In this document: in pieces, positions 1-64,000 of the stretch
Numbering within the stretch: position 1 is the first letter of the stretch
How the letters are laid out: each line of letters starts with the position of its first letter
NCBI RefSeq assembly: GCF_002043005.1
Contig: NZ_CP020330.1
Span: 1,510,501-1,574,500 of the forward strand
DNA length: 64,000 nt
DNA from: Martelella mediterranea DSM 17316
GTDB taxonomy: Bacteria; Pseudomonadota; Alphaproteobacteria; Rhizobiales; Rhizobiaceae
Reading direction: 5' to 3'
Made by a program: the position numbers and the translations under genes
The notes under the pieces: model-generated
Seen by the model: the letters and a program-made list of their open reading frames with translations, nothing else
Told to the model about the DNA's origin: nothing
Database searches by the model: none

Positions 1-230
1 ACCGCAGAAAATGCGATCGACAGCGAGGTCCATGCGCCGGCCATGATCATCGACAATTCGTCGCGGCCGAACTGGTCGGCGCCGAACAGCCTGCCGGGGC
101 CGGGGCCCTTGAGGCGGGCGGGAATGTTGATCGCGGCGGGGTCCATCGGCGTCCAGAACCGGCTGAGGATCGCGGCGGTCACGAGAACGGCGGTGATGAT
201 GCCGCCAATGAGGAGAGGCAGGCGTCTCAT
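1..230 (-). CDS. Dipeptide/nickel-type ABC transporter permease (DppC-like), 3' part cut by window edge
   Basis: Reading leftward from the ATG at 230, the first 76 residues begin MRRLPLLIGGIITAVL, a membrane anchor, and then the typical OppC/DppC N-terminal segment ending in LFGADQFGRDELSMIMAGA. The rest lies outside the window. Its ATG overlaps the TGA of the upstream DppB-like gene (ATGA, 227-230), so the two are translationally coupled. It would form the heterodimeric inner-membrane channel with that permease. The family is clear from the LFGADQ.GRD motif; the substrate (peptide, nickel or opine) is not determinable. Confidence 0.85.
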   Translation of the reverse strand, partial: MRRLPLLIGGIITAVLVTAAILSRFWTPMDPAAINIPARLKGPGPGRLFGADQFGRDELSMIMAGAWTSLSIAFSA

Positions 231-1192
231 CGCGTGGCCTTCAGGCGCGGATCGATCACCGCATAGAGCGTGTCGACCGCGAAATTGAGGCCCATGACGA
301 TGACGGCGAACAGCAGCGCGACATTCTGGATCACGATCAGGTCGCGCTGGGCGAGCGCCTGATAGGCAAGGGTGCCGAGGCCAGGCAGGGTGAAGACGTT
401 TTCGACCAGCACGGTGCCGGCCATCAGCACCGATATCTGCATGCCGAGCATGGTGACGACCGGGATCAGCGCATTGGGCACGACGTGACGCCACAGCGCC
501 CGCATCCGGCTTGCGCCCTTAGCGCGCGCCGTGCGCACGAAATCCTCGCGCGCCACCTCGATGACGGCGGTGCGCGTCACCCGCGTCAGCACCGCGGCCT
601 GGGGGATGGCAAGCGCGATCGCGGGCAGCGTCAGCGCGGTGATGGCGGGCAGGAAACCAGCCTGCCAGCCCGGAAACCCGCCGGTCGGAAACCAGCCGAG
701 CGTCAGCGCCACGCCGAGGATCAAGAGCAGGCCGATCCAGAAGCCGGGCACGGCAATGCCGATCTGGGAAAAGAATGTCGCGACGATATCCACCGGCCCG
801 CCGGGTCTCTGGCCCGCGAAGACACCAAGCGGCAGGGCGATCGCCAGCGACAGCGCCACGGCGTAACCGGCAAGCGGCAGGGTGACGGCGAGGCGCTCGC
901 CGATCAGTGCGGCAACCGGCGTCGAATAGGTGTAGGAAAGGCCGAGATCGCCATGCATGAGGCCGGCAAGCCAGTCGCCGTAGCGCAGGAGGAAGGGCTG
1001 GTCGAGGCCGAGTTCACTGCGCAGCGCCGCAAGCGTATCGGGGGCTGCCGATGTGCCGAGCATGATTTCCGCCGGATCGCCCGGAACCGCCGCCATCACC
1101 GCGAAGATGATGAAGGAGACGGCCAACAGGCTTGCGGCGAGAAAGACAAGATTGCCGGCGATGCGCCGCACCGCCGGACGGGTTTGCAACAC
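227..1192 (-). CDS. Dipeptide/nickel-type ABC transporter permease (DppB-like)
   Basis: A 321-residue inner-membrane permease of the BPD_transp_1 family. It has an N-terminal anchor (about residues 12-36), the DppB-style periplasmic segment VPGDPAEIMLG, and further membrane spans. The cytoplasmic EAA loop lies at about residues 219-241 (TARAKGASRMRALWRHVVPN) and docks the ATPase. Length and order are normal for DppB/NikB. It sits 3 bp after the solute-binding protein gene and overlaps the next permease by 4 bp, so it is the middle of one operon. Family is certain; substrate is unknown. Confidence 0.92.
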   Translation of the reverse strand: MLQTRPAVRRIAGNLVFLAASLLAVSFIIFAVMAAVPGDPAEIMLGTSAAPDTLAALRSELGLDQPFLLRYGDWLAGLMHGDLGLSYTYSTPVAALIGERLAVTLPLAGYAVALSLAIALPLGVFAGQRPGGPVDIVATFFSQIGIAVPGFWIGLLLILGVALTLGWFPTGGFPGWQAGFLPAITALTLPAIALAIPQAAVLTRVTRTAVIEVAREDFVRTARAKGASRMRALWRHVVPNALIPVVTMLGMQISVLMAGTVLVENVFTLPGLGTLAYQALAQRDLIVIQNVALLFAVIVMGLNFAVDTLYAVIDPRLKATR

Positions 1193-1195
1193 GGT

Positions 1196-2686
1196 CTACT
1201 TGCTCCAGTGCACGCCGGTCATGTCGTTGGAGGGAACCGGCTCATTGACCCACAGCCCCTCGAGGTCCGCGTTCCAGACGCCGATCTTCGGCCAGGCATA
1301 GAGAAACAGCGCCGGCACGTCCTCGGCCAGGATTTCCTGCGCCTTTTTGTAACCCGCCAGCCGTTCCTCGGCGCTGGTCGCGTCGGCGATCGCCGTCATC
1401 GTCGCGTCGAAATCGGGATTGTCATAGTTGAAGTAATAGGGATCGCGGGCATAGATGCCGATGTCGAGCGGTTCGGCATGGCCGATGATTGTCATGTCGT
1501 AATTGGTGTCCTTGAACACGTCCTGCAGCCATTTCGCCGGAAATTCGGAGGATTCGATCGTCGCGGTCACGCCGATCTGGGCGAAATAGGCCTGCATGAT
1601 TTCCGCCGCCCTTTCGGCATAGCCCCGGTTCGGCGCCTTGATGGTGAATTGCAGACCGTCGCCGTAGCCGGCCTCGGCCAAGAGCGCCTTCGCCTGTTCC
1701 GGATCATAGGGCAGCACGCCGGTGAGGTCCTCATAGCCGGCATCCGACGGCGAGAAATGGCTGCCGATCGGCGTGCCGTAGCCGGAATTGGTGGCATCGA
1801 TGATCGCCTGCCGGTCGATCGCCATCATCAGCGCCCGGCGCACCCGGCGATCGTCAAAGGGCGGCTTGGCGTTGTTCATGCCGGCGACGACTTCCATGCC
1901 GGTGGTGCCGGGCACGACCTTGAAGGCGTCATTGGTCTCGAATGTGCTGACAAGTTCGGGGGCGGCGAATTCCGGTATGGCGTCCACCCCGCCGGAGGTC
2001 AGCGCGGCGGCCTGCGCCTGCGCATCGGCAATAAAGCGGAAGGTCACGGTTTCAAGCGCGGGTTTTTCGCCCCAGTAATTCGGGTTCCGGGTGAGGGTGA
2101 CCTGGTTGCCCTTCTTCCATTCGCCGAACTCGAACGGCCCGGTGCCGACGGGATCGGTGGCATTGGTCGCCTCGCTGTCCGGCTCCACCATCACGGCGGC
2201 CGGGAAGCCGAGCCAGTAGAGAAGATCATAGGCGGGGCGGGAAAGGGTGAGCACCAGCGTGTGCGCGTCGGGCGCCTCGACGGTTTCGATCGCGCTGTAA
2301 AGCACCTTCTGCGGATTGACGCTGTCATCCGCGATGATGCGGTCGATCGAATATTTCGCGGTTTCGGCGGTGAATGGCTTGCCGTTGTGGAAGGTCACGC
2401 CCTCGCGCAGTTTGAACGTATAGGTGAGGCCGTCGTCAGAAACGTGCCATGCCTCGGCAAGCTGCGGGGCGATGTCGCCGTTCTCGTTCACCGTTGTCAG
2501 CCCCTCGAACAGGTTCTTCCAGACCACCTGGCCGATTGCGACCGGGGCAGCGGCCGTCGGGTCGAGCCCGGTCGGCTCGATCGCCATGCCGACAATGACG
2601 TCGCTGCGGGGTTCCGCAAGCGCCGGCGCGGCAATGAGGCCGGCGGCCAGCGCGGCTGCGGCGAGGGTTGTGAATGTGCGGGTCAT
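1196..2686 (-). CDS. Extracellular solute-binding protein, family 5 (peptide/nickel/opine type)
   Basis: Periplasmic receptor of the ABC importer encoded downstream. The chosen ATG at 2686 follows GGAGGAGCGC; a TTG four codons further upstream would put the Shine-Dalgarno inside the gene. The first 24 residues are a Sec signal peptide ending in APALA, followed by the SBP_bac_5 core: VGMAIEPTGLDP, NLFEGLTTVNENGDIAPQLA, and WHVSDDGLTYTFKLREGVTFH. About 496 residues, normal for DppA/OppA-like proteins. It is the first gene of the operon. The ligand cannot be inferred from sequence alone. Confidence 0.92.
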   Translation of the reverse strand: MTRTFTTLAAAALAAGLIAAPALAEPRSDVIVGMAIEPTGLDPTAAAPVAIGQVVWKNLFEGLTTVNENGDIAPQLAEAWHVSDDGLTYTFKLREGVTFHNGKPFTAETAKYSIDRIIADDSVNPQKVLYSAIETVEAPDAHTLVLTLSRPAYDLLYWLGFPAAVMVEPDSEATNATDPVGTGPFEFGEWKKGNQVTLTRNPNYWGEKPALETVTFRFIADAQAQAAALTSGGVDAIPEFAAPELVSTFETNDAFKVVPGTTGMEVVAGMNNAKPPFDDRRVRRALMMAIDRQAIIDATNSGYGTPIGSHFSPSDAGYEDLTGVLPYDPEQAKALLAEAGYGDGLQFTIKAPNRGYAERAAEIMQAYFAQIGVTATIESSEFPAKWLQDVFKDTNYDMTIIGHAEPLDIGIYARDPYYFNYDNPDFDATMTAIADATSAEERLAGYKKAQEILAEDVPALFLYAWPKIGVWNADLEGLWVNEPVPSNDMTGVHWSK

Positions 2687-2900
2687 GCGCTCCTCCAAGC
2701 GGTGTCAGGTGGGAGCGTCTATAGCGGGAAGGCGAGAGACGTGTAAATATTTCATGGAAATTTTGATTTTAGTGTAACGAATTTCGGTGCACTAATTTCG
2801 GTGCCATCTCGCTGTATTGGTCACTTGCGGGCTGACCACAACGACCGAAACTTTCGGCTGTGGAGTGGGGTGGCGCGCTGACGGACAGGCGCCGGCTGCC

Positions 2901-4295
2901 TCAGCGGAAATCGAAGGCCGAGAGCCCGGCGACCATTTCGTCGAGGCCGAGCGGACGGGTCACCGGCGGTTCGGCGCGCGACAGACAGCCGATCCGCTCG
3001 CAGAGCCGGCAGACCGGGCCGATGGGCGTGGCGGGCTGTTCCGCCGTCGCATAGGCCGTCGCGGCGGCATGCGCGTAGGGCAGGCCGACAAGCAGCGCGG
3101 TCAGATGCGGCCGTTCGCCGGATGCCGGCTCCGGCCCCTCCACCGTGCGCGACAGCGTCAGGAACTCCGCGCCATCCGGCATTGCGGCGCGCTGGACGAT
3201 CAGCCGACCGGCCCGCGCGAAGGCGTCATAGACATCGAGCCTCGGACATTCGCCGCGAAAGCCGCCCTCGCCGATCCGCCGCAGGATGTTGCCGGCGACA
3301 TCGATTTCCATCGCGAAGAACGGCAGGCCGGCATTGTCCGTCCGTTGCAGGCTGACGAGCCTTGTCGCGGCCTGGGCGAAGGATACGCCGAAGCGCCCGG
3401 CCAGAAGCGAGATATCGTACCGGTCCCTGCGGGCGGCCTCCACGAGCGGGCCGTAGGGCATCAGCAGCGCATGGGCGGCGTAGCGGGCAAGCTCGAACCG
3501 GGCGATCCGCCGCGCCTCGTCGCCGGTGAGCGCCAGCGTCTCGATCGCTTCCGCGATCTCGTCCCGGAAGGCGAGCAGCGCCGCCTCGATCGCGATCTCG
3601 CGCTGGCGGTCATGGGGCGAAAACCGGGCGGAAATGAACAGCCGCATGGTGTGGCGGTCGAAGCGGCGGCCGAGATTGACCAAGGCATGCGGCGGCAGCA
3701 CGCGCACGGCGATGCCGTGCTTCGCGCGCAGCCAGTCCTTGAGCGCGGCCGACATTTCGTCGCCCGGCGCAAGCTCCGCATGCAGCGCCTCGGCGGCGCG
3801 GTCGAGCGCGTCGAAATACCATGGCCGCCGCGACAGCGCCTCGCGCACCTCGTCATGCGGCAGTCGCCGCCCCGTGAGGTGTGTCTGGCGGCCCTCCTCG
3901 GCGAGCAGCGCCGTCAGGTCGGAAAGGCGGGCGGCCTGTTCCTGATAGGCGCGGTAGAGCTTCATAATGCCGATCGCCGCATTGGGCGCGGCCTCGGCCA
4001 CCTCGACCAATTCCTGGTCGCCGGGCAACTCGCCGGAGAGCAGAGGATCGGCGAACACCGCCTTGAGCTGGCCGATCGTCCCGCCGCTCTCTCCCTGCAG
4101 CGAGGCGATATCGACATCGTAGACGGCGGCGAGCTTCAGCAGCAATTGCACGGTCAGCGGTCGTTGGTTGCGCTCGATCAGGTTGAGATAGGAGGGCGAG
4201 ATTGCCAGCGCCTCCGCCATCGCGGTCTGCGTCAGCTCCATTTGCTTGCGCAGCCTGCGGAGCCTGGGGCCTGCGAATATCTTGCTCTCGACCAT
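2901..4295 (-). CDS. ScfR-family transcriptional regulator next to isocitrate lyase (RamB-like)
   Basis: A 464-residue regulator with a Cro/C1 helix-turn-helix at about residues 9-63. A long central region follows, of the IrrE-like/DUF2083 type found in short-chain fatty acyl-CoA regulators (ScfR: RamB, PccR, MccR). The C-terminal Cys cluster is CxxCxxxxC (C429, C432, C437). AAGGA lies 8 bases before the ATG. It is divergent from aceA across a 190-bp spacer that contains repeated TTTACA boxes, so it probably controls aceA and itself in response to an acyl-CoA. A paralogue with the same Cys spacing sits at 20688. The family call is strong; the effector is inference. Confidence 0.85.
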   Translation of the reverse strand: MVESKIFAGPRLRRLRKQMELTQTAMAEALAISPSYLNLIERNQRPLTVQLLLKLAAVYDVDIASLQGESGGTIGQLKAVFADPLLSGELPGDQELVEVAEAAPNAAIGIMKLYRAYQEQAARLSDLTALLAEEGRQTHLTGRRLPHDEVREALSRRPWYFDALDRAAEALHAELAPGDEMSAALKDWLRAKHGIAVRVLPPHALVNLGRRFDRHTMRLFISARFSPHDRQREIAIEAALLAFRDEIAEAIETLALTGDEARRIARFELARYAAHALLMPYGPLVEAARRDRYDISLLAGRFGVSFAQAATRLVSLQRTDNAGLPFFAMEIDVAGNILRRIGEGGFRGECPRLDVYDAFARAGRLIVQRAAMPDGAEFLTLSRTVEGPEPASGERPHLTALLVGLPYAHAAATAYATAEQPATPIGPVCRLCERIGCLSRAEPPVTRPLGLDEMVAGLSAFDFR

Positions 4296-4306
4296 CGCAA
4301 AATCCT

Positions 4307-4344
4307 TTTACAAAATTTACAGATTTACAATAGCGTTCTGTAAA
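4307..4344. promoter_or_regulatory. Candidate ScfR operator: repeated TTTACA boxes between scfR and aceA
   Basis: TTTACA occurs in direct repeat at 4307-4312, 4316-4321 and 4324-4329, and inverted (TGTAAA) at 4339-4344. The first box extends to TTTACAAA, one change from the TTTGCAAA element associated with RamB/PccR-type regulators. It lies immediately upstream of the regulator's start, in the shared divergent promoter region. Binding is inferred from position and resemblance only. Confidence 0.5.
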
Positions 4345-4485
4345 ACGGCCGACAGTATAACCCGATTTCGGGCCGATGAAAGCCTATTTCGTTGGATATA
4401 ACGCCGAATTTTCGTTAAGTCTGTCACATCGATAAAGATTGTCTCGGGTCGAGGCAGAAATGAATATCGAAGTGAGGAGAAAATA

Positions 4486-5772
<1,287 letters not shown>

Positions 5773-5790
5773 GCAAGGGAGGACTACGCA

Positions 5791-6060
5791 ATGACACCGA
5801 AACTCAACGTCAAGGAACGCGCCGAGGCGCAATCCGGCGAAATGTCCGCCGAGCAGCAGGCCGCCATCCGCATGGTCGCCAATGATCTCCACCGGCTGAA
5901 CCAGGCGGTCATGCGCGCGGTCGATGCCGGCGTCTCGGTCGAGATCATCCGCTCGGCCCGCCACCACGGCGGCGGCAAGTGGGGCGACCTGCTGACGCCG
6001 ATCATCATCGCCGGGGCCGCAGCCGCACCGGCGCCGGAGGAAAACCTCAGCGCCCATTGA
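5791..6060 (+). CDS. Small uncharacterised protein downstream of aceA
   Basis: An 89-residue protein that I do not recognise. It begins MTPKLNVKERAEAQ and has a predicted helical central part (QQAAIRMVANDLHRLNQAVMRAVDAG). A conserved-looking patch RSARHHGGGKWGDLLTPII follows, and the end is Ala/Pro-rich. No signal peptide or membrane span. GGGAGGACTACGCA precedes its ATG and the gap to aceA is only 18 bp, so it is probably cotranscribed with isocitrate lyase. Coding potential is supported by the Shine-Dalgarno and codon use like its neighbours; function is unknown. Confidence 0.75.
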   Translation: MTPKLNVKERAEAQSGEMSAEQQAAIRMVANDLHRLNQAVMRAVDAGVSVEIIRSARHHGGGKWGDLLTPIIIAGAAAAPAPEENLSAH

Positions 6061-6207
6061 AAGAGCAAATCGCGACAAGGCGCGTCCCTTTGACGAGGGG
6101 CGCGCTTTGGCGTTTCCGAAAGCAATTCGATCACCCAAAACCGCGCCCGCGTCAAAATCTGCGCATACGGGCTTTTTTCTGACTCAGTTTTGCTCCAATG
6201 AGACAGC

Positions 6208-6855
6208 ATGAAATTTCACCGCAGTCTCAGCATAGCCGCCCTTTTCTGCCTCGCCGCCGCCTCGCAGGCCGGCGCCCATCCGCATGTCTTCGTCGATGCG
6301 CGGCTGGAAGTGGTGGCGGATGATGACGGCAATGTCACCGCGCTGCAGAATGTCTGGCGCTTCGATGAGTTCTTCACCTCCTCGGTCATCCTCGACTATG
6401 ACGCCAATATGGACAATCAGCTGACCGGCAAGGAACTGACGGATATCGGCGATACCGTGCGCGAATCGCTCGCCGAATATGGCTATTACACGCAGATCAA
6501 TGACAATGGCGAGGACGTGCCGCTGGCCGAACCCGACGTCATTCACGCCGACATGATGGACGGACAATTGCTGCTGATCTTCTCGGCAAAGCCTTCCAGG
6601 CCGATCAAGCTTTCCGGCCACCTTACCTTCGGCATTTACGATGCCAGCATGTATACGGCGATCGACTTTCAGCGCGACGAGGACCTTGCTATGATCGGCG
6701 ATGCGTTCGGTCGCTGCAAAGCCGCGGTCGTGCGCCCCGATCCCGATGAGATCATCTCCCAAAACAGCGATGCGCTGACGGCGGCCTTCTTCAACGATCC
6801 GACCGACATGAGCAAGCTGTTCGCAACCCGCCTGGACCTCACATGCCCCGACTGA
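6208..6855 (+). CDS. DUF1007 family periplasmic protein, partner of NicO metal transporter
   Basis: A 215-residue exported protein. It has a signal peptide (about residues 1-23, ending SQAGA) and then HPHVFVDARLEV, the hallmark of DUF1007 proteins, whose N-terminal His pair is thought to bind metal. The middle contains an acidic stretch DYDANMDNQLTGKEL that resembles an EF-hand-like loop. It overlaps the following NicO/RcnA-type gene by 13 bp. DUF1007 and NicO genes are commonly paired or fused in proteobacteria, so a role in nickel or cobalt handling is likely. The metal and direction of transport are inference. Confidence 0.85.
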   Translation: MKFHRSLSIAALFCLAAASQAGAHPHVFVDARLEVVADDDGNVTALQNVWRFDEFFTSSVILDYDANMDNQLTGKELTDIGDTVRESLAEYGYYTQINDNGEDVPLAEPDVIHADMMDGQLLLIFSAKPSRPIKLSGHLTFGIYDASMYTAIDFQRDEDLAMIGDAFGRCKAAVVRPDPDEIISQNSDALTAAFFNDPTDMSKLFATRLDLTCPD

Positions 6856-7871
6856 CCCGCCCGATCGCGCTTGTCCTGCTCCTGGCGCTTCTGGCTTTTC
6901 TGATATTCGGCCTGAGCCAGAAGTCGTTCTCGGCCTCGCCGCTCGGCATCGGCTCGTCGGAGCCTTCGTTTTCTTCCTCCTTCGGCCCGCTGCAATCGGT
7001 GCTGATGACCATCAACCAGTATCAGCAGCAATTCTACCATGCGCTGACGGCGGCGCTGAAGGCGATGAAGGACGACCCGGTGAAGGTGCTGGGGCTTGTC
7101 GGCCTTTCCTTTGCCTATGGCGTGTTTCACGCGGTCGGCCCCGGCCACGGCAAGGCGGTGATATCGTCCTACCTGATCGCCAACGAGACCGAGCTCAGGC
7201 GCGGTATCTTCATTTCGCTTCTGGCTTCGCTGGCGCAGGGCGTGACGGCGATCCTGCTGGTTGGCACGGCCTATCTGTTTCTGCGCGGCACCGCCGTTTC
7301 GATGCGCGATGCCACGCTTTACATGGAGCGCGCCAGCTTTCTGCTGATCGCCGGTTTCGGCCTGTGGCTGCTCTATACCAAGACCCGTGCGATCTTCGGG
7401 GGCGCCGGCCATGGCGCTCATGATCATGACCATCATCATGAGCACGATCACGGTCACGCGCATCGCCATGACGACCATCATGTGCATGGTCCCGATTGCG
7501 GCTGCGGCCATGTGCATATGCCGGAACCCAAGGACCTCGGGGGCAAGGATTTCGACTGGAAGGGCGCCGGATCGGCGATCCTGGCGATCGGCATGCGGCC
7601 CTGCTCGGGCGCGCTGATCGTGCTGACCTTCGCATTGCTGAACGGGCTGATCCTCGGCGGTATCGCCTCGGTCTTCGCCATGGCGATCGGCACCGCGATC
7701 ACCGTGTCGGTGCTGGCGATCATCGCCGTCTCGGCCAAGGGACTTGCCGTGCGCCTTGCCGGTCGCGGCGCCACGCGCGCGACCGTGATCGGCTACGGCA
7801 TCGAGATCGCCGGCGCGCTTCTGGTCACGCTTCTGGGCCTGATGCTGTTTGCCGCCTCGATGACAGGCTGA
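6843..7871 (+). CDS. NicO/RcnA-family nickel-cobalt transporter with His-rich loop
   Basis: A 342-residue membrane protein. It shows the NicO signature FAYGVFHAVGPGHGKAVISSYL in the first half and AIGMRPCSGALIVLTFALLNG in the second. Between the halves is a cytoplasmic loop very rich in histidine and aspartate (HDHDHHHEHDHGHAHRHDDH) followed by CGCGHVHM, a dense metal-ligand cluster. RcnA-type members export Ni/Co, while others import, so direction is not certain. It overlaps the upstream DUF1007 gene. It ends exactly against the convergent cysA gene, the two stops forming TGATCA. Confidence 0.88.
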   Translation: MPRLTRPIALVLLLALLAFLIFGLSQKSFSASPLGIGSSEPSFSSSFGPLQSVLMTINQYQQQFYHALTAALKAMKDDPVKVLGLVGLSFAYGVFHAVGPGHGKAVISSYLIANETELRRGIFISLLASLAQGVTAILLVGTAYLFLRGTAVSMRDATLYMERASFLLIAGFGLWLLYTKTRAIFGGAGHGAHDHDHHHEHDHGHAHRHDDHHVHGPDCGCGHVHMPEPKDLGGKDFDWKGAGSAILAIGMRPCSGALIVLTFALLNGLILGGIASVFAMAIGTAITVSVLAIIAVSAKGLAVRLAGRGATRATVIGYGIEIAGALLVTLLGLMLFAASMTG

Positions 7872-8624
7872 TCAGATCCCGGCTCCGAGGTTCTGGTAAT
7901 TGCTCATGCCCTCGAGGAACTCCGCGACGAACGGCGTCGCGGGCCGGCGCAGCAATTCCTCCGCCGTGCCGAACTGTTCGATATGGCCTTCGGACATCAC
8001 AGCGATCCGGTCGGCGATCTCGAAGGCTTCCTCCTGGTCATGGGTCACCAGAATGGCGGCAATCCCGACCTTTCTCTGCAGGTCGCGGAGCGCGCCGCGC
8101 AAGCCCTTGCGGATCTTGGTATCGAGTGCGCTGAAGGGCTCGTCGAGCAGCAGCAGCCGCGGTTCGATCGCAAGCGCGCGCGCCAGCGCCACGCGTTGGC
8201 GCTGGCCGCCGGAAAGCTGCGAGGGGTAGCGGTCGGAAAGATGGCCGATCTCCGCCATGTCGAGCAGATCGCGCACCCGCTTGCCGATCTCCTCGCGGGA
8301 TGGCCGTGTGGCGCGCGGGCGCATCTTCAGCCCGAAGGCGGCGTTTTCGGCCACCGTCTTGGTTTCGAACAGCGCATAGCTCTGGAACACCATGCCGAAA
8401 CGCCGCAGCCGCGCCTCCAGCCCGGTAATGTCCTCACCCTCCATCAGGAGCCGGCCCTCGTCGGCGAATTGCAGGCCGGCGATGATCCTGAGCAGCGTGG
8501 TCTTGCCGGAGCCCGAGGGACCGAGCAGCGCCACGAACTCGCCGGGACGGATATCGAGATCGACGCGGTCGAGCACCTTGTTGCTGCCGTAGGATTTCGA
8601 AACATTTTCGACTGTGAGGGCCAT
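7872..8624 (-). CDS. cysA: Sulfate/thiosulfate ABC transporter ATPase (CysA), short form
   Basis: ATPase that powers sulfate import. It shows Walker A GPSGSGKTT, Q-loop VFQSYALF, signature LSGGQRQRVALARAL, Walker B LLLLDEPFSALD and H-loop VTHDQEEAFE. At 250 residues it ends soon after the ABC core (EFLEGMSNYQNLGAGI). It therefore lacks most of the C-terminal TOBE-type regulatory region of longer CysA proteins (about 340-365 residues). It is the last gene of sbp-cysT-cysW-cysA, 12 bp after cysW. The sulfate assignment rests on the operon partners. Confidence 0.9.
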   Translation of the reverse strand: MALTVENVSKSYGSNKVLDRVDLDIRPGEFVALLGPSGSGKTTLLRIIAGLQFADEGRLLMEGEDITGLEARLRRFGMVFQSYALFETKTVAENAAFGLKMRPRATRPSREEIGKRVRDLLDMAEIGHLSDRYPSQLSGGQRQRVALARALAIEPRLLLLDEPFSALDTKIRKGLRGALRDLQRKVGIAAILVTHDQEEAFEIADRIAVMSEGHIEQFGTAEELLRRPATPFVAEFLEGMSNYQNLGAGI

Positions 8625-8636
8625 TGTCGGTCTTTC

Positions 8637-9473
8637 TCAGTGCGCTTGCGGGTGACGCGATTCGATCGCGGATCTCAGGATCAGCGTGATCACCGCGATC
8701 ACCGTCAGAATGGTGGCGGCGGCAAAGGCGCCGGTCACGTTGTAATCGTCATAGAGGAGCTGCACCTGCAGCGGCAGCGTCATGGTCTCGCCGCGAATAT
8801 TGCCGGAGACGACGCTGACGGCGCCGAACTCGCCGATGACGCGGGCATTCGCCAGGATCGCTCCATAAAGCAGCGCCCAGCGGATATTGGGCAGGGTCAC
8901 GTGGAGGAAGGTCTGCCAGCCGTTGGCGCCAAGGGTCAGCGCTGCCTCCTCCTGGTCGCGGCCGGCAACCTCCATCAGCGGGATCACCTCGCGGGCGACG
9001 AAGGGGCAGGTGACGAACAGCGATACCAGCACGATACCGGTGAGGTTGAACATCAACTGGATGCCGTATTGATCGGCATAGCTGCCGACGAGCCCGGTGG
9101 AGCCATAGACCAGCAGATAGCAAAGGCCGGCAACGATCGGCGAGATCGAGAACGGCAGTTCGATGATCGTGATCAGCACCCGCCGGCCCGGAAAGCGGAA
9201 CCGGGTCACGGCCCAGGCGGCGCATATGCCAAAGGCGATATTGACCGGCAGCGCGATCAGCGCCGTGATGACGGTGAGCTTGATCGCATGCAGCGTTTCA
9301 GGCTCGAGGAGGCCCGAGGCATAGACGCCGATGCCTTCGGAAAAGGCGCGGGCGAAGATCGCCACGCTCGGAAGGCCCATGATGAGAGCGGCAAAGGCGA
9401 CGGCGACGAGCACCAGTGCCGCCCGCTTCAGGCTGCGTCTGCGCCTCAGAGCCTTGACTTGCGGATGGACCAT
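8637..9473 (-). CDS. cysW: Sulfate ABC transporter permease CysW
   Basis: A 278-residue inner-membrane permease of the CysTW/ModB family. It has about six membrane segments. The EAA loop region (VAGRDQEEAALTLGANGWQTF) couples it to CysA. CysW-like sequences include PFSISPIVAGLCYLLVYGS and ARVIGEFGAVSVVSGNIRGE. It lies 3 bp after cysT and 12 bp before cysA. It forms the channel heterodimer with CysT. Length and order are standard for the system. Confidence 0.93.
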   Translation of the reverse strand: MVHPQVKALRRRRSLKRAALVLVAVAFAALIMGLPSVAIFARAFSEGIGVYASGLLEPETLHAIKLTVITALIALPVNIAFGICAAWAVTRFRFPGRRVLITIIELPFSISPIVAGLCYLLVYGSTGLVGSYADQYGIQLMFNLTGIVLVSLFVTCPFVAREVIPLMEVAGRDQEEAALTLGANGWQTFLHVTLPNIRWALLYGAILANARVIGEFGAVSVVSGNIRGETMTLPLQVQLLYDDYNVTGAFAAATILTVIAVITLILRSAIESRHPQAH

Positions 9474-9476
9474 GGC

Positions 9477-10334
9477 TCAGCCTCCCCTCGACATATGCCG
9501 CGCGGCGCGGTTCTGAGCGATATTGGCGAGGATCAGCACGAGGAGCGCCAGCGCCAGCACCGTGCCGGCGATCGCGCTTGCGGCCGGGAAATCATACTCA
9601 TCGAGCCGGATCATGATCAGAAGCGAGGCAATCTCGGTCTTGAACGGCATGTTGCCGGCAATGAAGATCACAGCGCCGAACTCGCCGAGCGAACGGGCAA
9701 AGGCGAGCGACGCGCCCATGATGAAGCTCGGGAACACTTGCGGGAACACGATATGGCGGAACACCTGGAAATCGGTGGCGCCAAGCGTCTGAGCCGCCTC
9801 TTCCAGATCGAGGCTCAGGCTCTCCATCACCGGCTGCACCGTGCGCACGCCGAAGGGCACCGAGGTAAAGGTCATGGCGAGCGCGATGCCCCACCAGGTA
9901 TAGGCGATCTTGATGCCGAAGTCCGACAACAGCATGCCCATCCAGCCATTGCGGTCGTAGAGCGCCACCAGCGCGATGCCGGCAACGGCCGTCGGCAGCG
10001 CGAAGGGCAGGTCGATCAGCGCGTCGAGCAGGCGCTTTCCGGGAAACTTGTAGCGCACGATCACCCAGGCGAGCAGCAGGCCGAAACAGGCGTTGAACAC
10101 GGTGGCAAGGGCTGCCGCCGAGATCGTGACGCGGAAGGCCGCAAGCGTGCGCGGATTGGTGATGATGCGCCAGTAATCGGCAAAGCCGAGCTGGCCAAGC
10201 TGCCAGAACAGCGCCGACAGCGGCAGCAAGATGATCAGGGCGACAAAAAGCAGCGTGGTCCCGAGCGTCAGCCCGAAACCCGGCATGACGCTGCGGTTCG
10301 CGCGTCTGGTCGCTGTCGGCATGATGAACGTCAT
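9477..10334 (-). CDS. cysT: Sulfate ABC transporter permease CysT
   Basis: Permease partner of CysW. The ATG at 10334 follows AAAAGG at a 5-base spacing, giving 285 residues (MTFIMPTATRR...). A longer reading from 10412 has no ribosome site. Typical sequences are DLPFALPTAVAGIALVALY, the EAA loop at LDLEEAAQTLGATDFQVF, and RSLGEFGAVIFIAGNMP. It is separated from the sulfate-binding protein gene by 327 bp that hold a long inverted repeat, so the transporter genes may be expressed less than the binding protein. Confidence 0.92.
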   Translation of the reverse strand: MTFIMPTATRRANRSVMPGFGLTLGTTLLFVALIILLPLSALFWQLGQLGFADYWRIITNPRTLAAFRVTISAAALATVFNACFGLLLAWVIVRYKFPGKRLLDALIDLPFALPTAVAGIALVALYDRNGWMGMLLSDFGIKIAYTWWGIALAMTFTSVPFGVRTVQPVMESLSLDLEEAAQTLGATDFQVFRHIVFPQVFPSFIMGASLAFARSLGEFGAVIFIAGNMPFKTEIASLLIMIRLDEYDFPAASAIAGTVLALALLVLILANIAQNRAARHMSRGG

Positions 10335-10465
10335 GATGGCCTTTTCGCGGTGATGCCGGAGGCTATAGCAATTCTTGTTGCAGGGGGCACGGGTTTTGTT
10401 GGCGGGATGCACTCCTCGCTGCGGGTGCTTGAGGCTTCAGCGGGACGGCTCGCCCTCACAACACG

Positions 10466-10605
10466 CCAATCTCCCCCCTTGAGGGGGAGATGCCCGGCAG
10501 GGCAGAGAGGGGTGAACCCTATCAGAAAACGCGGAGCTTGCGGCTTGTGCCCATTACCCCTCTCTGTCGCTTTCGCGACATCTCCCCCTCAAGGGGGGAG
10601 ATTGG
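10466..10605. repeat. Long intergenic inverted repeat, copy A (between sbp and cysT)
   Basis: About 140 bp starting CCAATCTCCCCCCTTGAGG and ending with its near-exact inverse CCTCAAGGGGGGAGATTGG. Each arm is itself a small hairpin (CTCCCCC...GGGGGAG), and AGAGAGGGGT is inverted as ACCCCTCTCT further in. Two more full copies lie at 12851 and 49679, with a half copy at 25525. It resembles the palindromic intergenic mosaic elements of rhizobia. In an operon spacer it could act as an mRNA stabiliser or a partial terminator. The rest of the 10335-10661 gap shows nothing else recognisable. Confidence 0.85.
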
Positions 10606-10661
10606 GGCGGCGAGGTTTGTGCTTGCCGCGACGCTAATGGGGTACGGGGACTTCGTGCCGG

Positions 10662-11660
10662 TTACCGAGCCGACTGGATCTGGTCCAGCACGCCGCCATC
10701 GGCGAAGTGGGTCTCGTTGGCCGCTTCCCAGCCGCCGAACACGTCTTCCACGGTGATCAGCTTCACGTCTGGGAACTTGTCGGCATATTCCGCCTTCACT
10801 TCCTCGTTGTGGACGCGGTTGTTGAACGAGGCGACGATTTCCTGGCCCTGCTTGGTGTAGAGGAATTCGAGATAGGCCTTGGAAACCTCTTCCGTGCCGC
10901 GCTCCTGGGCGACCTTGTCGACGACGGCGACCGGGAATTCGGCCAGCAGCGACATGGACGGCACGACGCGCTCATATTCATCCTCGCCGTATTCGGCGCG
11001 GATGTTCTCCACTTCCGCCTCGAAAGTGATCAGCACATCGCCGATGCCGCGTTCGATGAAGGTGGTGGTGGCGCCGCGGCCGCCGGTATCGAACACGGCG
11101 ACATTGCCGAGAAAGTCGCCGACGAATTCCCGCGCCTTCTCGTCATCGCCGCCGAACTGGTCGAGCGCGTAGCCATAGGCCGCGAGATAGGTGTAGCGGC
11201 CATTGCCGGAGGTCTTCGGGTTCGGGAACACCAGTTCCACGCCTTCGGCGGCGAGATCGTCCCAGTCCTCGATGCCCTTCGGATTGCCCTTCCGCACCAG
11301 GAAGGCCGGCAGCGAGTAATAGGGCGAGGCATTGTTGGGCAGCGCCTGCTGCCAGTCGGCCGCGACGAAGCCGTTATCGGCAAGAATTTGCACGTCCAGC
11401 ACCTGGTTGAAGGTCACGAGGTCGGCCTTCAGGCCCTGCAGGATCGCGCGCGCCTGCTTGGAGGAGCCGGCATGCGACTGTTTGATCTCGACATCGTCGC
11501 CGGTCTCGGCCTTCCAGTACTCAGCGAAGGCCGGGTTGATCGTGGCGTAGAGTTCGCGCGCGATGTCATAGGAAACATTGAGGATTTCCACCTGATCGGC
11601 CTTGGCCGGCGTGGTGAAGATCAAGGCGGCGCCGATTGCGGCGAGGAGTGTCTTCTTCAT
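10662..11660 (-). CDS. sbp: Sulfate-binding periplasmic protein
   Basis: Receptor for sulfate/thiosulfate uptake. The ATG at 11660 begins MKKTLLAAIGAALIFTTPAKA, a signal peptide cleaved about residue 21. Sbp/CysP hallmarks follow: LNVSYDIARELY, SHAGSSKQARAI, DLVTFNQVLDV, and VFPNPKTSGNGRYTYLAAYGYAL. About 332 residues, normal. First gene of the sulfate importer. A TTG four codons upstream is possible but less likely because it would extend past the signal peptide. Confidence 0.93.
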   Translation of the reverse strand: MKKTLLAAIGAALIFTTPAKADQVEILNVSYDIARELYATINPAFAEYWKAETGDDVEIKQSHAGSSKQARAILQGLKADLVTFNQVLDVQILADNGFVAADWQQALPNNASPYYSLPAFLVRKGNPKGIEDWDDLAAEGVELVFPNPKTSGNGRYTYLAAYGYALDQFGGDDEKAREFVGDFLGNVAVFDTGGRGATTTFIERGIGDVLITFEAEVENIRAEYGEDEYERVVPSMSLLAEFPVAVVDKVAQERGTEEVSKAYLEFLYTKQGQEIVASFNNRVHNEEVKAEYADKFPDVKLITVEDVFGGWEAANETHFADGGVLDQIQSAR

Positions 11661-11935
11661 GAAATAAACCAATCTGCTGAATGGGAGGATCGTGAGGCGA
11701 AGATTATGAAAAGTGGCGAATTTGCGCCAAGAAATCCCTTCGCCGGAAGGCCGCTTCCTTGGAAAATTATGGTCGAGTTGCTGCCCGAAACCGGCTTTTG
11801 TTTTCGTGGAGCCCGGATCGGTCCGGCACTCCTCTCCTTAAAATTTGGTCCGCATACCGTGCGGTTTGACGAACGCGTGCTATAGATTCGAGGAACCCGT
11901 GACAAGGCCCTCTACTATCGCGAAGGAACAGTTTT

Positions 11936-12817
11936 ATGAAAATCGGATTTATCGGCCTCGGCCTGATGGGACGCCCGATGGCGGCCAACCTGATGGACGC
12001 CGGCCACGAACTCTTCATCAACCGGGTGAAGCCAGTCTCGCAATTCCTCGTCGAAAAGGGCGCGACCGCCTGCGATACGCCGAAGGCGGTGGCCGAGGCC
12101 GCCGAGATCGTGATCACCATCGTGTCCGATACGCCGGATGTCGAAGCGGTGCTGTTCGGCGAGAACGGCGCGGTCCACGGCCTGTCCAAGGGCAAGATGG
12201 TGATCGACATGAGCACGATCTCGCCGGTGGCGACGCGGGACTTCGCCGATAAACTGGCCGCGATCGGCTGCGCCTATCTCGATGCGCCGGTCTCCGGCGG
12301 CGATATCGGCGCGAAAAACGCGACGCTGACGATCATGGTCGGCGGCTCGGACGAAGACTTCGCACGCGGCAAGCCGCTGTTCGAGGCGATGGGCAAGACC
12401 ATCACCCATATCGGCCCGGTCGGCGATGGCCAGACCGCCAAACTCGCCAACCAGATCGTGGTCGGGCTGACGGTGGAAGCCGTTTCCGAGGCGCTGCTGT
12501 TTGCCAAGAAGGCCGGCGCGGACCCCGCCAAGGTGCGCGAGGCGCTGATGGGCGGCTTCGCCGGCTCGCCGATCCTGAAGATCCACGGCGAGCGGATGCT
12601 CAACCGCACCTTCGATCCCGGTTTCAGCATGCGGCTGCAGCGCAAGGACATGGCGCTCGTCGTCAACGCCGCCCGCGAGATCGGCCTGGCACTTCCCAAT
12701 GCCGCCTCCACCGAGCAGCTGATGAACGCCGCGATCGCCCGCGGCGACGGCGAACTCGACAATTCCGCGCTGATCCGCACGCTCGAGGCAATGGCGGGGC
12801 TTAAAGACGAGGCGTGA
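11936..12817 (+). CDS. NAD(P)-dependent beta-hydroxyacid dehydrogenase (GarR/HIBADH family)
   Basis: A 293-residue soluble oxidoreductase. It starts with the Rossmann motif KIGFIGLGLMGRPMAANL. The family substrate motif DAPVSGGDIGAKNATLTIMV and the catalytic region GDGQTAKLANQIVVGL (catalytic Lys in QTAKLANQ) follow. The closest types are tartronate semialdehyde reductase (GarR/GlxR) and 3-hydroxyisobutyrate dehydrogenase, and sequence alone does not decide. AAGGAA precedes the ATG. It stands alone, divergent from sbp. A role in glyoxylate/hydroxypyruvate metabolism would fit the nearby aceA, but that is inference. Confidence 0.85.
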   Translation: MKIGFIGLGLMGRPMAANLMDAGHELFINRVKPVSQFLVEKGATACDTPKAVAEAAEIVITIVSDTPDVEAVLFGENGAVHGLSKGKMVIDMSTISPVATRDFADKLAAIGCAYLDAPVSGGDIGAKNATLTIMVGGSDEDFARGKPLFEAMGKTITHIGPVGDGQTAKLANQIVVGLTVEAVSEALLFAKKAGADPAKVREALMGGFAGSPILKIHGERMLNRTFDPGFSMRLQRKDMALVVNAAREIGLALPNAASTEQLMNAAIARGDGELDNSALIRTLEAMAGLKDEA

Positions 12818-12850
12818 GCGCAAGCAGCGTTCCGACAGTGCCGCTTGCTC

Positions 12851-13000
12851 CCAATATTCTCTCCCGCTGGCGGGAGAGATGCCCCGAAAGGGGCAGTGAG
12901 GGTGGCGCGGCGTTTCAAATTGTGATGGCGTTCGCGGTGATAGGCTCCCCCCTCACTGTCGCTGTCGCGACATCTCTCCCCTCCGGGGCGAGAGGATTGG
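12851..13000. repeat. Long intergenic inverted repeat, copy B
   Basis: A 150-bp palindrome opening CCAATATTCTCTCCCGC and closing with GGGGCGAGAGGATTGG. The inner arms GGGGCAGTGAGGGTGG and CCCCCCTCACTGTCGC are inverted. It is a diverged relative of the copies at 10466 and 49679, sharing CCAAT/ATTGG ends and the TGTCGC.TTCGCGACAT-like inner motif. It lies between the convergent dehydrogenase and epimerase genes, where a transcript-ending or stabilising structure would serve both. Confidence 0.8.
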
Positions 13001-13046
13001 GGGGCTTTGCGGCGAGGCTTGCGTGGTGATCCGGTAGCCGAGGAAT

Positions 13047-13448
13047 TTATTCCTGTTCGAACTCGATCAGCGCACCCTGAAAATCCTTGGGATGGGCGAA
13101 CAGGACAGGCTTGCCATGGGCGCCGGTCTTCGGTTTGCCGTCGCCGAGTACGCGGATGCCGCATTCGCCAAGCCTGGCCAAGGCATCGGCGATATCCTCC
13201 ACCTCGAAACAGAGGTGATGGATGCCGCCGCTCGGGTTCTTGTCCAGAAATCCGGTGATCGGGGAGCCGTCGCCGAGCGGATGCAGCAGTTCGATCTTGG
13301 TGTTGTCGAGGGTGATGAACACCACCGTGACGCCATGCTCCGGCAGGTTCTGCGGCTCGGAAACCTTTGCGCCCAGCGCTTCATAGCATGCCGCTGCCTC
13401 TGCAAGGTCGGGCACGGCGATGGCGACGTGATTGAGACGGGTGATCAT
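13047..13448 (-). CDS. mce: Methylmalonyl-CoA epimerase
   Basis: Interconverts (2S)- and (2R)-methylmalonyl-CoA between propionyl-CoA carboxylase and the mutase. 133 residues with the glyoxalase/VOC fold: it starts ITRLNHVAIAVPDL (metal His), has the central metal motif GGIHHLCFEVEDI, and ends in GALIEFEQE (metal Glu). AGAGG lies just before the ATG. It follows the mutase gene by 8 bp as the last gene of the propionate operon. Length and metal motifs match the family exactly. Confidence 0.95.
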   Translation of the reverse strand: MITRLNHVAIAVPDLAEAAACYEALGAKVSEPQNLPEHGVTVVFITLDNTKIELLHPLGDGSPITGFLDKNPSGGIHHLCFEVEDIADALARLGECGIRVLGDGKPKTGAHGKPVLFAHPKDFQGALIEFEQE

Positions 13449-13456
13449 GCGGGCCT

Positions 13457-15598
<2,142 letters not shown>

Positions 15599-15620
15599 GG
15601 TCAATTCCTCCCGCCGGTCA

Positions 15621-17627
<2,007 letters not shown>

Positions 17628-17629
17628 CG

Positions 17630-18007
17630 TCAAACCTCCAGATGATCTTCGAACGATTCCGGGAAACTGGCCCGCGCCACCGGCTCGTTGATCACCAGCA
17701 TGGCTTCATAGGACTGCGGATCGAAATCCTGCTCGACCGCGACCACCTCGCGACCGAACAGCAGCGACAGGCGCGCCGCGTCGAGATTGCCGCGCTCGAA
17801 CGGCTGATCGCCGAAATGGTGCCAGAGCGCGTGCAGAAAAGCCGCATCGACGAGGTGCTCCTTCGAGCCATGGCGGGCCTTGCGCGGCAGGGCCTTGATC
17901 GGCGTCACGCGTTTGGGATTGGCGCGGCGGATGACGAACTGGATGCCGGTGCCCGGCATGCCGGAGGGAAATCCGCGATGCTTCGTCATGTCAGGCAGTT
18001 TGGCCAT
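17630..18007 (-). CDS. Uncharacterised protein coupled to pccA
   Basis: About 125 residues from the ATG at 18007, which follows AAGGAGACTGGA. I do not recognise the family. It is soluble, begins MAKLPDMTKHRGFPSGMPG and has a basic middle (RRANPKRVTPIKALPRKARH). It ends with an acidic stretch QDFDPQSYEAMLVINEP. Its TGA lies 2 bp before the pccA start and contributes the pccA Shine-Dalgarno (CTGGAGGTTTGA). Such tight coupling suggests a role linked to the carboxylase, for example assembly or control, but no catalytic motif is visible. Confidence 0.8.
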   Translation of the reverse strand: MAKLPDMTKHRGFPSGMPGTGIQFVIRRANPKRVTPIKALPRKARHGSKEHLVDAAFLHALWHHFGDQPFERGNLDAARLSLLFGREVVAVEQDFDPQSYEAMLVINEPVARASFPESFEDHLEV

Positions 18008-18051
18008 TCCAGTCTCCTTCAGCCGCGCCATCGGGCCTTACAAATTGCACC

Positions 18052-18936
18052 TTACAGTATGCCGTCGAAATCAGAGGCGGCGTGACGTTCCTTGAGCGCC
18101 GGCTCGCCGGACGGCTTGTTGACGATCGAGCCGCGCTTGATCGCGGGGCGTTCCGCCAATTTCCGGGTCCAGCGCTGGACATGCTCATATTCATGGACGG
18201 ACAGGAATTCTCCGGCGTCGTTATAAGCGCCGTGCTGGGCAAGGCGTCCGTACCAGGGCCAGATCGCCATATCGGCGATGGAATATTGGCTGCCCGCGAT
18301 GAACTCGTTTTGCGCAAGCTGGCGGTTCAGCACATCCATCTGGCGCTTGACCTCCATGGCGTAGCGATCGATGGCATACTGGATCTTGATCGGCGCATAG
18401 GCATAGAAATGCCCGAACCCGCCGCCGAGAAAGGGTGCTGAGCCCATCTGCCAGAACAGCCAGTTGAAGGTTTCGGCCCTGGCGCGGGGATCCTCCGGCA
18501 GGAAAGCGCCGAATTTTTCCGCCAGATAGGTCATGATCGAGCCGCTCTCGAACAGGCGGATGGGGTCGCCGCCATCCTTCGGCGCATGGTCCATCATCGC
18601 CGGGATCTTGGAATTCGGATTGACGCCGACAAAGCCGGAGCCGAACTGGTCGCCATCGCCGATCTTGATCATCCAGGCGTCATATTCGGCGCCGCTGTGG
18701 CCGGCTTCGAGCAGTTCCTCAAGCAGGATCGTCACCTTCTGGCCGTTGGGCGTGCCGAGGGAATAGAGCTGCAGGGGATGCTTGCCGACCGGCAATTCCT
18801 TGTCATGGGTGGGGCCGGCGGTTGGCCGGTTGATGCTGGCGAAGGCGCCGCCATTGCCTGGTTCCCACGTCCAGACCTTGGGCGGGACGTAACCGGCGGG
18901 CAGGTTGTTTTCGGGCGGAAACTTGTTCTCGGTCAT
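18052..18936 (-). CDS. yghU: Glutathione S-transferase family protein, YghU type
   Basis: A 294-residue disulfide-bond oxidoreductase of the YghU/Ure2p-like GST group. It has a long N-terminal extension PPKVWTWEPGNGGAFASINR and then a thioredoxin-like domain LYSLGTPNGQKVTILLEELL, where the Asn/Thr of TPNGQK replaces the usual Cys/Ser. The all-helical C-terminal GST domain (about residues 130-275) follows. It is unusual to find it inside a propionyl-CoA operon, 44 bp before the unknown gene and 97 bp after pccB. Thiol repair of CoA enzymes is a guess. Confidence 0.9.
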   Translation of the reverse strand: MTENKFPPENNLPAGYVPPKVWTWEPGNGGAFASINRPTAGPTHDKELPVGKHPLQLYSLGTPNGQKVTILLEELLEAGHSGAEYDAWMIKIGDGDQFGSGFVGVNPNSKIPAMMDHAPKDGGDPIRLFESGSIMTYLAEKFGAFLPEDPRARAETFNWLFWQMGSAPFLGGGFGHFYAYAPIKIQYAIDRYAMEVKRQMDVLNRQLAQNEFIAGSQYSIADMAIWPWYGRLAQHGAYNDAGEFLSVHEYEHVQRWTRKLAERPAIKRGSIVNKPSGEPALKERHAASDFDGIL

Positions 18937-19033
18937 GGGATTGTGTCCTCTGTGGTGGCCGCGCTCAATGCGAAGGCGCGGCGGGCACTCTATATAGGCC
19001 CCGCCGCCGCGACATTCTGCCCCTATAACGGCC

Positions 19034-20566
19034 CTATAACGGCATTGTGTCGTGCTTCTTCCAGTGCGTGTCCGCCCGCTTGTTGCGCAGCGACGCGAAG
19101 GCGCGGGCGATGCGGCGGCGGGAGGAATGCGGCATGATCACCTCGTCGATGAAGCCGCGTTCGGCGGCGACGAAGGGGTTGGCGAAGCGTTCCTCGTATT
19201 CGGCGACCTTCGCGGCGATCTTCTCGGCATCGGCCAGGTCGGCGCGGTGGAGGATTTCTGTCGCGCCCTTCGCGCCCATCACCGCGATTTCGGCCGTCGG
19301 CCATGCATAATTGATATCCGCGCCGATATGCTTCGAGGCCATCACGTCATAGGCCCCGCCATAGGCCTTGCGGGTGATCAGCGTCACCATCGGCACGGTC
19401 GCCTGGGCATAGGCAAACAGCAGTTTCGCGCCGTGCTTGATGACACCGCCATATTCCTGGCCGGTGCCGGGCAGGAAGCCCGGCACGTCGACCAGCGTTA
19501 AAAGCGGAATGTTGAAGGCATCGCAGAAACGCACGAAGCGGGCGGCCTTGCGTGAACTATCGATATCGAGACAGCCGGCCAGCACCATCGGCTGGTTGGC
19601 GACGACGCCCACGGTCTGGCCCTCGATCCGCAGGAAACCGGTGATGACGTTTCTGGCATAGGCTTCCTGAAGTTCGAAGAAATCGCCCTCATCGGCAAGC
19701 GCGAGGATCAGTTCCTTCATGTCGTAGGGCTTGTTGGAACTGTCGGGGATCAGCGTGTCGAGGCGTTTCTCGATCCGGCCCGGATCGTCATGGAACGGGC
19801 GCACCGGCGGCTTTTCGCGGTTGTTGAGCGGCAGGAAATCGAACAGCAGCCGGACCTGTTCCAGCGTTTCGATATCGTTCTCGTAAGCCCCGTCGGCGAC
19901 CGAGGATTTCTTGGTGTGGGTATCCGCGCCGCCGAGTTCTTCGGCTGTGACCACCTCGTTGGTGACGGTCTTGACCACATCCGGGCCGGTGACGAACATG
20001 AAGGAACTGTCGCGCACCATGAAGATGAAATCGGTCATCGCCGGGGAATAGACCGCGCCGCCCGCGCAGGGGCCCATGATCACCGAAATCTGCGGGATCA
20101 CGCCGGAGGCCTCGACATTGCGGCGGAACACTTCGGCATAGCCGGCAAGCGATGCGACGCCTTCCTGAATGCGCGCGCCGCCCGAATCATTGAGGCCGAT
20201 CACGGGCGCGCCGTTCTTCACTGCCATGTCCATGATCTTGCAGATCTTCTGGGCATGGGTTTCAGACAGCGAGCCGCCAAGCACCGTGAAATCCTGCGAG
20301 AACACATAGACCTGGCGGCCATTGATCGTGCCCCAGCCGGTGACCACGCCATCGCCCGGCACTTTCTGTCCGGCCATGCCGAAATCGACGCAGCGATGGG
20401 TGACATACATGTCGTATTCCTCGAACGAGCCCTCGTCGAACAGCACGTCGATGCGCTCGCGCGCCGTCAGCTTGCCCTTGGCGTGCTGGGCGTCGATGCG
20501 TCGCTGACCGCCGCCAAGGCGGGCTTCCGCACGGCGGCTTTCCAATTGTTCCAGAACTGTTCGCAT
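19034..20566 (-). CDS. pccB: Propionyl-CoA carboxylase beta subunit (carboxyltransferase)
   Basis: Transfers the carboxyl group from biotin to propionyl-CoA. 510 residues of the carboxyltransferase family. Visible segments are [57 protein letters not shown], and [30 protein letters not shown] precedes the ATG. It is the first gene of the pccB-yghU-unknown-pccA-mutase-epimerase run, all on the minus strand with short gaps. It is divergent from a second ScfR-type regulator, the expected arrangement for a PccR-controlled pathway. Confidence 0.95.
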
Positions 20567-20670
20567 GCCTCTTCCCCATTACCGGACGAACCGTGGTCCT
20601 ATCTCAAAGCCGGACCGCAGAATATGTTTGAACGCGTGAGTTTGTTAAATTATAAAATGGCAAAACTGAA

Positions 20671-20686
20671 ATTGCGAAATTGCGAA
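20671..20686. promoter_or_regulatory. Candidate operator: tandem ATTGCGAA repeat before the second ScfR gene
   Basis: ATTGCGAA occurs twice in direct contact (20671-20678 and 20679-20686), two bases before the regulator's ATG and within the 121-bp spacer shared with pccB. GGCAAAA at 20659-20665 and TTAAATTATAAA just upstream add AT-rich half-site-like sequence. The core TTGC matches half of the TTTGCAAA box linked to PccR/RamB regulators. Function is inferred from position. Confidence 0.4.
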
Positions 20687-20687
20687 C

Positions 20688-22097
20688 ATGGCCACCGGAA
20701 AACTCTTCATCGGACGCAAGGTGCGTGAACTCAGGCTCCAGGGCAACATGACCCAGAGCCAGTGCGCCGAACGGCTGGGCATTTCGACCAGCTATCTCAA
20801 CCAGATCGAGAACAACCAGCGCCCGGTCTCCGCCGCAGTGCTTCTGGCGCTCGCCGAGAAATTCCAGCTCGATCTGAGCGACCTTTCGTCGGGGGAGGGC
20901 GACCGGCTGCTCTCGGCGCTGACGGAAGCGCTGACGGATCCGGTGTTCGAGAACTATACGCCCGGTCTTCAGGAGCTGAAACTCGTGGTCCAGAACGCGC
21001 CCGGCTTCGCCCACGCGCTGGTCGCCGCCCATCAGGCCTACCGGCGGATGAACGAGCAGCTTGCCGGCTTCGACGACACGATCGCGCGCGCGAGCCCACT
21101 GGAGGCAACGCCTTACGAGGAAGTGCGCGACTTCTTCCACTTCGTGGACAACTACCTCCACGATCTCGATATCGCCGCCGAAAAGCTGGCCGCGGAAATC
21201 GGCATCGGCGAGGCGGACGACGCAGCGCTTCTCGCCGCCCATCTGGAAAGGGCGCACGGCGTCCGGGTGCTGCGGATCGGGCCGGAAAGCGCGCTGATCC
21301 GGCAATATGATCCCAAGCAGCGCACGCTGGCGGTCAACGCCTCGGTTCCGCAATCGACCCGCAACTTTCAGATGGCGCTGCAGATCGGGCAGTTGCATGC
21401 CGCCGATCTGATCGACCGGATCGCGGCGGAGGCCGGGTTCCGGTCGCCCGAGGCGGTCGATATCTGCCGGGCGGGGCTGCAGAATTATTTCGCCGGCGCG
21501 CTGATGATGCCCTATCGCAAATTCCTCACCGCCGCCCATGAACTGCGCCACGATATCGAACTGCTCTCGGCCCGGTTCGGCTCCTCGCTGGAGCAGGTCT
21601 GTCACCGGCTTTCCACGCTGCAGCGCCCCGGGCAAAAGGGCGTACCGATCTTCTTTGCAAGGGTTGACCGCGCGGGCAACATCACCAAGCGCCACAGCGC
21701 CGCCAAGCTGCAATTCGCCCGCTTCGGCGCGGCCTGTCCGCTCTGGAACGTGCACCAGGCCTTCGAACAGCCTGACCGGATCATCCGCCAGCTTGCCGAA
21801 ACGCCCGATGGCGCGCGCTATCTCTGTCTGGCGACCCAGATCACCAAGGGCGGCGGCGGCTTCTTTGCGCCGAAGCCCACCTATGCGATCGCGCTCGGCT
21901 GCGAGGTCTCCTATGCCGGCGCCTTCGTCTATGCCGACGATCTCGACGCCGACAACCGCGCCGCCTTCAGCCCGATCGGCATTTCCTGCCGGATCTGCGA
22001 GCGCACCAAATGCCCGAGCCGCGCCGTGCCGCCGCTGAAACGCAAGATCGCCGTCGACCAGAACCAGCGGCATTTCCTGCCGTACGAATTGATGTGA
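20688..22097 (+). CDS. ScfR-family regulator of propionyl-CoA metabolism (PccR-like)
   Basis: A 469-residue paralogue of the regulator at 2901. The Cro/C1 helix-turn-helix lies at about residues 9-63 (FIGRKVRELRLQGNMTQSQC). The ScfR central region contains MMPYRKFLTAAHELRHDIEL, and the C-terminal CxxCxxxxC cluster is C434, C437, C442. Its place divergent from pccB matches PccR, which activates propionyl-CoA carboxylase genes in Rhodobacter sphaeroides. No Shine-Dalgarno is seen before the ATG and the leader is A/T-rich, so a very short or leaderless mRNA is possible. No in-frame upstream start exists after the TGA at 20667. Confidence 0.87.
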   Translation: MATGKLFIGRKVRELRLQGNMTQSQCAERLGISTSYLNQIENNQRPVSAAVLLALAEKFQLDLSDLSSGEGDRLLSALTEALTDPVFENYTPGLQELKLVVQNAPGFAHALVAAHQAYRRMNEQLAGFDDTIARASPLEATPYEEVRDFFHFVDNYLHDLDIAAEKLAAEIGIGEADDAALLAAHLERAHGVRVLRIGPESALIRQYDPKQRTLAVNASVPQSTRNFQMALQIGQLHAADLIDRIAAEAGFRSPEAVDICRAGLQNYFAGALMMPYRKFLTAAHELRHDIELLSARFGSSLEQVCHRLSTLQRPGQKGVPIFFARVDRAGNITKRHSAAKLQFARFGAACPLWNVHQAFEQPDRIIRQLAETPDGARYLCLATQITKGGGGFFAPKPTYAIALGCEVSYAGAFVYADDLDADNRAAFSPIGISCRICERTKCPSRAVPPLKRKIAVDQNQRHFLPYELM

Positions 22098-22105
22098 AGG
22101 CGCGG

Positions 22106-23032
22106 TTATCGCGCCGTTTTTGCTCCGGTTTCGGTGCAGTTGTTCGGGAACCATTTCGTCAGGAAATCGACGAAGGTGCGCACTTTCTGCGGCAGATAGC
22201 GGCGGTGGGGGTAGATCGCATAGATCGCCGCGCTGGTCGGCAGTTGATCGTCGAAAAGGGTGACGAGTTCTCCCGATGCAATTGCTTCGGTGGCAATAAA
22301 ATCGGGCACCAGCGCCACGCCCAACCCGGCGATCGCACCGCGCATGGTGGTGATCGGCGAATTCACCGAAACCGGCCCGTGGATCGGCACGGTGTAGACG
22401 GTGCCGTCCTCGGGGTTGCGGAACCTGAGCGAGCCGTGGGACTTCGGATTTGTGTCGACCAGGAACGGCACATGCGCCAGGTCGGCGGGTTTTTCCAGCG
22501 GCCGATCGAGCGTGGCAAGCCATGCCGGCGAGACGCAGACGAGCGACCGGAAATCCGAAAGCTTGCGGGCAATCAGCGCGGAGTCCTCGAGGCTGGTGAT
22601 CCGGATCGCGACATCATAGCCTTCCTCGACGAGGTCGACGAACCGGTCCTCGGCCACGATCTCCAGCGAAAGATCGGGATGGGCGGCGGTGAAATCGAGC
22701 AGCGACCGGCCGACCGGGGCATCGATGAAGGTGCGGGGCACCGAAACCTTGAGCTTGCCGCGCAGGTCGGAATTATTGGCGCGCACCGTATCGGAGAGGT
22801 TGTCGACGTCCTGGACGATGTCGATCACGCGGCGATGATAAAGCTGTCCGGCTTCCGTCAGCGAGAACTGGCGCGTCGTGCGGTTCAGCAGCAGCACGCC
22901 GAGATCGTCCTCCAGCTCGCGCACATATTTCGAAAGCAGCGCCTTGGAACGGCCGGTCTTGCGGGCGGCGGCGGAAAAGCCCTCGGCCTCGACCACGTCG
23001 ATGAAGGCCCGCATTCTCGTCAAAGTGTCCAT
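22106..23032 (-). CDS. LysR-family transcriptional regulator
   Basis: A 308-residue LysR protein. The winged helix lies at about residues 1-60 (MDTLTRMRAFIDVVEAEGFSA), and the effector-binding domain of the CrgA/PecT-like subgroup follows (VSVPRTFIDAPVGRSLLDF). GGAGCGGCA-type sequence precedes the ATG. It is convergent with the PccR-like gene (8 bp apart) and divergent from the decarboxylase leader at 23170. Its target is not evident. A 7-bp hairpin CACTTGA-TTT-TCAAGTG at 23129-23145 lies in its upstream region. Confidence 0.9.
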   Translation of the reverse strand: MDTLTRMRAFIDVVEAEGFSAAARKTGRSKALLSKYVRELEDDLGVLLLNRTTRQFSLTEAGQLYHRRVIDIVQDVDNLSDTVRANNSDLRGKLKVSVPRTFIDAPVGRSLLDFTAAHPDLSLEIVAEDRFVDLVEEGYDVAIRITSLEDSALIARKLSDFRSLVCVSPAWLATLDRPLEKPADLAHVPFLVDTNPKSHGSLRFRNPEDGTVYTVPIHGPVSVNSPITTMRGAIAGLGVALVPDFIATEAIASGELVTLFDDQLPTSAAIYAIYPHRRYLPQKVRTFVDFLTKWFPNNCTETGAKTAR

Positions 23033-23169
23033 TGCCGCTCCTTGAAAGGGCTTGCGAAAAAATTACTGAAGTTTTGTCAATCAGATAGCATCTTCAACGG
23101 GATACAGGGGAAGATTTTGGGGTTGCCCCACTTGATTTTCAAGTGAGATTTTCATATCTCTCCGCTTGC

Positions 23170-23545
23170 CCAAAGTCGCGCGTGCCTGTGGGTGTCCGCC
23201 GAACTCTCGAATGGTGAGGGTCACGGTAAGGTACCTGGAACTAACCCCTCCAGTCGCTTCCCGGCCAACCGGTCAAGCGAGGACATCTTGAAGCAACGAC
23301 GGTGCGGGCCTTTCTGGTGTCTCCCGGATTTCCATCCCCGGGGTACTAAAGAGGCACATACCTTCATTGCCGGAAGTGCGGCGGGTCAATCCCCCAATCC
23401 AAGGCAGACAAAGCCGGATCATCCTTGCTTGCAGGGCTGATTCAAACTTGAGCGTTCGCCGCAACCGTTCCCCGGGGTCTCCACCGGCCGGGTTCGTGCG
23501 CGGATCGATGCGCCCTTTGTCATCCGGAAAAATTCCGGATCAGAA
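23170..23545 (+). promoter_or_regulatory. speF-type cis-regulatory RNA leader of the decarboxylase gene
   Basis: The 535 bases upstream of the decarboxylase have no convincing gene. They hold a GC-rich, structure-prone stretch including GGTAAGGTACCTGGAACTAA at 23225-23244, several C-run/G-run segments, and a last stem ATCCGGAA-AAA-TTCCGGAT at 23522-23540, 14 bases before the Shine-Dalgarno AAGGGG. This is the position and gene context of the speF motif, a conserved alphaproteobacterial RNA upstream of this decarboxylase type. Boundaries are approximate. A 26-codon reading frame from ATG 23211 to TGA 23291 could be a leader peptide. Confidence 0.6.
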
Positions 23546-23567
23546 TGCTTCAGAAGGGGTTAGAACA

Positions 23568-24701
23568 ATGACCACCGAACGTATCGCCGAATTCTTCCGC
23601 ACCCGCCGTCCCGATGGCCCCTGCCTGGTCGTGGACCGCGAAGTCGTGCGCGACAACTACACCGCCTTCCGCCGCGCGCTGCCAAACAGCGACATCTTCT
23701 ACGCGGTCAAGGCCAACCCGGCCCCGCAAATCCTCGAACTGCTCGCGGGCCTCGGCTCCAACTTCGATTGCGCGTCCGTCGCCGAAATCGAAATGGCGCT
23801 CGAAGCCGGAGCGACCCCGGATCGCATCTCCTTCGGCAACACCATCAAGAAGGAACGCGACATCGCCCGCGCCCATGCGCTCGGCGTCAACCTGTTTGCC
23901 GTCGATTGCCATGAGGAAGTCGAGAAGATTTCCCGTGCAGCCCCCGGCGCGCGCGTTTTCTGCCGCGTTCTGACCGATGGCGAAGGCGCCGAATGGCCGC
24001 TGTCGCGCAAGTTCGGCTGCGTTCCTGCCATGGCCGTCGACGTGCTGGTCTATGCCCATCAGCTGGGTCTCGCAAGCTACGGCGTATCCTTCCATGTCGG
24101 CTCGCAGATGACCAAGGTCGAAGCCTGGGACGCAGCGCTTTCCGACGCCAAACGGGTGTTCGCGCAGCTTGCCAAGCAGGGCATCCACCTGCAGATGGTC
24201 AACATGGGCGGCGGTTTCCCGACCAAGTATCTGCGCGACGTCCCGACGGCGGAAGCCTACGGCCAGGCGATCTTCGCGGCGCTGTCCCGCCATTTCGGCA
24301 ACCAGCTCCCGCGCACGATCATCGAACCGGGCCGCGGCATGGTCGGCAATGCCGGCGTCATCAAGTCGGAAGTGGTGCTGATCTCGAAGAAGTCCGACGA
24401 TGACAAGCATCGCTGGGTGTTCCTCGACATCGGCAAGTTCGGCGGTCTCGCCGAAACCATGGACGAGGCGATCCGCTACCCGATCCGCACGGAGCGGGAC
24501 GATGACGAGATGGAGCCCTGCGTTCTCGCCGGCCCGACCTGCGACAGCGCCGATGTGATGTACGAGAAGAACATGTATCCGCTGCCGATCTCGCTGACGA
24601 TCGGCGACGAGGTTCTGATCGAAGGCACCGGCGCCTACACCACGACCTATGCGTCGGTGGCGTTCAACGGCTTCGAGCCGCTGAAATCCTACGTCATCTG
24701 A
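23568..24701 (+). CDS. odc2: Ornithine/lysine decarboxylase, fold-type III PLP enzyme
   Basis: Makes putrescine (and possibly cadaverine) for polyamine synthesis. About 377 residues from the ATG at 23568, which follows AAGGGG. The PLP lysine is in FYAVKANP (K48). The barrel motif EPGRGMVGNAG and the C-terminal catalytic motif PTCDSADVMYE (Cys about 325, Asp about 329) are those of eukaryotic-type ODC rather than E. coli SpeC/SpeF. In Sinorhizobium the equivalent enzyme is called Odc2. It follows a long RNA leader and precedes an acetyltransferase gene. Ornithine versus lysine preference is not resolved. Confidence 0.92.
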   Translation: MTTERIAEFFRTRRPDGPCLVVDREVVRDNYTAFRRALPNSDIFYAVKANPAPQILELLAGLGSNFDCASVAEIEMALEAGATPDRISFGNTIKKERDIARAHALGVNLFAVDCHEEVEKISRAAPGARVFCRVLTDGEGAEWPLSRKFGCVPAMAVDVLVYAHQLGLASYGVSFHVGSQMTKVEAWDAALSDAKRVFAQLAKQGIHLQMVNMGGGFPTKYLRDVPTAEAYGQAIFAALSRHFGNQLPRTIIEPGRGMVGNAGVIKSEVVLISKKSDDDKHRWVFLDIGKFGGLAETMDEAIRYPIRTERDDDEMEPCVLAGPTCDSADVMYEKNMYPLPISLTIGDEVLIEGTGAYTTTYASVAFNGFEPLKSYVI

Positions 24702-24719
24702 GGATTTCCCTTGCACATC

Positions 24720-24772
24720 GGTGCGGCTTGAGGAGAGCCGCACCGGGATAACCGACCGGGGCCACGCCCCGG
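24720..24772 (+). terminator. Two perfect hairpins between decarboxylase and acetyltransferase genes
   Basis: GGTGCGGCT (24720-24728) pairs perfectly with AGCCGCACC (24736-24744) over a 7-base loop. CCGGGGC (24756-24762) then pairs with GCCCCGG (24766-24772) over a 3-base loop. Neither is followed by a strong T-run (CCATCCTGTTGC), so they may stabilise the upstream mRNA end or attenuate read-through rather than terminate fully. Confidence 0.5.
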
Positions 24773-24808
24773 CCATCCTGTTGCACCGTAATTTTGGGGG
24801 ATAATCCG

Positions 24809-25396
24809 ATGGCCCCGGTTCTCGCTGAAATCGCTGTTCAGTCCTTCGTTATTGCCGAAGAGGCCTCTTTCGACGTGTCCGCCCGCGAGGCGCTGCTTGA
24901 TCGCGCCATGGGTCCGATGCGCAAGAAGAAATCGTCGGAGAAAATCCGCCGCAACCGCCTGCCGGCCGATGGCCTGGCCCTTGTTGCCCGCGGTGACGCC
25001 GGCACGCTGATCGGCACTGTGCGCCTGTGGCACGTAGATGCCGGCATTGGCGCCGATGGCCGTGGCGTGCCCGCGCTACTGCTCGGCCCGCTCGCCGTCG
25101 AGCCCGGCCTGTCCGGCAAGGGCGTTGGCGGTGCGCTGATGCGCGCCGCGATCGCCGAAGCCGCCGCGCGCGGCCACGGCGCGATCCTGCTGGTCGGCGA
25201 TCCGGAATATTACGCCCGCTTCGGCTTTTCGGCCGACAAGGCGGAACTTCTGGTCATGCCCGGCCCGTTCGAGCGTCGCCGCTTTCTCGGGCTCGAGCTC
25301 CAGGCGGACTACCTGAGCGGCGCCACTGGCGTTCTCGTGGCCTCGGGCCGGAAACTCCCGTCCGCAAGGGTCAAACCCTTCCGCCGCGCCGCCTGA
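24809..25396 (+). CDS. GNAT-family N-acetyltransferase
   Basis: About 195 residues from the ATG at 24809, preceded by GGGGGATAA. The GNAT core is clear: LLGPLAVEPGLSGKGVGGAL is motif A with the acetyl-CoA loop (Gx..GxG/A), followed by ILLVGDPEYYARFGFSADKA, typical of the YhbS-type subgroup. It sits 107 bp after the decarboxylase gene and is followed at once by a strong terminator, so it closes that transcription unit. Acetylation of a polyamine is an attractive guess from context, but the substrate is unknown. Confidence 0.88.
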   Translation: MAPVLAEIAVQSFVIAEEASFDVSAREALLDRAMGPMRKKKSSEKIRRNRLPADGLALVARGDAGTLIGTVRLWHVDAGIGADGRGVPALLLGPLAVEPGLSGKGVGGALMRAAIAEAAARGHGAILLVGDPEYYARFGFSADKAELLVMPGPFERRRFLGLELQADYLSGATGVLVASGRKLPSARVKPFRRAA

Positions 25397-25410
25397 GGTT
25401 CCTTCACGAC

Positions 25411-25448
25411 AAAAAGCTCCGCTGGTTTCCGATCAGCGGAGCTTTTTT
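25411..25448 (+). terminator. Rho-independent terminator after the acetyltransferase gene
   Basis: AAAAAGCTCCGCTG (25411-25424) pairs with CAGCGGAGCTTTTT (25434-25447) around a 9-base loop, with a T-run continuing at the 3' end. It lies 15 bp after the stop codon. A textbook intrinsic terminator, potentially active in both directions. Confidence 0.92.
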
Positions 25449-25524
25449 GCGTTTGGCCGGGACTGCCTTCGCCGAAATCGGTGCGCAGCACCAGCCCATC
25501 GGCCTCCAGCGAGCCATGCAGCCC

Positions 25525-25551
25525 CAATTTCCCCCTCAAGGGGGCAGATTG
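25525..25551. repeat. Half copy (single arm) of the intergenic inverted repeat
   Basis: CAATTTCCCCCTCAAGG continuing to GGGCAGATTG matches one arm of the repeats at 10466 and 49679 (ATTGG/CCAAT end, CCCCCTCAAGGGGG core). The partner arm is missing, so this looks like a decayed or solo-arm element in the gap between two convergent terminators. Confidence 0.6.
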
Positions 25552-25574
25552 ATGGGAGCGGGCGGCGAGGTGGC

Positions 25575-25603
25575 ACAAAAAAACCCGGCCGCCGGGCCGG
25601 GTT
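25575..25603 (-). terminator. Rho-independent terminator after typA
   Basis: On the minus strand AACCCGGCC (25603-25595) pairs with GGCCGGGTT (25590-25582) over a 4-base loop and runs into seven Ts (complement of 25577-25583). It lies 24 bp beyond the typA stop. Confidence 0.92.
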
Positions 25604-25626
25604 CGTTCATTCGATTCAGCGATTGC

Positions 25627-27450
25627 TCAGCCTGCCGCGCGGGTCTTTTCGAAGCGCTTGCGTTCGTTGGAGTCGAGATACATCTTGCGCAGGCGGATCG
25701 ACTTCGGGGTGACTTCCATCAGTTCGTCGTCCTGGATCCAGGAGAGCGCGCGGTCGAGGGTCATGCGGATCGGCGGGGTCAGCTTCACCGCCTCGTCCTT
25801 GCCGGCCGAGCGGATATTGGTGAGCTGCTTGCCCTTCAGTACGTTGACCTCGAGGTCGTTGTCGCGGGTGTGGATGCCGACGATCATGCCGGCATAGACC
25901 TTGTCGCCCGGCTCGATGATCATCGGACCGCGGTCTTCCAGGTTGAACATCGCATAGGCGACGGCCTCGCCGGACTGGTTCGACAGCAGGACGCCCTGGC
26001 TGCGGCCGCCGATCTCGCCCTTGAAGGGCTGGTAGTCGTGGAACAGGCGGTTCATGATCGCCGTGCCGCGGGTATCGGTCAGAAGCTCCGACTGGTAGCC
26101 GATCAGGCCACGGGTGGGCGCGAAGAAGCGCAGGCGCACGCGGTCGCCGCCCGACGGGCGCAGCTCGACCATCTCGCCCTTGCGCTCGGCCATCTTCTGG
26201 ACGACGACGCCGGAATGTTCCTCATCGACGTCGATGACGACTTCCTCGACCGGCTCCATCAACTGGCCGGTTTCCGCGTCCTTGTGCATCACCACGCGCG
26301 GACGCGAAACGGCGATCTCGAAGCCTTCGCGGCGCATGGTCTCGATCAGCACTGCGAGCTGAAGTTCGCCGCGGCCGGAGACGTAGAAACTGTCCTTGCC
26401 TTCGGCTTCCTCGATCTTCAGCGCGACATTGCCTTCGGCTTCCTTGAACAGGCGGTCGCGGATGACGCGGCTCGTCACCTTGTCGCCTTCGGTGCCGGCA
26501 AGCGGGCTGTCGTTGACGATGAAAGACATCGTCACCGTCGGCGGGTCGATCGGCTGGGCGGTCAGCGGCGTGGTGACCGACGGATCGCAGAAGGTGTCGG
26601 CAACCGTGCCCTTGGAAAGGCCGGCGATCGCGACGATGTCGCCCGCCTGGGCTTCCTCAATCGGCTGACGCTCGATGCCGCGGAAGGCGAGGATCTTGGA
26701 GACGCGGCCGGTCTCGACGGTCTTGCCGTCCTGGCTCAGCACCTTGACCGCCTGGTTCGGCTTGATCGAGCCGGAATGGATGCGGCCGGTGATGATGCGG
26801 CCGAGATAGGGGTTGGCTTCCAGAAGCGTGCCGATCATCGAGAACGCGCCCTCGGCAACCTTCGGCGCCGGTACGTGGTCGACAACGAGATCGAGAAGCG
26901 GGCCGAGGCCCTGATCCTTCGGACCTTCCGGCGAGGTGTTCATCCAGCCGGCGCGGCCGGAGCCATAGAGAATGTGGAAGTCGAGCTGCTCGTCGGTGGC
27001 GTCGAGTGCGGCGAACAGGTCGAAGACCTCGTTGACGACTTCATCGGCGCGGGCGTCCGGGCGGTCGATCTTGTTGATCGCGACAATCGGGCGAAGACCG
27101 ACCTTCAGTGCCTTGCCGACCACGAATTTGGTCTGCGGCATCGGGCCCTCGGCGGCGTCGACCAGAACGATCGCGCCATCCACCATCGACAGGATGCGCT
27201 CGACCTCGCCGCCGAAGTCGGCGTGGCCGGGGGTGTCGACGATGTTGATGCGGGTGTCCTTCCAGACGACCGAGGTCGCCTTGGCGAGGATGGTGATACC
27301 GCGCTCTTTTTCGAGGTCGTTTGAGTCCATCACGCGCTCGTCAACGCGCTGGTTTTCGCGGAATGCGCCGGACTGTTTCAGAAGCTCGTCAACAAGGGTC
27401 GTCTTGCCATGGTCAACGTGCGCGATGATCGCGATGTTGCGAAGTGCCAT
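25627..27450 (-). CDS. typA: Ribosome-associated translational GTPase TypA/BipA
   Basis: A translation-factor GTPase that binds the ribosome and is needed in stress and cold. 607 residues from the ATG at 27450 (MALRNIAIIAHVDHGKTTLV). G1 is AHVDHGKT, G3 DTPGHADFGGEV and G4 NKIDR. EF-G-like domains III and V and the BipA C-terminal domain follow (VYAGMIVGIHTRDNDLEVN, SIRLRKMYLDSNERKRFEK). An upstream in-frame start at 27483 lacks a ribosome site. Full length, single gene with its own terminator. Confidence 0.97.
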   Translation of the reverse strand: MALRNIAIIAHVDHGKTTLVDELLKQSGAFRENQRVDERVMDSNDLEKERGITILAKATSVVWKDTRINIVDTPGHADFGGEVERILSMVDGAIVLVDAAEGPMPQTKFVVGKALKVGLRPIVAINKIDRPDARADEVVNEVFDLFAALDATDEQLDFHILYGSGRAGWMNTSPEGPKDQGLGPLLDLVVDHVPAPKVAEGAFSMIGTLLEANPYLGRIITGRIHSGSIKPNQAVKVLSQDGKTVETGRVSKILAFRGIERQPIEEAQAGDIVAIAGLSKGTVADTFCDPSVTTPLTAQPIDPPTVTMSFIVNDSPLAGTEGDKVTSRVIRDRLFKEAEGNVALKIEEAEGKDSFYVSGRGELQLAVLIETMRREGFEIAVSRPRVVMHKDAETGQLMEPVEEVVIDVDEEHSGVVVQKMAERKGEMVELRPSGGDRVRLRFFAPTRGLIGYQSELLTDTRGTAIMNRLFHDYQPFKGEIGGRSQGVLLSNQSGEAVAYAMFNLEDRGPMIIEPGDKVYAGMIVGIHTRDNDLEVNVLKGKQLTNIRSAGKDEAVKLTPPIRMTLDRALSWIQDDELMEVTPKSIRLRKMYLDSNERKRFEKTRAAG

Positions 27451-27565
27451 ATTTTTAGATCTCTGGGGCTGGGGCGCAGTCAATGTTCTGGGGAGGAGCG
27501 CCCGGTACTCATGGGGGCGCTCTTACACATATTTTGACGAAAACGAAAGAGAATGTTTTGTGGCA

Positions 27566-27602
27566 GCCCCTTCGGCCCCGGCGTTATTTGCCGGAAAGGG
27601 GC
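27566..27602 (-). terminator. Candidate terminator of the ferritin-feo-GUN4 operon
   Basis: A two-tier hairpin: GCCCC (27566-27570) pairs with GGGGC (27598-27602), and inside it CCGGC (27578-27582) pairs with GCCGG (27590-27594) over GTTATTT. Read on the minus strand it lies 25 bp past the last operon gene and is followed by ACAAAACATT, only a weak T tract. The remaining typA upstream region shows nothing more. Confidence 0.5.
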
Positions 27603-27626
27603 GGTTTTGCATCAGGGCGGGGCGTG

Positions 27627-28253
27627 CTAGCCGGCGGCGACCGGCTCGCATTCGCCAAGCCGGCTCTCCAGAAGATCGAAAAGCGCGCCGCCGGTCTGGG
27701 GGCGTCCGTCGCGGGATTTGAAGGGGATGCGGATGCCGTCTTTCGGCTTGAACACCGGCAGATGGCCTTTCGGCGCGTCCTCCGGCGAAAACGACATGGC
27801 GTCATAGGTGAGCCATTGGCCGTCCCTGCGCCACCCGACGGCCTCAACGAAAGCGACGAGCCGATCCGGATTTTCAGACAGTCGCCCGCTACCCGAGTCA
27901 TCTAGCGGAAGGTTATCCAGCACCTCGCGCTGGGCGGAAAGGCCGAACTTGCCGCCGGAGGCTTCGGAAAACAGCCGATCCATATAGATGATGTCGGCGC
28001 AGGGCAGGTTTTCGACGTCATCCTTGCCGAGCCAGCCGTCATTGGTGCGGTTGGCGAGGATCAGCGTGATTTCGGAGGCCTCGGTATTGGCGGCGCGGAA
28101 ATCGCCGCTGGCAAGCGCGGCCCTCATTGCCTCGTAGCGGTGGGCCGGGTCATGCGCGCCGGTGCCGTCGAGAAAGGTCAGCGCGCTGACCACGATGGCA
28201 GCGATGACGGCGCAGATGGCAAGAAGGGTCTTGTTCCTGAAAAGCCTGTTCAT
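27627..28253 (-). CDS. Membrane-anchored GUN4-like domain protein
   Basis: 208 residues. A transmembrane anchor lies at about residues 9-28, then a domain whose landmarks match GUN4, the porphyrin-binding regulator of Mg-chelatase: RYEAMRAALASGDFRAANTE (40-59), DGWLGKDDVENLPCADIIYM (72-91), GGKFGLSAQREVLD (100-113), FVEAVGWRRDGQWLTYDAMSF (135-155, read with gaps) and APKGHLP (160-166). AGGAG precedes the ATG, 9 bp after feoB, so it is the last gene of an iron operon. GUN4 is best known from oxygenic phototrophs. Here a tetrapyrrole-sensing or haem-handling role is inference. Confidence 0.75.
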   Translation of the reverse strand: MNRLFRNKTLLAICAVIAAIVVSALTFLDGTGAHDPAHRYEAMRAALASGDFRAANTEASEITLILANRTNDGWLGKDDVENLPCADIIYMDRLFSEASGGKFGLSAQREVLDNLPLDDSGSGRLSENPDRLVAFVEAVGWRRDGQWLTYDAMSFSPEDAPKGHLPVFKPKDGIRIPFKSRDGRPQTGGALFDLLESRLGECEPVAAG

Positions 28254-28262
28254 CGTCCGCTC

Positions 28263-30101
28263 CTATTTCCAGCCCAGCAGAAGGGCGCCCTGATAGAAGG
28301 CGAAAGCCACCAGCCACGCATAGACCAGCGAAACGATCAGCGAGAACACCATGAACAGCGTCGAGCGGCTTTCCGCCCGCACGGTCGCGACCGTCGTCAG
28401 GCAGGGCGTGTAGAGCAGGCAGAACAGGCAGAAGGAATAGGCCGCCGCCGGCGACACGGTGGTCGCGATCTGGTGGGCGACGAGGCCGGAGGACATGGCG
28501 TAGATGGTCGACAGCGAGCCGATCACCACCTCCTTGGCGATGAAGCCGAAGATCAGCGCCAGCGTCAGATAGGGATTGATGCCGATCGGTGCCATGACCG
28601 GCTGCAGCAGTTCGCCGAGCTTTCCGCCCCAGGTGTCGAGCCCGGTGGCGTTGGTCGGGAAATTGGTGAGGAACCAGACGGCGACCGTGCCGATGACGAT
28701 GAAGTTCGTCGCCCGATGCAGGAATTCCCTGAGTTCGCCATAACCCCGAAGCCAGACCTGGCGGAGCGTCGGCACGCGGTAGGGCGGCAGTTCAAGCACG
28801 AACGGCTCCGTGTTCTTGAACTGCTTCGAGCGCGAGAAGATCGCGGCGGCGATAAACGCGGCGACGAAGGAGATGACGTAGAAGGAGAACAGCACCAGCG
28901 GCCCCTGCGCCGGCGGGAAGACCGCCGCGATGATGAACACGAACACCGCAAGCCGCGCCGAACAGAGCGAGAAGGGGATGATCAGCATGGTCAGCAGCCG
29001 GAGCGGCTGCGATCGCATCACCCGCGTTCCCATCAGCGCCGGCACGTTGCAGCCGAAGCCCATCATCTGCATCACGAAGGAACGCCCGTCGAGGCCGATG
29101 CGGCGCATCCACGTGTCCATCAGATAGGCGGCGCGGGAGAGGTAGCCGCTGTCTTCCACCGCCGCCATGCAGAAGAAGAACAGCATGATCAGCGGCACGA
29201 AGGAGGCGACGGTGGCGACGCCGAGCCAGATGCCGTTGATGACGAAATTCTGCAGCCAGCTCGGTCCAAGGCCGAGCACCGGATCGAGGATGCGGTTCTG
29301 GATCCAGTCGGTGATGGCGCCGACCCAGTCCTGCGAGGGCAGGCCGATGGTCCAGACGATGTAGAAGACAAACAGCATCACCGCGAAGAACAGCGGCAGG
29401 CCGAAGACGGGGTGCAGCAGGAAGCGATCGAGCTTCTGCGTCATCGTGACCGGCGGGTTCTCGGGATAGACGACGGCGCCGGACAGCGTTTCGGCCAGCG
29501 TCTCCTCGCTCATCAGCGTAGCGCGCAATTCTTCATAGTCTGCAAGAACAGGGGCCATGTCGACGCGCGCGGCGAGGGCGGCATCGACGCTGGCGATCGC
29601 TTCGGGATAGCCCTCGCCATATTTCGCGCTGATCAGGTGGACGGGCAGGCCGAGCCGCGCCGACAGCGCTTCGGTGTCGATGACGATGCCGTTCTTGCGG
29701 GCCTCGTCCGCCATATTCAGCATCACGACGGCCGGCAGGCCAAGCTGCCTGACCTGAAGCGGCATCAGGATCTGCCGGTCGATCTGGCTGGCGTTGATGA
29801 CGATGATGACAAGGTCGACCGGGTAGGTCTTCAGAAAGTCGGCGACGACCGTCTCATCCTCGGAAAAGCCCTCCAGGTCGTAAATCCCGGGAAGGTCGAC
29901 GAATTCCAGTTCGCGGCCGGAGAGCTTCACCCGCGCATTGGACAGCGAAACCGTGATCCCCGGCCAGTTGCCGACATAGGCGCTCGCGCCGGTGATGCGG
30001 TTATAAAGCATCGACTTGCCGGTATTCGGCTGGCCGATCATGGCGATGCGCGGAATGTCGTTGCGGTCGAAATTGGCGTCAGCGGGTGCGCAATGGCTCA
30101 T
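28263..30101 (-). CDS. feoB: Ferrous iron transporter FeoB
   Basis: A 612-residue Fe(II) importer. The N-terminal G domain has G1 GQPNTGKS, G3 DLPGIYDLEG and G4 NMAD. It is followed by the helical GDI-like region and two Gate repeats with the conserved MGFGCNVPALMGTRVM and FCLLYTPCLTTVATVRAE, whose Cys residues line the pore. Shorter than E. coli FeoB (773) but normal for alphaproteobacteria. GGGA stands before the ATG. FeoA is encoded 130 bp upstream; there is no FeoC. Confidence 0.96.
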   Translation of the reverse strand: MSHCAPADANFDRNDIPRIAMIGQPNTGKSMLYNRITGASAYVGNWPGITVSLSNARVKLSGRELEFVDLPGIYDLEGFSEDETVVADFLKTYPVDLVIIVINASQIDRQILMPLQVRQLGLPAVVMLNMADEARKNGIVIDTEALSARLGLPVHLISAKYGEGYPEAIASVDAALAARVDMAPVLADYEELRATLMSEETLAETLSGAVVYPENPPVTMTQKLDRFLLHPVFGLPLFFAVMLFVFYIVWTIGLPSQDWVGAITDWIQNRILDPVLGLGPSWLQNFVINGIWLGVATVASFVPLIMLFFFCMAAVEDSGYLSRAAYLMDTWMRRIGLDGRSFVMQMMGFGCNVPALMGTRVMRSQPLRLLTMLIIPFSLCSARLAVFVFIIAAVFPPAQGPLVLFSFYVISFVAAFIAAAIFSRSKQFKNTEPFVLELPPYRVPTLRQVWLRGYGELREFLHRATNFIVIGTVAVWFLTNFPTNATGLDTWGGKLGELLQPVMAPIGINPYLTLALIFGFIAKEVVIGSLSTIYAMSSGLVAHQIATTVSPAAAYSFCLFCLLYTPCLTTVATVRAESRSTLFMVFSLIVSLVYAWLVAFAFYQGALLLGWK

Positions 30102-30199
30102 CGAAAATCCCGTTCCCGATCGGGCAGGCGGAGGGCCTTGCCCGGCGTTTTCATTTCAGCGACTGACCCGTGAGCCTTTGCGGCCTCTGTCGGTATTGA

Positions 30200-30222
30200 G
30201 GCCCGCGTCGATGGCGCGGGCC
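30200..30222 (-). terminator. Hairpin in the feoA-feoB spacer
   Basis: GGCCCGCG (30200-30207) pairs perfectly with CGCGGGCC (30215-30222) around a 7-base loop, 9 bp after the feoA stop on the minus strand. No T-run follows. It may be an mRNA-processing or attenuating structure that lets feoA (with ferritin) and feoB be expressed at different levels. Confidence 0.45.
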
Positions 30223-30231
30223 GGATTGTTT

Positions 30232-30510
30232 TCAGATCTTGCGAACCTTGACGAGTTCGGCTTCGGAACGACGAATGGCGATTTCGGTCGCCTTGCCGGC
30301 GCGCACAACCAAAGGGCCGCCGAACCAGCCGCGACGCACCATGGAAACCTGATGGCTGTTGGAAAGCCCGAGCGCCCTGAGGCGCACGGAAAGTCCGTTT
30401 TCGAACTGTCCGGCCTCGACGATCTCGACAATGCCGCTCTCGCCGGGCTGGAGGCTTTCCAGCGAGACGATGCGACCTTCGAGCGCTGTTTCAATGACCG
30501 GATCGTCCAT
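30232..30510 (-). CDS. feoA: Ferrous iron transport protein FeoA
   Basis: A 92-residue SH3-like cytosolic partner of FeoB. The family motif is present: LESLQPGESGIVEIVEAG near the start, LRALGLSNSHQVSMVRRG, and PLVVRAGKATEIAIRRSEAE at the end. The ATG is 2 bp after the ferritin stop and uses GGAGCCGAATAG as ribosome site, so it is translationally coupled to ferritin. Size and motifs are standard. Confidence 0.93.
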   Translation of the reverse strand: MDDPVIETALEGRIVSLESLQPGESGIVEIVEAGQFENGLSVRLRALGLSNSHQVSMVRRGWFGGPLVVRAGKATEIAIRRSEAELVKVRKI

Positions 30511-30512
30511 GA

Positions 30513-31019
30513 CTATTCGGCTCCGCCGATCCTGGAGATTTCCTGGTCGATGAAATAGAGCGCGTGCGGGCCTTCGCCGATCAGGTCGATCTTGGCAAGG
30601 ATGTCGGAGAACTGGGTCTCCTCCTCGCGCTGCTCACGCACGAACCATTGCAGGAATTCGAAGGTGGCGTGGTCGCCTTCCTCTTCGGCGCGCGTTGTGG
30701 CGGCGTAGATGTTGCGGGTCACCTTCTTCTCGGTTTCGAGAATCGCCGCAAACAGCTCGCGCGGGGTCTGCGCCTGGATTTCCGGGGCCTGCATGTCGGC
30801 GATTTTCACCGCGAAGTCCAGGTCAAAGAGATAGGCCAGAAACCGGCGCATATGATCCAGCTCCTCGGTCGCCTGCGCCAGAAGAAAGGCCTGGCAACCG
30901 GCCATATTGCGCTGGTTGCACCAGGCGGCAGCCTGGAAATAGAAGCGGGCGGCTTCCATTTCGCCATTCAATAGCTCGTTGAGCTGTGGCGCGAGCGCTC
31001 CCGAATTGGTGACTGTCAT
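30513..31019 (-). CDS. Non-haem ferritin
   Basis: Iron-storage protein, 168 residues from the ATG at 31019 (AGGAAA upstream). Ferroxidase-centre residues are visible in the four-helix pattern: NGEMEAARFYFQ (helix A Glu), ATEELDHMRRF (helix B E..H), ILETEKKVTRNIY (helix C Glu) and FVREQREEETQFSDI (helix D E/Q). It is closer to FtnA than to haem-binding Bfr, as no haem Met motif is seen. As first gene of an operon with feoA, feoB and a GUN4-like gene it links uptake and storage. A symbol is not assigned because ftnA/bfr naming varies. Confidence 0.9.
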   Translation of the reverse strand: MTVTNSGALAPQLNELLNGEMEAARFYFQAAAWCNQRNMAGCQAFLLAQATEELDHMRRFLAYLFDLDFAVKIADMQAPEIQAQTPRELFAAILETEKKVTRNIYAATTRAEEEGDHATFEFLQWFVREQREEETQFSDILAKIDLIGEGPHALYFIDQEISRIGGAE

Positions 31020-31080
31020 GGGGTTTCCTTTCCTGCGATGGGGTATTTGTGGCACACGTTCAGCTTGTAATCAATATACA

Positions 31081-31105
31081 TGACTAAAATCTGAAGCTTT
31101 TATCA
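31081..31105. promoter_or_regulatory. Candidate iron-regulator site upstream of ferritin
   Basis: TGACTAAAA (31081-31089) faces TTTTATCA (31098-31105), an AT-rich imperfect palindrome 62-86 bp upstream of the ferritin start. It stands out from GC-rich surroundings. Rhizobial iron genes are commonly controlled by Irr or RirA at AT-rich palindromes, but the match to either consensus is weak. The rest of the 31020-31378 gap is AT-rich promoter-like sequence and the uxaC terminator. Confidence 0.3.
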
Positions 31106-31248
31106 AGGCGCTGTAATTTCGTCAGAAACGGCAAAGCACGGATCGAAGCTGGATGATTAAAGTGCGTTTAAACTTACATTTATGCCGGGTTTACGCCAGC
31201 GACCAGCCGGGTCAGGCGGGTAACGCTATCCGCCCAAACTGCGGATGA

Positions 31249-31280
31249 AAAAAGGCCGGGTGGAAAAATACACCCGGCCT
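31249..31280 (-). terminator. Rho-independent terminator after uxaC
   Basis: On the minus strand AGGCCGGGTG (31280-31271) pairs with CACCCGGCCT (31262-31253) around an 8-base loop, then runs into TTTTT (complement of 31248-31253). It lies about 100 bp after the uxaC stop. Confidence 0.9.
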
Positions 31281-31378
31281 CTGCAAAGTTGATCTTCTGA
31301 AATTGGCCGGACGCGCACGAAGGCACGGTGGCGCAATGGGCCGACGGAATGGCGATTCCCGTCCCGATCCGCCTGGCG

Positions 31379-32782
31379 TCACAATCTGTAGGCGCGTTTG
31401 ACCAGATTGTAGGTGAGGTCGCGGGCGACTTCCGGCGCCTCGTCCTCGTCCAGCCGGCCGGTGGTCACCAGCGTCGCCAGATAGGCGCAGTCGACGCGGC
31501 GGGCAACATCATGGCGGGCGGGGATCGAGCAGAAGGCGCGGGTATCGTCGTTGAAGCCGACGGTGTTGTAGAAGCCAGCCGTCTCGGTCGTCATCTCGCG
31601 GTAGCGGCGCATGCCCTCCGGGCTGTCATGGAACCACCATGCCGGACCGAGCTTCAGCGAGGGATAGGCGCCGGCAAGCGGCGCGAGTTCGCGGGTGTAG
31701 ACGGTCTCGTCCAGCGTGAACAGGATGATGCTGAGCGCCGGGTCCATGCCGACGGCGTTCAGCAGCGGGCGCAGCGCCTCGACATAGCTGGTCTGGACCG
31801 GAATATCGAAGCCGACATTGCGTCCGTGCCGGGCCATCATCGTGCTGGAATGGTTGCGGAAGGAGCCGGGGTGGATCTGCAGAACCAGTCCATCCTCGAT
31901 GCTCATCCGGGCCATCTCGGTCAGCATATGGCCGCGGAAGGCGTCCGCTTCATCCGCGCTGCACGCGCCCTTCAGCGCCTTTTCAAACAGCGCGGTGGCT
32001 TCGGCCTTCGGCAGGTCCTCGGTGCGGGCGGTGGCGTGGCCGTGATCGGTGCTGGTCGCGCCGAATTTCCTGAAATAGGCCCGCCGCATGCGATGGGCGT
32101 CGAGATACTGGTCGTAGTTCGTGGTATCGAGCCCGGTGATCGCGCCGAGTTTTTCCACATTTTCGGCAAAGCCCTCGAAATCGGGATCAACCACCGGGTC
32201 GGGGCGATAGGCGGTGATCACGCGCCCGCCGGTCCAGCCGCTTTCGCGGATTTGCCGATGCCATTTCAGATCGTCGAGCGGGTCTTCGGTGGTTGCGATC
32301 ACCTCGATGTTGAACCGCTCGAACAGGGCGCGCGGGCGGAATTCCGGTCGCTTCAGGCAATCGTCGATGTGATCGTAGAATTCATCCGCCGTGTCGGGTC
32401 CCAGCCGCTTGGTCAGGCCGAAGACATGCTCGAAGGCGTGTTCCAGCCAGCCCCGGCTGGGCGTGCCCCGGAACAGGTAGAAATTTTCCGCGAACAGTCG
32501 CCAGATCGCCCGGCTGTCGGTCTCGCTCGTCCCGCCGTCGATGCGGGCAACGCCGAGTTTTTCCGGCGGAATGCCCTGCGAGCACAGCATGCGGAAAACG
32601 TAGTGGTCGGGCACCACGAACAGTTGCGCGGGATCCGGAAACGGTTCGTTTTCGGCATACCAGCGCGGATCGGTATGACCGTGCGGGCTGATGATCGGCA
32701 GCCTGCTCACTTCGCGATAAAGCGCGCGCGCCAGGTCCCGCGCCTTCGGTTCCAGCGGGAAAAGCCGGTCAGTGTCAAGCAT
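31379..32782 (-). CDS. uxaC: Glucuronate/galacturonate isomerase
   Basis: Isomerises D-glucuronate to fructuronate and D-galacturonate to tagaturonate, the first step of hexuronate breakdown. About 467 residues from the ATG at 32782, which has AAGGAG 7 bases upstream. Amidohydrolase-fold features include LPIISPHGHTDPRWYAEN (metal HxH), NIEVIATTEDPLDDLKWH and QIHPGSFRNHS. Divergent from a GntR regulator and KDG kinase. The fructuronate/tagaturonate reductases and dehydratases needed to reach KDG are not in the window. Confidence 0.94.
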   Translation of the reverse strand: MLDTDRLFPLEPKARDLARALYREVSRLPIISPHGHTDPRWYAENEPFPDPAQLFVVPDHYVFRMLCSQGIPPEKLGVARIDGGTSETDSRAIWRLFAENFYLFRGTPSRGWLEHAFEHVFGLTKRLGPDTADEFYDHIDDCLKRPEFRPRALFERFNIEVIATTEDPLDDLKWHRQIRESGWTGGRVITAYRPDPVVDPDFEGFAENVEKLGAITGLDTTNYDQYLDAHRMRRAYFRKFGATSTDHGHATARTEDLPKAEATALFEKALKGACSADEADAFRGHMLTEMARMSIEDGLVLQIHPGSFRNHSSTMMARHGRNVGFDIPVQTSYVEALRPLLNAVGMDPALSIILFTLDETVYTRELAPLAGAYPSLKLGPAWWFHDSPEGMRRYREMTTETAGFYNTVGFNDDTRAFCSIPARHDVARRVDCAYLATLVTTGRLDEDEAPEVARDLTYNLVKRAYRL

Positions 32783-32817
32783 TTGCGGCTCCTTGGCCCA
32801 TTGCAATTCGTCTTAAA

Positions 32818-32831
32818 ACTAATATGTTAGT
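32818..32831. promoter_or_regulatory. Palindromic operator candidate between uxaC and gntR
   Basis: ACTAATATGTTAGT is an inverted repeat (ACTAA/TTAGT with a 4-base centre) in the 75-bp divergent spacer, 27 bp before the regulator's start and 36 bp before uxaC. Size and position fit a FadR-type GntR dimer site controlling both directions. A TATGTTAGTATGC-type -10 overlaps it. No experimental basis. Confidence 0.5.
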
Positions 32832-32857
32832 ATGCAAGAATTGTCAACGGAGGCCGC

Positions 32858-33541
32858 ATGGTGGCCAATATCGAGCAGCCCCGGCAGACGGTGACCGACC
32901 TGATCTATGACAGGCTCTACCGCCAGGTCATCGAGAACGAGCTACCGCCCGGCACGAAGCTTTCGGAAGCCGAGGTCGCGCGCACGCTCGGCGTGTCGCG
33001 CCAGCCGGTGCGCGATGCCTTTTACCGGCTGTCGCAGCAGGGTTTTCTGCTGGTGCGGCCGCAGCGCGCCACGCTCGTCGCGCCCATTTCGGTGGAGGCG
33101 GTGATGCAGGCGCTGTTCATCCGCACGGCGCTGGAGGTGGCGACCGTTATGGCCGCCGCGGAGCAGGGAACGGACGAGGATTTCGACAGGCTCGACGCAT
33201 TGCTCGAGGAGCAAGGCAGGGCGGTGCAAGCCGATGACCGGATGGGCTTCCATCGTCTCGATGACGAACTTCACCGCCAGATCTGCGCGCTGGCTGGCCA
33301 TGAATACGCCTGGACGCTGATCCGCGAGCATAAGGCCCATATGGATCGCATTCGTCTCCTCTCGCTGTCCTTCACCGCCCATGATGCGCTTGCCGAGCAC
33401 CGCGCCATCGTCGGCGCGATCAAGGCGCGGGACGCCGATGCCGCCGTTGCGGCCATTCGCCATCACCTTTCCCGGATCGCCGGCAGCATCACGCGCATCC
33501 ACCAGACCAATCCCGGTTTCTTCGATCAGGAACAGATATGA
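32858..33541 (+). CDS. GntR-family regulator (FadR/FCD type), probable hexuronate regulator
   Basis: A 227-residue repressor. The N-terminal winged helix is at about residues 8-75 (LIYDRLYRQVIENELPPGTK, SRQPVRDAFYRLSQQGFLLV), followed by an FCD effector domain with the metal-binding His/Asp pattern (FHRLDDELHRQICALAGHEY, EHRAIVGAI). GGAGG precedes the ATG. It overlaps the KDG kinase gene by 4 bp and is divergent from uxaC, so UxuR/ExuR-like control by a hexuronate or KDG is likely. The effector is inferred from context. Confidence 0.9.
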   Translation: MVANIEQPRQTVTDLIYDRLYRQVIENELPPGTKLSEAEVARTLGVSRQPVRDAFYRLSQQGFLLVRPQRATLVAPISVEAVMQALFIRTALEVATVMAAAEQGTDEDFDRLDALLEEQGRAVQADDRMGFHRLDDELHRQICALAGHEYAWTLIREHKAHMDRIRLLSLSFTAHDALAEHRAIVGAIKARDADAAVAAIRHHLSRIAGSITRIHQTNPGFFDQEQI

Positions 33542-34443
33542 AAAACATTCTCAGCATCGGCGAATGCATGGTCGAGATGGCTCCGCGCGCCGATGGCGCC
33601 TATACGCGCGGCTTCGCCGGCGACACGTTCAACGCCGCCTGGTATCTGGCGAAGCTTTTGCCCGAAGGCGCCACGGTCGACTATTTCACCGCCGTCGGCA
33701 CGGATGCCGTCTCCGGCGAGATGCTCGATTTCATGGAGCGGTCAGGCGTCGGAACCGGCTGCATCCGCCGGATCGAGGAGCGCACGGTCGGCCTCTACAT
33801 GATCGCGCTGAAGGATGGCGAACGCTCGTTTTCCTACTGGCGCGGTCAGTCCGCCGCCAAACGGCTCGCCGCCGATCGCGCGGCGCTTGAGGCGGCCGTG
33901 CGGGGCAGGGACCTTGTCCTGTTTTCCGGCATCACCATGGCGATTGTCGACGAGGCCGATCGCGGCACGCTGCTGGACGTGCTTGCCGAGGCGCGAAAGG
34001 TAGGCGCGGTGATCGCCTTCGATCCCAATATGCGCCTCCGTCTCTGGCCCTCGCGCGCGGCGATGGCGGAGACCATCATGCAGGCCGCGGCGATCAGCGA
34101 CATGGTGCTGCCTTCGTTTGACGAGGATGGCTCGGTGTTCGGCGACGACACTCCTGAGGCGACGATCGCCCGCTATCGCGCGCGCAGCGCGGAGACGGTG
34201 GTGGTCAAGAACGGCGTCGATATGATTCATGCCCGGTCCGGAACGGAGGGCGCGATCAGCTTCCAGCCGACGCCGGCCGAAAACGTGGTCGACACCACGG
34301 CGGCGGGCGACAGCTTCAATGCCGGTTTGATCGCGGCGCTGGCGCGGGGCGAAAGCCTTGTCGATGCCATCGCCCGGGCCGCGGCTCTTTCTTCCCGCGT
34401 CATTGCAGCGCGCGGCGCGCTCGTGGACGACGCGGTTGGGTGA
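33538..34443 (+). CDS. kdgK: 2-dehydro-3-deoxygluconokinase (PfkB family)
   Basis: Phosphorylates 2-keto-3-deoxygluconate for the Entner-Doudoroff route. 301 residues. PfkB signature 1 region is YTRGFAGDTFNAAWYLAKLL. Signature 2 is VDTTAAGDSFNAGLIAAL, with the catalytic Asp in AAGDSF. It starts inside the stop of gntR (ATGA overlap), which supports a hexuronate-catabolic operon. KDG as substrate is inferred from this context and the overall KdgK-like N-terminus (ILSIGECMVEMAP). Confidence 0.88.
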   Translation: MKNILSIGECMVEMAPRADGAYTRGFAGDTFNAAWYLAKLLPEGATVDYFTAVGTDAVSGEMLDFMERSGVGTGCIRRIEERTVGLYMIALKDGERSFSYWRGQSAAKRLAADRAALEAAVRGRDLVLFSGITMAIVDEADRGTLLDVLAEARKVGAVIAFDPNMRLRLWPSRAAMAETIMQAAAISDMVLPSFDEDGSVFGDDTPEATIARYRARSAETVVVKNGVDMIHARSGTEGAISFQPTPAENVVDTTAAGDSFNAGLIAALARGESLVDAIARAAALSSRVIAARGALVDDAVG

Positions 34444-34472
34444 GCGGCGGGTCTGCGTTCAGGTGGCCGCCT

Positions 34473-34862
34473 TTACGGGACCTTGGCCGCCGTCACCTCG
34501 ACCTCGACCAGAAACTCGGCGCGGGTGAAGCCGGAGACGATCAGCAGCGTGGAGACGGGCAGGGGATCGGAAATGAACCGGTCGCGCACGTCCATATAGG
34601 CGGGGAAATCCTCGCGCATCGTCACATAGCCATTGATGCGGATCACGTCCTCGAAGCCCATATCGGCCTCCGCGAGGATCTTGCCGATCGCCTCGAAACA
34701 GAGCTCGGCCTGTCCCTTGACCGAACGCGGGATCACCTCGTCCGCGCCGATGCCGAGTTGGCCGGAGGTGACCAGCAGCCCCGCGCCGGGCGGCACGTAA
34801 AGCCCGTGGCTGTAATTTCCGAAGGGTTTGCGCACGCCGTTAGGGTTGATGCTCTTTTTCAT
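34473..34862 (-). CDS. RidA/YjgF family protein
   Basis: About 129 residues from the ATG at 34862, preceded by GGAGGCGGTTTC. The family fold is visible in LYVPPGAGLLVTSGQLGIG and AELCFEAIGKILAEADMGFE. The end VSTLLIVSGFTRAEFLVEVE holds the position where RidA enzymes carry the active-site Arg (here SGFTRAEFLVEVE rather than the classical NPKCRVEI). It may be one of the non-deaminating RidA subgroups. It is a minus-strand gene downstream of the aldehyde dehydrogenase, separated by 138 bp with nothing recognisable. Confidence 0.85.
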   Translation of the reverse strand: MKKSINPNGVRKPFGNYSHGLYVPPGAGLLVTSGQLGIGADEVIPRSVKGQAELCFEAIGKILAEADMGFEDVIRINGYVTMREDFPAYMDVRDRFISDPLPVSTLLIVSGFTRAEFLVEVEVTAAKVP

Positions 34863-35000
34863 GAAACCGCCTCCGAGACCTGCCATGAGCCGTTATTGTA
34901 CTGATGCCCGACCGTCAGGCCGGGCATGCGATCTTTCGTCATCCGCGCCGCCGAACGGCCATGCGCGTCGCGCTCCAATGTAGCGGTTTCGCGGGGAATT

Positions 35001-36428
35001 TTAAGCCGTGTAGCCGCGTATCCCCTTGATTTCCAGAAAATCTTCCATGCCCCAGTCGGCAAACTCTCGGCCATTGCCGGATTGCTTATAGCCGCCGAAG
35101 GGAATGGCGGTGTCCCAGTCCGGATCGTTGATCGTGACATTGCCGGCGCGAAGCCGCGCCGCGACCTTGCGGGCATGGTCGAGATCGCTGGACTGGACAT
35201 AGGCGGCAAGGCCAAAGGGCGTGTCGTTGGCGATCGCGATCGCCTCCTCCTCGCTCTGATAGGACAGCACCGACAGCACCGGGCCGAAGACTTCCTCGCG
35301 GGCAATCGTCATGGCGTTGTCGACATGGCCGAAAACGGTGGGTTTTACGTAGTAGCCGTGATTGATGCCATCCGGGCGGCCGGGGCCGCCGACGGCAACG
35401 GTCGCGCCCTCGGATATCGCCGTTTCGATAAGCCCCTGGATCTTGTCATATTGCTGGCGGCTGACGACCGGGCCGAGATCGGTGTCTTCCGCGCGCGGAT
35501 CGCCAACCTTGAGCGTGAGCGCCGCCTTTCTGGCAATCTCCAGCGCTTCGTCACGCCTTGCGGCGGGCACGAGCATGCGCGTCGGCGCGTCGCAGGACTG
35601 GCCGGAATTCTGGAAGCAGGAGCGCACGCCGCCGGCCACCGCCTTTTCGAAATCGGCATCCTCCAGCACGATGTTCGGCGATTTGCCGCCAAGCTCCTGG
35701 CAGACGCGCTTGACCGTGTCCGCGGCGGTCTTCGCGACGATGATGCCGGCCCGGGTGGAGCCGGTGAAGGAGACCATGTCGACTTCTTTGTGGCCGGCCA
35801 TGACCTGGCCGACATCCGGGCCGGTGCCGTTGACGAGATTGAAGACGCCGGGCGGAACGCCGGCCTCCTCCATGATCTCGGCGAAGATGATGGCCGAGAG
35901 CGGCGCGATTTCGGAGGGCTTCAGCACCACGGTGCAGCCGGTGGCGAGCGCCGGGGCGACCTTGGCCGCGATCTGGTTCAGCGGCCAGTTCCACGGCGTG
36001 ATCAGGGCGCAGACGCCGATCGGCTCACGCACGATCAGCCCCTTGTTGCGCTCCTCGGAGAACTCGAAATTCTCCAGCGCCTTGCGGGTGTTGCTGATAT
36101 GGGAAGCGCCGACGGGAACCTGGGCGCTGCGCGCGAGCTTCAGCGGCGCGCCCATTTCGCTCATGACAGCCTCGACCAGATCGTCGGCGCGCGCCCGGTA
36201 GCATTCCAGCACCCGTTCCATAAGCGCCAGGCGCTCCTCGCGCGTGGTGAGCGAGAAGCTCTCGAAGGCGCGCCGCGCGGCAGCCACCGCCTTGTCGACA
36301 TCCGATGCCTGTCCGAGCGCGATCGCGGTGACGACCTCCTCGGTCGCCGGATTGATGACGTCGAGCGTTTCCCGCCCGTCCGGTTCGACCCAGGCGCCGT
36401 CGATGAAGAATTTTCTGTGGTGGGACAT
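35001..36428 (-). CDS. NAD(P)-dependent aldehyde dehydrogenase
   Basis: A 475-residue soluble ALDH-superfamily enzyme. It shows FIDGAWVEPDGRETLDVINP at the start, the cofactor site ITPWNWPLNQIAAKVAPALA and the catalytic Glu motif CQELGGKSPNIVLEDADF. The catalytic Cys lies in QNSGQSCDAPTR, and the PFGGYKQSGNGREF end is typical. Full length. The substrate is not determined. A role in sugar-acid or aldehyde oxidation is possible because hexuronate genes lie nearby, but it has its own promoter region. Confidence 0.93.
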   Translation of the reverse strand: MSHHRKFFIDGAWVEPDGRETLDVINPATEEVVTAIALGQASDVDKAVAAARRAFESFSLTTREERLALMERVLECYRARADDLVEAVMSEMGAPLKLARSAQVPVGASHISNTRKALENFEFSEERNKGLIVREPIGVCALITPWNWPLNQIAAKVAPALATGCTVVLKPSEIAPLSAIIFAEIMEEAGVPPGVFNLVNGTGPDVGQVMAGHKEVDMVSFTGSTRAGIIVAKTAADTVKRVCQELGGKSPNIVLEDADFEKAVAGGVRSCFQNSGQSCDAPTRMLVPAARRDEALEIARKAALTLKVGDPRAEDTDLGPVVSRQQYDKIQGLIETAISEGATVAVGGPGRPDGINHGYYVKPTVFGHVDNAMTIAREEVFGPVLSVLSYQSEEEAIAIANDTPFGLAAYVQSSDLDHARKVAARLRAGNVTINDPDWDTAIPFGGYKQSGNGREFADWGMEDFLEIKGIRGYTA

Positions 36429-36517
36429 CGGTATCTCCGTAAATTGCGTGCTGCGCCATCGCGCCGTCTATAGCGCATAAATGTGTTGAAGGTCACGGCT
36501 CGGCAAGCGCCGCCTCC

Positions 36518-37213
36518 TCAACTTTCTCCGGGATCTTTCGGCAATTGCCAGTCGATCGGCTCGATGCCCTGTTCGAGCAGGAACTGGTTGGCCTTGGAAA
36601 ACGGGCGGCTGCCGAAAAAGCCGTTATGGGCGGAAAGCGGCGAGGGGTGCGGGGATTTCAGCACCAGATGCCGGCTTCTATCGACAAAGCTCGCCTTCTT
36701 CTGGGCATAGGCGCCCCACAGGATGAACACGACATGCGGGCACTCGTCGTTCACGACGCGGATCACGGCGTCGGTGAACTCCTCCCAGCCCTTGCCGCGA
36801 TGGGAGGCGGCGGCGGCCTGGCGCACGGTCAGCACCGAGTTCAAAAGCAATACGCCCTGCTTCGCCCAATGCTCCAGAAAGCCGTGATCGACCTTCTGAA
36901 ATCCGACATCGGCGGCCAGCTCCTTGTAGATATTGACCAGCGAGGGCGGCGTGCGCACGCCCGGACGCACTGAAAAGCAGAGCCCGTGCGCCTGTCCCGG
37001 CCCGTGATAGGGATCCTGCCCGAGAATGACGACCTTCACCCGCTCGAGCGGGGTCAGATCGAGCGCGCGAAAATATTCCTCGCCTTTGGGAAAGACGACC
37101 TGCCCGTTTTTCTTCTCATCGACAAGAAAGGATCTGAGGCCCGCCATGTAGGCGCTTTCGAATTCCGGTTGAAGCTTTTCCTTCCAGCCCGGCTCGAGTT
37201 TGATTTCGCCCAT
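36518..37213 (-). CDS. ung: Uracil-DNA glycosylase
   Basis: Removes uracil from DNA. 231 residues of family 1 UDG. The water-activating motif is [20 protein letters not shown] (Asp in QDPYH), the Asn/Phe region includes [11 protein letters not shown], and the DNA-intercalating loop is [17 protein letters not shown]. Normal length. It is a stand-alone housekeeping gene divergent from the DsrE-type gene. Confidence 0.97.
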
Positions 37214-37313
37214 GCTTCGCTATCTCCCGTTGGTGTCCTGCCTGCGACAATTGTCGCACTTGTATAGCAACGGCGCCTCACCAATTCCAATAGAGGCAGA
37301 AGGAGGCCCCGAC

Positions 37314-37685
37314 ATGCAAACCACAGCTTTTGTTGCAACGATATTCGACGGCAAGTCCAACCCGAACAAGGTGACCGTCGCCTTCACCATGGCGCTCAAC
37401 GCGCTTAAGAAGGGGCACAGCGCCACGATCATCCTGATGGTCGAGGCCGTGGAACTGGGCAAGCCCGGTGCGACCGACGGCATCGATATCGGCGCGCCGT
37501 TCGAGCCGGTGTCCGACCTGCTTGAGAAATACCGCGCGGCCGGCGGCAAGATCGCGATCTGTGGCGCCTGCATGAAGCATAACGGCATGAGCGCGGAAGA
37601 GATGGACCCCGCCTACGAGATCATCACCGCGCCCGACGTCATTGATCTTCTGATGAACGCCGAGGGATCGCTGCAAATCACCTGA
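37314..37685 (+). CDS. DsrE-family sulfur-relay-like protein
   Basis: About 123 residues from the ATG at 37314, which follows AGGAGGCCCCGAC. DsrE/F fold features are TAFVATIFDGKSNPNKVTVA at the start, then GHSATIILMVEAVELGKPG, and the conserved GKIAICGACMKHNGMSAEEM with two Cys residues (CGAC). Family members bind or transfer sulfur, but many stand-alone ones have unknown roles. It is a single gene; the following 171 bp lead into an ABC operon. Confidence 0.85.
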   Translation: MQTTAFVATIFDGKSNPNKVTVAFTMALNALKKGHSATIILMVEAVELGKPGATDGIDIGAPFEPVSDLLEKYRAAGGKIAICGACMKHNGMSAEEMDPAYEIITAPDVIDLLMNAEGSLQIT

Positions 37686-37856
37686 GGGGGTGCGGCATCC
37701 GCAAACGCGAGCCTGCGCGACAGGGGACCTGCCGCCAGCGCCGGCAAATAAAGTCGCGGGCGGCGACGTTCCGGCGTTGACCGGCGCTTTGGCACAGGCC
37801 AAACTGCCGGGCGTGATCACATCGCGCCAAGAACAATCCTGACAGGGGGTTTCGAA

Positions 37857-38831
37857 ATGCTCAACTTCAAGACAACGGTGTTCGCCACCGCGGCGATCGC
37901 CGCTTTTGCCGGCTTTGCCGCACCGGTCGTCGCCCAGGACACCAAGACCGTCGCCATCACCTATATCGTCGAACACCCCGCCCTTGACGCCGTGCGCGAA
38001 GGCATTGTCGAGAGCCTTGCCGAAAAGGGCTACAAGGAAGGCGAGAACCTGAAGGTCGTCGCTCGCTCCGCCCAGGGCAACATGACCACGCAGAGCCAGA
38101 TCGCCGATGAATTCGCCGGCATCGCGCCGGACGTCGCGGTCGGCATTTCGACGCCATCGGCCCAGGCGCTGAAGAATTCCATGGGCGACACCCCCGTCGT
38201 CTTCGCCGCCGTCACCGACCCCGTCGCCGCCGGCCTGATCGAGAACCCTGAAAAGCCGGAATCCAACATCACCGGCACCTCCGACAAGCAGCCGCCGAAG
38301 CCGGCGCTGGAGCTGATCCAGAAGCTCGTTCCGGACGTCAAGACCATCGGCGTGATCTACAATCCGGGCGAAGCCAACTCGGTCGTGCAGGTCGATGACA
38401 TCAAGGCTGGCGCCGCCGAACTCGGCCTGACCGTCGTCGAAAGCCCCGCCGCCCAGTCCACCATGGTGCCGGATGCGGCCCGCAACCTCGTCGGCAAGGC
38501 CGACGCCATCCTGCTGCCGACCGACAATTCGGTGATCTCGGTTCTGGAAGCGATCGTGACCGTTGGCGAGCGCGCCAAGCTGCCCGTCTTCACCACCGAC
38601 ACCGATTCCGTCGAGCGCGGCGCGGTCGCGGCCCTCGGCTTCAACTATGCCGAAATGGGCACGGTCACCGGCGATATGATCGCCCAGATCCTTGAAGGCA
38701 CGCCCGTCGCCGATATTCCGGTCGTCGTTCCCGGCAATCAGGACCTGTTCCTGAACCTCAAGGCGGCCAAGGCCATGGGCATCGAGGTTCCGGCCGACGT
38801 CGTTGACAGCGCCAAGAAGGTCATCGAGTAA
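37857..38831 (+). CDS. ABC transporter substrate-binding protein, TrpX-like (DUF534 / PF04392)
   Basis: A 324-residue periplasmic receptor. The signal peptide is residues 1-26 (ending APVVA), followed by the two-lobe ABC_sub_bind fold: VAITYIVEHPALDAVREGIV, GISTPSAQALKNSMGDTPVV, ITGTSDKQPPKPALELIQKL, and GVIYNPGEANSVVQ. The GT(S)D...P segment is typical of TrpX-type aromatic-amino-acid receptors. AGGGGG precedes the ATG. First gene of a three-gene importer. Ligand (Trp/Tyr or other) is inference from subfamily. Confidence 0.9.
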   Translation: MLNFKTTVFATAAIAAFAGFAAPVVAQDTKTVAITYIVEHPALDAVREGIVESLAEKGYKEGENLKVVARSAQGNMTTQSQIADEFAGIAPDVAVGISTPSAQALKNSMGDTPVVFAAVTDPVAAGLIENPEKPESNITGTSDKQPPKPALELIQKLVPDVKTIGVIYNPGEANSVVQVDDIKAGAAELGLTVVESPAAQSTMVPDAARNLVGKADAILLPTDNSVISVLEAIVTVGERAKLPVFTTDTDSVERGAVAALGFNYAEMGTVTGDMIAQILEGTPVADIPVVVPGNQDLFLNLKAAKAMGIEVPADVVDSAKKVIE

Positions 38832-38833
38832 AC

Positions 38834-39772
38834 ATGACGCTTTTCGCACTTGCCGGCGCGTTTGAGACCGGCCTGCTCTTCGCCCTCGTGGCGTTGAGCA
38901 TCTTCATGTCATTCCGCGTTCTGGACTTTCCGGACCTGACGGTGGATGGGAGTTTTCCCCTTGGCGCGGCGGTTTCCGCCGCCGCCATCATCCACGGCAT
39001 CGATCCCTTCATCGCGACGTTTTTCGGCCTGATGGCGGGTGCGGCCGCCGGCTTCGTCACCGGTCTCCTGAATGTCCGCTTCGGCATCATGAACCTGCTT
39101 GCCGGCATCCTGTCGATGGTGGCGCTGTTTTCGATCAATCTTCGGATCATGGGACGGCCGAACCTGCCGGTCTATGGCCAGGACACGGTTTTTTCCCGCT
39201 TCGAAGACCTCGTGGGCGCGGGGCTCTGGAGCAACACGATCCTGCTGCTGATCATCGCCATCGGCGCCAAATTCATTATCGACTGGTTCCTGAAGACCGA
39301 AATCGGCCTCGGCCTGCGCGCCTCGGGCGAAAACCCGGCCATGGCGGAAGCCCAGGGCATCCGCAACGGCGCGATGACGCTGCTCGGCATGTCGATCGCC
39401 AATGCGCTCTGCGCGCTCGCGGGCTCGCTGTTTGCGCAGATGCAGGGGGTGGCGGACGTCACCATGGGCGTCGGCACCATCGTCACCGGCCTTGCGGCGC
39501 TGATCATCGGCGAGGCCATTCTCGGCCGTCGCACCGTGTTTCTGGCAACGCTCGGCTGCGTCATCGGCGCGGTCGTCTACCGCCTGTTCATCGCCTTTGC
39601 GCTGTCGGCGGGCTTCATCGGCATCAAGCCGCAGGACCTGAACCTGATCACCGCCATTGTCGTCGCTGTCGCCGTGGTGCTGTCCCAGAGCCGCGGCAAG
39701 AAGGGGCGCAAGTCGATGTTCAATTTTCGCCTCGTGCGCGGCGCGCAGCAACCGGATGAGGGGCAGGACTGA
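38834..39772 (+). CDS. ABC transporter permease, TrpY-like
   Basis: A 312-residue permease of the BPD_transp_2 (branched-chain amino-acid) family with eight or more membrane spans. It starts LAGAFETGLLFALVALSIFM, has FRVLDFPDLTVDGSFPLGAA, and carries the conserved GLRASGENPAMAEAQGIRNG loop that couples to the ATPase. It begins 2 bp after the receptor gene and its TGA overlaps the ATPase ATG by one base. No second permease is present, so it works as a homodimer. Confidence 0.9.
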   Translation: MTLFALAGAFETGLLFALVALSIFMSFRVLDFPDLTVDGSFPLGAAVSAAAIIHGIDPFIATFFGLMAGAAAGFVTGLLNVRFGIMNLLAGILSMVALFSINLRIMGRPNLPVYGQDTVFSRFEDLVGAGLWSNTILLLIIAIGAKFIIDWFLKTEIGLGLRASGENPAMAEAQGIRNGAMTLLGMSIANALCALAGSLFAQMQGVADVTMGVGTIVTGLAALIIGEAILGRRTVFLATLGCVIGAVVYRLFIAFALSAGFIGIKPQDLNLITAIVVAVAVVLSQSRGKKGRKSMFNFRLVRGAQQPDEGQD

Positions 39773-40569
39773 TGCTGAAACTTTCCGACATCCACATCAC
39801 CTTCAATGCCGGAACCGCGACTGAAGTGCGGGCACTGCGCGGTATCTCGCTCGATATCGCCGAGGGCGAGTTCGTCACGGTGATCGGCTCCAATGGCGCC
39901 GGCAAATCGACGCTGCTGTCGACCGTTGTCGGCACGGCAAAGCCCGATACCGGTTCCATCCATCTCGCAGGCAATGATGTTACCAACTGGCCGGCAGCCA
40001 GGCGCGCAAGCCTTGTCGGCCGGGTGTTTCAGGAGCCGCGTCTCGGCACCTGCTCATCGCTGTCGATCGAGGAGAATCTGGCGCTCGCCGCCGCGCGCGG
40101 CAAGAAGCGGGGTCTGGGCCTGGCGCTTGGCAAACGCGGCCAGAAGAAGCTTTTCGCCGAACATCTGGAAAAGCTCGGCCTCGGCCTCGAGCACCGCATG
40201 GCAACGCCGATCGGCGCGCTGTCGGGCGGCCAGCGCCAGGCCGTCAGCCTGCTGATGGCGACGCTGCTGCCGATGAAGATCCTGGTTCTCGACGAACATA
40301 CCGCCGCGCTGGACCCCTCGGCCGCCCACAAGGTGCTGACGCTTTCGGCCGAGATCGCCGGCGAAAGCCGGCTGACGACGCTGATGGTGACCCATTCGAT
40401 GAAGGATGCGCTGGCCTATGGCTCCCGCACCCTGATGATGAATGCCGGCCAGATCGTACTCGACATTGCCGGCGAGGAGCGCTCGAAGCTGAAGGTCTCG
40501 GACCTGCTAGAGCGATTTGGCCGCGCGGCCGGTACCGAGATCGACGACGATCAGTTGATGCTGACCTGA
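39772..40569 (+). CDS. ABC transporter ATPase, TrpZ-like
   Basis: A 265-residue ATPase. It shows Walker A GSNGAGKSTLL, Q-loop VFQEPRLG, signature LSGGQRQAVSLLMA and Walker B ILVLDEHTAALDP. The switch His is in VTHSMKDAL. The DEHTAALDP variant (H after DE, in place of P) is typical of this importer subgroup. It overlaps the permease stop by one base (TGATG). It ends directly against the convergent GH32 gene, their stops making TGATCA. Confidence 0.9.
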   Translation: MLKLSDIHITFNAGTATEVRALRGISLDIAEGEFVTVIGSNGAGKSTLLSTVVGTAKPDTGSIHLAGNDVTNWPAARRASLVGRVFQEPRLGTCSSLSIEENLALAAARGKKRGLGLALGKRGQKKLFAEHLEKLGLGLEHRMATPIGALSGGQRQAVSLLMATLLPMKILVLDEHTAALDPSAAHKVLTLSAEIAGESRLTTLMVTHSMKDALAYGSRTLMMNAGQIVLDIAGEERSKLKVSDLLERFGRAAGTEIDDDQLMLT

Positions 40570-42285
40570 TCAGCCGCCGCTATAAAGCGACAGCGCCCAG
40601 ACCTTCGCCGACCGGACGTCGCCGTGGCGGAGCCGCATGGAATGGATCGGATCGAAGCCGGCGATGCGCTTGGTGCCGGTCCAGCGGCCATTATCGGCAA
40701 AAACTTCGACCGAACCGATATCGAGGAACACCCGGATATGGCTCGGCTTCGCGCCGGGCGCGATATAGCGCGGCGTCGGGTTTTCGGCATCGTCGCGGTA
40801 GACCAGGCTCAGGCCTTCCTCATCCAGCGTAATCACGATCTCGATATTGTTGTGATAGAGATCAAGCTCGAAGCTCGGGCCATCGAGATCGATCACGATT
40901 TCGGCCTGACCGGTTTCGAGGCTCACCAGTTCTCCGGCCGCAAGCGCGGTTTCATCAACCAGATGGTCGCGCAGGCTTTCCACGCCCTCGATCGGCGGCG
41001 TCAGAAGCGTGTCGTCGGCGGCGTCGTAGACGAGGTTGCGCGGCAGCGTCATTGCGGTCGGGAAATCGATTTCGGGGGCGGCATCGGCCCAGTTTGCGAG
41101 CCAGCCGATGCCCACAGGCGTGCCCTGGTCGAGAAAGGCCTGGAAGGCGTAATTGTCGGTGACGAAATCGAGTTCCTGCTCGAAATGCGGCGTGAATGTC
41201 GTCCCGTCGAATTTGCCGACGGTCGCTGTGGTCAGGTTTTTGCGGCCGGTTTCCTCGTGATGGCTGTGCATCAGGCCGCAGATCAGCACCCAATGGGTGG
41301 AAGGATCGCCCGCCGGACCGTCAAGCGGCAGCAGGCAGGGACATTCGATCACCTGCGTGTTGAACCGGCCCTCCGAATGCAGCACCGAGACGAATTCCCA
41401 GCCGCCGGCCGCCGTCACGTCGGCGGTCTGGTAGAGCAGGACGACGCCTTCCTCGCCCTTGCGGCTGCCGAGCAGCATCTTCCAGTAGCCGTCCGGCCCG
41501 CGGAAGACGTAAGGATCGCGGAAATCGAGGGTCAGGCCCTCAAGCTCGGGCCGTTTGTCGATCAGCGGCTTGGCCGCGCCGGCGAAGATCAGCGATTGCG
41601 AGGTCGCCACCATCTGGATTTCGCGCTCGGGATCGCGCTCGATAACGCTTTCGGTGAAGAACACGCGGACGCCGGCGGAGTTTTCCAGCGGAATGGCGGA
41701 GCCGGAGAAGGCGCCGCCGCGCTTGTCCGGCTTGGCGGTCAGCTCCTCGGAGGGAAACAGGAAGATCGGCAGATGCCGCCAGTGCAGGAAATCCTCCGAG
41801 ACCGCATGGCCCCAATGCATCGTGTTCCATTTCAGTCCGTGCGAATAATGCTGGTAGAACAGATGCGCCGAGCCGTTGAACCGCCCGAAGCCGTTCGGAT
41901 CGTTCATCCAGCCGAAAGGCGGACGGAAGTGATAGGAGCCGGGCGCGGGCGCCGGCGCATTGGCGGCATGGGTGCGTAAGACGGTGATGCCTTCTTCCAG
42001 CACCTTGGCATCGGTGAACCAGTAGGCGACCGAAATCGTGGTCGTTTCGGGATCATAGGCGCATTCGAGTTCACCGCCATGGGGAACGAAGAACATCCGG
42101 AATTCGTATTCCTCGGAATTCTGCACGTAAACATTGCCGAAGACATTGTCGTTCAGGGAAAGCCGCAATTCTGCTGGCGCATGCGGGTGCACGGCCTTCA
42201 ACCAGACATGAAGCACGGCATTGACCGGCACATTGCCGCGCAGCTTGCGAAGGCGGGTTTCGTCGGCGGTGGTCAATTCGTGCAT
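40570..42285 (-). CDS. Glycoside hydrolase family 32 enzyme (beta-fructosidase type)
   Basis: About 571 residues from the ATG at 42285, preceded by GGAG. The GH32 catalytic triad is visible: nucleophile in WMNDPNG (Asp about 129), stabiliser RDP (about 256-258) and acid/base Glu in ECPCLL (about 314). A C-terminal beta-sandwich follows (VFLDIGSVEVFADNGRW). Unusually about 115 residues precede the WMNDPNG motif, suggesting an extra N-terminal domain. There is no signal peptide, so it acts in the cytoplasm, for example on sucrose or short fructans taken up by an unlinked transporter. Confidence 0.92.
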   Translation of the reverse strand: MHELTTADETRLRKLRGNVPVNAVLHVWLKAVHPHAPAELRLSLNDNVFGNVYVQNSEEYEFRMFFVPHGGELECAYDPETTTISVAYWFTDAKVLEEGITVLRTHAANAPAPAPGSYHFRPPFGWMNDPNGFGRFNGSAHLFYQHYSHGLKWNTMHWGHAVSEDFLHWRHLPIFLFPSEELTAKPDKRGGAFSGSAIPLENSAGVRVFFTESVIERDPEREIQMVATSQSLIFAGAAKPLIDKRPELEGLTLDFRDPYVFRGPDGYWKMLLGSRKGEEGVVLLYQTADVTAAGGWEFVSVLHSEGRFNTQVIECPCLLPLDGPAGDPSTHWVLICGLMHSHHEETGRKNLTTATVGKFDGTTFTPHFEQELDFVTDNYAFQAFLDQGTPVGIGWLANWADAAPEIDFPTAMTLPRNLVYDAADDTLLTPPIEGVESLRDHLVDETALAAGELVSLETGQAEIVIDLDGPSFELDLYHNNIEIVITLDEEGLSLVYRDDAENPTPRYIAPGAKPSHIRVFLDIGSVEVFADNGRWTGTKRIAGFDPIHSMRLRHGDVRSAKVWALSLYSGG

Positions 42286-42471
42286 GCTCAATCGGCTCCG
42301 TTCAAGCGCTACCGGAATACCCAACGCTCTGCCGCGCGGAACAGCCCGGAATGACAGATATGCGCATCGTGACGAAAACCGGCTGCACGCATGCGCTATC
42401 CCGCAGGCCCGAAGCGCTGCAGGATAGCTTTAGACCTAATGCACTGAGACGGGATGTAAAGAGCGTGAGGG

Positions 42472-43053
42472 CTAGAAAGCCTCCATCTCGCTCTTCACCT
42501 TATCGAGAAACCGGGCGCGGGTTTCCTCGGTGCAGTTGTTCATGTCGTAATGGGCCATGAAGCGCACCGGGGCGCCGATCTTGATCTGGGCGCGCAGCAC
42601 GCGCTTGATCATCTTCTTCGGTGGATTGCCGGCCAGGAAGGCCCGCATCGGCGTCGCGCCATAGGTGAAGACGGCGGCCGCCTTGGTGATGTGGCGCAGC
42701 GTCGGTTTCAGCTTGCCGTCCTCCAGAGCGAAGCTGACGCCCGGCAGCCAGACGCGGTCGAAATAGCCCTTCAGCATCGCCGGATAGCCGAAATTCCAGA
42801 TCGGCGTGACGATCACCAGCGCCTCCGCCTTCTGCAGGCGCTCGACATAGGAGGCGACCGGCGCGGTGTTTTCCGGATAATCGTGATAGCCGATCCGCTC
42901 CTCGCGGGTCAGCACCGGCTGGAAGTTTTCGGCGTAAAGATCGCAGTCATCGACATCGTGCCCGGCCTTGGTCAGGCTTTCGACAACCTGCCGGTGGAGG
43001 GCCGCGCCATAGCTGGTCTCGACCGGGTGGGAAAAGAGCACGAGGACCCGCAT
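42472..43053 (-). CDS. NAD(P)H:quinone oxidoreductase-like flavoprotein
   Basis: 193 residues of the flavodoxin-like (Flavodoxin_2, KefF/MdaB) fold. It starts RVLVLFSHPVETSYGAALHR with the FMN-phosphate loop, then ALVIVTPIWNFGYPAMLKGY (FMN-binding) and FDRVWLPGVSFAL. It is the last gene of the six-gene operon, one base after the FAD oxidase stop (TGAGATG). It may recycle a quinone or supply reduced flavin for the upstream oxidase, but this is inference. Confidence 0.88.
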   Translation of the reverse strand: MRVLVLFSHPVETSYGAALHRQVVESLTKAGHDVDDCDLYAENFQPVLTREERIGYHDYPENTAPVASYVERLQKAEALVIVTPIWNFGYPAMLKGYFDRVWLPGVSFALEDGKLKPTLRHITKAAAVFTYGATPMRAFLAGNPPKKMIKRVLRAQIKIGAPVRFMAHYDMNNCTEETRARFLDKVKSEMEAF

Positions 43054-43054
43054 C

Positions 43055-44470
43055 TCATTCCGCTCCCGCTTCGGCGAGCCCCTTGAACAGGAAGTTCTTG
43101 CCGGCCTTGAAGTCGAAATCCGGATTTTCCCAGGCGATCATCTTGCCGGGGTTCATCAGGCCCTTGGGGTCGGTTTCCTTCTTGAAGGCAAGCTGCAGCT
43201 CATCGGTCTGCTTCATGCCGCCTTCTTCCAGCGTATAGCGGTGCGGGTTGAAGATCGGGCAGCCATGGGCCTCGTGGATCTTGATGATCTCCTCCAGCCG
43301 CTCCGGCGTGGTGTAGCGCACCAGCGGCAGGCCGGAACATTGGATTGCGCCGTCGAAGCGCAGGAATTCCAGATGTCCGATCACCTCGTCGCCGAAAAGC
43401 TCGGTCATCTCGCGCACCTTCTCGACATGGTCGGGGCCGGGATACTGCACCTGCAGATAGGTGAAGGCGTCGGGCTCCATCTTCAGCGCGCGCAGCGTGG
43501 TGTGGTTCCAGCCAAGCTCATAGGCGCGCGGAATGCCGCGCAGGCTCTCCACTTCATCGGAACGGAAGCGGATTTCGCCCTTCATCAGCTTCACCAGCGC
43601 CTCGAAGGGCGCGAGCGCATGGGGCGCTACCATGACCACGGTGACGGCCTCGCCCTCCTTCAGCCACGGCTTGTGGCGGGTGAAATATTCGTAAGGGACG
43701 GGGGCTGCGATCGGAGCGATTTCCTTGACCAGAATCCCGGAGGATTTCGCCAGCCGGTCGGAAAACCGCACGGCGTCCATGAAGCTCTCATGGCCGACGA
43801 TCACGTCCACCCAGTCATAGGCGGGCGCCAGCGGCATCTCGACCTCGGTGATGATGCCGTTGGTGCCGTAGGCGTGGGAGACTTTCAGGAGATCGCGCGC
43901 CGTCAGTTCCATCACGCGCGGTTCTTCCTCCAGCGTGACGATCCTGAGACGCAGCACATTGCCGAGGTCGCGCAGCCCGCCCCAATGGACCGAGCCGACG
44001 CCGCCGGAACCGCCGGCGATGAAGCCGCCAAGGGTGGCCTGGCCGGTGGTGGAGGGGTGGAAGCGCAGTTCCTGGCCGGATTTCTCCTTCAGCTCGCGGT
44101 CGAGCTGGGCGCAGATGATGCCGGGTTCGGTGATGACGCGGCCGGGATGGATTTCCTTGATCCGGTTCATTTTCGTCATGTCCAGCACGATGCCGCCCGA
44201 CAGCGGCATGCACTGGCCGTAATTGCCGGTGCCGCCGCCGCGCGCCGTGACCGGCACATCATGGCGGAAGGCGACCTTCAGCACCTTGATCACCTCTTCC
44301 TCGCTTGCGGGCGAGACGATCAGGTCGCCGGTGACGTTTTCGAGCTGGGCCTTGAGGATCGGCGAATACCAGTAGAAATCCCGGCTCTTGCGGGAGACGA
44401 GGTTGGGGTTGTCCTCGATGGCGATGCCCTCGAGTTCGGCCTTGATCTGTTGATAGTCCGGCATGTTCAC
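43055..44470 (-). CDS. FAD-binding oxidase, GlcD/PCMH family
   Basis: Up to 471 residues. The FAD domain of the PCMH/VAO type has ARGGGTGNYGQCMPLSGGIV and ATLGGFIAGGSGGVGSVHWG, followed by a C-terminal FAD-oxidase domain. The family includes glycolate oxidase GlcD and D-lactate dehydrogenases, but the catalytic substrate pocket is not recognisable. The start is either GTG 44470, overlapping the amidohydrolase stop (GTGA), or ATG 44464. Neither has a clear ribosome site, as expected for translational coupling. Confidence 0.88.
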   Translation of the reverse strand: MNMPDYQQIKAELEGIAIEDNPNLVSRKSRDFYWYSPILKAQLENVTGDLIVSPASEEEVIKVLKVAFRHDVPVTARGGGTGNYGQCMPLSGGIVLDMTKMNRIKEIHPGRVITEPGIICAQLDRELKEKSGQELRFHPSTTGQATLGGFIAGGSGGVGSVHWGGLRDLGNVLRLRIVTLEEEPRVMELTARDLLKVSHAYGTNGIITEVEMPLAPAYDWVDVIVGHESFMDAVRFSDRLAKSSGILVKEIAPIAAPVPYEYFTRHKPWLKEGEAVTVVMVAPHALAPFEALVKLMKGEIRFRSDEVESLRGIPRAYELGWNHTTLRALKMEPDAFTYLQVQYPGPDHVEKVREMTELFGDEVIGHLEFLRFDGAIQCSGLPLVRYTTPERLEEIIKIHEAHGCPIFNPHRYTLEEGGMKQTDELQLAFKKETDPKGLMNPGKMIAWENPDFDFKAGKNFLFKGLAEAGAE

Positions 44471-45777
44471 TTATCCATCAGCGGGTCAAGTTCGCGATAA
44501 TCCGGCAGGCTGCGGTCGATGCCCATGCCATTCCGCATCACGATGCGGTCAGCCTGCGGACGGGAAAGAAACTCGCTCCAGCGCCGCGCGCTGAAAAGCA
44601 CCAGATTGGCGGGCCCGCCCTTTGCAATCACGCCGCGCTCCGCCCGGCCGAGGATTTCGGCGGGGGTGCGGGTGATGATGCGCGGCGTGTCATCCAGCGG
44701 ATGGTCGAGCTGGAGAATGCGCACCGCCTCGCGGATCACCTCGACGGGGTCGAGGTCGCCGTAAGCATAGAACGGGTCGCGGGTATTGTCGGAGGCGACG
44801 GCGGTCTTGATGCCGGCGGCCGTCAGTTCCTTGAACAGAGTGACGCCGCGCCAGCGCGGAGTCACGCCTTGATGGCGGTCCTGAAGATACATGTTGCACA
44901 TCGGCAGCGAGACGACCGCGATTTCGGCCTCGGCCACGCGCTCGATGGTGCGCCGCGCCGTGTCCTCATCCTGTCTGGCGAGCGAACAGCAATGGCCGAC
45001 GGTGACCGCGCCTTCGAATTTATTGCGAAGCTTGGCCTCGGCGATGCGGCCAAGCGTCAGCACCTCGCGGTCCTCGGTCTCGTCGACATGGAGGTCGATA
45101 TCGAGCCCGGCCTCGCCTGCCGCTTGAAACAACCGGTCGAGCCTTGCGTCGAGATCGGGCAGCATCTGGGTGACGCCGCCGATCAGGCCGTTGCGGCGTT
45201 TCAGCAGGGCCACCAGATCATCAAAGAACGGCTCGAAAATCATGTCGATCGCAAACAGCGCCACGGCCTGAAGCTCGATCCGATCCGCCCATTTCTCGCG
45301 GATATCGGAAAACACCTCGAAGGAAATCTCGTGCTGCGGCGGCAGGCTGTCGATATGGGTGCGCAGCAGGCCGGTGCCGTGGGCATAGGCGCATTTCAGC
45401 GAGAACTCCATCCGGGCGGCGATATCGTCCGCCGACCAGTTGGCCTCCCGATCGGCGCGGACGTTTTCGAGCGCGCCCATGAAGGTGCCGTCGGGATTGC
45501 GGCGGCGCTCCCAGATATGGCCTTTGTCGATATGGGTGTGCATGTCGGTGAAGATCGGCCAGACCATGCCGCCCCGAAGGTCGGCGGCGGGCAGGGCGGC
45601 GGGTGCCGCGCCGGGCGCGGTGATCGCGCCGATCCTGCCGTTTTCGATGGTGATATCGGCGGTGACCAGCCCCTCGCGCGCATCAAAACCCGTCGCTTTG
45701 GCGAGGCTGATGGCGGGGAGGGTGGCGTTTGCGAGAACGAAGGCCGGGGCTTCCGGAAGCGTCAAAAAGCCGGACAT
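44467..45777 (-). CDS. CodA-like amidohydrolase (cytosine deaminase family)
   Basis: A 436-residue metal-dependent hydrolase. The CodA hallmarks appear in order: DMHTHIDKG (H80, H82), LRTHIDSLP, IDLHVDETED, VGHCCSLARQ and ASDNTRDPFY with the metal Asp. Cytosine deaminase and isoguanine/creatinine/atrazine-like deaminases share this layout. It starts inside the permease stop (TGATG) and precedes an FAD oxidase, so the natural substrate is probably the cyclic N-compound imported by the ABC system. Exact substrate unknown. Confidence 0.88.
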   Translation of the reverse strand: MSGFLTLPEAPAFVLANATLPAISLAKATGFDAREGLVTADITIENGRIGAITAPGAAPAALPAADLRGGMVWPIFTDMHTHIDKGHIWERRRNPDGTFMGALENVRADREANWSADDIAARMEFSLKCAYAHGTGLLRTHIDSLPPQHEISFEVFSDIREKWADRIELQAVALFAIDMIFEPFFDDLVALLKRRNGLIGGVTQMLPDLDARLDRLFQAAGEAGLDIDLHVDETEDREVLTLGRIAEAKLRNKFEGAVTVGHCCSLARQDEDTARRTIERVAEAEIAVVSLPMCNMYLQDRHQGVTPRWRGVTLFKELTAAGIKTAVASDNTRDPFYAYGDLDPVEVIREAVRILQLDHPLDDTPRIITRTPAEILGRAERGVIAKGGPANLVLFSARRWSEFLSRPQADRIVMRNGMGIDRSLPDYRELDPLMDK

Positions 45778-46616
45778 CAGTTTTCCCTCTTCAGGCTGCT
45801 TTCATGCCAGCGGTGCAGGAACAGCCAGGCGATGAAGGATGTCAGCGCGAAGATCGCGACGCCGAGGCAGGCGAGCATGAACAGGGCTGCGAACAGGCGC
45901 GGTATGTTGAGGCGGTACTGCGATTCCAGCAGTCGGAAAGCAAGGCCGGAGCCGGCCCCGGCGGAGCCCGCCGCGAACTCGGCAACCACCGCCGCAATCA
46001 GCGCCAGTCCGCCGCCGATCCGAAGCCCGGTCATGAAATAGGGCAGCGAGGCCGGCAGTTTCAGGTGGATCAGCGTCTGCCAGCGCGAGGCGCCGTAGAG
46101 TTCGAACAGGTTGAGCAGATTGTGGTCGACGCTTTTCAGCCCCTGCGCCATGTTGGAGAGGATCGGGAAGAAGGCCACCAGAAAGGCGCAGATCAGCAGC
46201 GCTACCTGTGTTGTCGGCGTGTAGATGAGGATCAGCGGCGCGATCGCGACGATCGGCGTCACCTGCAGGATCACTGTGATCGGGTAGAGTGCGGTCTCGA
46301 TCCAGCGCGACTGCACCATGACCACGGCAAGCCCGACGCCGCCGACCAGCGCGAGCCCTAGCGAGATGAAGGTGATCTTGGTGGTGACCCACAAGGCAGG
46401 CGCAAGCGTGCCCCAGTCCTCGAAGAAGGCTTCCGCCACCAACGCCGGGCCGGGCAGGATATAATGCGGGGTCTGGTAGATGATCACGATCGCCTGCCAG
46501 ATCGCGATCAGCAGCACGATCACCGCGATCGGGATAACGATCCTGAGAATGGTCTCGCCATTGCGGGCGAAGAAGCCGGGGCGGGCGTAGGTCTGTTCCG
46601 TGTTTTCGTTGCTCAT
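45777..46616 (-). CDS. ABC transporter permease, SsuC/TauC/ThiX family
   Basis: A 279-residue permease with about six spans (IVIPIAVIVLLIAIWQAIVI near the start). The EAA-type coupling loop is NLFELYGASRWQTLIHLKLPA. The family imports sulfonates, nitrate, taurine or pyrimidine-like thiamin precursors. It is coupled by one-base overlaps to the ATPase upstream and the amidohydrolase downstream. Substrate assignment depends on the partner receptor (NMT1/THI5-like). Confidence 0.9.
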   Translation of the reverse strand: MSNENTEQTYARPGFFARNGETILRIVIPIAVIVLLIAIWQAIVIIYQTPHYILPGPALVAEAFFEDWGTLAPALWVTTKITFISLGLALVGGVGLAVVMVQSRWIETALYPITVILQVTPIVAIAPLILIYTPTTQVALLICAFLVAFFPILSNMAQGLKSVDHNLLNLFELYGASRWQTLIHLKLPASLPYFMTGLRIGGGLALIAAVVAEFAAGSAGAGSGLAFRLLESQYRLNIPRLFAALFMLACLGVAIFALTSFIAWLFLHRWHESSLKREN

Positions 46617-47422
46617 CAGTGCTCGCCTCCCGCTGCCTGAATGGCGCCCTGAAGCGAACGCGAGACCTTTTCGCAGGCGAGCCTGTATTCCTCCGATGTG
46701 CGATAGCTCTCATCGCGCTCCTGGCTGGTGTCGAGCGGGAAATCGTCGAACACCTGTCCGGGGCGCGCGCGCATCACCACGATGCGGTTGGAAAGATAGG
46801 CGGATTCGAATACGGAATGGGTCACGAAGATCACGGTGATGCCGGTCGCGTGCCAGAGCCGCAGCACATCGTCGTTGAGCTTCTGCCGGGTGATCTCGTC
46901 CAGCGCCGCGAACGGTTCGTCCATCAAAAGCAGTTTCGGCTTGGTCACCAGCGCACGGGCAATCGAGACCCGCATCTTCATGCCGCCGGAAAGTTCGCGC
47001 GGATAGGCGTTCGGGAAATCCTGAAGCCCGACGGTGGCGAGCGCCGCCATGATCTCGTCGCGCACGCCCGCCTTCGATTTGCCGCGCAGCTTCAGCGGCA
47101 GGAAGACGTTGTCGAACACGGTCGCCCACGGCATCAGCGTCGGTTCCTGAAACACGAAGCTGATATCGCCTTCCGGCTTGCCCTTGGCGGAGATGCGCGA
47201 GGTCGGCCAGTCGATCGTCCCTCGCGTGACGTCGCCGAGCGAGGCCATGATCCTCAGCGCCGTCGACTTGCCGCAGCCCGAAGGTCCGAGCAGGCTCACG
47301 AACTGGCCCTGACAGACGGTGAGACTCATATCCTTGAGCGCGATCGTGCCGTTGGAGAAGATCTTGGTGACATGCTCAAGCTTCACCAGCGGCTTTTGTG
47401 TGAGTGCCTCGGCGGGCGCCAT
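46616..47422 (-). CDS. ABC transporter ATPase, SsuB/TauB/ThiZ family
   Basis: A 268-residue ATPase. It shows Walker A GPSGCGKSTALRI, Q-loop VFQEPTLMPW, signature LSGGMKMRVSIARAL, Walker B LLLMDEPFAALDE and H-loop VTHSVFESAYL. The Q-loop VFQEPTLMPW and MDEPFAALDEITR are typical of nitrate/sulfonate/thiamin-precursor importers. AGGAAAA precedes the ATG. It is the second gene of the operon, 66 bp after the receptor gene. Confidence 0.93.
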   Translation of the reverse strand: MAPAEALTQKPLVKLEHVTKIFSNGTIALKDMSLTVCQGQFVSLLGPSGCGKSTALRIMASLGDVTRGTIDWPTSRISAKGKPEGDISFVFQEPTLMPWATVFDNVFLPLKLRGKSKAGVRDEIMAALATVGLQDFPNAYPRELSGGMKMRVSIARALVTKPKLLLMDEPFAALDEITRQKLNDDVLRLWHATGITVIFVTHSVFESAYLSNRIVVMRARPGQVFDDFPLDTSQERDESYRTSEEYRLACEKVSRSLQGAIQAAGGEH

Positions 47423-47488
47423 GCGGTTTTCCTGTATGCGTAAACGGGCCGCGCCCCGCGCGGAGGCGGGGCGAGAGATGCGATCGGA

Positions 47489-48499
47489 TTACTTCATCAG
47501 GTCCTTGCCGACGCCCTTGCAGACGAACTGGGTCGTATAGGCCTTGGTGTAGTCGAGGTCGGCTTCATAGAGCCCGATATCGACCATGTCGTCGAAGAAG
47601 GTCTTGAAGTGTTCATCGGTCATGCAGCCGATGCCGCCTTCCTCGGCCTCGCCGGAGACGACGATGCCGTATTCCTTCATTTTGTCGATGGAGAAAGCGA
47701 TCTGCTCATCCGTCATTTCCGGATTGTCTTTCTTGATCAGATCGTTGGCGGCCGTGTTGTCGCCGTAGAGGTAATTGTACCAGCCTTCGATCGAGGCATC
47801 GACGAAGCGCTGCACGAGGTCGGGGTTCTCGTCGACCATCTTCTGCTGGGCGGTGATCATCGTCGAATAGGGCGAGTAGCCGCTGTCGGCGAGCAGGAAG
47901 ACCTTCGGCGTCCAACCGGCTTCCTTTTCCACCGAATAGGGCTCCGATGTCAGATATCCCTGCTGGGCGGATTGCGGATCGGCGATGAACGGGGCCGGGT
48001 TGAAGGTGTAGGGCTTGTACTGCTCGTCGCTGAAGCCGTCGAAATTGGCCTTCATCCACTGGAAATAGGACAGGAACCCGTCCTTGCCCATGAAAATCGT
48101 CGGCAGTTTTGCGAGATCGGCGAATTCCTCGATGCCCTGATCGGGATGCGCCATCAGGATCTGCGGGTCCTTCTGGAAGATCGCCGCGACATCGATCAGC
48201 GGAATGTCCTCGACCACGGCGTCGAATTCGCCCTGCGGCGAGCCCATGTAGAAATCGACCTTGCCGGCGATCAGCAGTGCGCGGTTGGCCGCCTGCGGGC
48301 CGCCCTGCACGATGGTGACGTCGAGCCCGTATTTCTCGTAGGTGCCGTCGGCAACGGCCTGGTAGAAGCCGCCATGCTCGGCCTGGGCCAGCCAGTTGGT
48401 GCCGTAGGAAACCTCGTCGAGCGCAAGCGCCGGCGCTGCGGCGGCAAGCGTCAGCCCGGTGAGAGCCGCAAGCCCGGTCATGCTGGATTGAAGTGACAT
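47489..48499 (-). CDS. ABC transporter substrate-binding protein, NMT1/THI5-like
   Basis: About 336 residues from the ATG at 48499 (AAGGGGAACGAGAA upstream). It has a signal peptide of about 27 residues (ending APALA). The NMT1 fold is visible in YGTNWLAQAEHGGFYQAVAD, KYGLDVTIVQGGPQAANRAL and DFYMGSPQGEFDAV. Members bind hydroxymethylpyrimidine-type or other small aromatic N-rings. The WLAQAEHGGFYQA motif is shared with ThiY-like receptors. It is the first gene of the importer-degradation operon, divergent from a LysR gene. Ligand unproven. Confidence 0.9.
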   Translation of the reverse strand: MSLQSSMTGLAALTGLTLAAAAPALALDEVSYGTNWLAQAEHGGFYQAVADGTYEKYGLDVTIVQGGPQAANRALLIAGKVDFYMGSPQGEFDAVVEDIPLIDVAAIFQKDPQILMAHPDQGIEEFADLAKLPTIFMGKDGFLSYFQWMKANFDGFSDEQYKPYTFNPAPFIADPQSAQQGYLTSEPYSVEKEAGWTPKVFLLADSGYSPYSTMITAQQKMVDENPDLVQRFVDASIEGWYNYLYGDNTAANDLIKKDNPEMTDEQIAFSIDKMKEYGIVVSGEAEEGGIGCMTDEHFKTFFDDMVDIGLYEADLDYTKAYTTQFVCKGVGKDLMK

Positions 48500-48676
48500 T
48501 TCTCGTTCCCCTTCGCGTTTTGCTGAAGCCTTATGATTGGCATTTGAGCGGCTTAACCGCTGTTTGAGAAGTATCAATTTTCGTGCGCATCGATGCCTTT
48601 TTTGCACAAGGCTCGCGAATGATATAATTGTAGCCGCACTGCGTAAAAATTGGTCACTCCAGTCGAGTTTACCCCG

Positions 48677-49615
48677 ATGCTGCACTCCCGCAAACTGCAA
48701 TATATCGATGAAATCGCCCGTTGCGGATCGATCAGAAAGGCCGCCCAGAGGTTGAATGTGGCATCGTCGGCGGTCAACCGGCAGATCCTGGCGCTGGAGG
48801 AGGAGCTTGGCGCGCCGCTGTTCGAGCGGCTGCCGCGCGGCCTGCGGCTGACGGCGGCCGGCGAGATGTGCGTCGAGCATATCCGCGAGGTGCTGAAAAG
48901 CTATGACCGGCTGGAGGCGCGCATAAGGGCGCTGAAAATGCCGCAGGCCGGCAAGGTTACGCTGGTCACCACCGTCGGGCTTGCGGCCGGGCCGCTGCCG
49001 GAGATCATCGCCCGCTTCGTGGCGGAAAACCCGCGCATCCGCATTCACCTGCGCTCCGATATCGGCGATACCACCATTGCCTCGGTGGTCACCGGCGATG
49101 TCGATCTCGGGCTCGGCTTCAACATTCCGCCGACGCCCGGCATCCGCACCGTCGCCACCTTCGATGTGCCGATCGGCGCGGTGCTGCCGCCCGGCCATCC
49201 GCTTGGCGAACAGGAGCGCGTCAATGTCGCCGATGTCGTGCAGGAGCCGCTGGTGCTGGCGCAGACGGGCACCAGCCTGCGCAATGTCATCAATCTCATG
49301 CTGTCGCCGCTGCCGCTGCCGATCGAGCCGGTGGTGGAGACCAATGCGTCGGAAATGCTGAAACAACTGGTCAAGCGCGGCACGGGCTTGACCTTCCTCA
49401 ACCCGCTCGATGTTTATGACGATTGCAGCCGGGGCGAGCTGGTGTTCCGCCCGGTCGCCGACCCGCATGTGCGTCACCAGCCGATGAAGCTCTTCGCCCG
49501 CGCCCGCGCGCCCCTCGACGCCGCCACCAGTCTTTTTGTGGACTATCTGCTGCGCGAACTGGCGGCGATGATCGCGACGCTGCAGGAGCGCCGGCATTTG
49601 CCGGAGACGGTGTAG
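48677..49615 (+). CDS. LysR-family regulator of the adjacent ABC/amidohydrolase operon
   Basis: About 312 residues from the ATG at 48677 (MLHSRKLQYIDEIARCGSIR). The helix-turn-helix is at about residues 1-60 (KAAQRLNVASSAVNRQILAL). The effector domain holds VTLVTTVGLAAGPLPEIIAR and TSLRNVINLMLSP. The start has no strong ribosome site, and a TTG at 48650 is possible. Divergent from the receptor gene across about 177 bp, the classical LysR arrangement, so it likely activates the operon in response to its substrate. Confidence 0.9.
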   Translation: MLHSRKLQYIDEIARCGSIRKAAQRLNVASSAVNRQILALEEELGAPLFERLPRGLRLTAAGEMCVEHIREVLKSYDRLEARIRALKMPQAGKVTLVTTVGLAAGPLPEIIARFVAENPRIRIHLRSDIGDTTIASVVTGDVDLGLGFNIPPTPGIRTVATFDVPIGAVLPPGHPLGEQERVNVADVVQEPLVLAQTGTSLRNVINLMLSPLPLPIEPVVETNASEMLKQLVKRGTGLTFLNPLDVYDDCSRGELVFRPVADPHVRHQPMKLFARARAPLDAATSLFVDYLLRELAAMIATLQERRHLPETV

Positions 49616-49678
49616 TTTTCTGGCTGCCGGCCAGTATCATCCGTGCGGTATTGTGGGTTCGAGGCATCACAGCCCACA

Positions 49679-49823
49679 ATCTCCCTCCTTGAGGGGGAGA
49701 TGCCCCGACAGGGGCAGAGAGGGGTGAACCCTCTCCAAAAATGCGGAGTCTGCTGCTTTTAGGGCTTACGCCCTTTACCCCTCTCTGTCGCTTTCGCGAC
49801 ATCTCCCCCTCAAGGGGGGAGAT
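49679..49823. repeat. Long intergenic inverted repeat, copy C
   Basis: About 145 bp. The left arm is ATCTCCCTCCTTGAGG with GGGGGAGAT; the right arm ATCTCCCCCTCAAGG with GGGGGAGAT; inner GCAGAGAGGGGTGAACCCT is inverted as TACCCCTCTCTGTCGC. Near-identical to copy A at 10466, including the TGTCGCTTTCGCGACAT motif. It fills most of the 49616-49924 gap between convergent genes; nothing else is visible there. Confidence 0.85.
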
Positions 49824-49924
49824 CATGGTTGAGAGGCTTTTCGTAGATGGAAAGCCGCGTTTGTGGCGACCGGTTCGGCTTCCAAAATTCAATTCAGAAA
49901 CTCAAAGCATCGGCACTTTCATCT

Positions 49925-50725
49925 TCACCCGGGCGTATACAGCTTCTCCAGCGGATAACCCTTCAAATCCTCGATCAGCTCGATAAAGCCCGCGATCTGA
50001 TGCCGGGCGATCGCCTCGCCCTTTTCGGCGGTGCCGGCGGCGGCGTTGCCGACCGCGCCCTTGGGGTTGAGGTCGTGGGCGATCCAGGCGAGCGAGTTGG
50101 GCGGGATCGGCTGCAGGTGGCGGGTGTTTTCCTTCTGCCATTTGGCGAGCGAGACGAAGTTTTCCGCGTGCTCCATCTTCACGAGTTCCGGGCGGAAATG
50201 CAGCATCAGCGAGGTTTCGACCTCGCCGGCATGGATGCCATAGGTGCGCTCCTCGTCGCTGATCATGCCCTCGGGATGGCCGAACCGGCCCCACTGGGTG
50301 GAAACCACCGCCATCGCAAACCGCACCCGCATTTCGCGCGCCACGATGTGCATGATGTCGAGATTGCCGCCATGGCTGTTGACGATGATCATCTTCCTGA
50401 GACCGGCCTCGGCCACCTTCTCGCCGATCGCGGTCCAGGCCGGGATCAGGATATCGGCGCCGAAGGACAGCGTGCCGGGGCCGTAGACATGTTCGTTGGC
50501 CTTGCCGATTTCCTGAACCGGCAGCACCAGAACGTCGAGATCGTCGGAGATCATGTCCTGAAGCGTGTCCAGCATGCCGCGCGCGATCGCCACATCGGTC
50601 GCGACCGGCAGATGAGGGCCGTGCTGCTCGGTGGAGGCGATCGGCAGGATCGCGATCGTCTTTTCGGCATCAAGTGCTGAAAATTCCGGGCTCGTCAGTT
50701 CATTCCAGTAAAAGCGCTTGGCCAT
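49925..50725 (-). CDS. Creatininase-family metal-dependent amidohydrolase
   Basis: 266 residues. The Zn/Mn site is complete: ILPIASTEQHGPHLPVATD (Glu, His, Asp), VNSHGGNLDIMH and YGIHAGEVETSLML (His, Glu). Family members include creatininase, FAPy deformylase ArfB and MftE, so the substrate cannot be named. It is convergent with the LysR gene and lies near the amidohydrolase operon, which suggests, but does not prove, a shared substrate class of cyclic amides. The start at 50725 has no strong ribosome site in view. Confidence 0.9.
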   Translation of the reverse strand: MAKRFYWNELTSPEFSALDAEKTIAILPIASTEQHGPHLPVATDVAIARGMLDTLQDMISDDLDVLVLPVQEIGKANEHVYGPGTLSFGADILIPAWTAIGEKVAEAGLRKMIIVNSHGGNLDIMHIVAREMRVRFAMAVVSTQWGRFGHPEGMISDEERTYGIHAGEVETSLMLHFRPELVKMEHAENFVSLAKWQKENTRHLQPIPPNSLAWIAHDLNPKGAVGNAAAGTAEKGEAIARHQIAGFIELIEDLKGYPLEKLYTPG

Positions 50726-50847
50726 GTCTCACCTGTCTGATGTTCCCCGCCGCTTTTCGTTGCGGCGTCTCAGACAGGTTTAGGCAAAGGGCGTGATCGG
50801 CAAAAGCATCGTTTTGCGTTCCGGCCGCTCTCTTTTTGCGCGCGGTC

Positions 50848-51759
50848 TCAGGCCGGCTTCGGTTTGCCCCACTGGGCGAGCGCGATCCCGCCGACGACGA
50901 GCACAAGGGCGATCGCGTGGAATCCCGAAAGCTGCTCGTCGAGCACCAGCACGGCGATGATCGTGCCGAACACCGGGATCAGGTTGATGAAGATGCCGGC
51001 GCGATTGGGGCCGATCACGTCGACGCCGCGGATGAAAAAGGCCTGGGAGACAAGCGAGGGAAACAGGCCTGCATAAAGCACCACGCCGAAGCCGATGGCA
51101 TCATGCGGCCAGATCGCGGAGCCCAAGGCGATTTCGGCTGCCACCAAAGGTATCGAGGCGATCACCGCTCCGCAGCAGAACGAGATCACCATCACCCGCC
51201 AGTCGAGCGGCGGCTTCCAGCGCAGCGCCACGGTGTAGCCGGAATAGCTGAGCGCCGCGGCGAGCGCCAGCAGATCACCGAGATTGAGATCGAGATGCAA
51301 CAGCTTGCGCATCTCGCCCTGGGAAACGACGGTGGCAACGCCCGCCAGCGTGACCAGAAAACCGGTCATCTGCAGCACGGTCGAACGGGTGCGAAACAGC
51401 GCGAAATTGATGGCGAGGATGCAAAACGGCAGGCTCGCCTGGATCATCGACACGTTGATCGCCGAGGTGAGCTGGAGCCCGGAATAGAGAAAGGCGTTAT
51501 AGGCCGTATAGCCGACCGCGCCGAAGGCGAGGATTGCCGGCCAGTTACGCCTGACCACCGGCCAGTCCCGGCGGATCTGCGGCAGCGAAAACAGGCCGAG
51601 AACGATCGCCGCCATGGTCCAGCGCAGGGAATTGAGAACCATGGGTGAGACGTGACCGACCGCCAGCTTGCCCGCGGTCATGTTTCCGCCCCAAAGAAAT
51701 GCCGTGATGGTGAGAAGCAGATAGGCCTGCCATTCGCTGGCGTGCGCGCCTGATTTCAT
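50848..51759 (-). CDS. DMT-superfamily (EamA) inner-membrane transporter
   Basis: A 303-residue protein with about ten membrane spans in two EamA repeats. The first starts YLLLTITAFLWGGNMTAGKL and the second GVVLYAGLFPSLVSQAFFIR. GLYSGLQLTSA-like (FLYSGLQLTSAINVSMIQAS) and FINLIPVFGTIIAVLVLDEQ are typical of this drug/metabolite exporter family. Single gene, 122 bp after the creatininase-type gene. Substrate unknown. Confidence 0.9.
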   Translation of the reverse strand: MKSGAHASEWQAYLLLTITAFLWGGNMTAGKLAVGHVSPMVLNSLRWTMAAIVLGLFSLPQIRRDWPVVRRNWPAILAFGAVGYTAYNAFLYSGLQLTSAINVSMIQASLPFCILAINFALFRTRSTVLQMTGFLVTLAGVATVVSQGEMRKLLHLDLNLGDLLALAAALSYSGYTVALRWKPPLDWRVMVISFCCGAVIASIPLVAAEIALGSAIWPHDAIGFGVVLYAGLFPSLVSQAFFIRGVDVIGPNRAGIFINLIPVFGTIIAVLVLDEQLSGFHAIALVLVVGGIALAQWGKPKPA

Positions 51760-51922
51760 GTCATTCGCCGATCCATTCGAGGGTAAGACCGGAATAGTCC
51801 GTCAGCCATGGCGCTGTCACGAGAAAATTTTGCGCTTGCGGGCGTGGGGGATCGCAATATGACAGCGAGATGGTTATAGATGCTGCGGCTTAACCGTGAC
51901 TTAGGACTTCCAGGTAGGTGAT

Positions 51923-53221
51923 ATGACAAATGTTGTAGTGGTCGGCTCGCAATGGGGCGACGAGGGCAAGGGCAAGATCGTTGACTGGCTTTCCGAGCGC
52001 GCCGATATCGTGGTGCGCTATCAGGGCGGTCACAATGCCGGCCACACGCTGGTGATCGACGGCGTGAGCTACAAACTGTCGCTGCTGCCGTCGGGCGTGG
52101 TGCGCGAGGGCAAGCTTGCCGTCATCGGCAACGGCGTCGTCGTCGACCCGCATGCGCTGATCGCCGAGATCGGCCGGCTGGAAGCGCAAGGGGTGAAGAT
52201 CTCGCCTGAAAATCTCCGCATCGCCGACAATGCGACGCTGATCCTCTCGCTCCACCGCGAGCTTGACGGTATGCGCGAGGACGCGGCCACCAATTCCGGC
52301 ACCAAGATCGGCACCACGCGGCGCGGCATTGGTCCGGCCTATGAGGACAAGGTCGGCCGCCGCGCGATCCGGCTGATGGACCTTGCCAATCTGGAGAGCC
52401 TGCCGGCCAAGGTCGACCGGCTGCTGACCCATCACAATGCGCTGCGCCGCGGCTTCGGCGCGCCCGAGATTTCCCATGATGCGATCATGGAGGAGCTCAC
52501 CTCGGTCGCCGATCAGGTCCTGCCTTACCGCGAAACCGTGTGGCTGCTGCTCGACAAGAAGCGCCGCGCCGGCCAGCGCATCCTGTTCGAGGGCGCGCAG
52601 GGCACGCTGCTCGATATCGACCACGGCACCTACCCCTTCGTGACCTCGTCGAACACGGTCGCGGGGCAGGCTGCGGCCGGCTCCGGCATGGGGCCGGGCT
52701 CGCTCGGCTATATTCTCGGCATCACCAAGGCCTATACCACGCGCGTCGGCGAAGGGCCGTTCCCGACGGAACTCAATGACGAGATCGGCAATTTCCTCGG
52801 CGAGCGCGGCCATGAATTCGGCACGGTGACCGGGCGCAAGCGCCGCTGCGGCTGGTTTGATGCCGTGCTGGTGCGCCAGGCCGTCGCCACCAACGGCATC
52901 ACCGGCATCGCGCTGACCAAGCTAGACGTGCTGGACGGGTTGGACGAGTTGAAGATCTGCGTCGCCTATGAACTCGATGGCGAGCGGATCGAGGCGCTGC
53001 CGGCGAGCCAGGGCGCGCAGGCGCGGGTCAAGCCGGTCTATGTCACGCTGGAAGGCTGGAAGGAATCAACCGTCGGCGCGCGCAAATGGGCGGACCTGCC
53101 GGCGCAGGCGATCAAATATGTACGCCAGGTTGAGGAGCTGATCGGGGCTCCCGTTGCGCTTTTATCCACAAGTCCTGAGCGCGATGATACCATTCTCGTG
53201 ACCGATCCATTTGAAGATTAA
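51923..53221 (+). CDS. purA: Adenylosuccinate synthetase
   Basis: Joins IMP and aspartate with GTP on the way to AMP. 432 residues. It begins [20 protein letters not shown] (GTP-binding, catalytic Asp/His region), has [15 protein letters not shown], and [31 protein letters not shown] is the IMP/Asp-loop region. AGGTAGGTGAT precedes the ATG. Full length and canonical, followed 51 bp later by a membrane protein gene. Confidence 0.98.
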
Positions 53222-53272
53222 GAAAAAATCGTAGTATTGTCGCGGCACTGTCCCGCACAATAGGGGTGATTC

Positions 53273-55057
<1,785 letters not shown>

Positions 55058-55109
55058 GGGCTTTCCAATAAAGTCTGCACGTTTGCCGAGGTGAAGCGAG
55101 GCTGGACAG

Positions 55110-55703
55110 ATGGATATAACTCTTGCTCACGCGCTCACCCGGCGTCGCTCTGTCCGCGCGTTCGCGAAGCATGCGATACCGCTTCGCTCGCTGGAAAAAA
55201 TCCTGTGGGCGGGCCAGGGCAAGTCGGGAGAGGATGACGGAAGGACCGTTCCATCCGCCCACGCGCTCTACCCGCTCCGCCTGTTTGTCATGGCAGGCAG
55301 GGTCGTCGGCCTTGAGAGCGGATTGTATACCGCTGTACCGGGCGGGCTGGACCTGAGGAACATCAATCATGCCGATTTGCGCCCGGCTCTCTGCAAGGCG
55401 GCCATTGGTAACCCGGAATGGATTGCGAACGCGGCGTGCATTATTGCCATATGCGCTGACATGCTGACGCCGGTGCGGGCATTCGTTGAACAGCAGCCCT
55501 ATGGCGCGCGCGGCGAGCGCTACATCGTTCTGGAGGCGGGCGCGGCGGCGCAAAATATCCAGCTCATGGCGGTGGCGGAGGGGCTGGGAAGCGTTCTGGT
55601 TGGTGGTTTCAGTGATGAAGCCACAGCCAGTGTTCTCGGGCTGGAGCCACCCCTCGCGCCGCTCGCGTTGATGTGCCTCGGTGCCCCGGTCCCGGAGCGC
55701 TGA
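55110..55703 (+). CDS. SagB-like nitroreductase-family oxidoreductase
   Basis: 197 residues of the nitroreductase fold. It starts with the FMN-binding RRRSVRAFAKHAIP and has ILWAGQGKSGEDDGRTVPSA, SAHALYPLRLFVMAGRV and YIVLEAGAAAQNIQLMAVAE. GLGSVLVGGF near the end is typical. The SAHALYPL segment and the VxGLxxGLYxxxP pattern are those of SagB-type dehydrogenases that oxidise azolines in peptide natural products. No YcaO-like or precursor gene is nearby, so this is an orphan member. Start at 55110 follows GCTGGACAG, a weak site. Confidence 0.85.
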   Translation: MDITLAHALTRRRSVRAFAKHAIPLRSLEKILWAGQGKSGEDDGRTVPSAHALYPLRLFVMAGRVVGLESGLYTAVPGGLDLRNINHADLRPALCKAAIGNPEWIANAACIIAICADMLTPVRAFVEQQPYGARGERYIVLEAGAAAQNIQLMAVAEGLGSVLVGGFSDEATASVLGLEPPLAPLALMCLGAPVPER

Positions 55704-55734
55704 GGAAGCGCGTCGACATCGTCTTCACACAACG

Positions 55735-55772
55735 CATAACGCCCTCATGCGATGATGCATGAGGGCGTTATG
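55735..55772. terminator. Perfect 16-bp stem between the nitroreductase gene and rpoH
   Basis: CATAACGCCCTCATGC (55735-55750) and its exact inverse GCATGAGGGCGTTATG (55757-55772) enclose the loop GATGAT. It lies between convergent stops (55703 and 55829). No T-run follows on either side, so it may be a bidirectional RNA-end-protecting hairpin rather than an intrinsic terminator. Confidence 0.7.
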
Positions 55773-55828
55773 ATTTCCAAACGTCCTGTTCCCAGGCGGC
55801 TTGGCCGCTCAGGAACGCGGCGGTGCCG

Positions 55829-56746
55829 CTATTCCGAATCGTCTGCGCCCTCGCGCACGGCTCGGACCGCCTTGGCGTTGGCGGTGACCTGCTTCTGCAC
55901 GGCGTCCTGCACCTTTTCGAAGGCGCGGACCTCGATCTGGCGCACGCGTTCGCGCGAGATGTTGAATTCGCCGGAGAGCGATTCCAGCGTTTCCGGGTCT
56001 TCAGACAGGCGACGGGCCACGAAGATGCGCTTTTCGCGGTCGTTCAGCACGTCCATCGCGGACGACAGCATGTCGCGGCGGTTTTCGAGTTCGTCCTGAT
56101 TGACGAGCATCTCTTCCTGGCTGTCATGGTCATCGACGAGCCAGTCCTGCCACTGCCCGGATTCACCCTCGGTGGCGCGGATCGGCGCGTTCAGAGAGGC
56201 ATCGCCGGAAAGCCTGCGGTTCATCGAGATCACTTCTTCCTCGCTGACATTCAGCTTGGTCGCGATTTCGGTGACCTGTTCGGGCTTGAGGTCGCCATCC
56301 TCGATCGCCTGGATCTTACCCTTGAGGCGGCGCAGGTTGAAGAACAGCCGCTTCTGGTTGGCGGTGGTGCCCATTTTTACGAGCGACCATGAACGCAGGA
56401 TATATTCCTGGATCGAGGCCTTGATCCACCACATGGCGTAGGTGGCCAGACGGAAACCCCGTTCGGGGTCGAATTTCTTGACGGCCTGCATCAGGCCGAC
56501 ATTGCCTTCGGAAACCACCTCGCCGATGGGAAGGCCATAACCGCGATAGCCCATCGCGATCTTGGCGACGAGACGCAGATGGCTGGTGACAAGCTGATGG
56601 GCCGCATTGCGGTCGTCATGCTCCTGATACCGCTTGGCAAGCATGTATTCCTGCTGCGGCTCGAGCATGGGGAATTTGCGGATTTCTTCGAGATAACGGT
56701 TGAGACCGTTTTCTCCGGCACGGATGCTGGGAAGCGTATTGGCCAT
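55829..56746 (-). CDS. rpoH: RNA polymerase heat-shock sigma factor (sigma-32)
   Basis: Directs RNA polymerase to heat-shock promoters. About 305 residues from the ATG at 56746 (AAGGGGGTGAAAGC upstream). Region 2 includes LVTSHLRLVAKIAMGYRGYG and YAMWWIKASIQEYILRSWSL. The diagnostic RpoH box QKRLFFNLRR is at residues 131-140, and region 4 ends ISRERVRQIEVRAFEKVQ. Rhizobia often have two RpoH copies; which one this is cannot be told. The long leader 56747-56928 shows no obvious thermosensor. Confidence 0.96.
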   Translation of the reverse strand: MANTLPSIRAGENGLNRYLEEIRKFPMLEPQQEYMLAKRYQEHDDRNAAHQLVTSHLRLVAKIAMGYRGYGLPIGEVVSEGNVGLMQAVKKFDPERGFRLATYAMWWIKASIQEYILRSWSLVKMGTTANQKRLFFNLRRLKGKIQAIEDGDLKPEQVTEIATKLNVSEEEVISMNRRLSGDASLNAPIRATEGESGQWQDWLVDDHDSQEEMLVNQDELENRRDMLSSAMDVLNDREKRIFVARRLSEDPETLESLSGEFNISRERVRQIEVRAFEKVQDAVQKQVTANAKAVRAVREGADDSE

Positions 56747-56928
56747 GCTTTCACCCCCTTGGTGTTGCAATCCTCATCAAATCAGCGGCGATCAACGGGA
56801 CAAAACCCGCAATCCGACCATCGATTTTCTGGAGGGAAAACCCGATTTAAGTATGGCAGGGAGGGCTTTCAAGGGATCTGGATCAAAAACTTTCCATTGA
56901 CTGGAATGTTTTTGATCGGATTGACCGC

Positions 56929-57954
56929 TCAGCCCTCGAATGCAGCGCAAAGCGCTGCCATATCGGCGGGCAGGGGCGCTTCGAAGCGCATCTCTTCGCC
57001 GGTCGACGGGTGTTCGATCACGAGCAGGGCGGCATGGAGCGCCTGACGGGGGAAGCCGCGCACCAGCGAGGCGGCGGGCTCCTCCAGCAAATTGACCTTG
57101 GTCTTGAAGCCACCGCCATACATGTTGTCGCCGATCAGCGGGTGGCCGATATGCGCCATGTGGACGCGGATCTGGTGGGTGCGGCCCGTCTCCAGCCGGC
57201 ATTCGACAAGGCTTGCCAGCGCGCTACCGTCCGGCTTTTCGCCGAAACGGCGCTCGACCGTGTAATGGGTGATGGCGAAATCGGCATCGGCGCTGTCTGC
57301 CCGTTTAACGGCGCGGCGAATGCGGTCTGGCGCGCGCCCGAGCGGCGCGTCGATCGTACCGTGCAGCATTTTCGGCCGGCCCCAGATCAGCGCCTTGTAG
57401 GCGCGCTGAAGCGGCCCCGTGCGGCCGTGATCGGCGAACTGTGCGGCAAGCGACTGATGAGCGGCGTCGTTCTTGGCGACCACCATCACGCCGGTGGTGT
57501 CCTTGTCGAGGCGGTGGACGATGCCGGGGCGCTTCACCCCGCCAATGCCCGAAAGCGTGTCGCCGCAATGATGGATCAGCGCGTTGACCAGCGTTCCGGT
57601 CCAGTTGCCGGCGCCCGGATGCACCACGAGGCCCGCCTGCTTGTTGATGACGATGATGTCGCCGTCCTCATGCAGGATTTCGAGCGGAATGTCCTCGCCC
57701 TCCGGCTCGGCATCTTCCGCCTCGGGCATGATCAGGCTGATGGCCTCGCCACCTTTGACCTTGCGGCTCGGCTCGGTCGCCGGCTTGCCGTCGATCGATA
57801 CCGCGCCGGCATTGATCAGCGCCTTCACGCGGGTGCGCGACACGCCGTCGCCCATCTCGCGCGCTATGAAAGCGTCCAGACGCTCTTTCGTGCCCTCGGG
57901 GACGAGAAAGTCTTTTCTATCGGCCTGGGTTTGTTTAAACGGGTCGTCTGTCAT
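56929..57954 (-). CDS. rluD: RluD/RluA-family pseudouridine synthase
   Basis: About 341 residues from the ATG at 57954. The N-terminal S4 RNA-binding domain (about 18-75: ERLDAFIAREMG, SRTRVKALINAG) is followed by the catalytic domain. The active-site motif is GIVHRLDKDTTGVMVVAK (catalytic Asp in HRLDKD), with GRTHQIRVHMAHIGHPLIGD in the second half. RluD-type by the S4 domain, probably modifying 23S rRNA. Divergent from the small membrane protein with 61 bp between. Confidence 0.92.
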   Translation of the reverse strand: MTDDPFKQTQADRKDFLVPEGTKERLDAFIAREMGDGVSRTRVKALINAGAVSIDGKPATEPSRKVKGGEAISLIMPEAEDAEPEGEDIPLEILHEDGDIIVINKQAGLVVHPGAGNWTGTLVNALIHHCGDTLSGIGGVKRPGIVHRLDKDTTGVMVVAKNDAAHQSLAAQFADHGRTGPLQRAYKALIWGRPKMLHGTIDAPLGRAPDRIRRAVKRADSADADFAITHYTVERRFGEKPDGSALASLVECRLETGRTHQIRVHMAHIGHPLIGDNMYGGGFKTKVNLLEEPAASLVRGFPRQALHAALLVIEHPSTGEEMRFEAPLPADMAALCAAFEG

Positions 57955-58015
57955 CTGAACTTTGCAAGTGCGGTTCGCGCTTGTTAAGCGAAACCGGCCC
58001 CCGGAGCAATGGACA

Positions 58016-58405
58016 ATGTCGCAACACCGCATTGAAGACGAAGAAGAAGACAAGCCGCTCGACCCCGCGGTCGAGCTGGTGCGGCGGCGGATGCTGCGCT
58101 TGCAGGTCGTCTCCGCGTTGATCATGATCGTCTCGCTGATGGCGGTGTTCGGCGCGATCCTGTACAAGGTCATGAGCCGTCCGGATGAGGCGTCGGTCGC
58201 CGAGCGCGGCGGCGCGATCGTGCCCGCGGATGCGCCAAGGGCGCTGACGGCCAACCTGCCGCGCGGCTTCGAGATTGCCGATATCAGCTATGGCGACGGC
58301 CAGGCGCTGATCTACGGCATCAAGGAAAACGGCGAGCAGACGCTCTATCTCTTCGACCTCCACACCGGCCGCATGGCCGCCGATGTCGAAATCCGCTTCG
58401 ACTGA
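58016..58405 (+). CDS. Small uncharacterised single-span membrane protein
   Basis: 129 residues from the ATG at 58016 (GGAGCAATGGACA upstream). A charged N-terminus (RIEDEEEDKPLDP) is followed by one transmembrane helix at about 34-55 (LQVVSALIMIVSLMAVFGAI) and a roughly 70-residue C-terminal domain (AADVEIRFD end). I do not recognise a named family. Its stop is 1 bp before the TrmH-type gene's ATG (TGAGATG), so the two are cotranscribed. Confidence 0.8.
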   Translation: MSQHRIEDEEEDKPLDPAVELVRRRMLRLQVVSALIMIVSLMAVFGAILYKVMSRPDEASVAERGGAIVPADAPRALTANLPRGFEIADISYGDGQALIYGIKENGEQTLYLFDLHTGRMAADVEIRFD

Positions 58406-58406
58406 G

Positions 58407-59231
58407 ATGGCCGCACCGGCAATCGCAATCACCGATCCGGACGACAAGCGGGTCGCGCCGTTCCGCGCGATCCGGGAAAAGGATCTGGTCGGGCGGCAGG
58501 GCCTGTTCATCGCCGAAGGCACGGTGGTGCTGCGGGTGCTGGCCGAGGCGGATGCCGCGAGGTTCGAAGCCGATCGCATCCTCGTGCTGGAAAACCGGCT
58601 GGCGGGAATTGCAGGCATTCTGGAAAGCTATCCGGAGGATGTGCCGGTTTTCACCTGCAATGCTGCGGTGATGAACGCAATCGCCGGTTTCGACATGCAT
58701 CGCGGAGTTCTGGCGCTGGGCCGCATTGCCGGTCGTCCCATGGCGGAAGAGCTGATCGCCGCACTTCCCGAAGACGCGCTGGTGGTCGTCTGCATTGGTC
58801 TTTCCAATCACGACAATGCCGGCGCGATCTTCCGCAACGCGACCGCGCTCGGCGCCGATGCGGTGTTGCTCGACGAGACCAGTTGTGACCCGCTTTATCG
58901 CAAGGCGCTGCGCGTTTCGGTCGGCTCCGTGCTGAAGATGCCGTGGACCCGAAACGGCAAGGGGCCGGAAATCCTGTCCGCGCTGGCCCGCGCCGGCTTC
59001 GATGTCGTCGCCCTCTCGCCCGCCGGCGGCGAGGCCGTGCATCATCTTGTGCCGGGACGGCGGGTGGCGCTCGTGCTGGGAACGGAAGGCGAGGGGCTGC
59101 CGGTCGATATCATGGAGGCGTTTCGAACCGTGCGCATCCCGCAGGCACCGGGGCTCGACAGCCTCAATGTCGGCAATGCGGCCGCGATCGCGCTTTATCA
59201 GCTTGCGCTTGCGAAAGGCCGCATCGGCTAA
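58407..59231 (+). CDS. TrmH/SpoU-family RNA methyltransferase
   Basis: About 274 residues from the ATG at 58407. The N-terminal substrate-binding region is followed by the SPOUT knot domain with motif 1 GLSNHDNAGAIFRNATALGA, motif 2 ALVLGTEGEGLP and motif 3 LNVGNAAAIALYQL. It 2'-O-methylates a ribose in tRNA or rRNA; the target cannot be read from sequence. Motif 3 has LNVGNAAA where most have LNVSVAAA, a mild deviation. Confidence 0.9.
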   Translation: MAAPAIAITDPDDKRVAPFRAIREKDLVGRQGLFIAEGTVVLRVLAEADAARFEADRILVLENRLAGIAGILESYPEDVPVFTCNAAVMNAIAGFDMHRGVLALGRIAGRPMAEELIAALPEDALVVVCIGLSNHDNAGAIFRNATALGADAVLLDETSCDPLYRKALRVSVGSVLKMPWTRNGKGPEILSALARAGFDVVALSPAGGEAVHHLVPGRRVALVLGTEGEGLPVDIMEAFRTVRIPQAPGLDSLNVGNAAAIALYQLALAKGRIG

Positions 59232-59240
59232 AGCGTCGAT

Positions 59241-59507
59241 CTACCGCGTTTCGGCAAGCAGGGCGCGGGCGCGTTCGGCAAGGCTGATCCGGTGCGCGCT
59301 GCGGCCTTGATCGCGCGAAAGCGCCGCCGCCAGCGCATCGCGCGCGCCCTCGCCGCCCTCGCGATAGCGATAGGCGATCATCAACGCGGCAAGCTCGGCA
59401 AAGGCCGCGCGCAGGGCCTCGTCCTCGCGATCCGAGCCGGTGGCTTCATCCACCTGGCTGCAGATCGCCGTATAGCGGGCTTCGATGTCTGTTTTCAGGT
59501 CGCCCAA
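59241..59507 (-). CDS. Small uncharacterised alpha-helical protein
   Basis: 88 residues; family not recognised. It is helical and charged (MGDLKTDIEARYTAICSQVD, EALRAAFAELAALMIAYRYR), with no membrane span. It lies 14 bp after the eipA-type gene's stop on the minus strand and ends 9 bp from the TrmH stop, so it may ride on the eipA transcript. Coding status is supported by position and frame but not by homology. Confidence 0.6.
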   Translation of the reverse strand: MGDLKTDIEARYTAICSQVDEATGSDREDEALRAAFAELAALMIAYRYREGGEGARDALAAALSRDQGRSAHRISLAERARALLAETR

Positions 59508-59520
59508 TCCCGCGCTCCAC

Positions 59521-60123
59521 TCAGAAGGGGTTCCAGGTCGGCCGCTCGGTCAGCTTCAGATAACCGACATTGACGCCGAGACGCGCGCCGATGCCCGAGC
59601 GCACCGGAACCAGGATGACATCACGGTATTTGTAGACCTGCATCGAAAAGCCGGCGACGATATAGGCCGAGCCCGAAACGCCGCCATAGCGGTGGTAGAG
59701 GTCGGGCACCGATGGCAGGTTGTAGACCAGCATCATCACCCGCGAGCCGTCGCCGCCATAATCGATGCCGAGCGACGGGCCCTGCCAGAACACCTTGTGG
59801 GAGCCGACATTCTTGGTGTTGAGCGTGCCCTCGCCATAGGTCAGGCCGGCGATGAAGGCGCCGGAACCTTCCGCCCCGAGAATATAGCCATTGGGCAGGC
59901 CGTATTTGGAAAACGCGTTCTGCAGCGTCTGGGCGAGGCCCGAGCTGGCTTCGCCGAAGAAGGTATTGCCGGCGTCGACAATCTCATCGGGCGAGAATGT
60001 GCCGGATTGCTGCGCTTGCTGCTGGGTCTGCTGTTGCGCGCCGGCCGGAACGATGGCGAAGGCCACCATCCAGAGGGCGAAGACAAGTGCCTTGATGAAC
60101 CTTACGGCGTTTCTGGCAAACAT
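59521..60123 (-). CDS. eipA: EipA-type periplasmic envelope protein (DUF1134)
   Basis: About 200 residues from the ATG at 60123. The signal peptide is residues 1-29 (ending PAGA), followed by a Gln-rich linker (QQQTQQQAQQ). The DUF1134 domain has AGNTFFGEASSGLAQTLQNA, GLPNGYILGAEGSGAFIAGL and LPSVPDLYHRYGGVSGSAYI. In Brucella abortus EipA supports envelope stress resistance and is directly activated by CtrA. A CtrA-like box lies 110 bp upstream, between this gene and chpT. Confidence 0.88.
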   Translation of the reverse strand: MFARNAVRFIKALVFALWMVAFAIVPAGAQQQTQQQAQQSGTFSPDEIVDAGNTFFGEASSGLAQTLQNAFSKYGLPNGYILGAEGSGAFIAGLTYGEGTLNTKNVGSHKVFWQGPSLGIDYGGDGSRVMMLVYNLPSVPDLYHRYGGVSGSAYIVAGFSMQVYKYRDVILVPVRSGIGARLGVNVGYLKLTERPTWNPF

Positions 60124-60232
60124 GGCGGTTCCATTCCTGTTGCTTTTTGGTCTGGCCCGCAAATGCCGCCAAATCTTGCGGCAGCGATCTGGCGGACAGC
60201 GGACTTTTGGCAGGCATTGTGGGCCATACCCC

Positions 60233-60247
60233 TTAACAATGGATTTA
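60233..60247. promoter_or_regulatory. CtrA-like binding box between eipA and chpT
   Basis: TTAA (60233-60236), seven bases, then TTTA (60244-60247), followed by C: seven of eight positions of the CtrA consensus TTAA-N7-TTAA. Its location in the eipA/chpT divergent region fits the known direct CtrA control of eipA in Brucella. Binding not shown here. Confidence 0.55.
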
Positions 60248-60357
60248 CCAAATGCGAGGATTTTGCCCGAAAGCGATTATCGCTTGCCACGGCGCGGCGA
60301 TACCAGCAAAAGACAGTGGCGGCCGATGGCGGCCTGATCCGAAGGATGGTGGACGCG

Positions 60358-60999
60358 ATGAAGAACCCGAACCTGACCCTGAGCGGCGCAGATCTTGCGG
60401 CCCTGCTTGCGAGCCGCATCTGCCACGATGTCGTCAATCCGATCGGGGCCGCCGGAAACGGGCTGGAACTGCTGGACGAGGGCGGTATGGACGAGGACGC
60501 GCTCCAGCTCATCCGCCAGAGCACGCTTTCGGCCACCATCCATCTGAAGTTCGCCCGCATCGCCTTCGGCGCCTCCGGCACGCTGGATACGCCGCTCGAT
60601 ACCGGCGAGGCGGAGACGGCGGCGCGTGATCTGATCGGGCTCGGCAAGCGGGTGACGCTCAACTGGAGCGGGCCGCGGATCAATGCGCCGAAGAACCGGG
60701 TCAAGCTGCTTTTGAACCTGTTCCTGGTCGCCCAGTCCACTATTCCGCGCGGCGGCACCATCGATGTCGGTCTCGATGCCGCGGGCGATATCTTCGCCTT
60801 CATCATCCGCACCCGCGGCAATTATGTGCAGATGCCGGCCGATTTCGCCCGCATTTATGGCGGGGTCATGGACGATCCGATCACCTCGCATAATGTGCAG
60901 CCCTATTACACCGCGCTGCTGGCGGAGGAGTCCGGCATGGCCATCGAATTCGTGGTCAATGATGGCGAGGTCGTGTTCGAGGCCAAGCCCGCGGCCTGA
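60358..60999 (+). CDS. chpT: Histidine phosphotransferase ChpT
   Basis: Passes phosphate from CckA to CtrA and CpdR in the cell-cycle phosphorelay. 213 residues from ATG 60358. The phosphoacceptor helix is LLASRICHDVVNPIGAAGNG (H23), followed by a degenerate ATPase-like domain (APKNRVKLLLNLFLVAQST). An ATG four codons upstream (60346) is also possible; GGTGGA favours 60358. Its response regulator partner ctrA is 2.5 kb away, a common rhizobial grouping. Confidence 0.92.
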   Translation: MKNPNLTLSGADLAALLASRICHDVVNPIGAAGNGLELLDEGGMDEDALQLIRQSTLSATIHLKFARIAFGASGTLDTPLDTGEAETAARDLIGLGKRVTLNWSGPRINAPKNRVKLLLNLFLVAQSTIPRGGTIDVGLDAAGDIFAFIIRTRGNYVQMPADFARIYGGVMDDPITSHNVQPYYTALLAEESGMAIEFVVNDGEVVFEAKPAA

Positions 61000-61183
61000 G
61001 CGCTGATTCCCGCTTTCTTTTGCAGCGCAGCAGGCGCTATCCCATTTTTGCCAAGCTTTACGGCTATTCTTTCGGCATTGAATCGCTCGCAGGTCGGCTC
61101 CCGGGAAACAATTTCCCGCCCGAGCCGTTTCTGCGAAGTCTGAACTGCAAATTTCCCGTCAGTTTCTGAGGGAGAGCCCAGCC

Positions 61184-61369
61184 GTGAGATATCCGCAATT
61201 TCCCCCGGCCTTGCCGGCGGTCTCGAGCGTCTTTGTGCGCAAATCCAGCCGATCCCCGGTCGCCATCCCGTCGCCGAGCGGAACAATTGTTCGCAGCCGC
61301 ACAACGGGTAAGGCCCGCGCCGATGGCATGCCCTCCCGTCTCCAGCCGTGTGATGCCAACCGTGCCTGA
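61184..61369 (+). CDS. Possible small protein gene upstream of the TolC-like lipoprotein
   Basis: 61 codons from GTG 61184, preceded by GGGAGAGCC, ending inside the next gene's start (17-bp overlap). The translation is Pro/Ser/Arg-rich (MRYPQFPPALPAVSSVFVRK), GC-rich at third positions, with no recognised family. It could serve to load ribosomes for the lipoprotein gene, whose own start has no ribosome site. The rest of 61000-61183 shows nothing recognisable. Confidence 0.35.
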   Translation: MRYPQFPPALPAVSSVFVRKSSRSPVAIPSPSGTIVRSRTTGKARADGMPSRLQPCDANRA

Positions 61370-62753
61370 TCGAAACTTCCGAAACAGAGGGGCCGCCAGG
61401 CTCAGCATGGGCGCGCTTGCGGGCGTCGGGCTGGCGCTTGCCGGGTGCGCCTCCCAGCAATTGCAGCAAACCGCCCAGCAGATCGACCTGATGGAGCAGG
61501 AACTCAGCGCGCAGCCGCCCGAACCGCCGGCCGACGGATCGGTGCTGGGGCCCACTGAACTTCTGGTGAGCGCGGAAAGCGCCGGCAAGGATTTCATGCG
61601 CGCCCGCATCAGTCGCGCGCGGGCGATGCTCGAACTCGACAAGGTCAAATCCGCGCGACTGCCGCGCATCAGCGCCGAGGCGCGCCAGATTGCCACCTAT
61701 ACCGGCGATGATCTCGGGGATGTGGCCGGGACTTCGAATATCGTGCTCGGCGTCAACTGGGACATCTCGAAGGCCTTGCTCCGCCTCGATCAGCCCTCGG
61801 TCGAGGTCGCCGGCCGGCTGATCCCGGTTCAATACCAGATCGCCCAGCGCACCGCGACGTCCAACCTGCTCAACACCTACAATGAATATACGACCCTCGA
61901 TTTCAGGCATAAAAATGCCGTGTTGAAGGAAAAGGGGCTTGCCTGCCGGGCCGGCGATGTCGAGGCGGAGGTCGCGAACGAAGAGGCCACGCAACGAGAG
62001 TTGAAAGCGCTCAAGGCGCAGGTCGTCGCCGCCCGGCGCGAGGCTGACGCGGTGTCGCGATTGCTCGCCTCGAAACGGGATGAATTGCTGGGCCTTGCGG
62101 GTCTTGCCGAGGGCGGCTATCGCGTGGCCCCGGAGCGTTCCGTGCTGTCTTCGCTTTCGGGCTTTGGGTCGATGAAGAGCGACGATGCGGAGGCCTGTTT
62201 CGCAAGCTCCGGCAAGAAGCGCCTGGAGGATCTGCTCGTTGAAGCCTCGGCCGCGCAGCTCGATCTCGCCCGGCAATCGCGTTTCACCAAGCTGAAAACT
62301 TCGATCCCCAGTTTCATGACCCAGACCGGCGGCCTGAACCTCCAGTTCCTGGTATCCTATGTCCTGCCGCTGATCGATGAAGGCGATGCGCTGCGCATGA
62401 CGCAGAATGCCCGGCTGACGCTTATGGAGACGATCCTGAGCGCGCGCGACAACCGACGCGACTTCATGAACGACTTCAACGCCCTGAAGCTCGGCATCGC
62501 CGCCGCCGAAAGCGACCTCGCCGCGGCGAACGCAGCGCTGGTGCGGGCGGAGAACCAGTTGCAGAACGCCGATGAGGCGGCGCATTGCGGCGAGAGTGTC
62601 GATGTCGAGAAGGCGAAAACCGCCGTCGCGGCCGCGAAATTCAAGATCGACATGCTAAAGAGCCGCCTCCTGCTGCTCTGTGCCCCGCTGGGCGAGAAGA
62701 CAGCCGGGGAGACGGGTGCGGCTCAGCTTGCCGGGATGCGAAGCGGGAAGTGA
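61353..62753 (+). CDS. TolC-like outer-membrane lipoprotein
   Basis: About 466 residues. A lipoprotein signal peptide ends in the lipobox LALAGCASQQ. The mature part has the OEP/TolC duplicated pattern: ARLPRISAEARQIATYTG and VNWDISKALLRLDQ in repeat 1, long coiled-coil helices (about 190-260), and SIPSFMTQTGGLNLQFLVSY with a second coiled coil in repeat 2. Cys residues near 62190 (EACFASSG), 62580 (AAHCGES) and 62675 (LLLCAPL) are unusual for this family. No linked RND/MFP genes. It would be a trunk protein for export from the periplasm; the partner is unknown. Confidence 0.65.
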   Translation: MPTVPDRNFRNRGAARLSMGALAGVGLALAGCASQQLQQTAQQIDLMEQELSAQPPEPPADGSVLGPTELLVSAESAGKDFMRARISRARAMLELDKVKSARLPRISAEARQIATYTGDDLGDVAGTSNIVLGVNWDISKALLRLDQPSVEVAGRLIPVQYQIAQRTATSNLLNTYNEYTTLDFRHKNAVLKEKGLACRAGDVEAEVANEEATQRELKALKAQVVAARREADAVSRLLASKRDELLGLAGLAEGGYRVAPERSVLSSLSGFGSMKSDDAEACFASSGKKRLEDLLVEASAAQLDLARQSRFTKLKTSIPSFMTQTGGLNLQFLVSYVLPLIDEGDALRMTQNARLTLMETILSARDNRRDFMNDFNALKLGIAAAESDLAAANAALVRAENQLQNADEAAHCGESVDVEKAKTAVAAAKFKIDMLKSRLLLLCAPLGEKTAGETGAAQLAGMRSGK

Positions 62754-62804
62754 GGTTCTGCGGGCGCGCTCGGCCCGGCCGGGCCGGGAAGGGCGCAGGC
62801 TCAA

Positions 62805-62829
62805 ACGAAAAGCGGCGCCGGAGCGCCGC
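62805..62829 (-). terminator. Rho-independent terminator after ctrA
   Basis: On the minus strand GCGGCGC (62829-62823) pairs with GCGCCGC (62818-62812) over TCCG, then TTTTCGTTTG follows. It lies 24 bp past the ctrA stop. Confidence 0.8.
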
Positions 62830-62852
62830 GTTCTTCAGCCTTGTGAACCGCG

Positions 62853-63551
62853 TCAGGCGCGTTTCATCTCCTGCTGGTCCTGTTCGCGCAGCACATAGCC
62901 GCGGCCCCAGACGGTTTCGATGAAGTTGGTGCCGCCGGCGGCGTTGGCGAGCTTCTTGCGGAGCTTGCAGATGAAGACGTCGATGATCTTCAGTTCCGGC
63001 TCGTCCATGCCGCCATAAAGGTGGTTGAGGAACATTTCCTTGGTGAGCGTGGTGCCCTTGCGCAGCGAAAGCAGCTCAAGCATCTGATATTCCTTGCCAG
63101 TCAGGTGAACGCGCTGGCCGCCGACTTCAACGGTCTTGGCATCCACATTGACGGCGAGATCGCCGGTGGAGATGATCGATTGCGCGTGGCCTTTTGAGCG
63201 GCGCACGATGGCGTGGATGCGGGCGACCAGCTCTTCCTTGTGGAACGGCTTCGTCAGGTAGTCGTCGGCGCCGGAGCCGAAGCCGCGCACCTTGTCGTCC
63301 GTGCCGGACATGCCCGAGAGAATAAGGATTGGCGTTGCGATCTTCGAAACCCGAAGCGCCTTGAGCACTTCGTAGCCGGACATATCCGGCAGGTTGAGAT
63401 CGAGAAGGATGATGTCGTAATCGTAGATCTTGCCGAGGTCGACGCCTTCCTCGCCCAGATCCGTGGTGTACACGTTGAAGTTTTCGCTCTTCAGCATCAG
63501 CTCGATGCTTTGTGCTGTGGCGCCGTCGTCTTCGATTAAAAGAACCCGCAT
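62853..63551 (-). CDS. ctrA: Cell-cycle master response regulator CtrA
   Basis: 232 residues of the OmpR family. The receiver domain holds [18 protein letters not shown], phosphoacceptor D51 in [17 protein letters not shown], and [20 protein letters not shown]. The winged-helix DNA-binding domain (about 125-225) ends [14 protein letters not shown]51 matches Caulobacter CtrA numbering. It controls cell-cycle, envelope and flagellar genes. It is transcribed away from a 450-bp upstream region with clustered GANTC sites. Confidence 0.97.
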
Positions 63552-63608
63552 GTCTTTCCCCTTGAACCGCCGCTATGAAAGGTCTGTTGTCGCCCCCGAC
63601 GCGATACG

Positions 63609-63916
63609 GACTCAGTGATGACCTGATTTGGAAGCTGCCATCTAATGGTTAACAAATTCTGATTCTTTTTGGCAAGACAGCCAGAAGATATTAATGAACA
63701 TTAGAATGGCGTTGATTTCATTGAACTTTTTTAATCTCAAAAGCCGATAAAAAAGATTAACCAAAACTGCTAAGTGACTCATCTGACTCGCTAGTTTTTG
63801 TTTGAATCCGATAACGCGGTTTACCGACCCTTAAGCCCTGACGGCTATGATCGGACATGACTGTAAACGAAAGGTTACCGCGATTTCGATTTCGTTAATC
63901 ATTTTTGGCGCGAATC
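63609..63916. promoter_or_regulatory. Cluster of six CcrM (GANTC) methylation sites upstream of ctrA
   Basis: GANTC occurs at 63609, 63661, 63776, 63785, 63804 and 63912, six in about 310 bp where one per 256 bp is expected by chance. The region is also AT-richer than its surroundings. In alphaproteobacteria the ctrA promoter is controlled by GANTC methylation through CcrM and GcrA. The remainder of the 63552-63970 gap holds no gene. Confidence 0.65.
63820..63834. promoter_or_regulatory. Candidate CtrA autoregulatory box upstream of ctrA
   Basis: TTTA (63820-63823), seven bases, then TTAA (63831-63834): seven of eight positions of TTAA-N7-TTAA. A weaker match TAAA-N7-TTAC lies at 63864-63878. 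It is about 270 bp before the ctrA start and 137 bp before the next gene, so it could act on either. Confidence 0.4.
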
Positions 63917-63970
63917 AGAAACCGAGGGGGACCGATCCGCTATGCGTTCGTCAGCCGGGGAGTTTTGCGT

Positions 63971-64000
63971 ATGAAGGCACGAAACAGTCTGTTGCGTCTG
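63971..64000 (+). CDS. Start of a gene running off the right edge
   Basis: ATG 63971 follows GGGGAG at 8 bases and reads MKARNSLLRL before the window ends. This start resembles the N-terminus of FliJ-type flagellar export chaperones that neighbour ctrA in related genomes, but ten residues are too few to be sure. Confidence 0.4.
   Translation, partial: MKARNSLLRL

Follow-up and report, generated by a model that had tools for sequence, protein, structure and literature searches.

The iron-uptake locus and its GUN4 gene

The stretch of DNA analysed here (the window) covers 64,000 nucleotides of Martelella mediterranea DSM 17316 and contains four genes which, as originally predicted, lie next to each other on the minus strand. 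The first one codes for an FtnA-like, non-haem ferritin (30513..31019; PF00210, 1.3e-33), whose ATG lies at 31019, the open reading frame stretching to 31055 through an in-frame GTG. It is followed by feoA (30232..30510; PF04023, 1e-12), with a start codon 2 bp past the ferritin stop, and by feoB (28263..30101; TIGR00437, 2.2e-167), which encodes an Fe(II) transporter with a G-domain and in whose product Pfam matched FeoB_N, Gate and FeoB_C. The fourth gene (27627..28253) codes for a 208-aa GUN4-domain protein. Its ATG is located 9 bp after the feoB stop and it has its own AGGAG ribosome-binding site (28260..28264), overlapping that stop (TAGGAG), both as first described; the next gene is typA. 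When the alignment of the region upstream of the operon (31020..31219, minus strand) is read by eye, part of it is recognisably conserved in six GUN4-carrying genomes as well as before the first gene in two genomes lacking GUN4, G154 and G155. The ferritin, feoA, feoB and GUN4 genes are probably expressed as a single transcript.

Membership of the fourth product in the GUN4 family is firm. The profile check that had been proposed is positive: PF05419 matches residues 37-173 (27735..28145, minus strand) at 3.6e-25 and 89.2 bits, for a cut-off of 29.2, and the landmark motifs that had been listed occur in the translation. A search with the sequence matched five GUN4 proteins of solved structure, the best being 1z3x (2e-07), with 1y6i at 4.5e-05 and one of the five at no better than 0.094; no NCBIfam match was obtained for the 208-aa protein. 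The predicted structure is poor (mean pLDDT 51.3) and has GUN4 among its structural matches, with the best unrelated one within one Z unit, so that these matches may back the fold without proving it.

The protein starts with a single hydrophobic stretch, predicted as a helix, at codons 10-28 (28170..28226, minus strand), and the nine residues preceding it have a net charge of +3. In the six orthologues, the N-side flank of the helix carries +2 or +3 and the C-side flank -2 to +2, the N-side being more positive in 6/6, by a margin of one charge only in three of these genomes. As flanking charge and membrane orientation are related by the positive-inside rule, an N-in/C-out topology, with the GUN4 domain on the periplasmic side, is favoured. 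Cleavage as a signal peptide was considered and rejected, since the AxA-like end is not kept in G158; an uncleaved anchor is therefore preferred. Two cysteines, Cys85 (27999..28001) and the C-terminal Cys202 (27648..27650), its putative disulfide partner, are invariant in the six orthologues. A Cys85-Cys202 disulfide is no more than possible, as C-terminal cysteines are also found in accessory GUN4 domains (see below) devoid of an obvious export signal, and L118, a relative that looks exported, lacks Cys85.

The five further orthologues are 67-86% identical to the window protein. Across the six genomes, the median pairwise dN/dS of the GUN4 gene is 0.30, compared to 0.06 for ferritin, 0.09 for feoA, 0.11 for feoB and 0.065 for typA. 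The GUN4 gene is thus under purifying selection, which makes it more than a chance open reading frame, yet it is less constrained than its neighbours.

Distribution of GUN4 and co-occurrence with ferritin

GUN4 is present in 6 of 13 Martelella genomes. All six share the gene order ferritin-feoA-feoB-GUN4-typA, feoB directly preceding GUN4 with a gap of 9-12 bp; the adjacency is conserved in every carrier, though carriers represent only 6/13 of the genus. A pattern scan of named genomes, limited to close relatives, confirmed two loci, both in Martelella mediterranea. No GUN4 other than that of the window's own genome turned up in overlapping samples that counted 151 genomes for the family, 397 for the order, 385 for the class and 398 for the phylum; the family sample included one more Martelella, G081, without GUN4. 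The expectation that FeoB-GUN4 pairs would recur in Rhizobiales was not borne out in these samples.

An orthologue of the operon ferritin (85-100% identity) is found in exactly the six GUN4 carriers. A whole-genome search of the seven GUN4-less genomes gave no such orthologue, four of them having no match and three only matches of 26-27% identity. An intact operon feoB is present in 12/13 genomes, including six of the seven without GUN4, the remaining one (G159) having kept only the feoB tail. A link of GUN4 to FeoB as such is thus rejected (12/13 against 6/13). As regards the iron-gene link initially proposed, the position directly behind feoB stands in all six carriers, and the association has to be redirected: with 7/13 genomes devoid of GUN4, 6/7 of which keep an intact feoB, GUN4 is tied to ferritin more than to feoB. 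These results show a new feature of the locus, namely that the presence of GUN4 follows the operon ferritin, not feoB, perfectly in the 13 genomes.

Among the GUN4-less genomes, G154 has a ferritin deletion scar, with about 20 residues of each end left beside intact feoA and feoB, and G155 has no recognisable ferritin at the operon position. Both have kept feoAB, and the two genes that flank it on opposite sides, ferritin and GUN4, are both missing. No GUN4 remnant was detected 3' of feoB in the seven GUN4-less genomes at E 0.01, where the typA-side spacer alone aligns. If treated as an independent trait evolving at fitted rates, the exact pattern has a probability of 2.8e-4 to 6.3e-4 on three trees (typA left out), for one gene pair, picked after the fact and residing in a single locus; linkage is for these reasons a real alternative. 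Outside the genus, relatives of the ferritin were matched in 28 of the 397 genomes of the order, window genome included. Among the best 20 extra-genus ferritin loci, two of which are shorter pieces, neither FeoA nor FeoB was found within about 1.5 kb, and the 8-15 kb around the three best contained one Feo match, 25% identical to the GTPase part of FeoB and about 6 kb away.

All trees were midpoint-rooted, and that of feoB was built without G159. On the rpoB tree, three changes account for either gene (GUN4 or ferritin), most simply a single gain, after which G153 and the G154/G155/G159 group each lost the gene. The typA tree, whose support is weak, requires four changes, and two suffice on the feoB tree. 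The rpoB data place G153 with G161/G000/G157 (support 94), as rpoB+typA does less strongly (64); its loss is less certain, as the feoB tree sets it outside the GUN4 group. The feoB and typA locus trees are in conflict.

Pocket residues and origin of the domain

In a profile alignment without gaps, Trp192 of canonical GUN4 corresponds to Tyr150 of the Martelella protein, Phe196 to Ser154, Asn211, which we take to matter in GUN4, to Lys169, and Arg214 to Asp172. Both Asp172 and Phe155, one residue off the Phe196 column, are invariant in the six orthologues. Phe196 and Arg214 contribute to porphyrin affinity in Synechocystis, and altered binding is mentioned for a Trp192 mutant (PMC8967248). A second alignment introduces gaps in this part, the register being unsure past the GHLP motif because the Martelella proteins have extra residues before the C-terminal helix. 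Invariant Arg175, Lys179 and Arg181 could serve as stand-ins for the canonical contacts. The FG..AQ, GW and APxGHLP core motifs are present in 6/6 orthologues. Taken together, the porphyrin-contact residues suggest a mixed answer on binding.

GUN4 has mainly been studied as a regulator of the chlorophyll pathway. None of the 13 Martelella genomes had a match to Photo_RC (1/14 controls matched) or to BchH, the H subunit of Mg-chelatase (TIGR02025; 5/14 controls matched, three above cut-off), which agrees with the lack of any sign of photosynthesis noticed in the window. A remnant of photosynthesis is therefore unsupported. A phage-borne origin was likewise set aside, a phage collection giving no match and two viral-contig scans no confirmed match. 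Among the open-licence papers found, no title or abstract opening described a link of GUN4 to Feo or to ferritin in a non-phototroph, which is a weak kind of absence.

A plasmid search returned 31 matching records, all cyanobacterial by name, 13 of which were inspected. The best match, from Cylindrospermopsis (39.9% identity over 69% of the query), has a signal-like N-terminus and a trypsin-like domain (3.6e-24), then GUN4 (5.4e-41); a stand-alone form of 202 aa with a hydrophobic N-terminus is found in Leptolyngbya (GUN4, 1.9e-26). In several of the 13, GUN4 has kinase, trypsin-like, AAA/MoxR, TIR or WD40 parts as neighbours or fusion partners; the others have no telling neighbour. The Cys85 column holds Cys in 10 of these 13 accessory domains, Ser in two and Pro in one, and Ala/Ile in two canonical GUN4s. 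The Martelella GUN4 is 28-30% identical to this canonical pair and 27-37% to most accessory domains. Such domains have been described as being of cyanobacterial origin, as occurring in conflict systems and as having kinases, proteases, caspases or TIR for fusion partners, and they have been proposed to be tetrapyrrole sensors (PMC7159879). Judging from the best matches found, the nearest relatives of the Martelella protein would be the accessory GUN4 domains of cyanobacterial plasmids, and the gene would have been acquired from this pool by an ancestor within Martelella; the nodes next to the Martelella sequences have low support (26-57%), and the tree does not single out a donor.

Possible role and comparison with known systems

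The ligand and function that we infer for the Martelella GUN4 are those of a haem or porphyrin binder facing the periplasm and serving the Feo-ferritin module, a reading that we place first, although tentatively, as a possibility rather than a probability. Held by its one N-terminal helix on the periplasmic face of the inner membrane, the domain would bind a haem-like or porphyrin-like tetrapyrrole, and Fe(II), perhaps partly freed from haem, would enter via FeoB and be stored in ferritin. The GUN4 protein might then buffer or sense tetrapyrrole, or hold metal-free porphyrin, at the site of iron delivery; an action on Mg-chelatase would not be expected. In its most specific form, where a recruited cyanobacterial accessory GUN4 has become a periplasmic Feo-ferritin subunit that captures haem or metal-free porphyrin, the freed Fe(II) passing through FeoB to ferritin, the proposal appears quite doubtful.

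The original prediction had instead placed at the membrane, near FeoB, a sensor that matches iron import to ferrochelatase demand. Such a sensor would read protoporphyrin or haem from the cytoplasmic side and tune FeoB or ferritin to that demand. Ferritin is a cytoplasmic protein, as are ferrochelatase and the G-domain of FeoB, and GUN4 shares an operon with feoB and ferritin and is co-inherited with the latter. Porphyrins are moreover bound by plant and cyanobacterial GUN4 (PMC8967248). The helix charges nevertheless favour N-in/C-out in 6/6 orthologues, thinly in three, and an anchor that looks so oriented would put the membrane between the domain and both ferrochelatase and the G-domain of FeoB. 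The canonical Arg is also not kept in the simplest register, and we consider this sensor unlikely and give it less weight than a periplasmic binder. Somewhat less unlikely is that tetrapyrrole binding has been lost and that the protein acts as a protein-protein or membrane scaffold, for instance on the periplasmic loops of FeoB. The invariant Asp at the Arg214 column, the Lys at Asn211, the Tyr at Trp192 and the faster evolution of GUN4 compared to its neighbours would all fit such a loss, which is harder to reconcile with the retention of FG..AQ, GW and APxGHLP in 6/6, with an invariant Phe155 only one residue from the Phe196 column, and with kindred accessory domains being proposed tetrapyrrole sensors (PMC7159879).

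Finally, GUN4 could be a mere passenger, gained and lost together with ferritin as the locus moves, and without any role in iron. The distribution of GUN4 is patchy (6/13) and, in the samples, did not extend beyond a single genus. As both genes belong to one locus, they can be moved by a single event, and the conflict between the feoB and typA trees would allow the locus to have been exchanged between species. Purifying selection on GUN4 and the 9-12 bp spacing from feoB in 6/6 speak against it, as do G154 and G155, where feoAB is retained and ferritin on one side of it and GUN4 on the other are gone; on balance, we regard a passenger as improbable. A selected and anchored GUN4 that is tied to ferritin and Fe(II) uptake, in a genus devoid of photosynthesis markers, in any case provides a simple, chlorophyll-free system in which ligand and role can be tested. 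Should it prove to be a haem- or porphyrin-handling subunit, GUN4 would have a function unconnected to chlorophyll, a tetrapyrrole module could directly serve iron homeostasis, and a haem-iron route via FeoB would be indicated in alphaproteobacteria.

The Martelella protein shares its core motifs with the canonical GUN4 of Synechocystis, Thermosynechococcus, plants and algae, a cofactor of Mg-chelatase. It differs from it by its N-terminal hydrophobic helix and its iron operon context, by Arg214 and Asn211 not being kept in the simplest alignment, and by its occurrence in a genus of which 13 genomes have no BchH or Photo_RC match. The accessory cyanobacterial GUN4 domains gave the best matches found, have Cys85 in 10/13 and include the stand-alone Leptolyngbya form with a hydrophobic N-terminus. 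Their hosts are, however, cyanobacteria, whereas Martelella is an alphaproteobacterium, and neither feo nor ferritin is annotated in their 13 neighbourhoods (2.5-5 kb on each side, with incomplete gene tables). A third comparison can be made with Bacteroides fragilis, where haem iron is removed in the periplasm with the involvement of BtuS1/BtuS2, predicted to be membrane-anchored and CobN-like, and enters via FeoAB (PMC6460266). GUN4 is not a chelatase, and the analogy is one of working, not of membership; the Martelella locus would likewise combine FeoAB with a tetrapyrrole protein anchored in the membrane on the periplasmic side.

Remnants of operon genes in relatives

In the Martelella genome G154, the ferritin gene bears an in-frame internal deletion scar (positions 7946-8053 of L045, the locus cut from this genome), in which about 20 residues from either end of ferritin remain, and feoA and feoB are intact downstream of it. 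At the operon locus of another genome of the genus, G159 (L051), feoB is recognisable only as its 75 C-terminal residues (8024-8248 within the locus), and a search of this locus turned up no ferritin, feoA or GUN4.

Second FeoB-like frames

An additional, longer FeoB-like open frame lies outside the operon in three genomes of the genus, G159 (locus L021), G155 (L022) and G156 (L023). These frames encode 797-858 aa, with 33-35% identity, and the operon FeoB is lost in one of the three genomes carrying them.

Spacers and adjoining genes

The 130-bp feoA-feoB spacer (window 30102-30231) is predicted to fold into GC-rich hairpins; the corresponding spacers of relatives are different and are predicted to fold too. 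In G161 (L043), about 370 bp of additional sequence, relative to the other genomes, separates GUN4 from typA. Three genes adjoin the operon (window 31379-34443). One encodes a glucuronate isomerase; the other two, for a GntR-type regulator and a 2-dehydro-3-deoxygluconokinase-like protein, match their models with scores that fall short of the curated cut-offs. These three genes probably play a role in uronate use.
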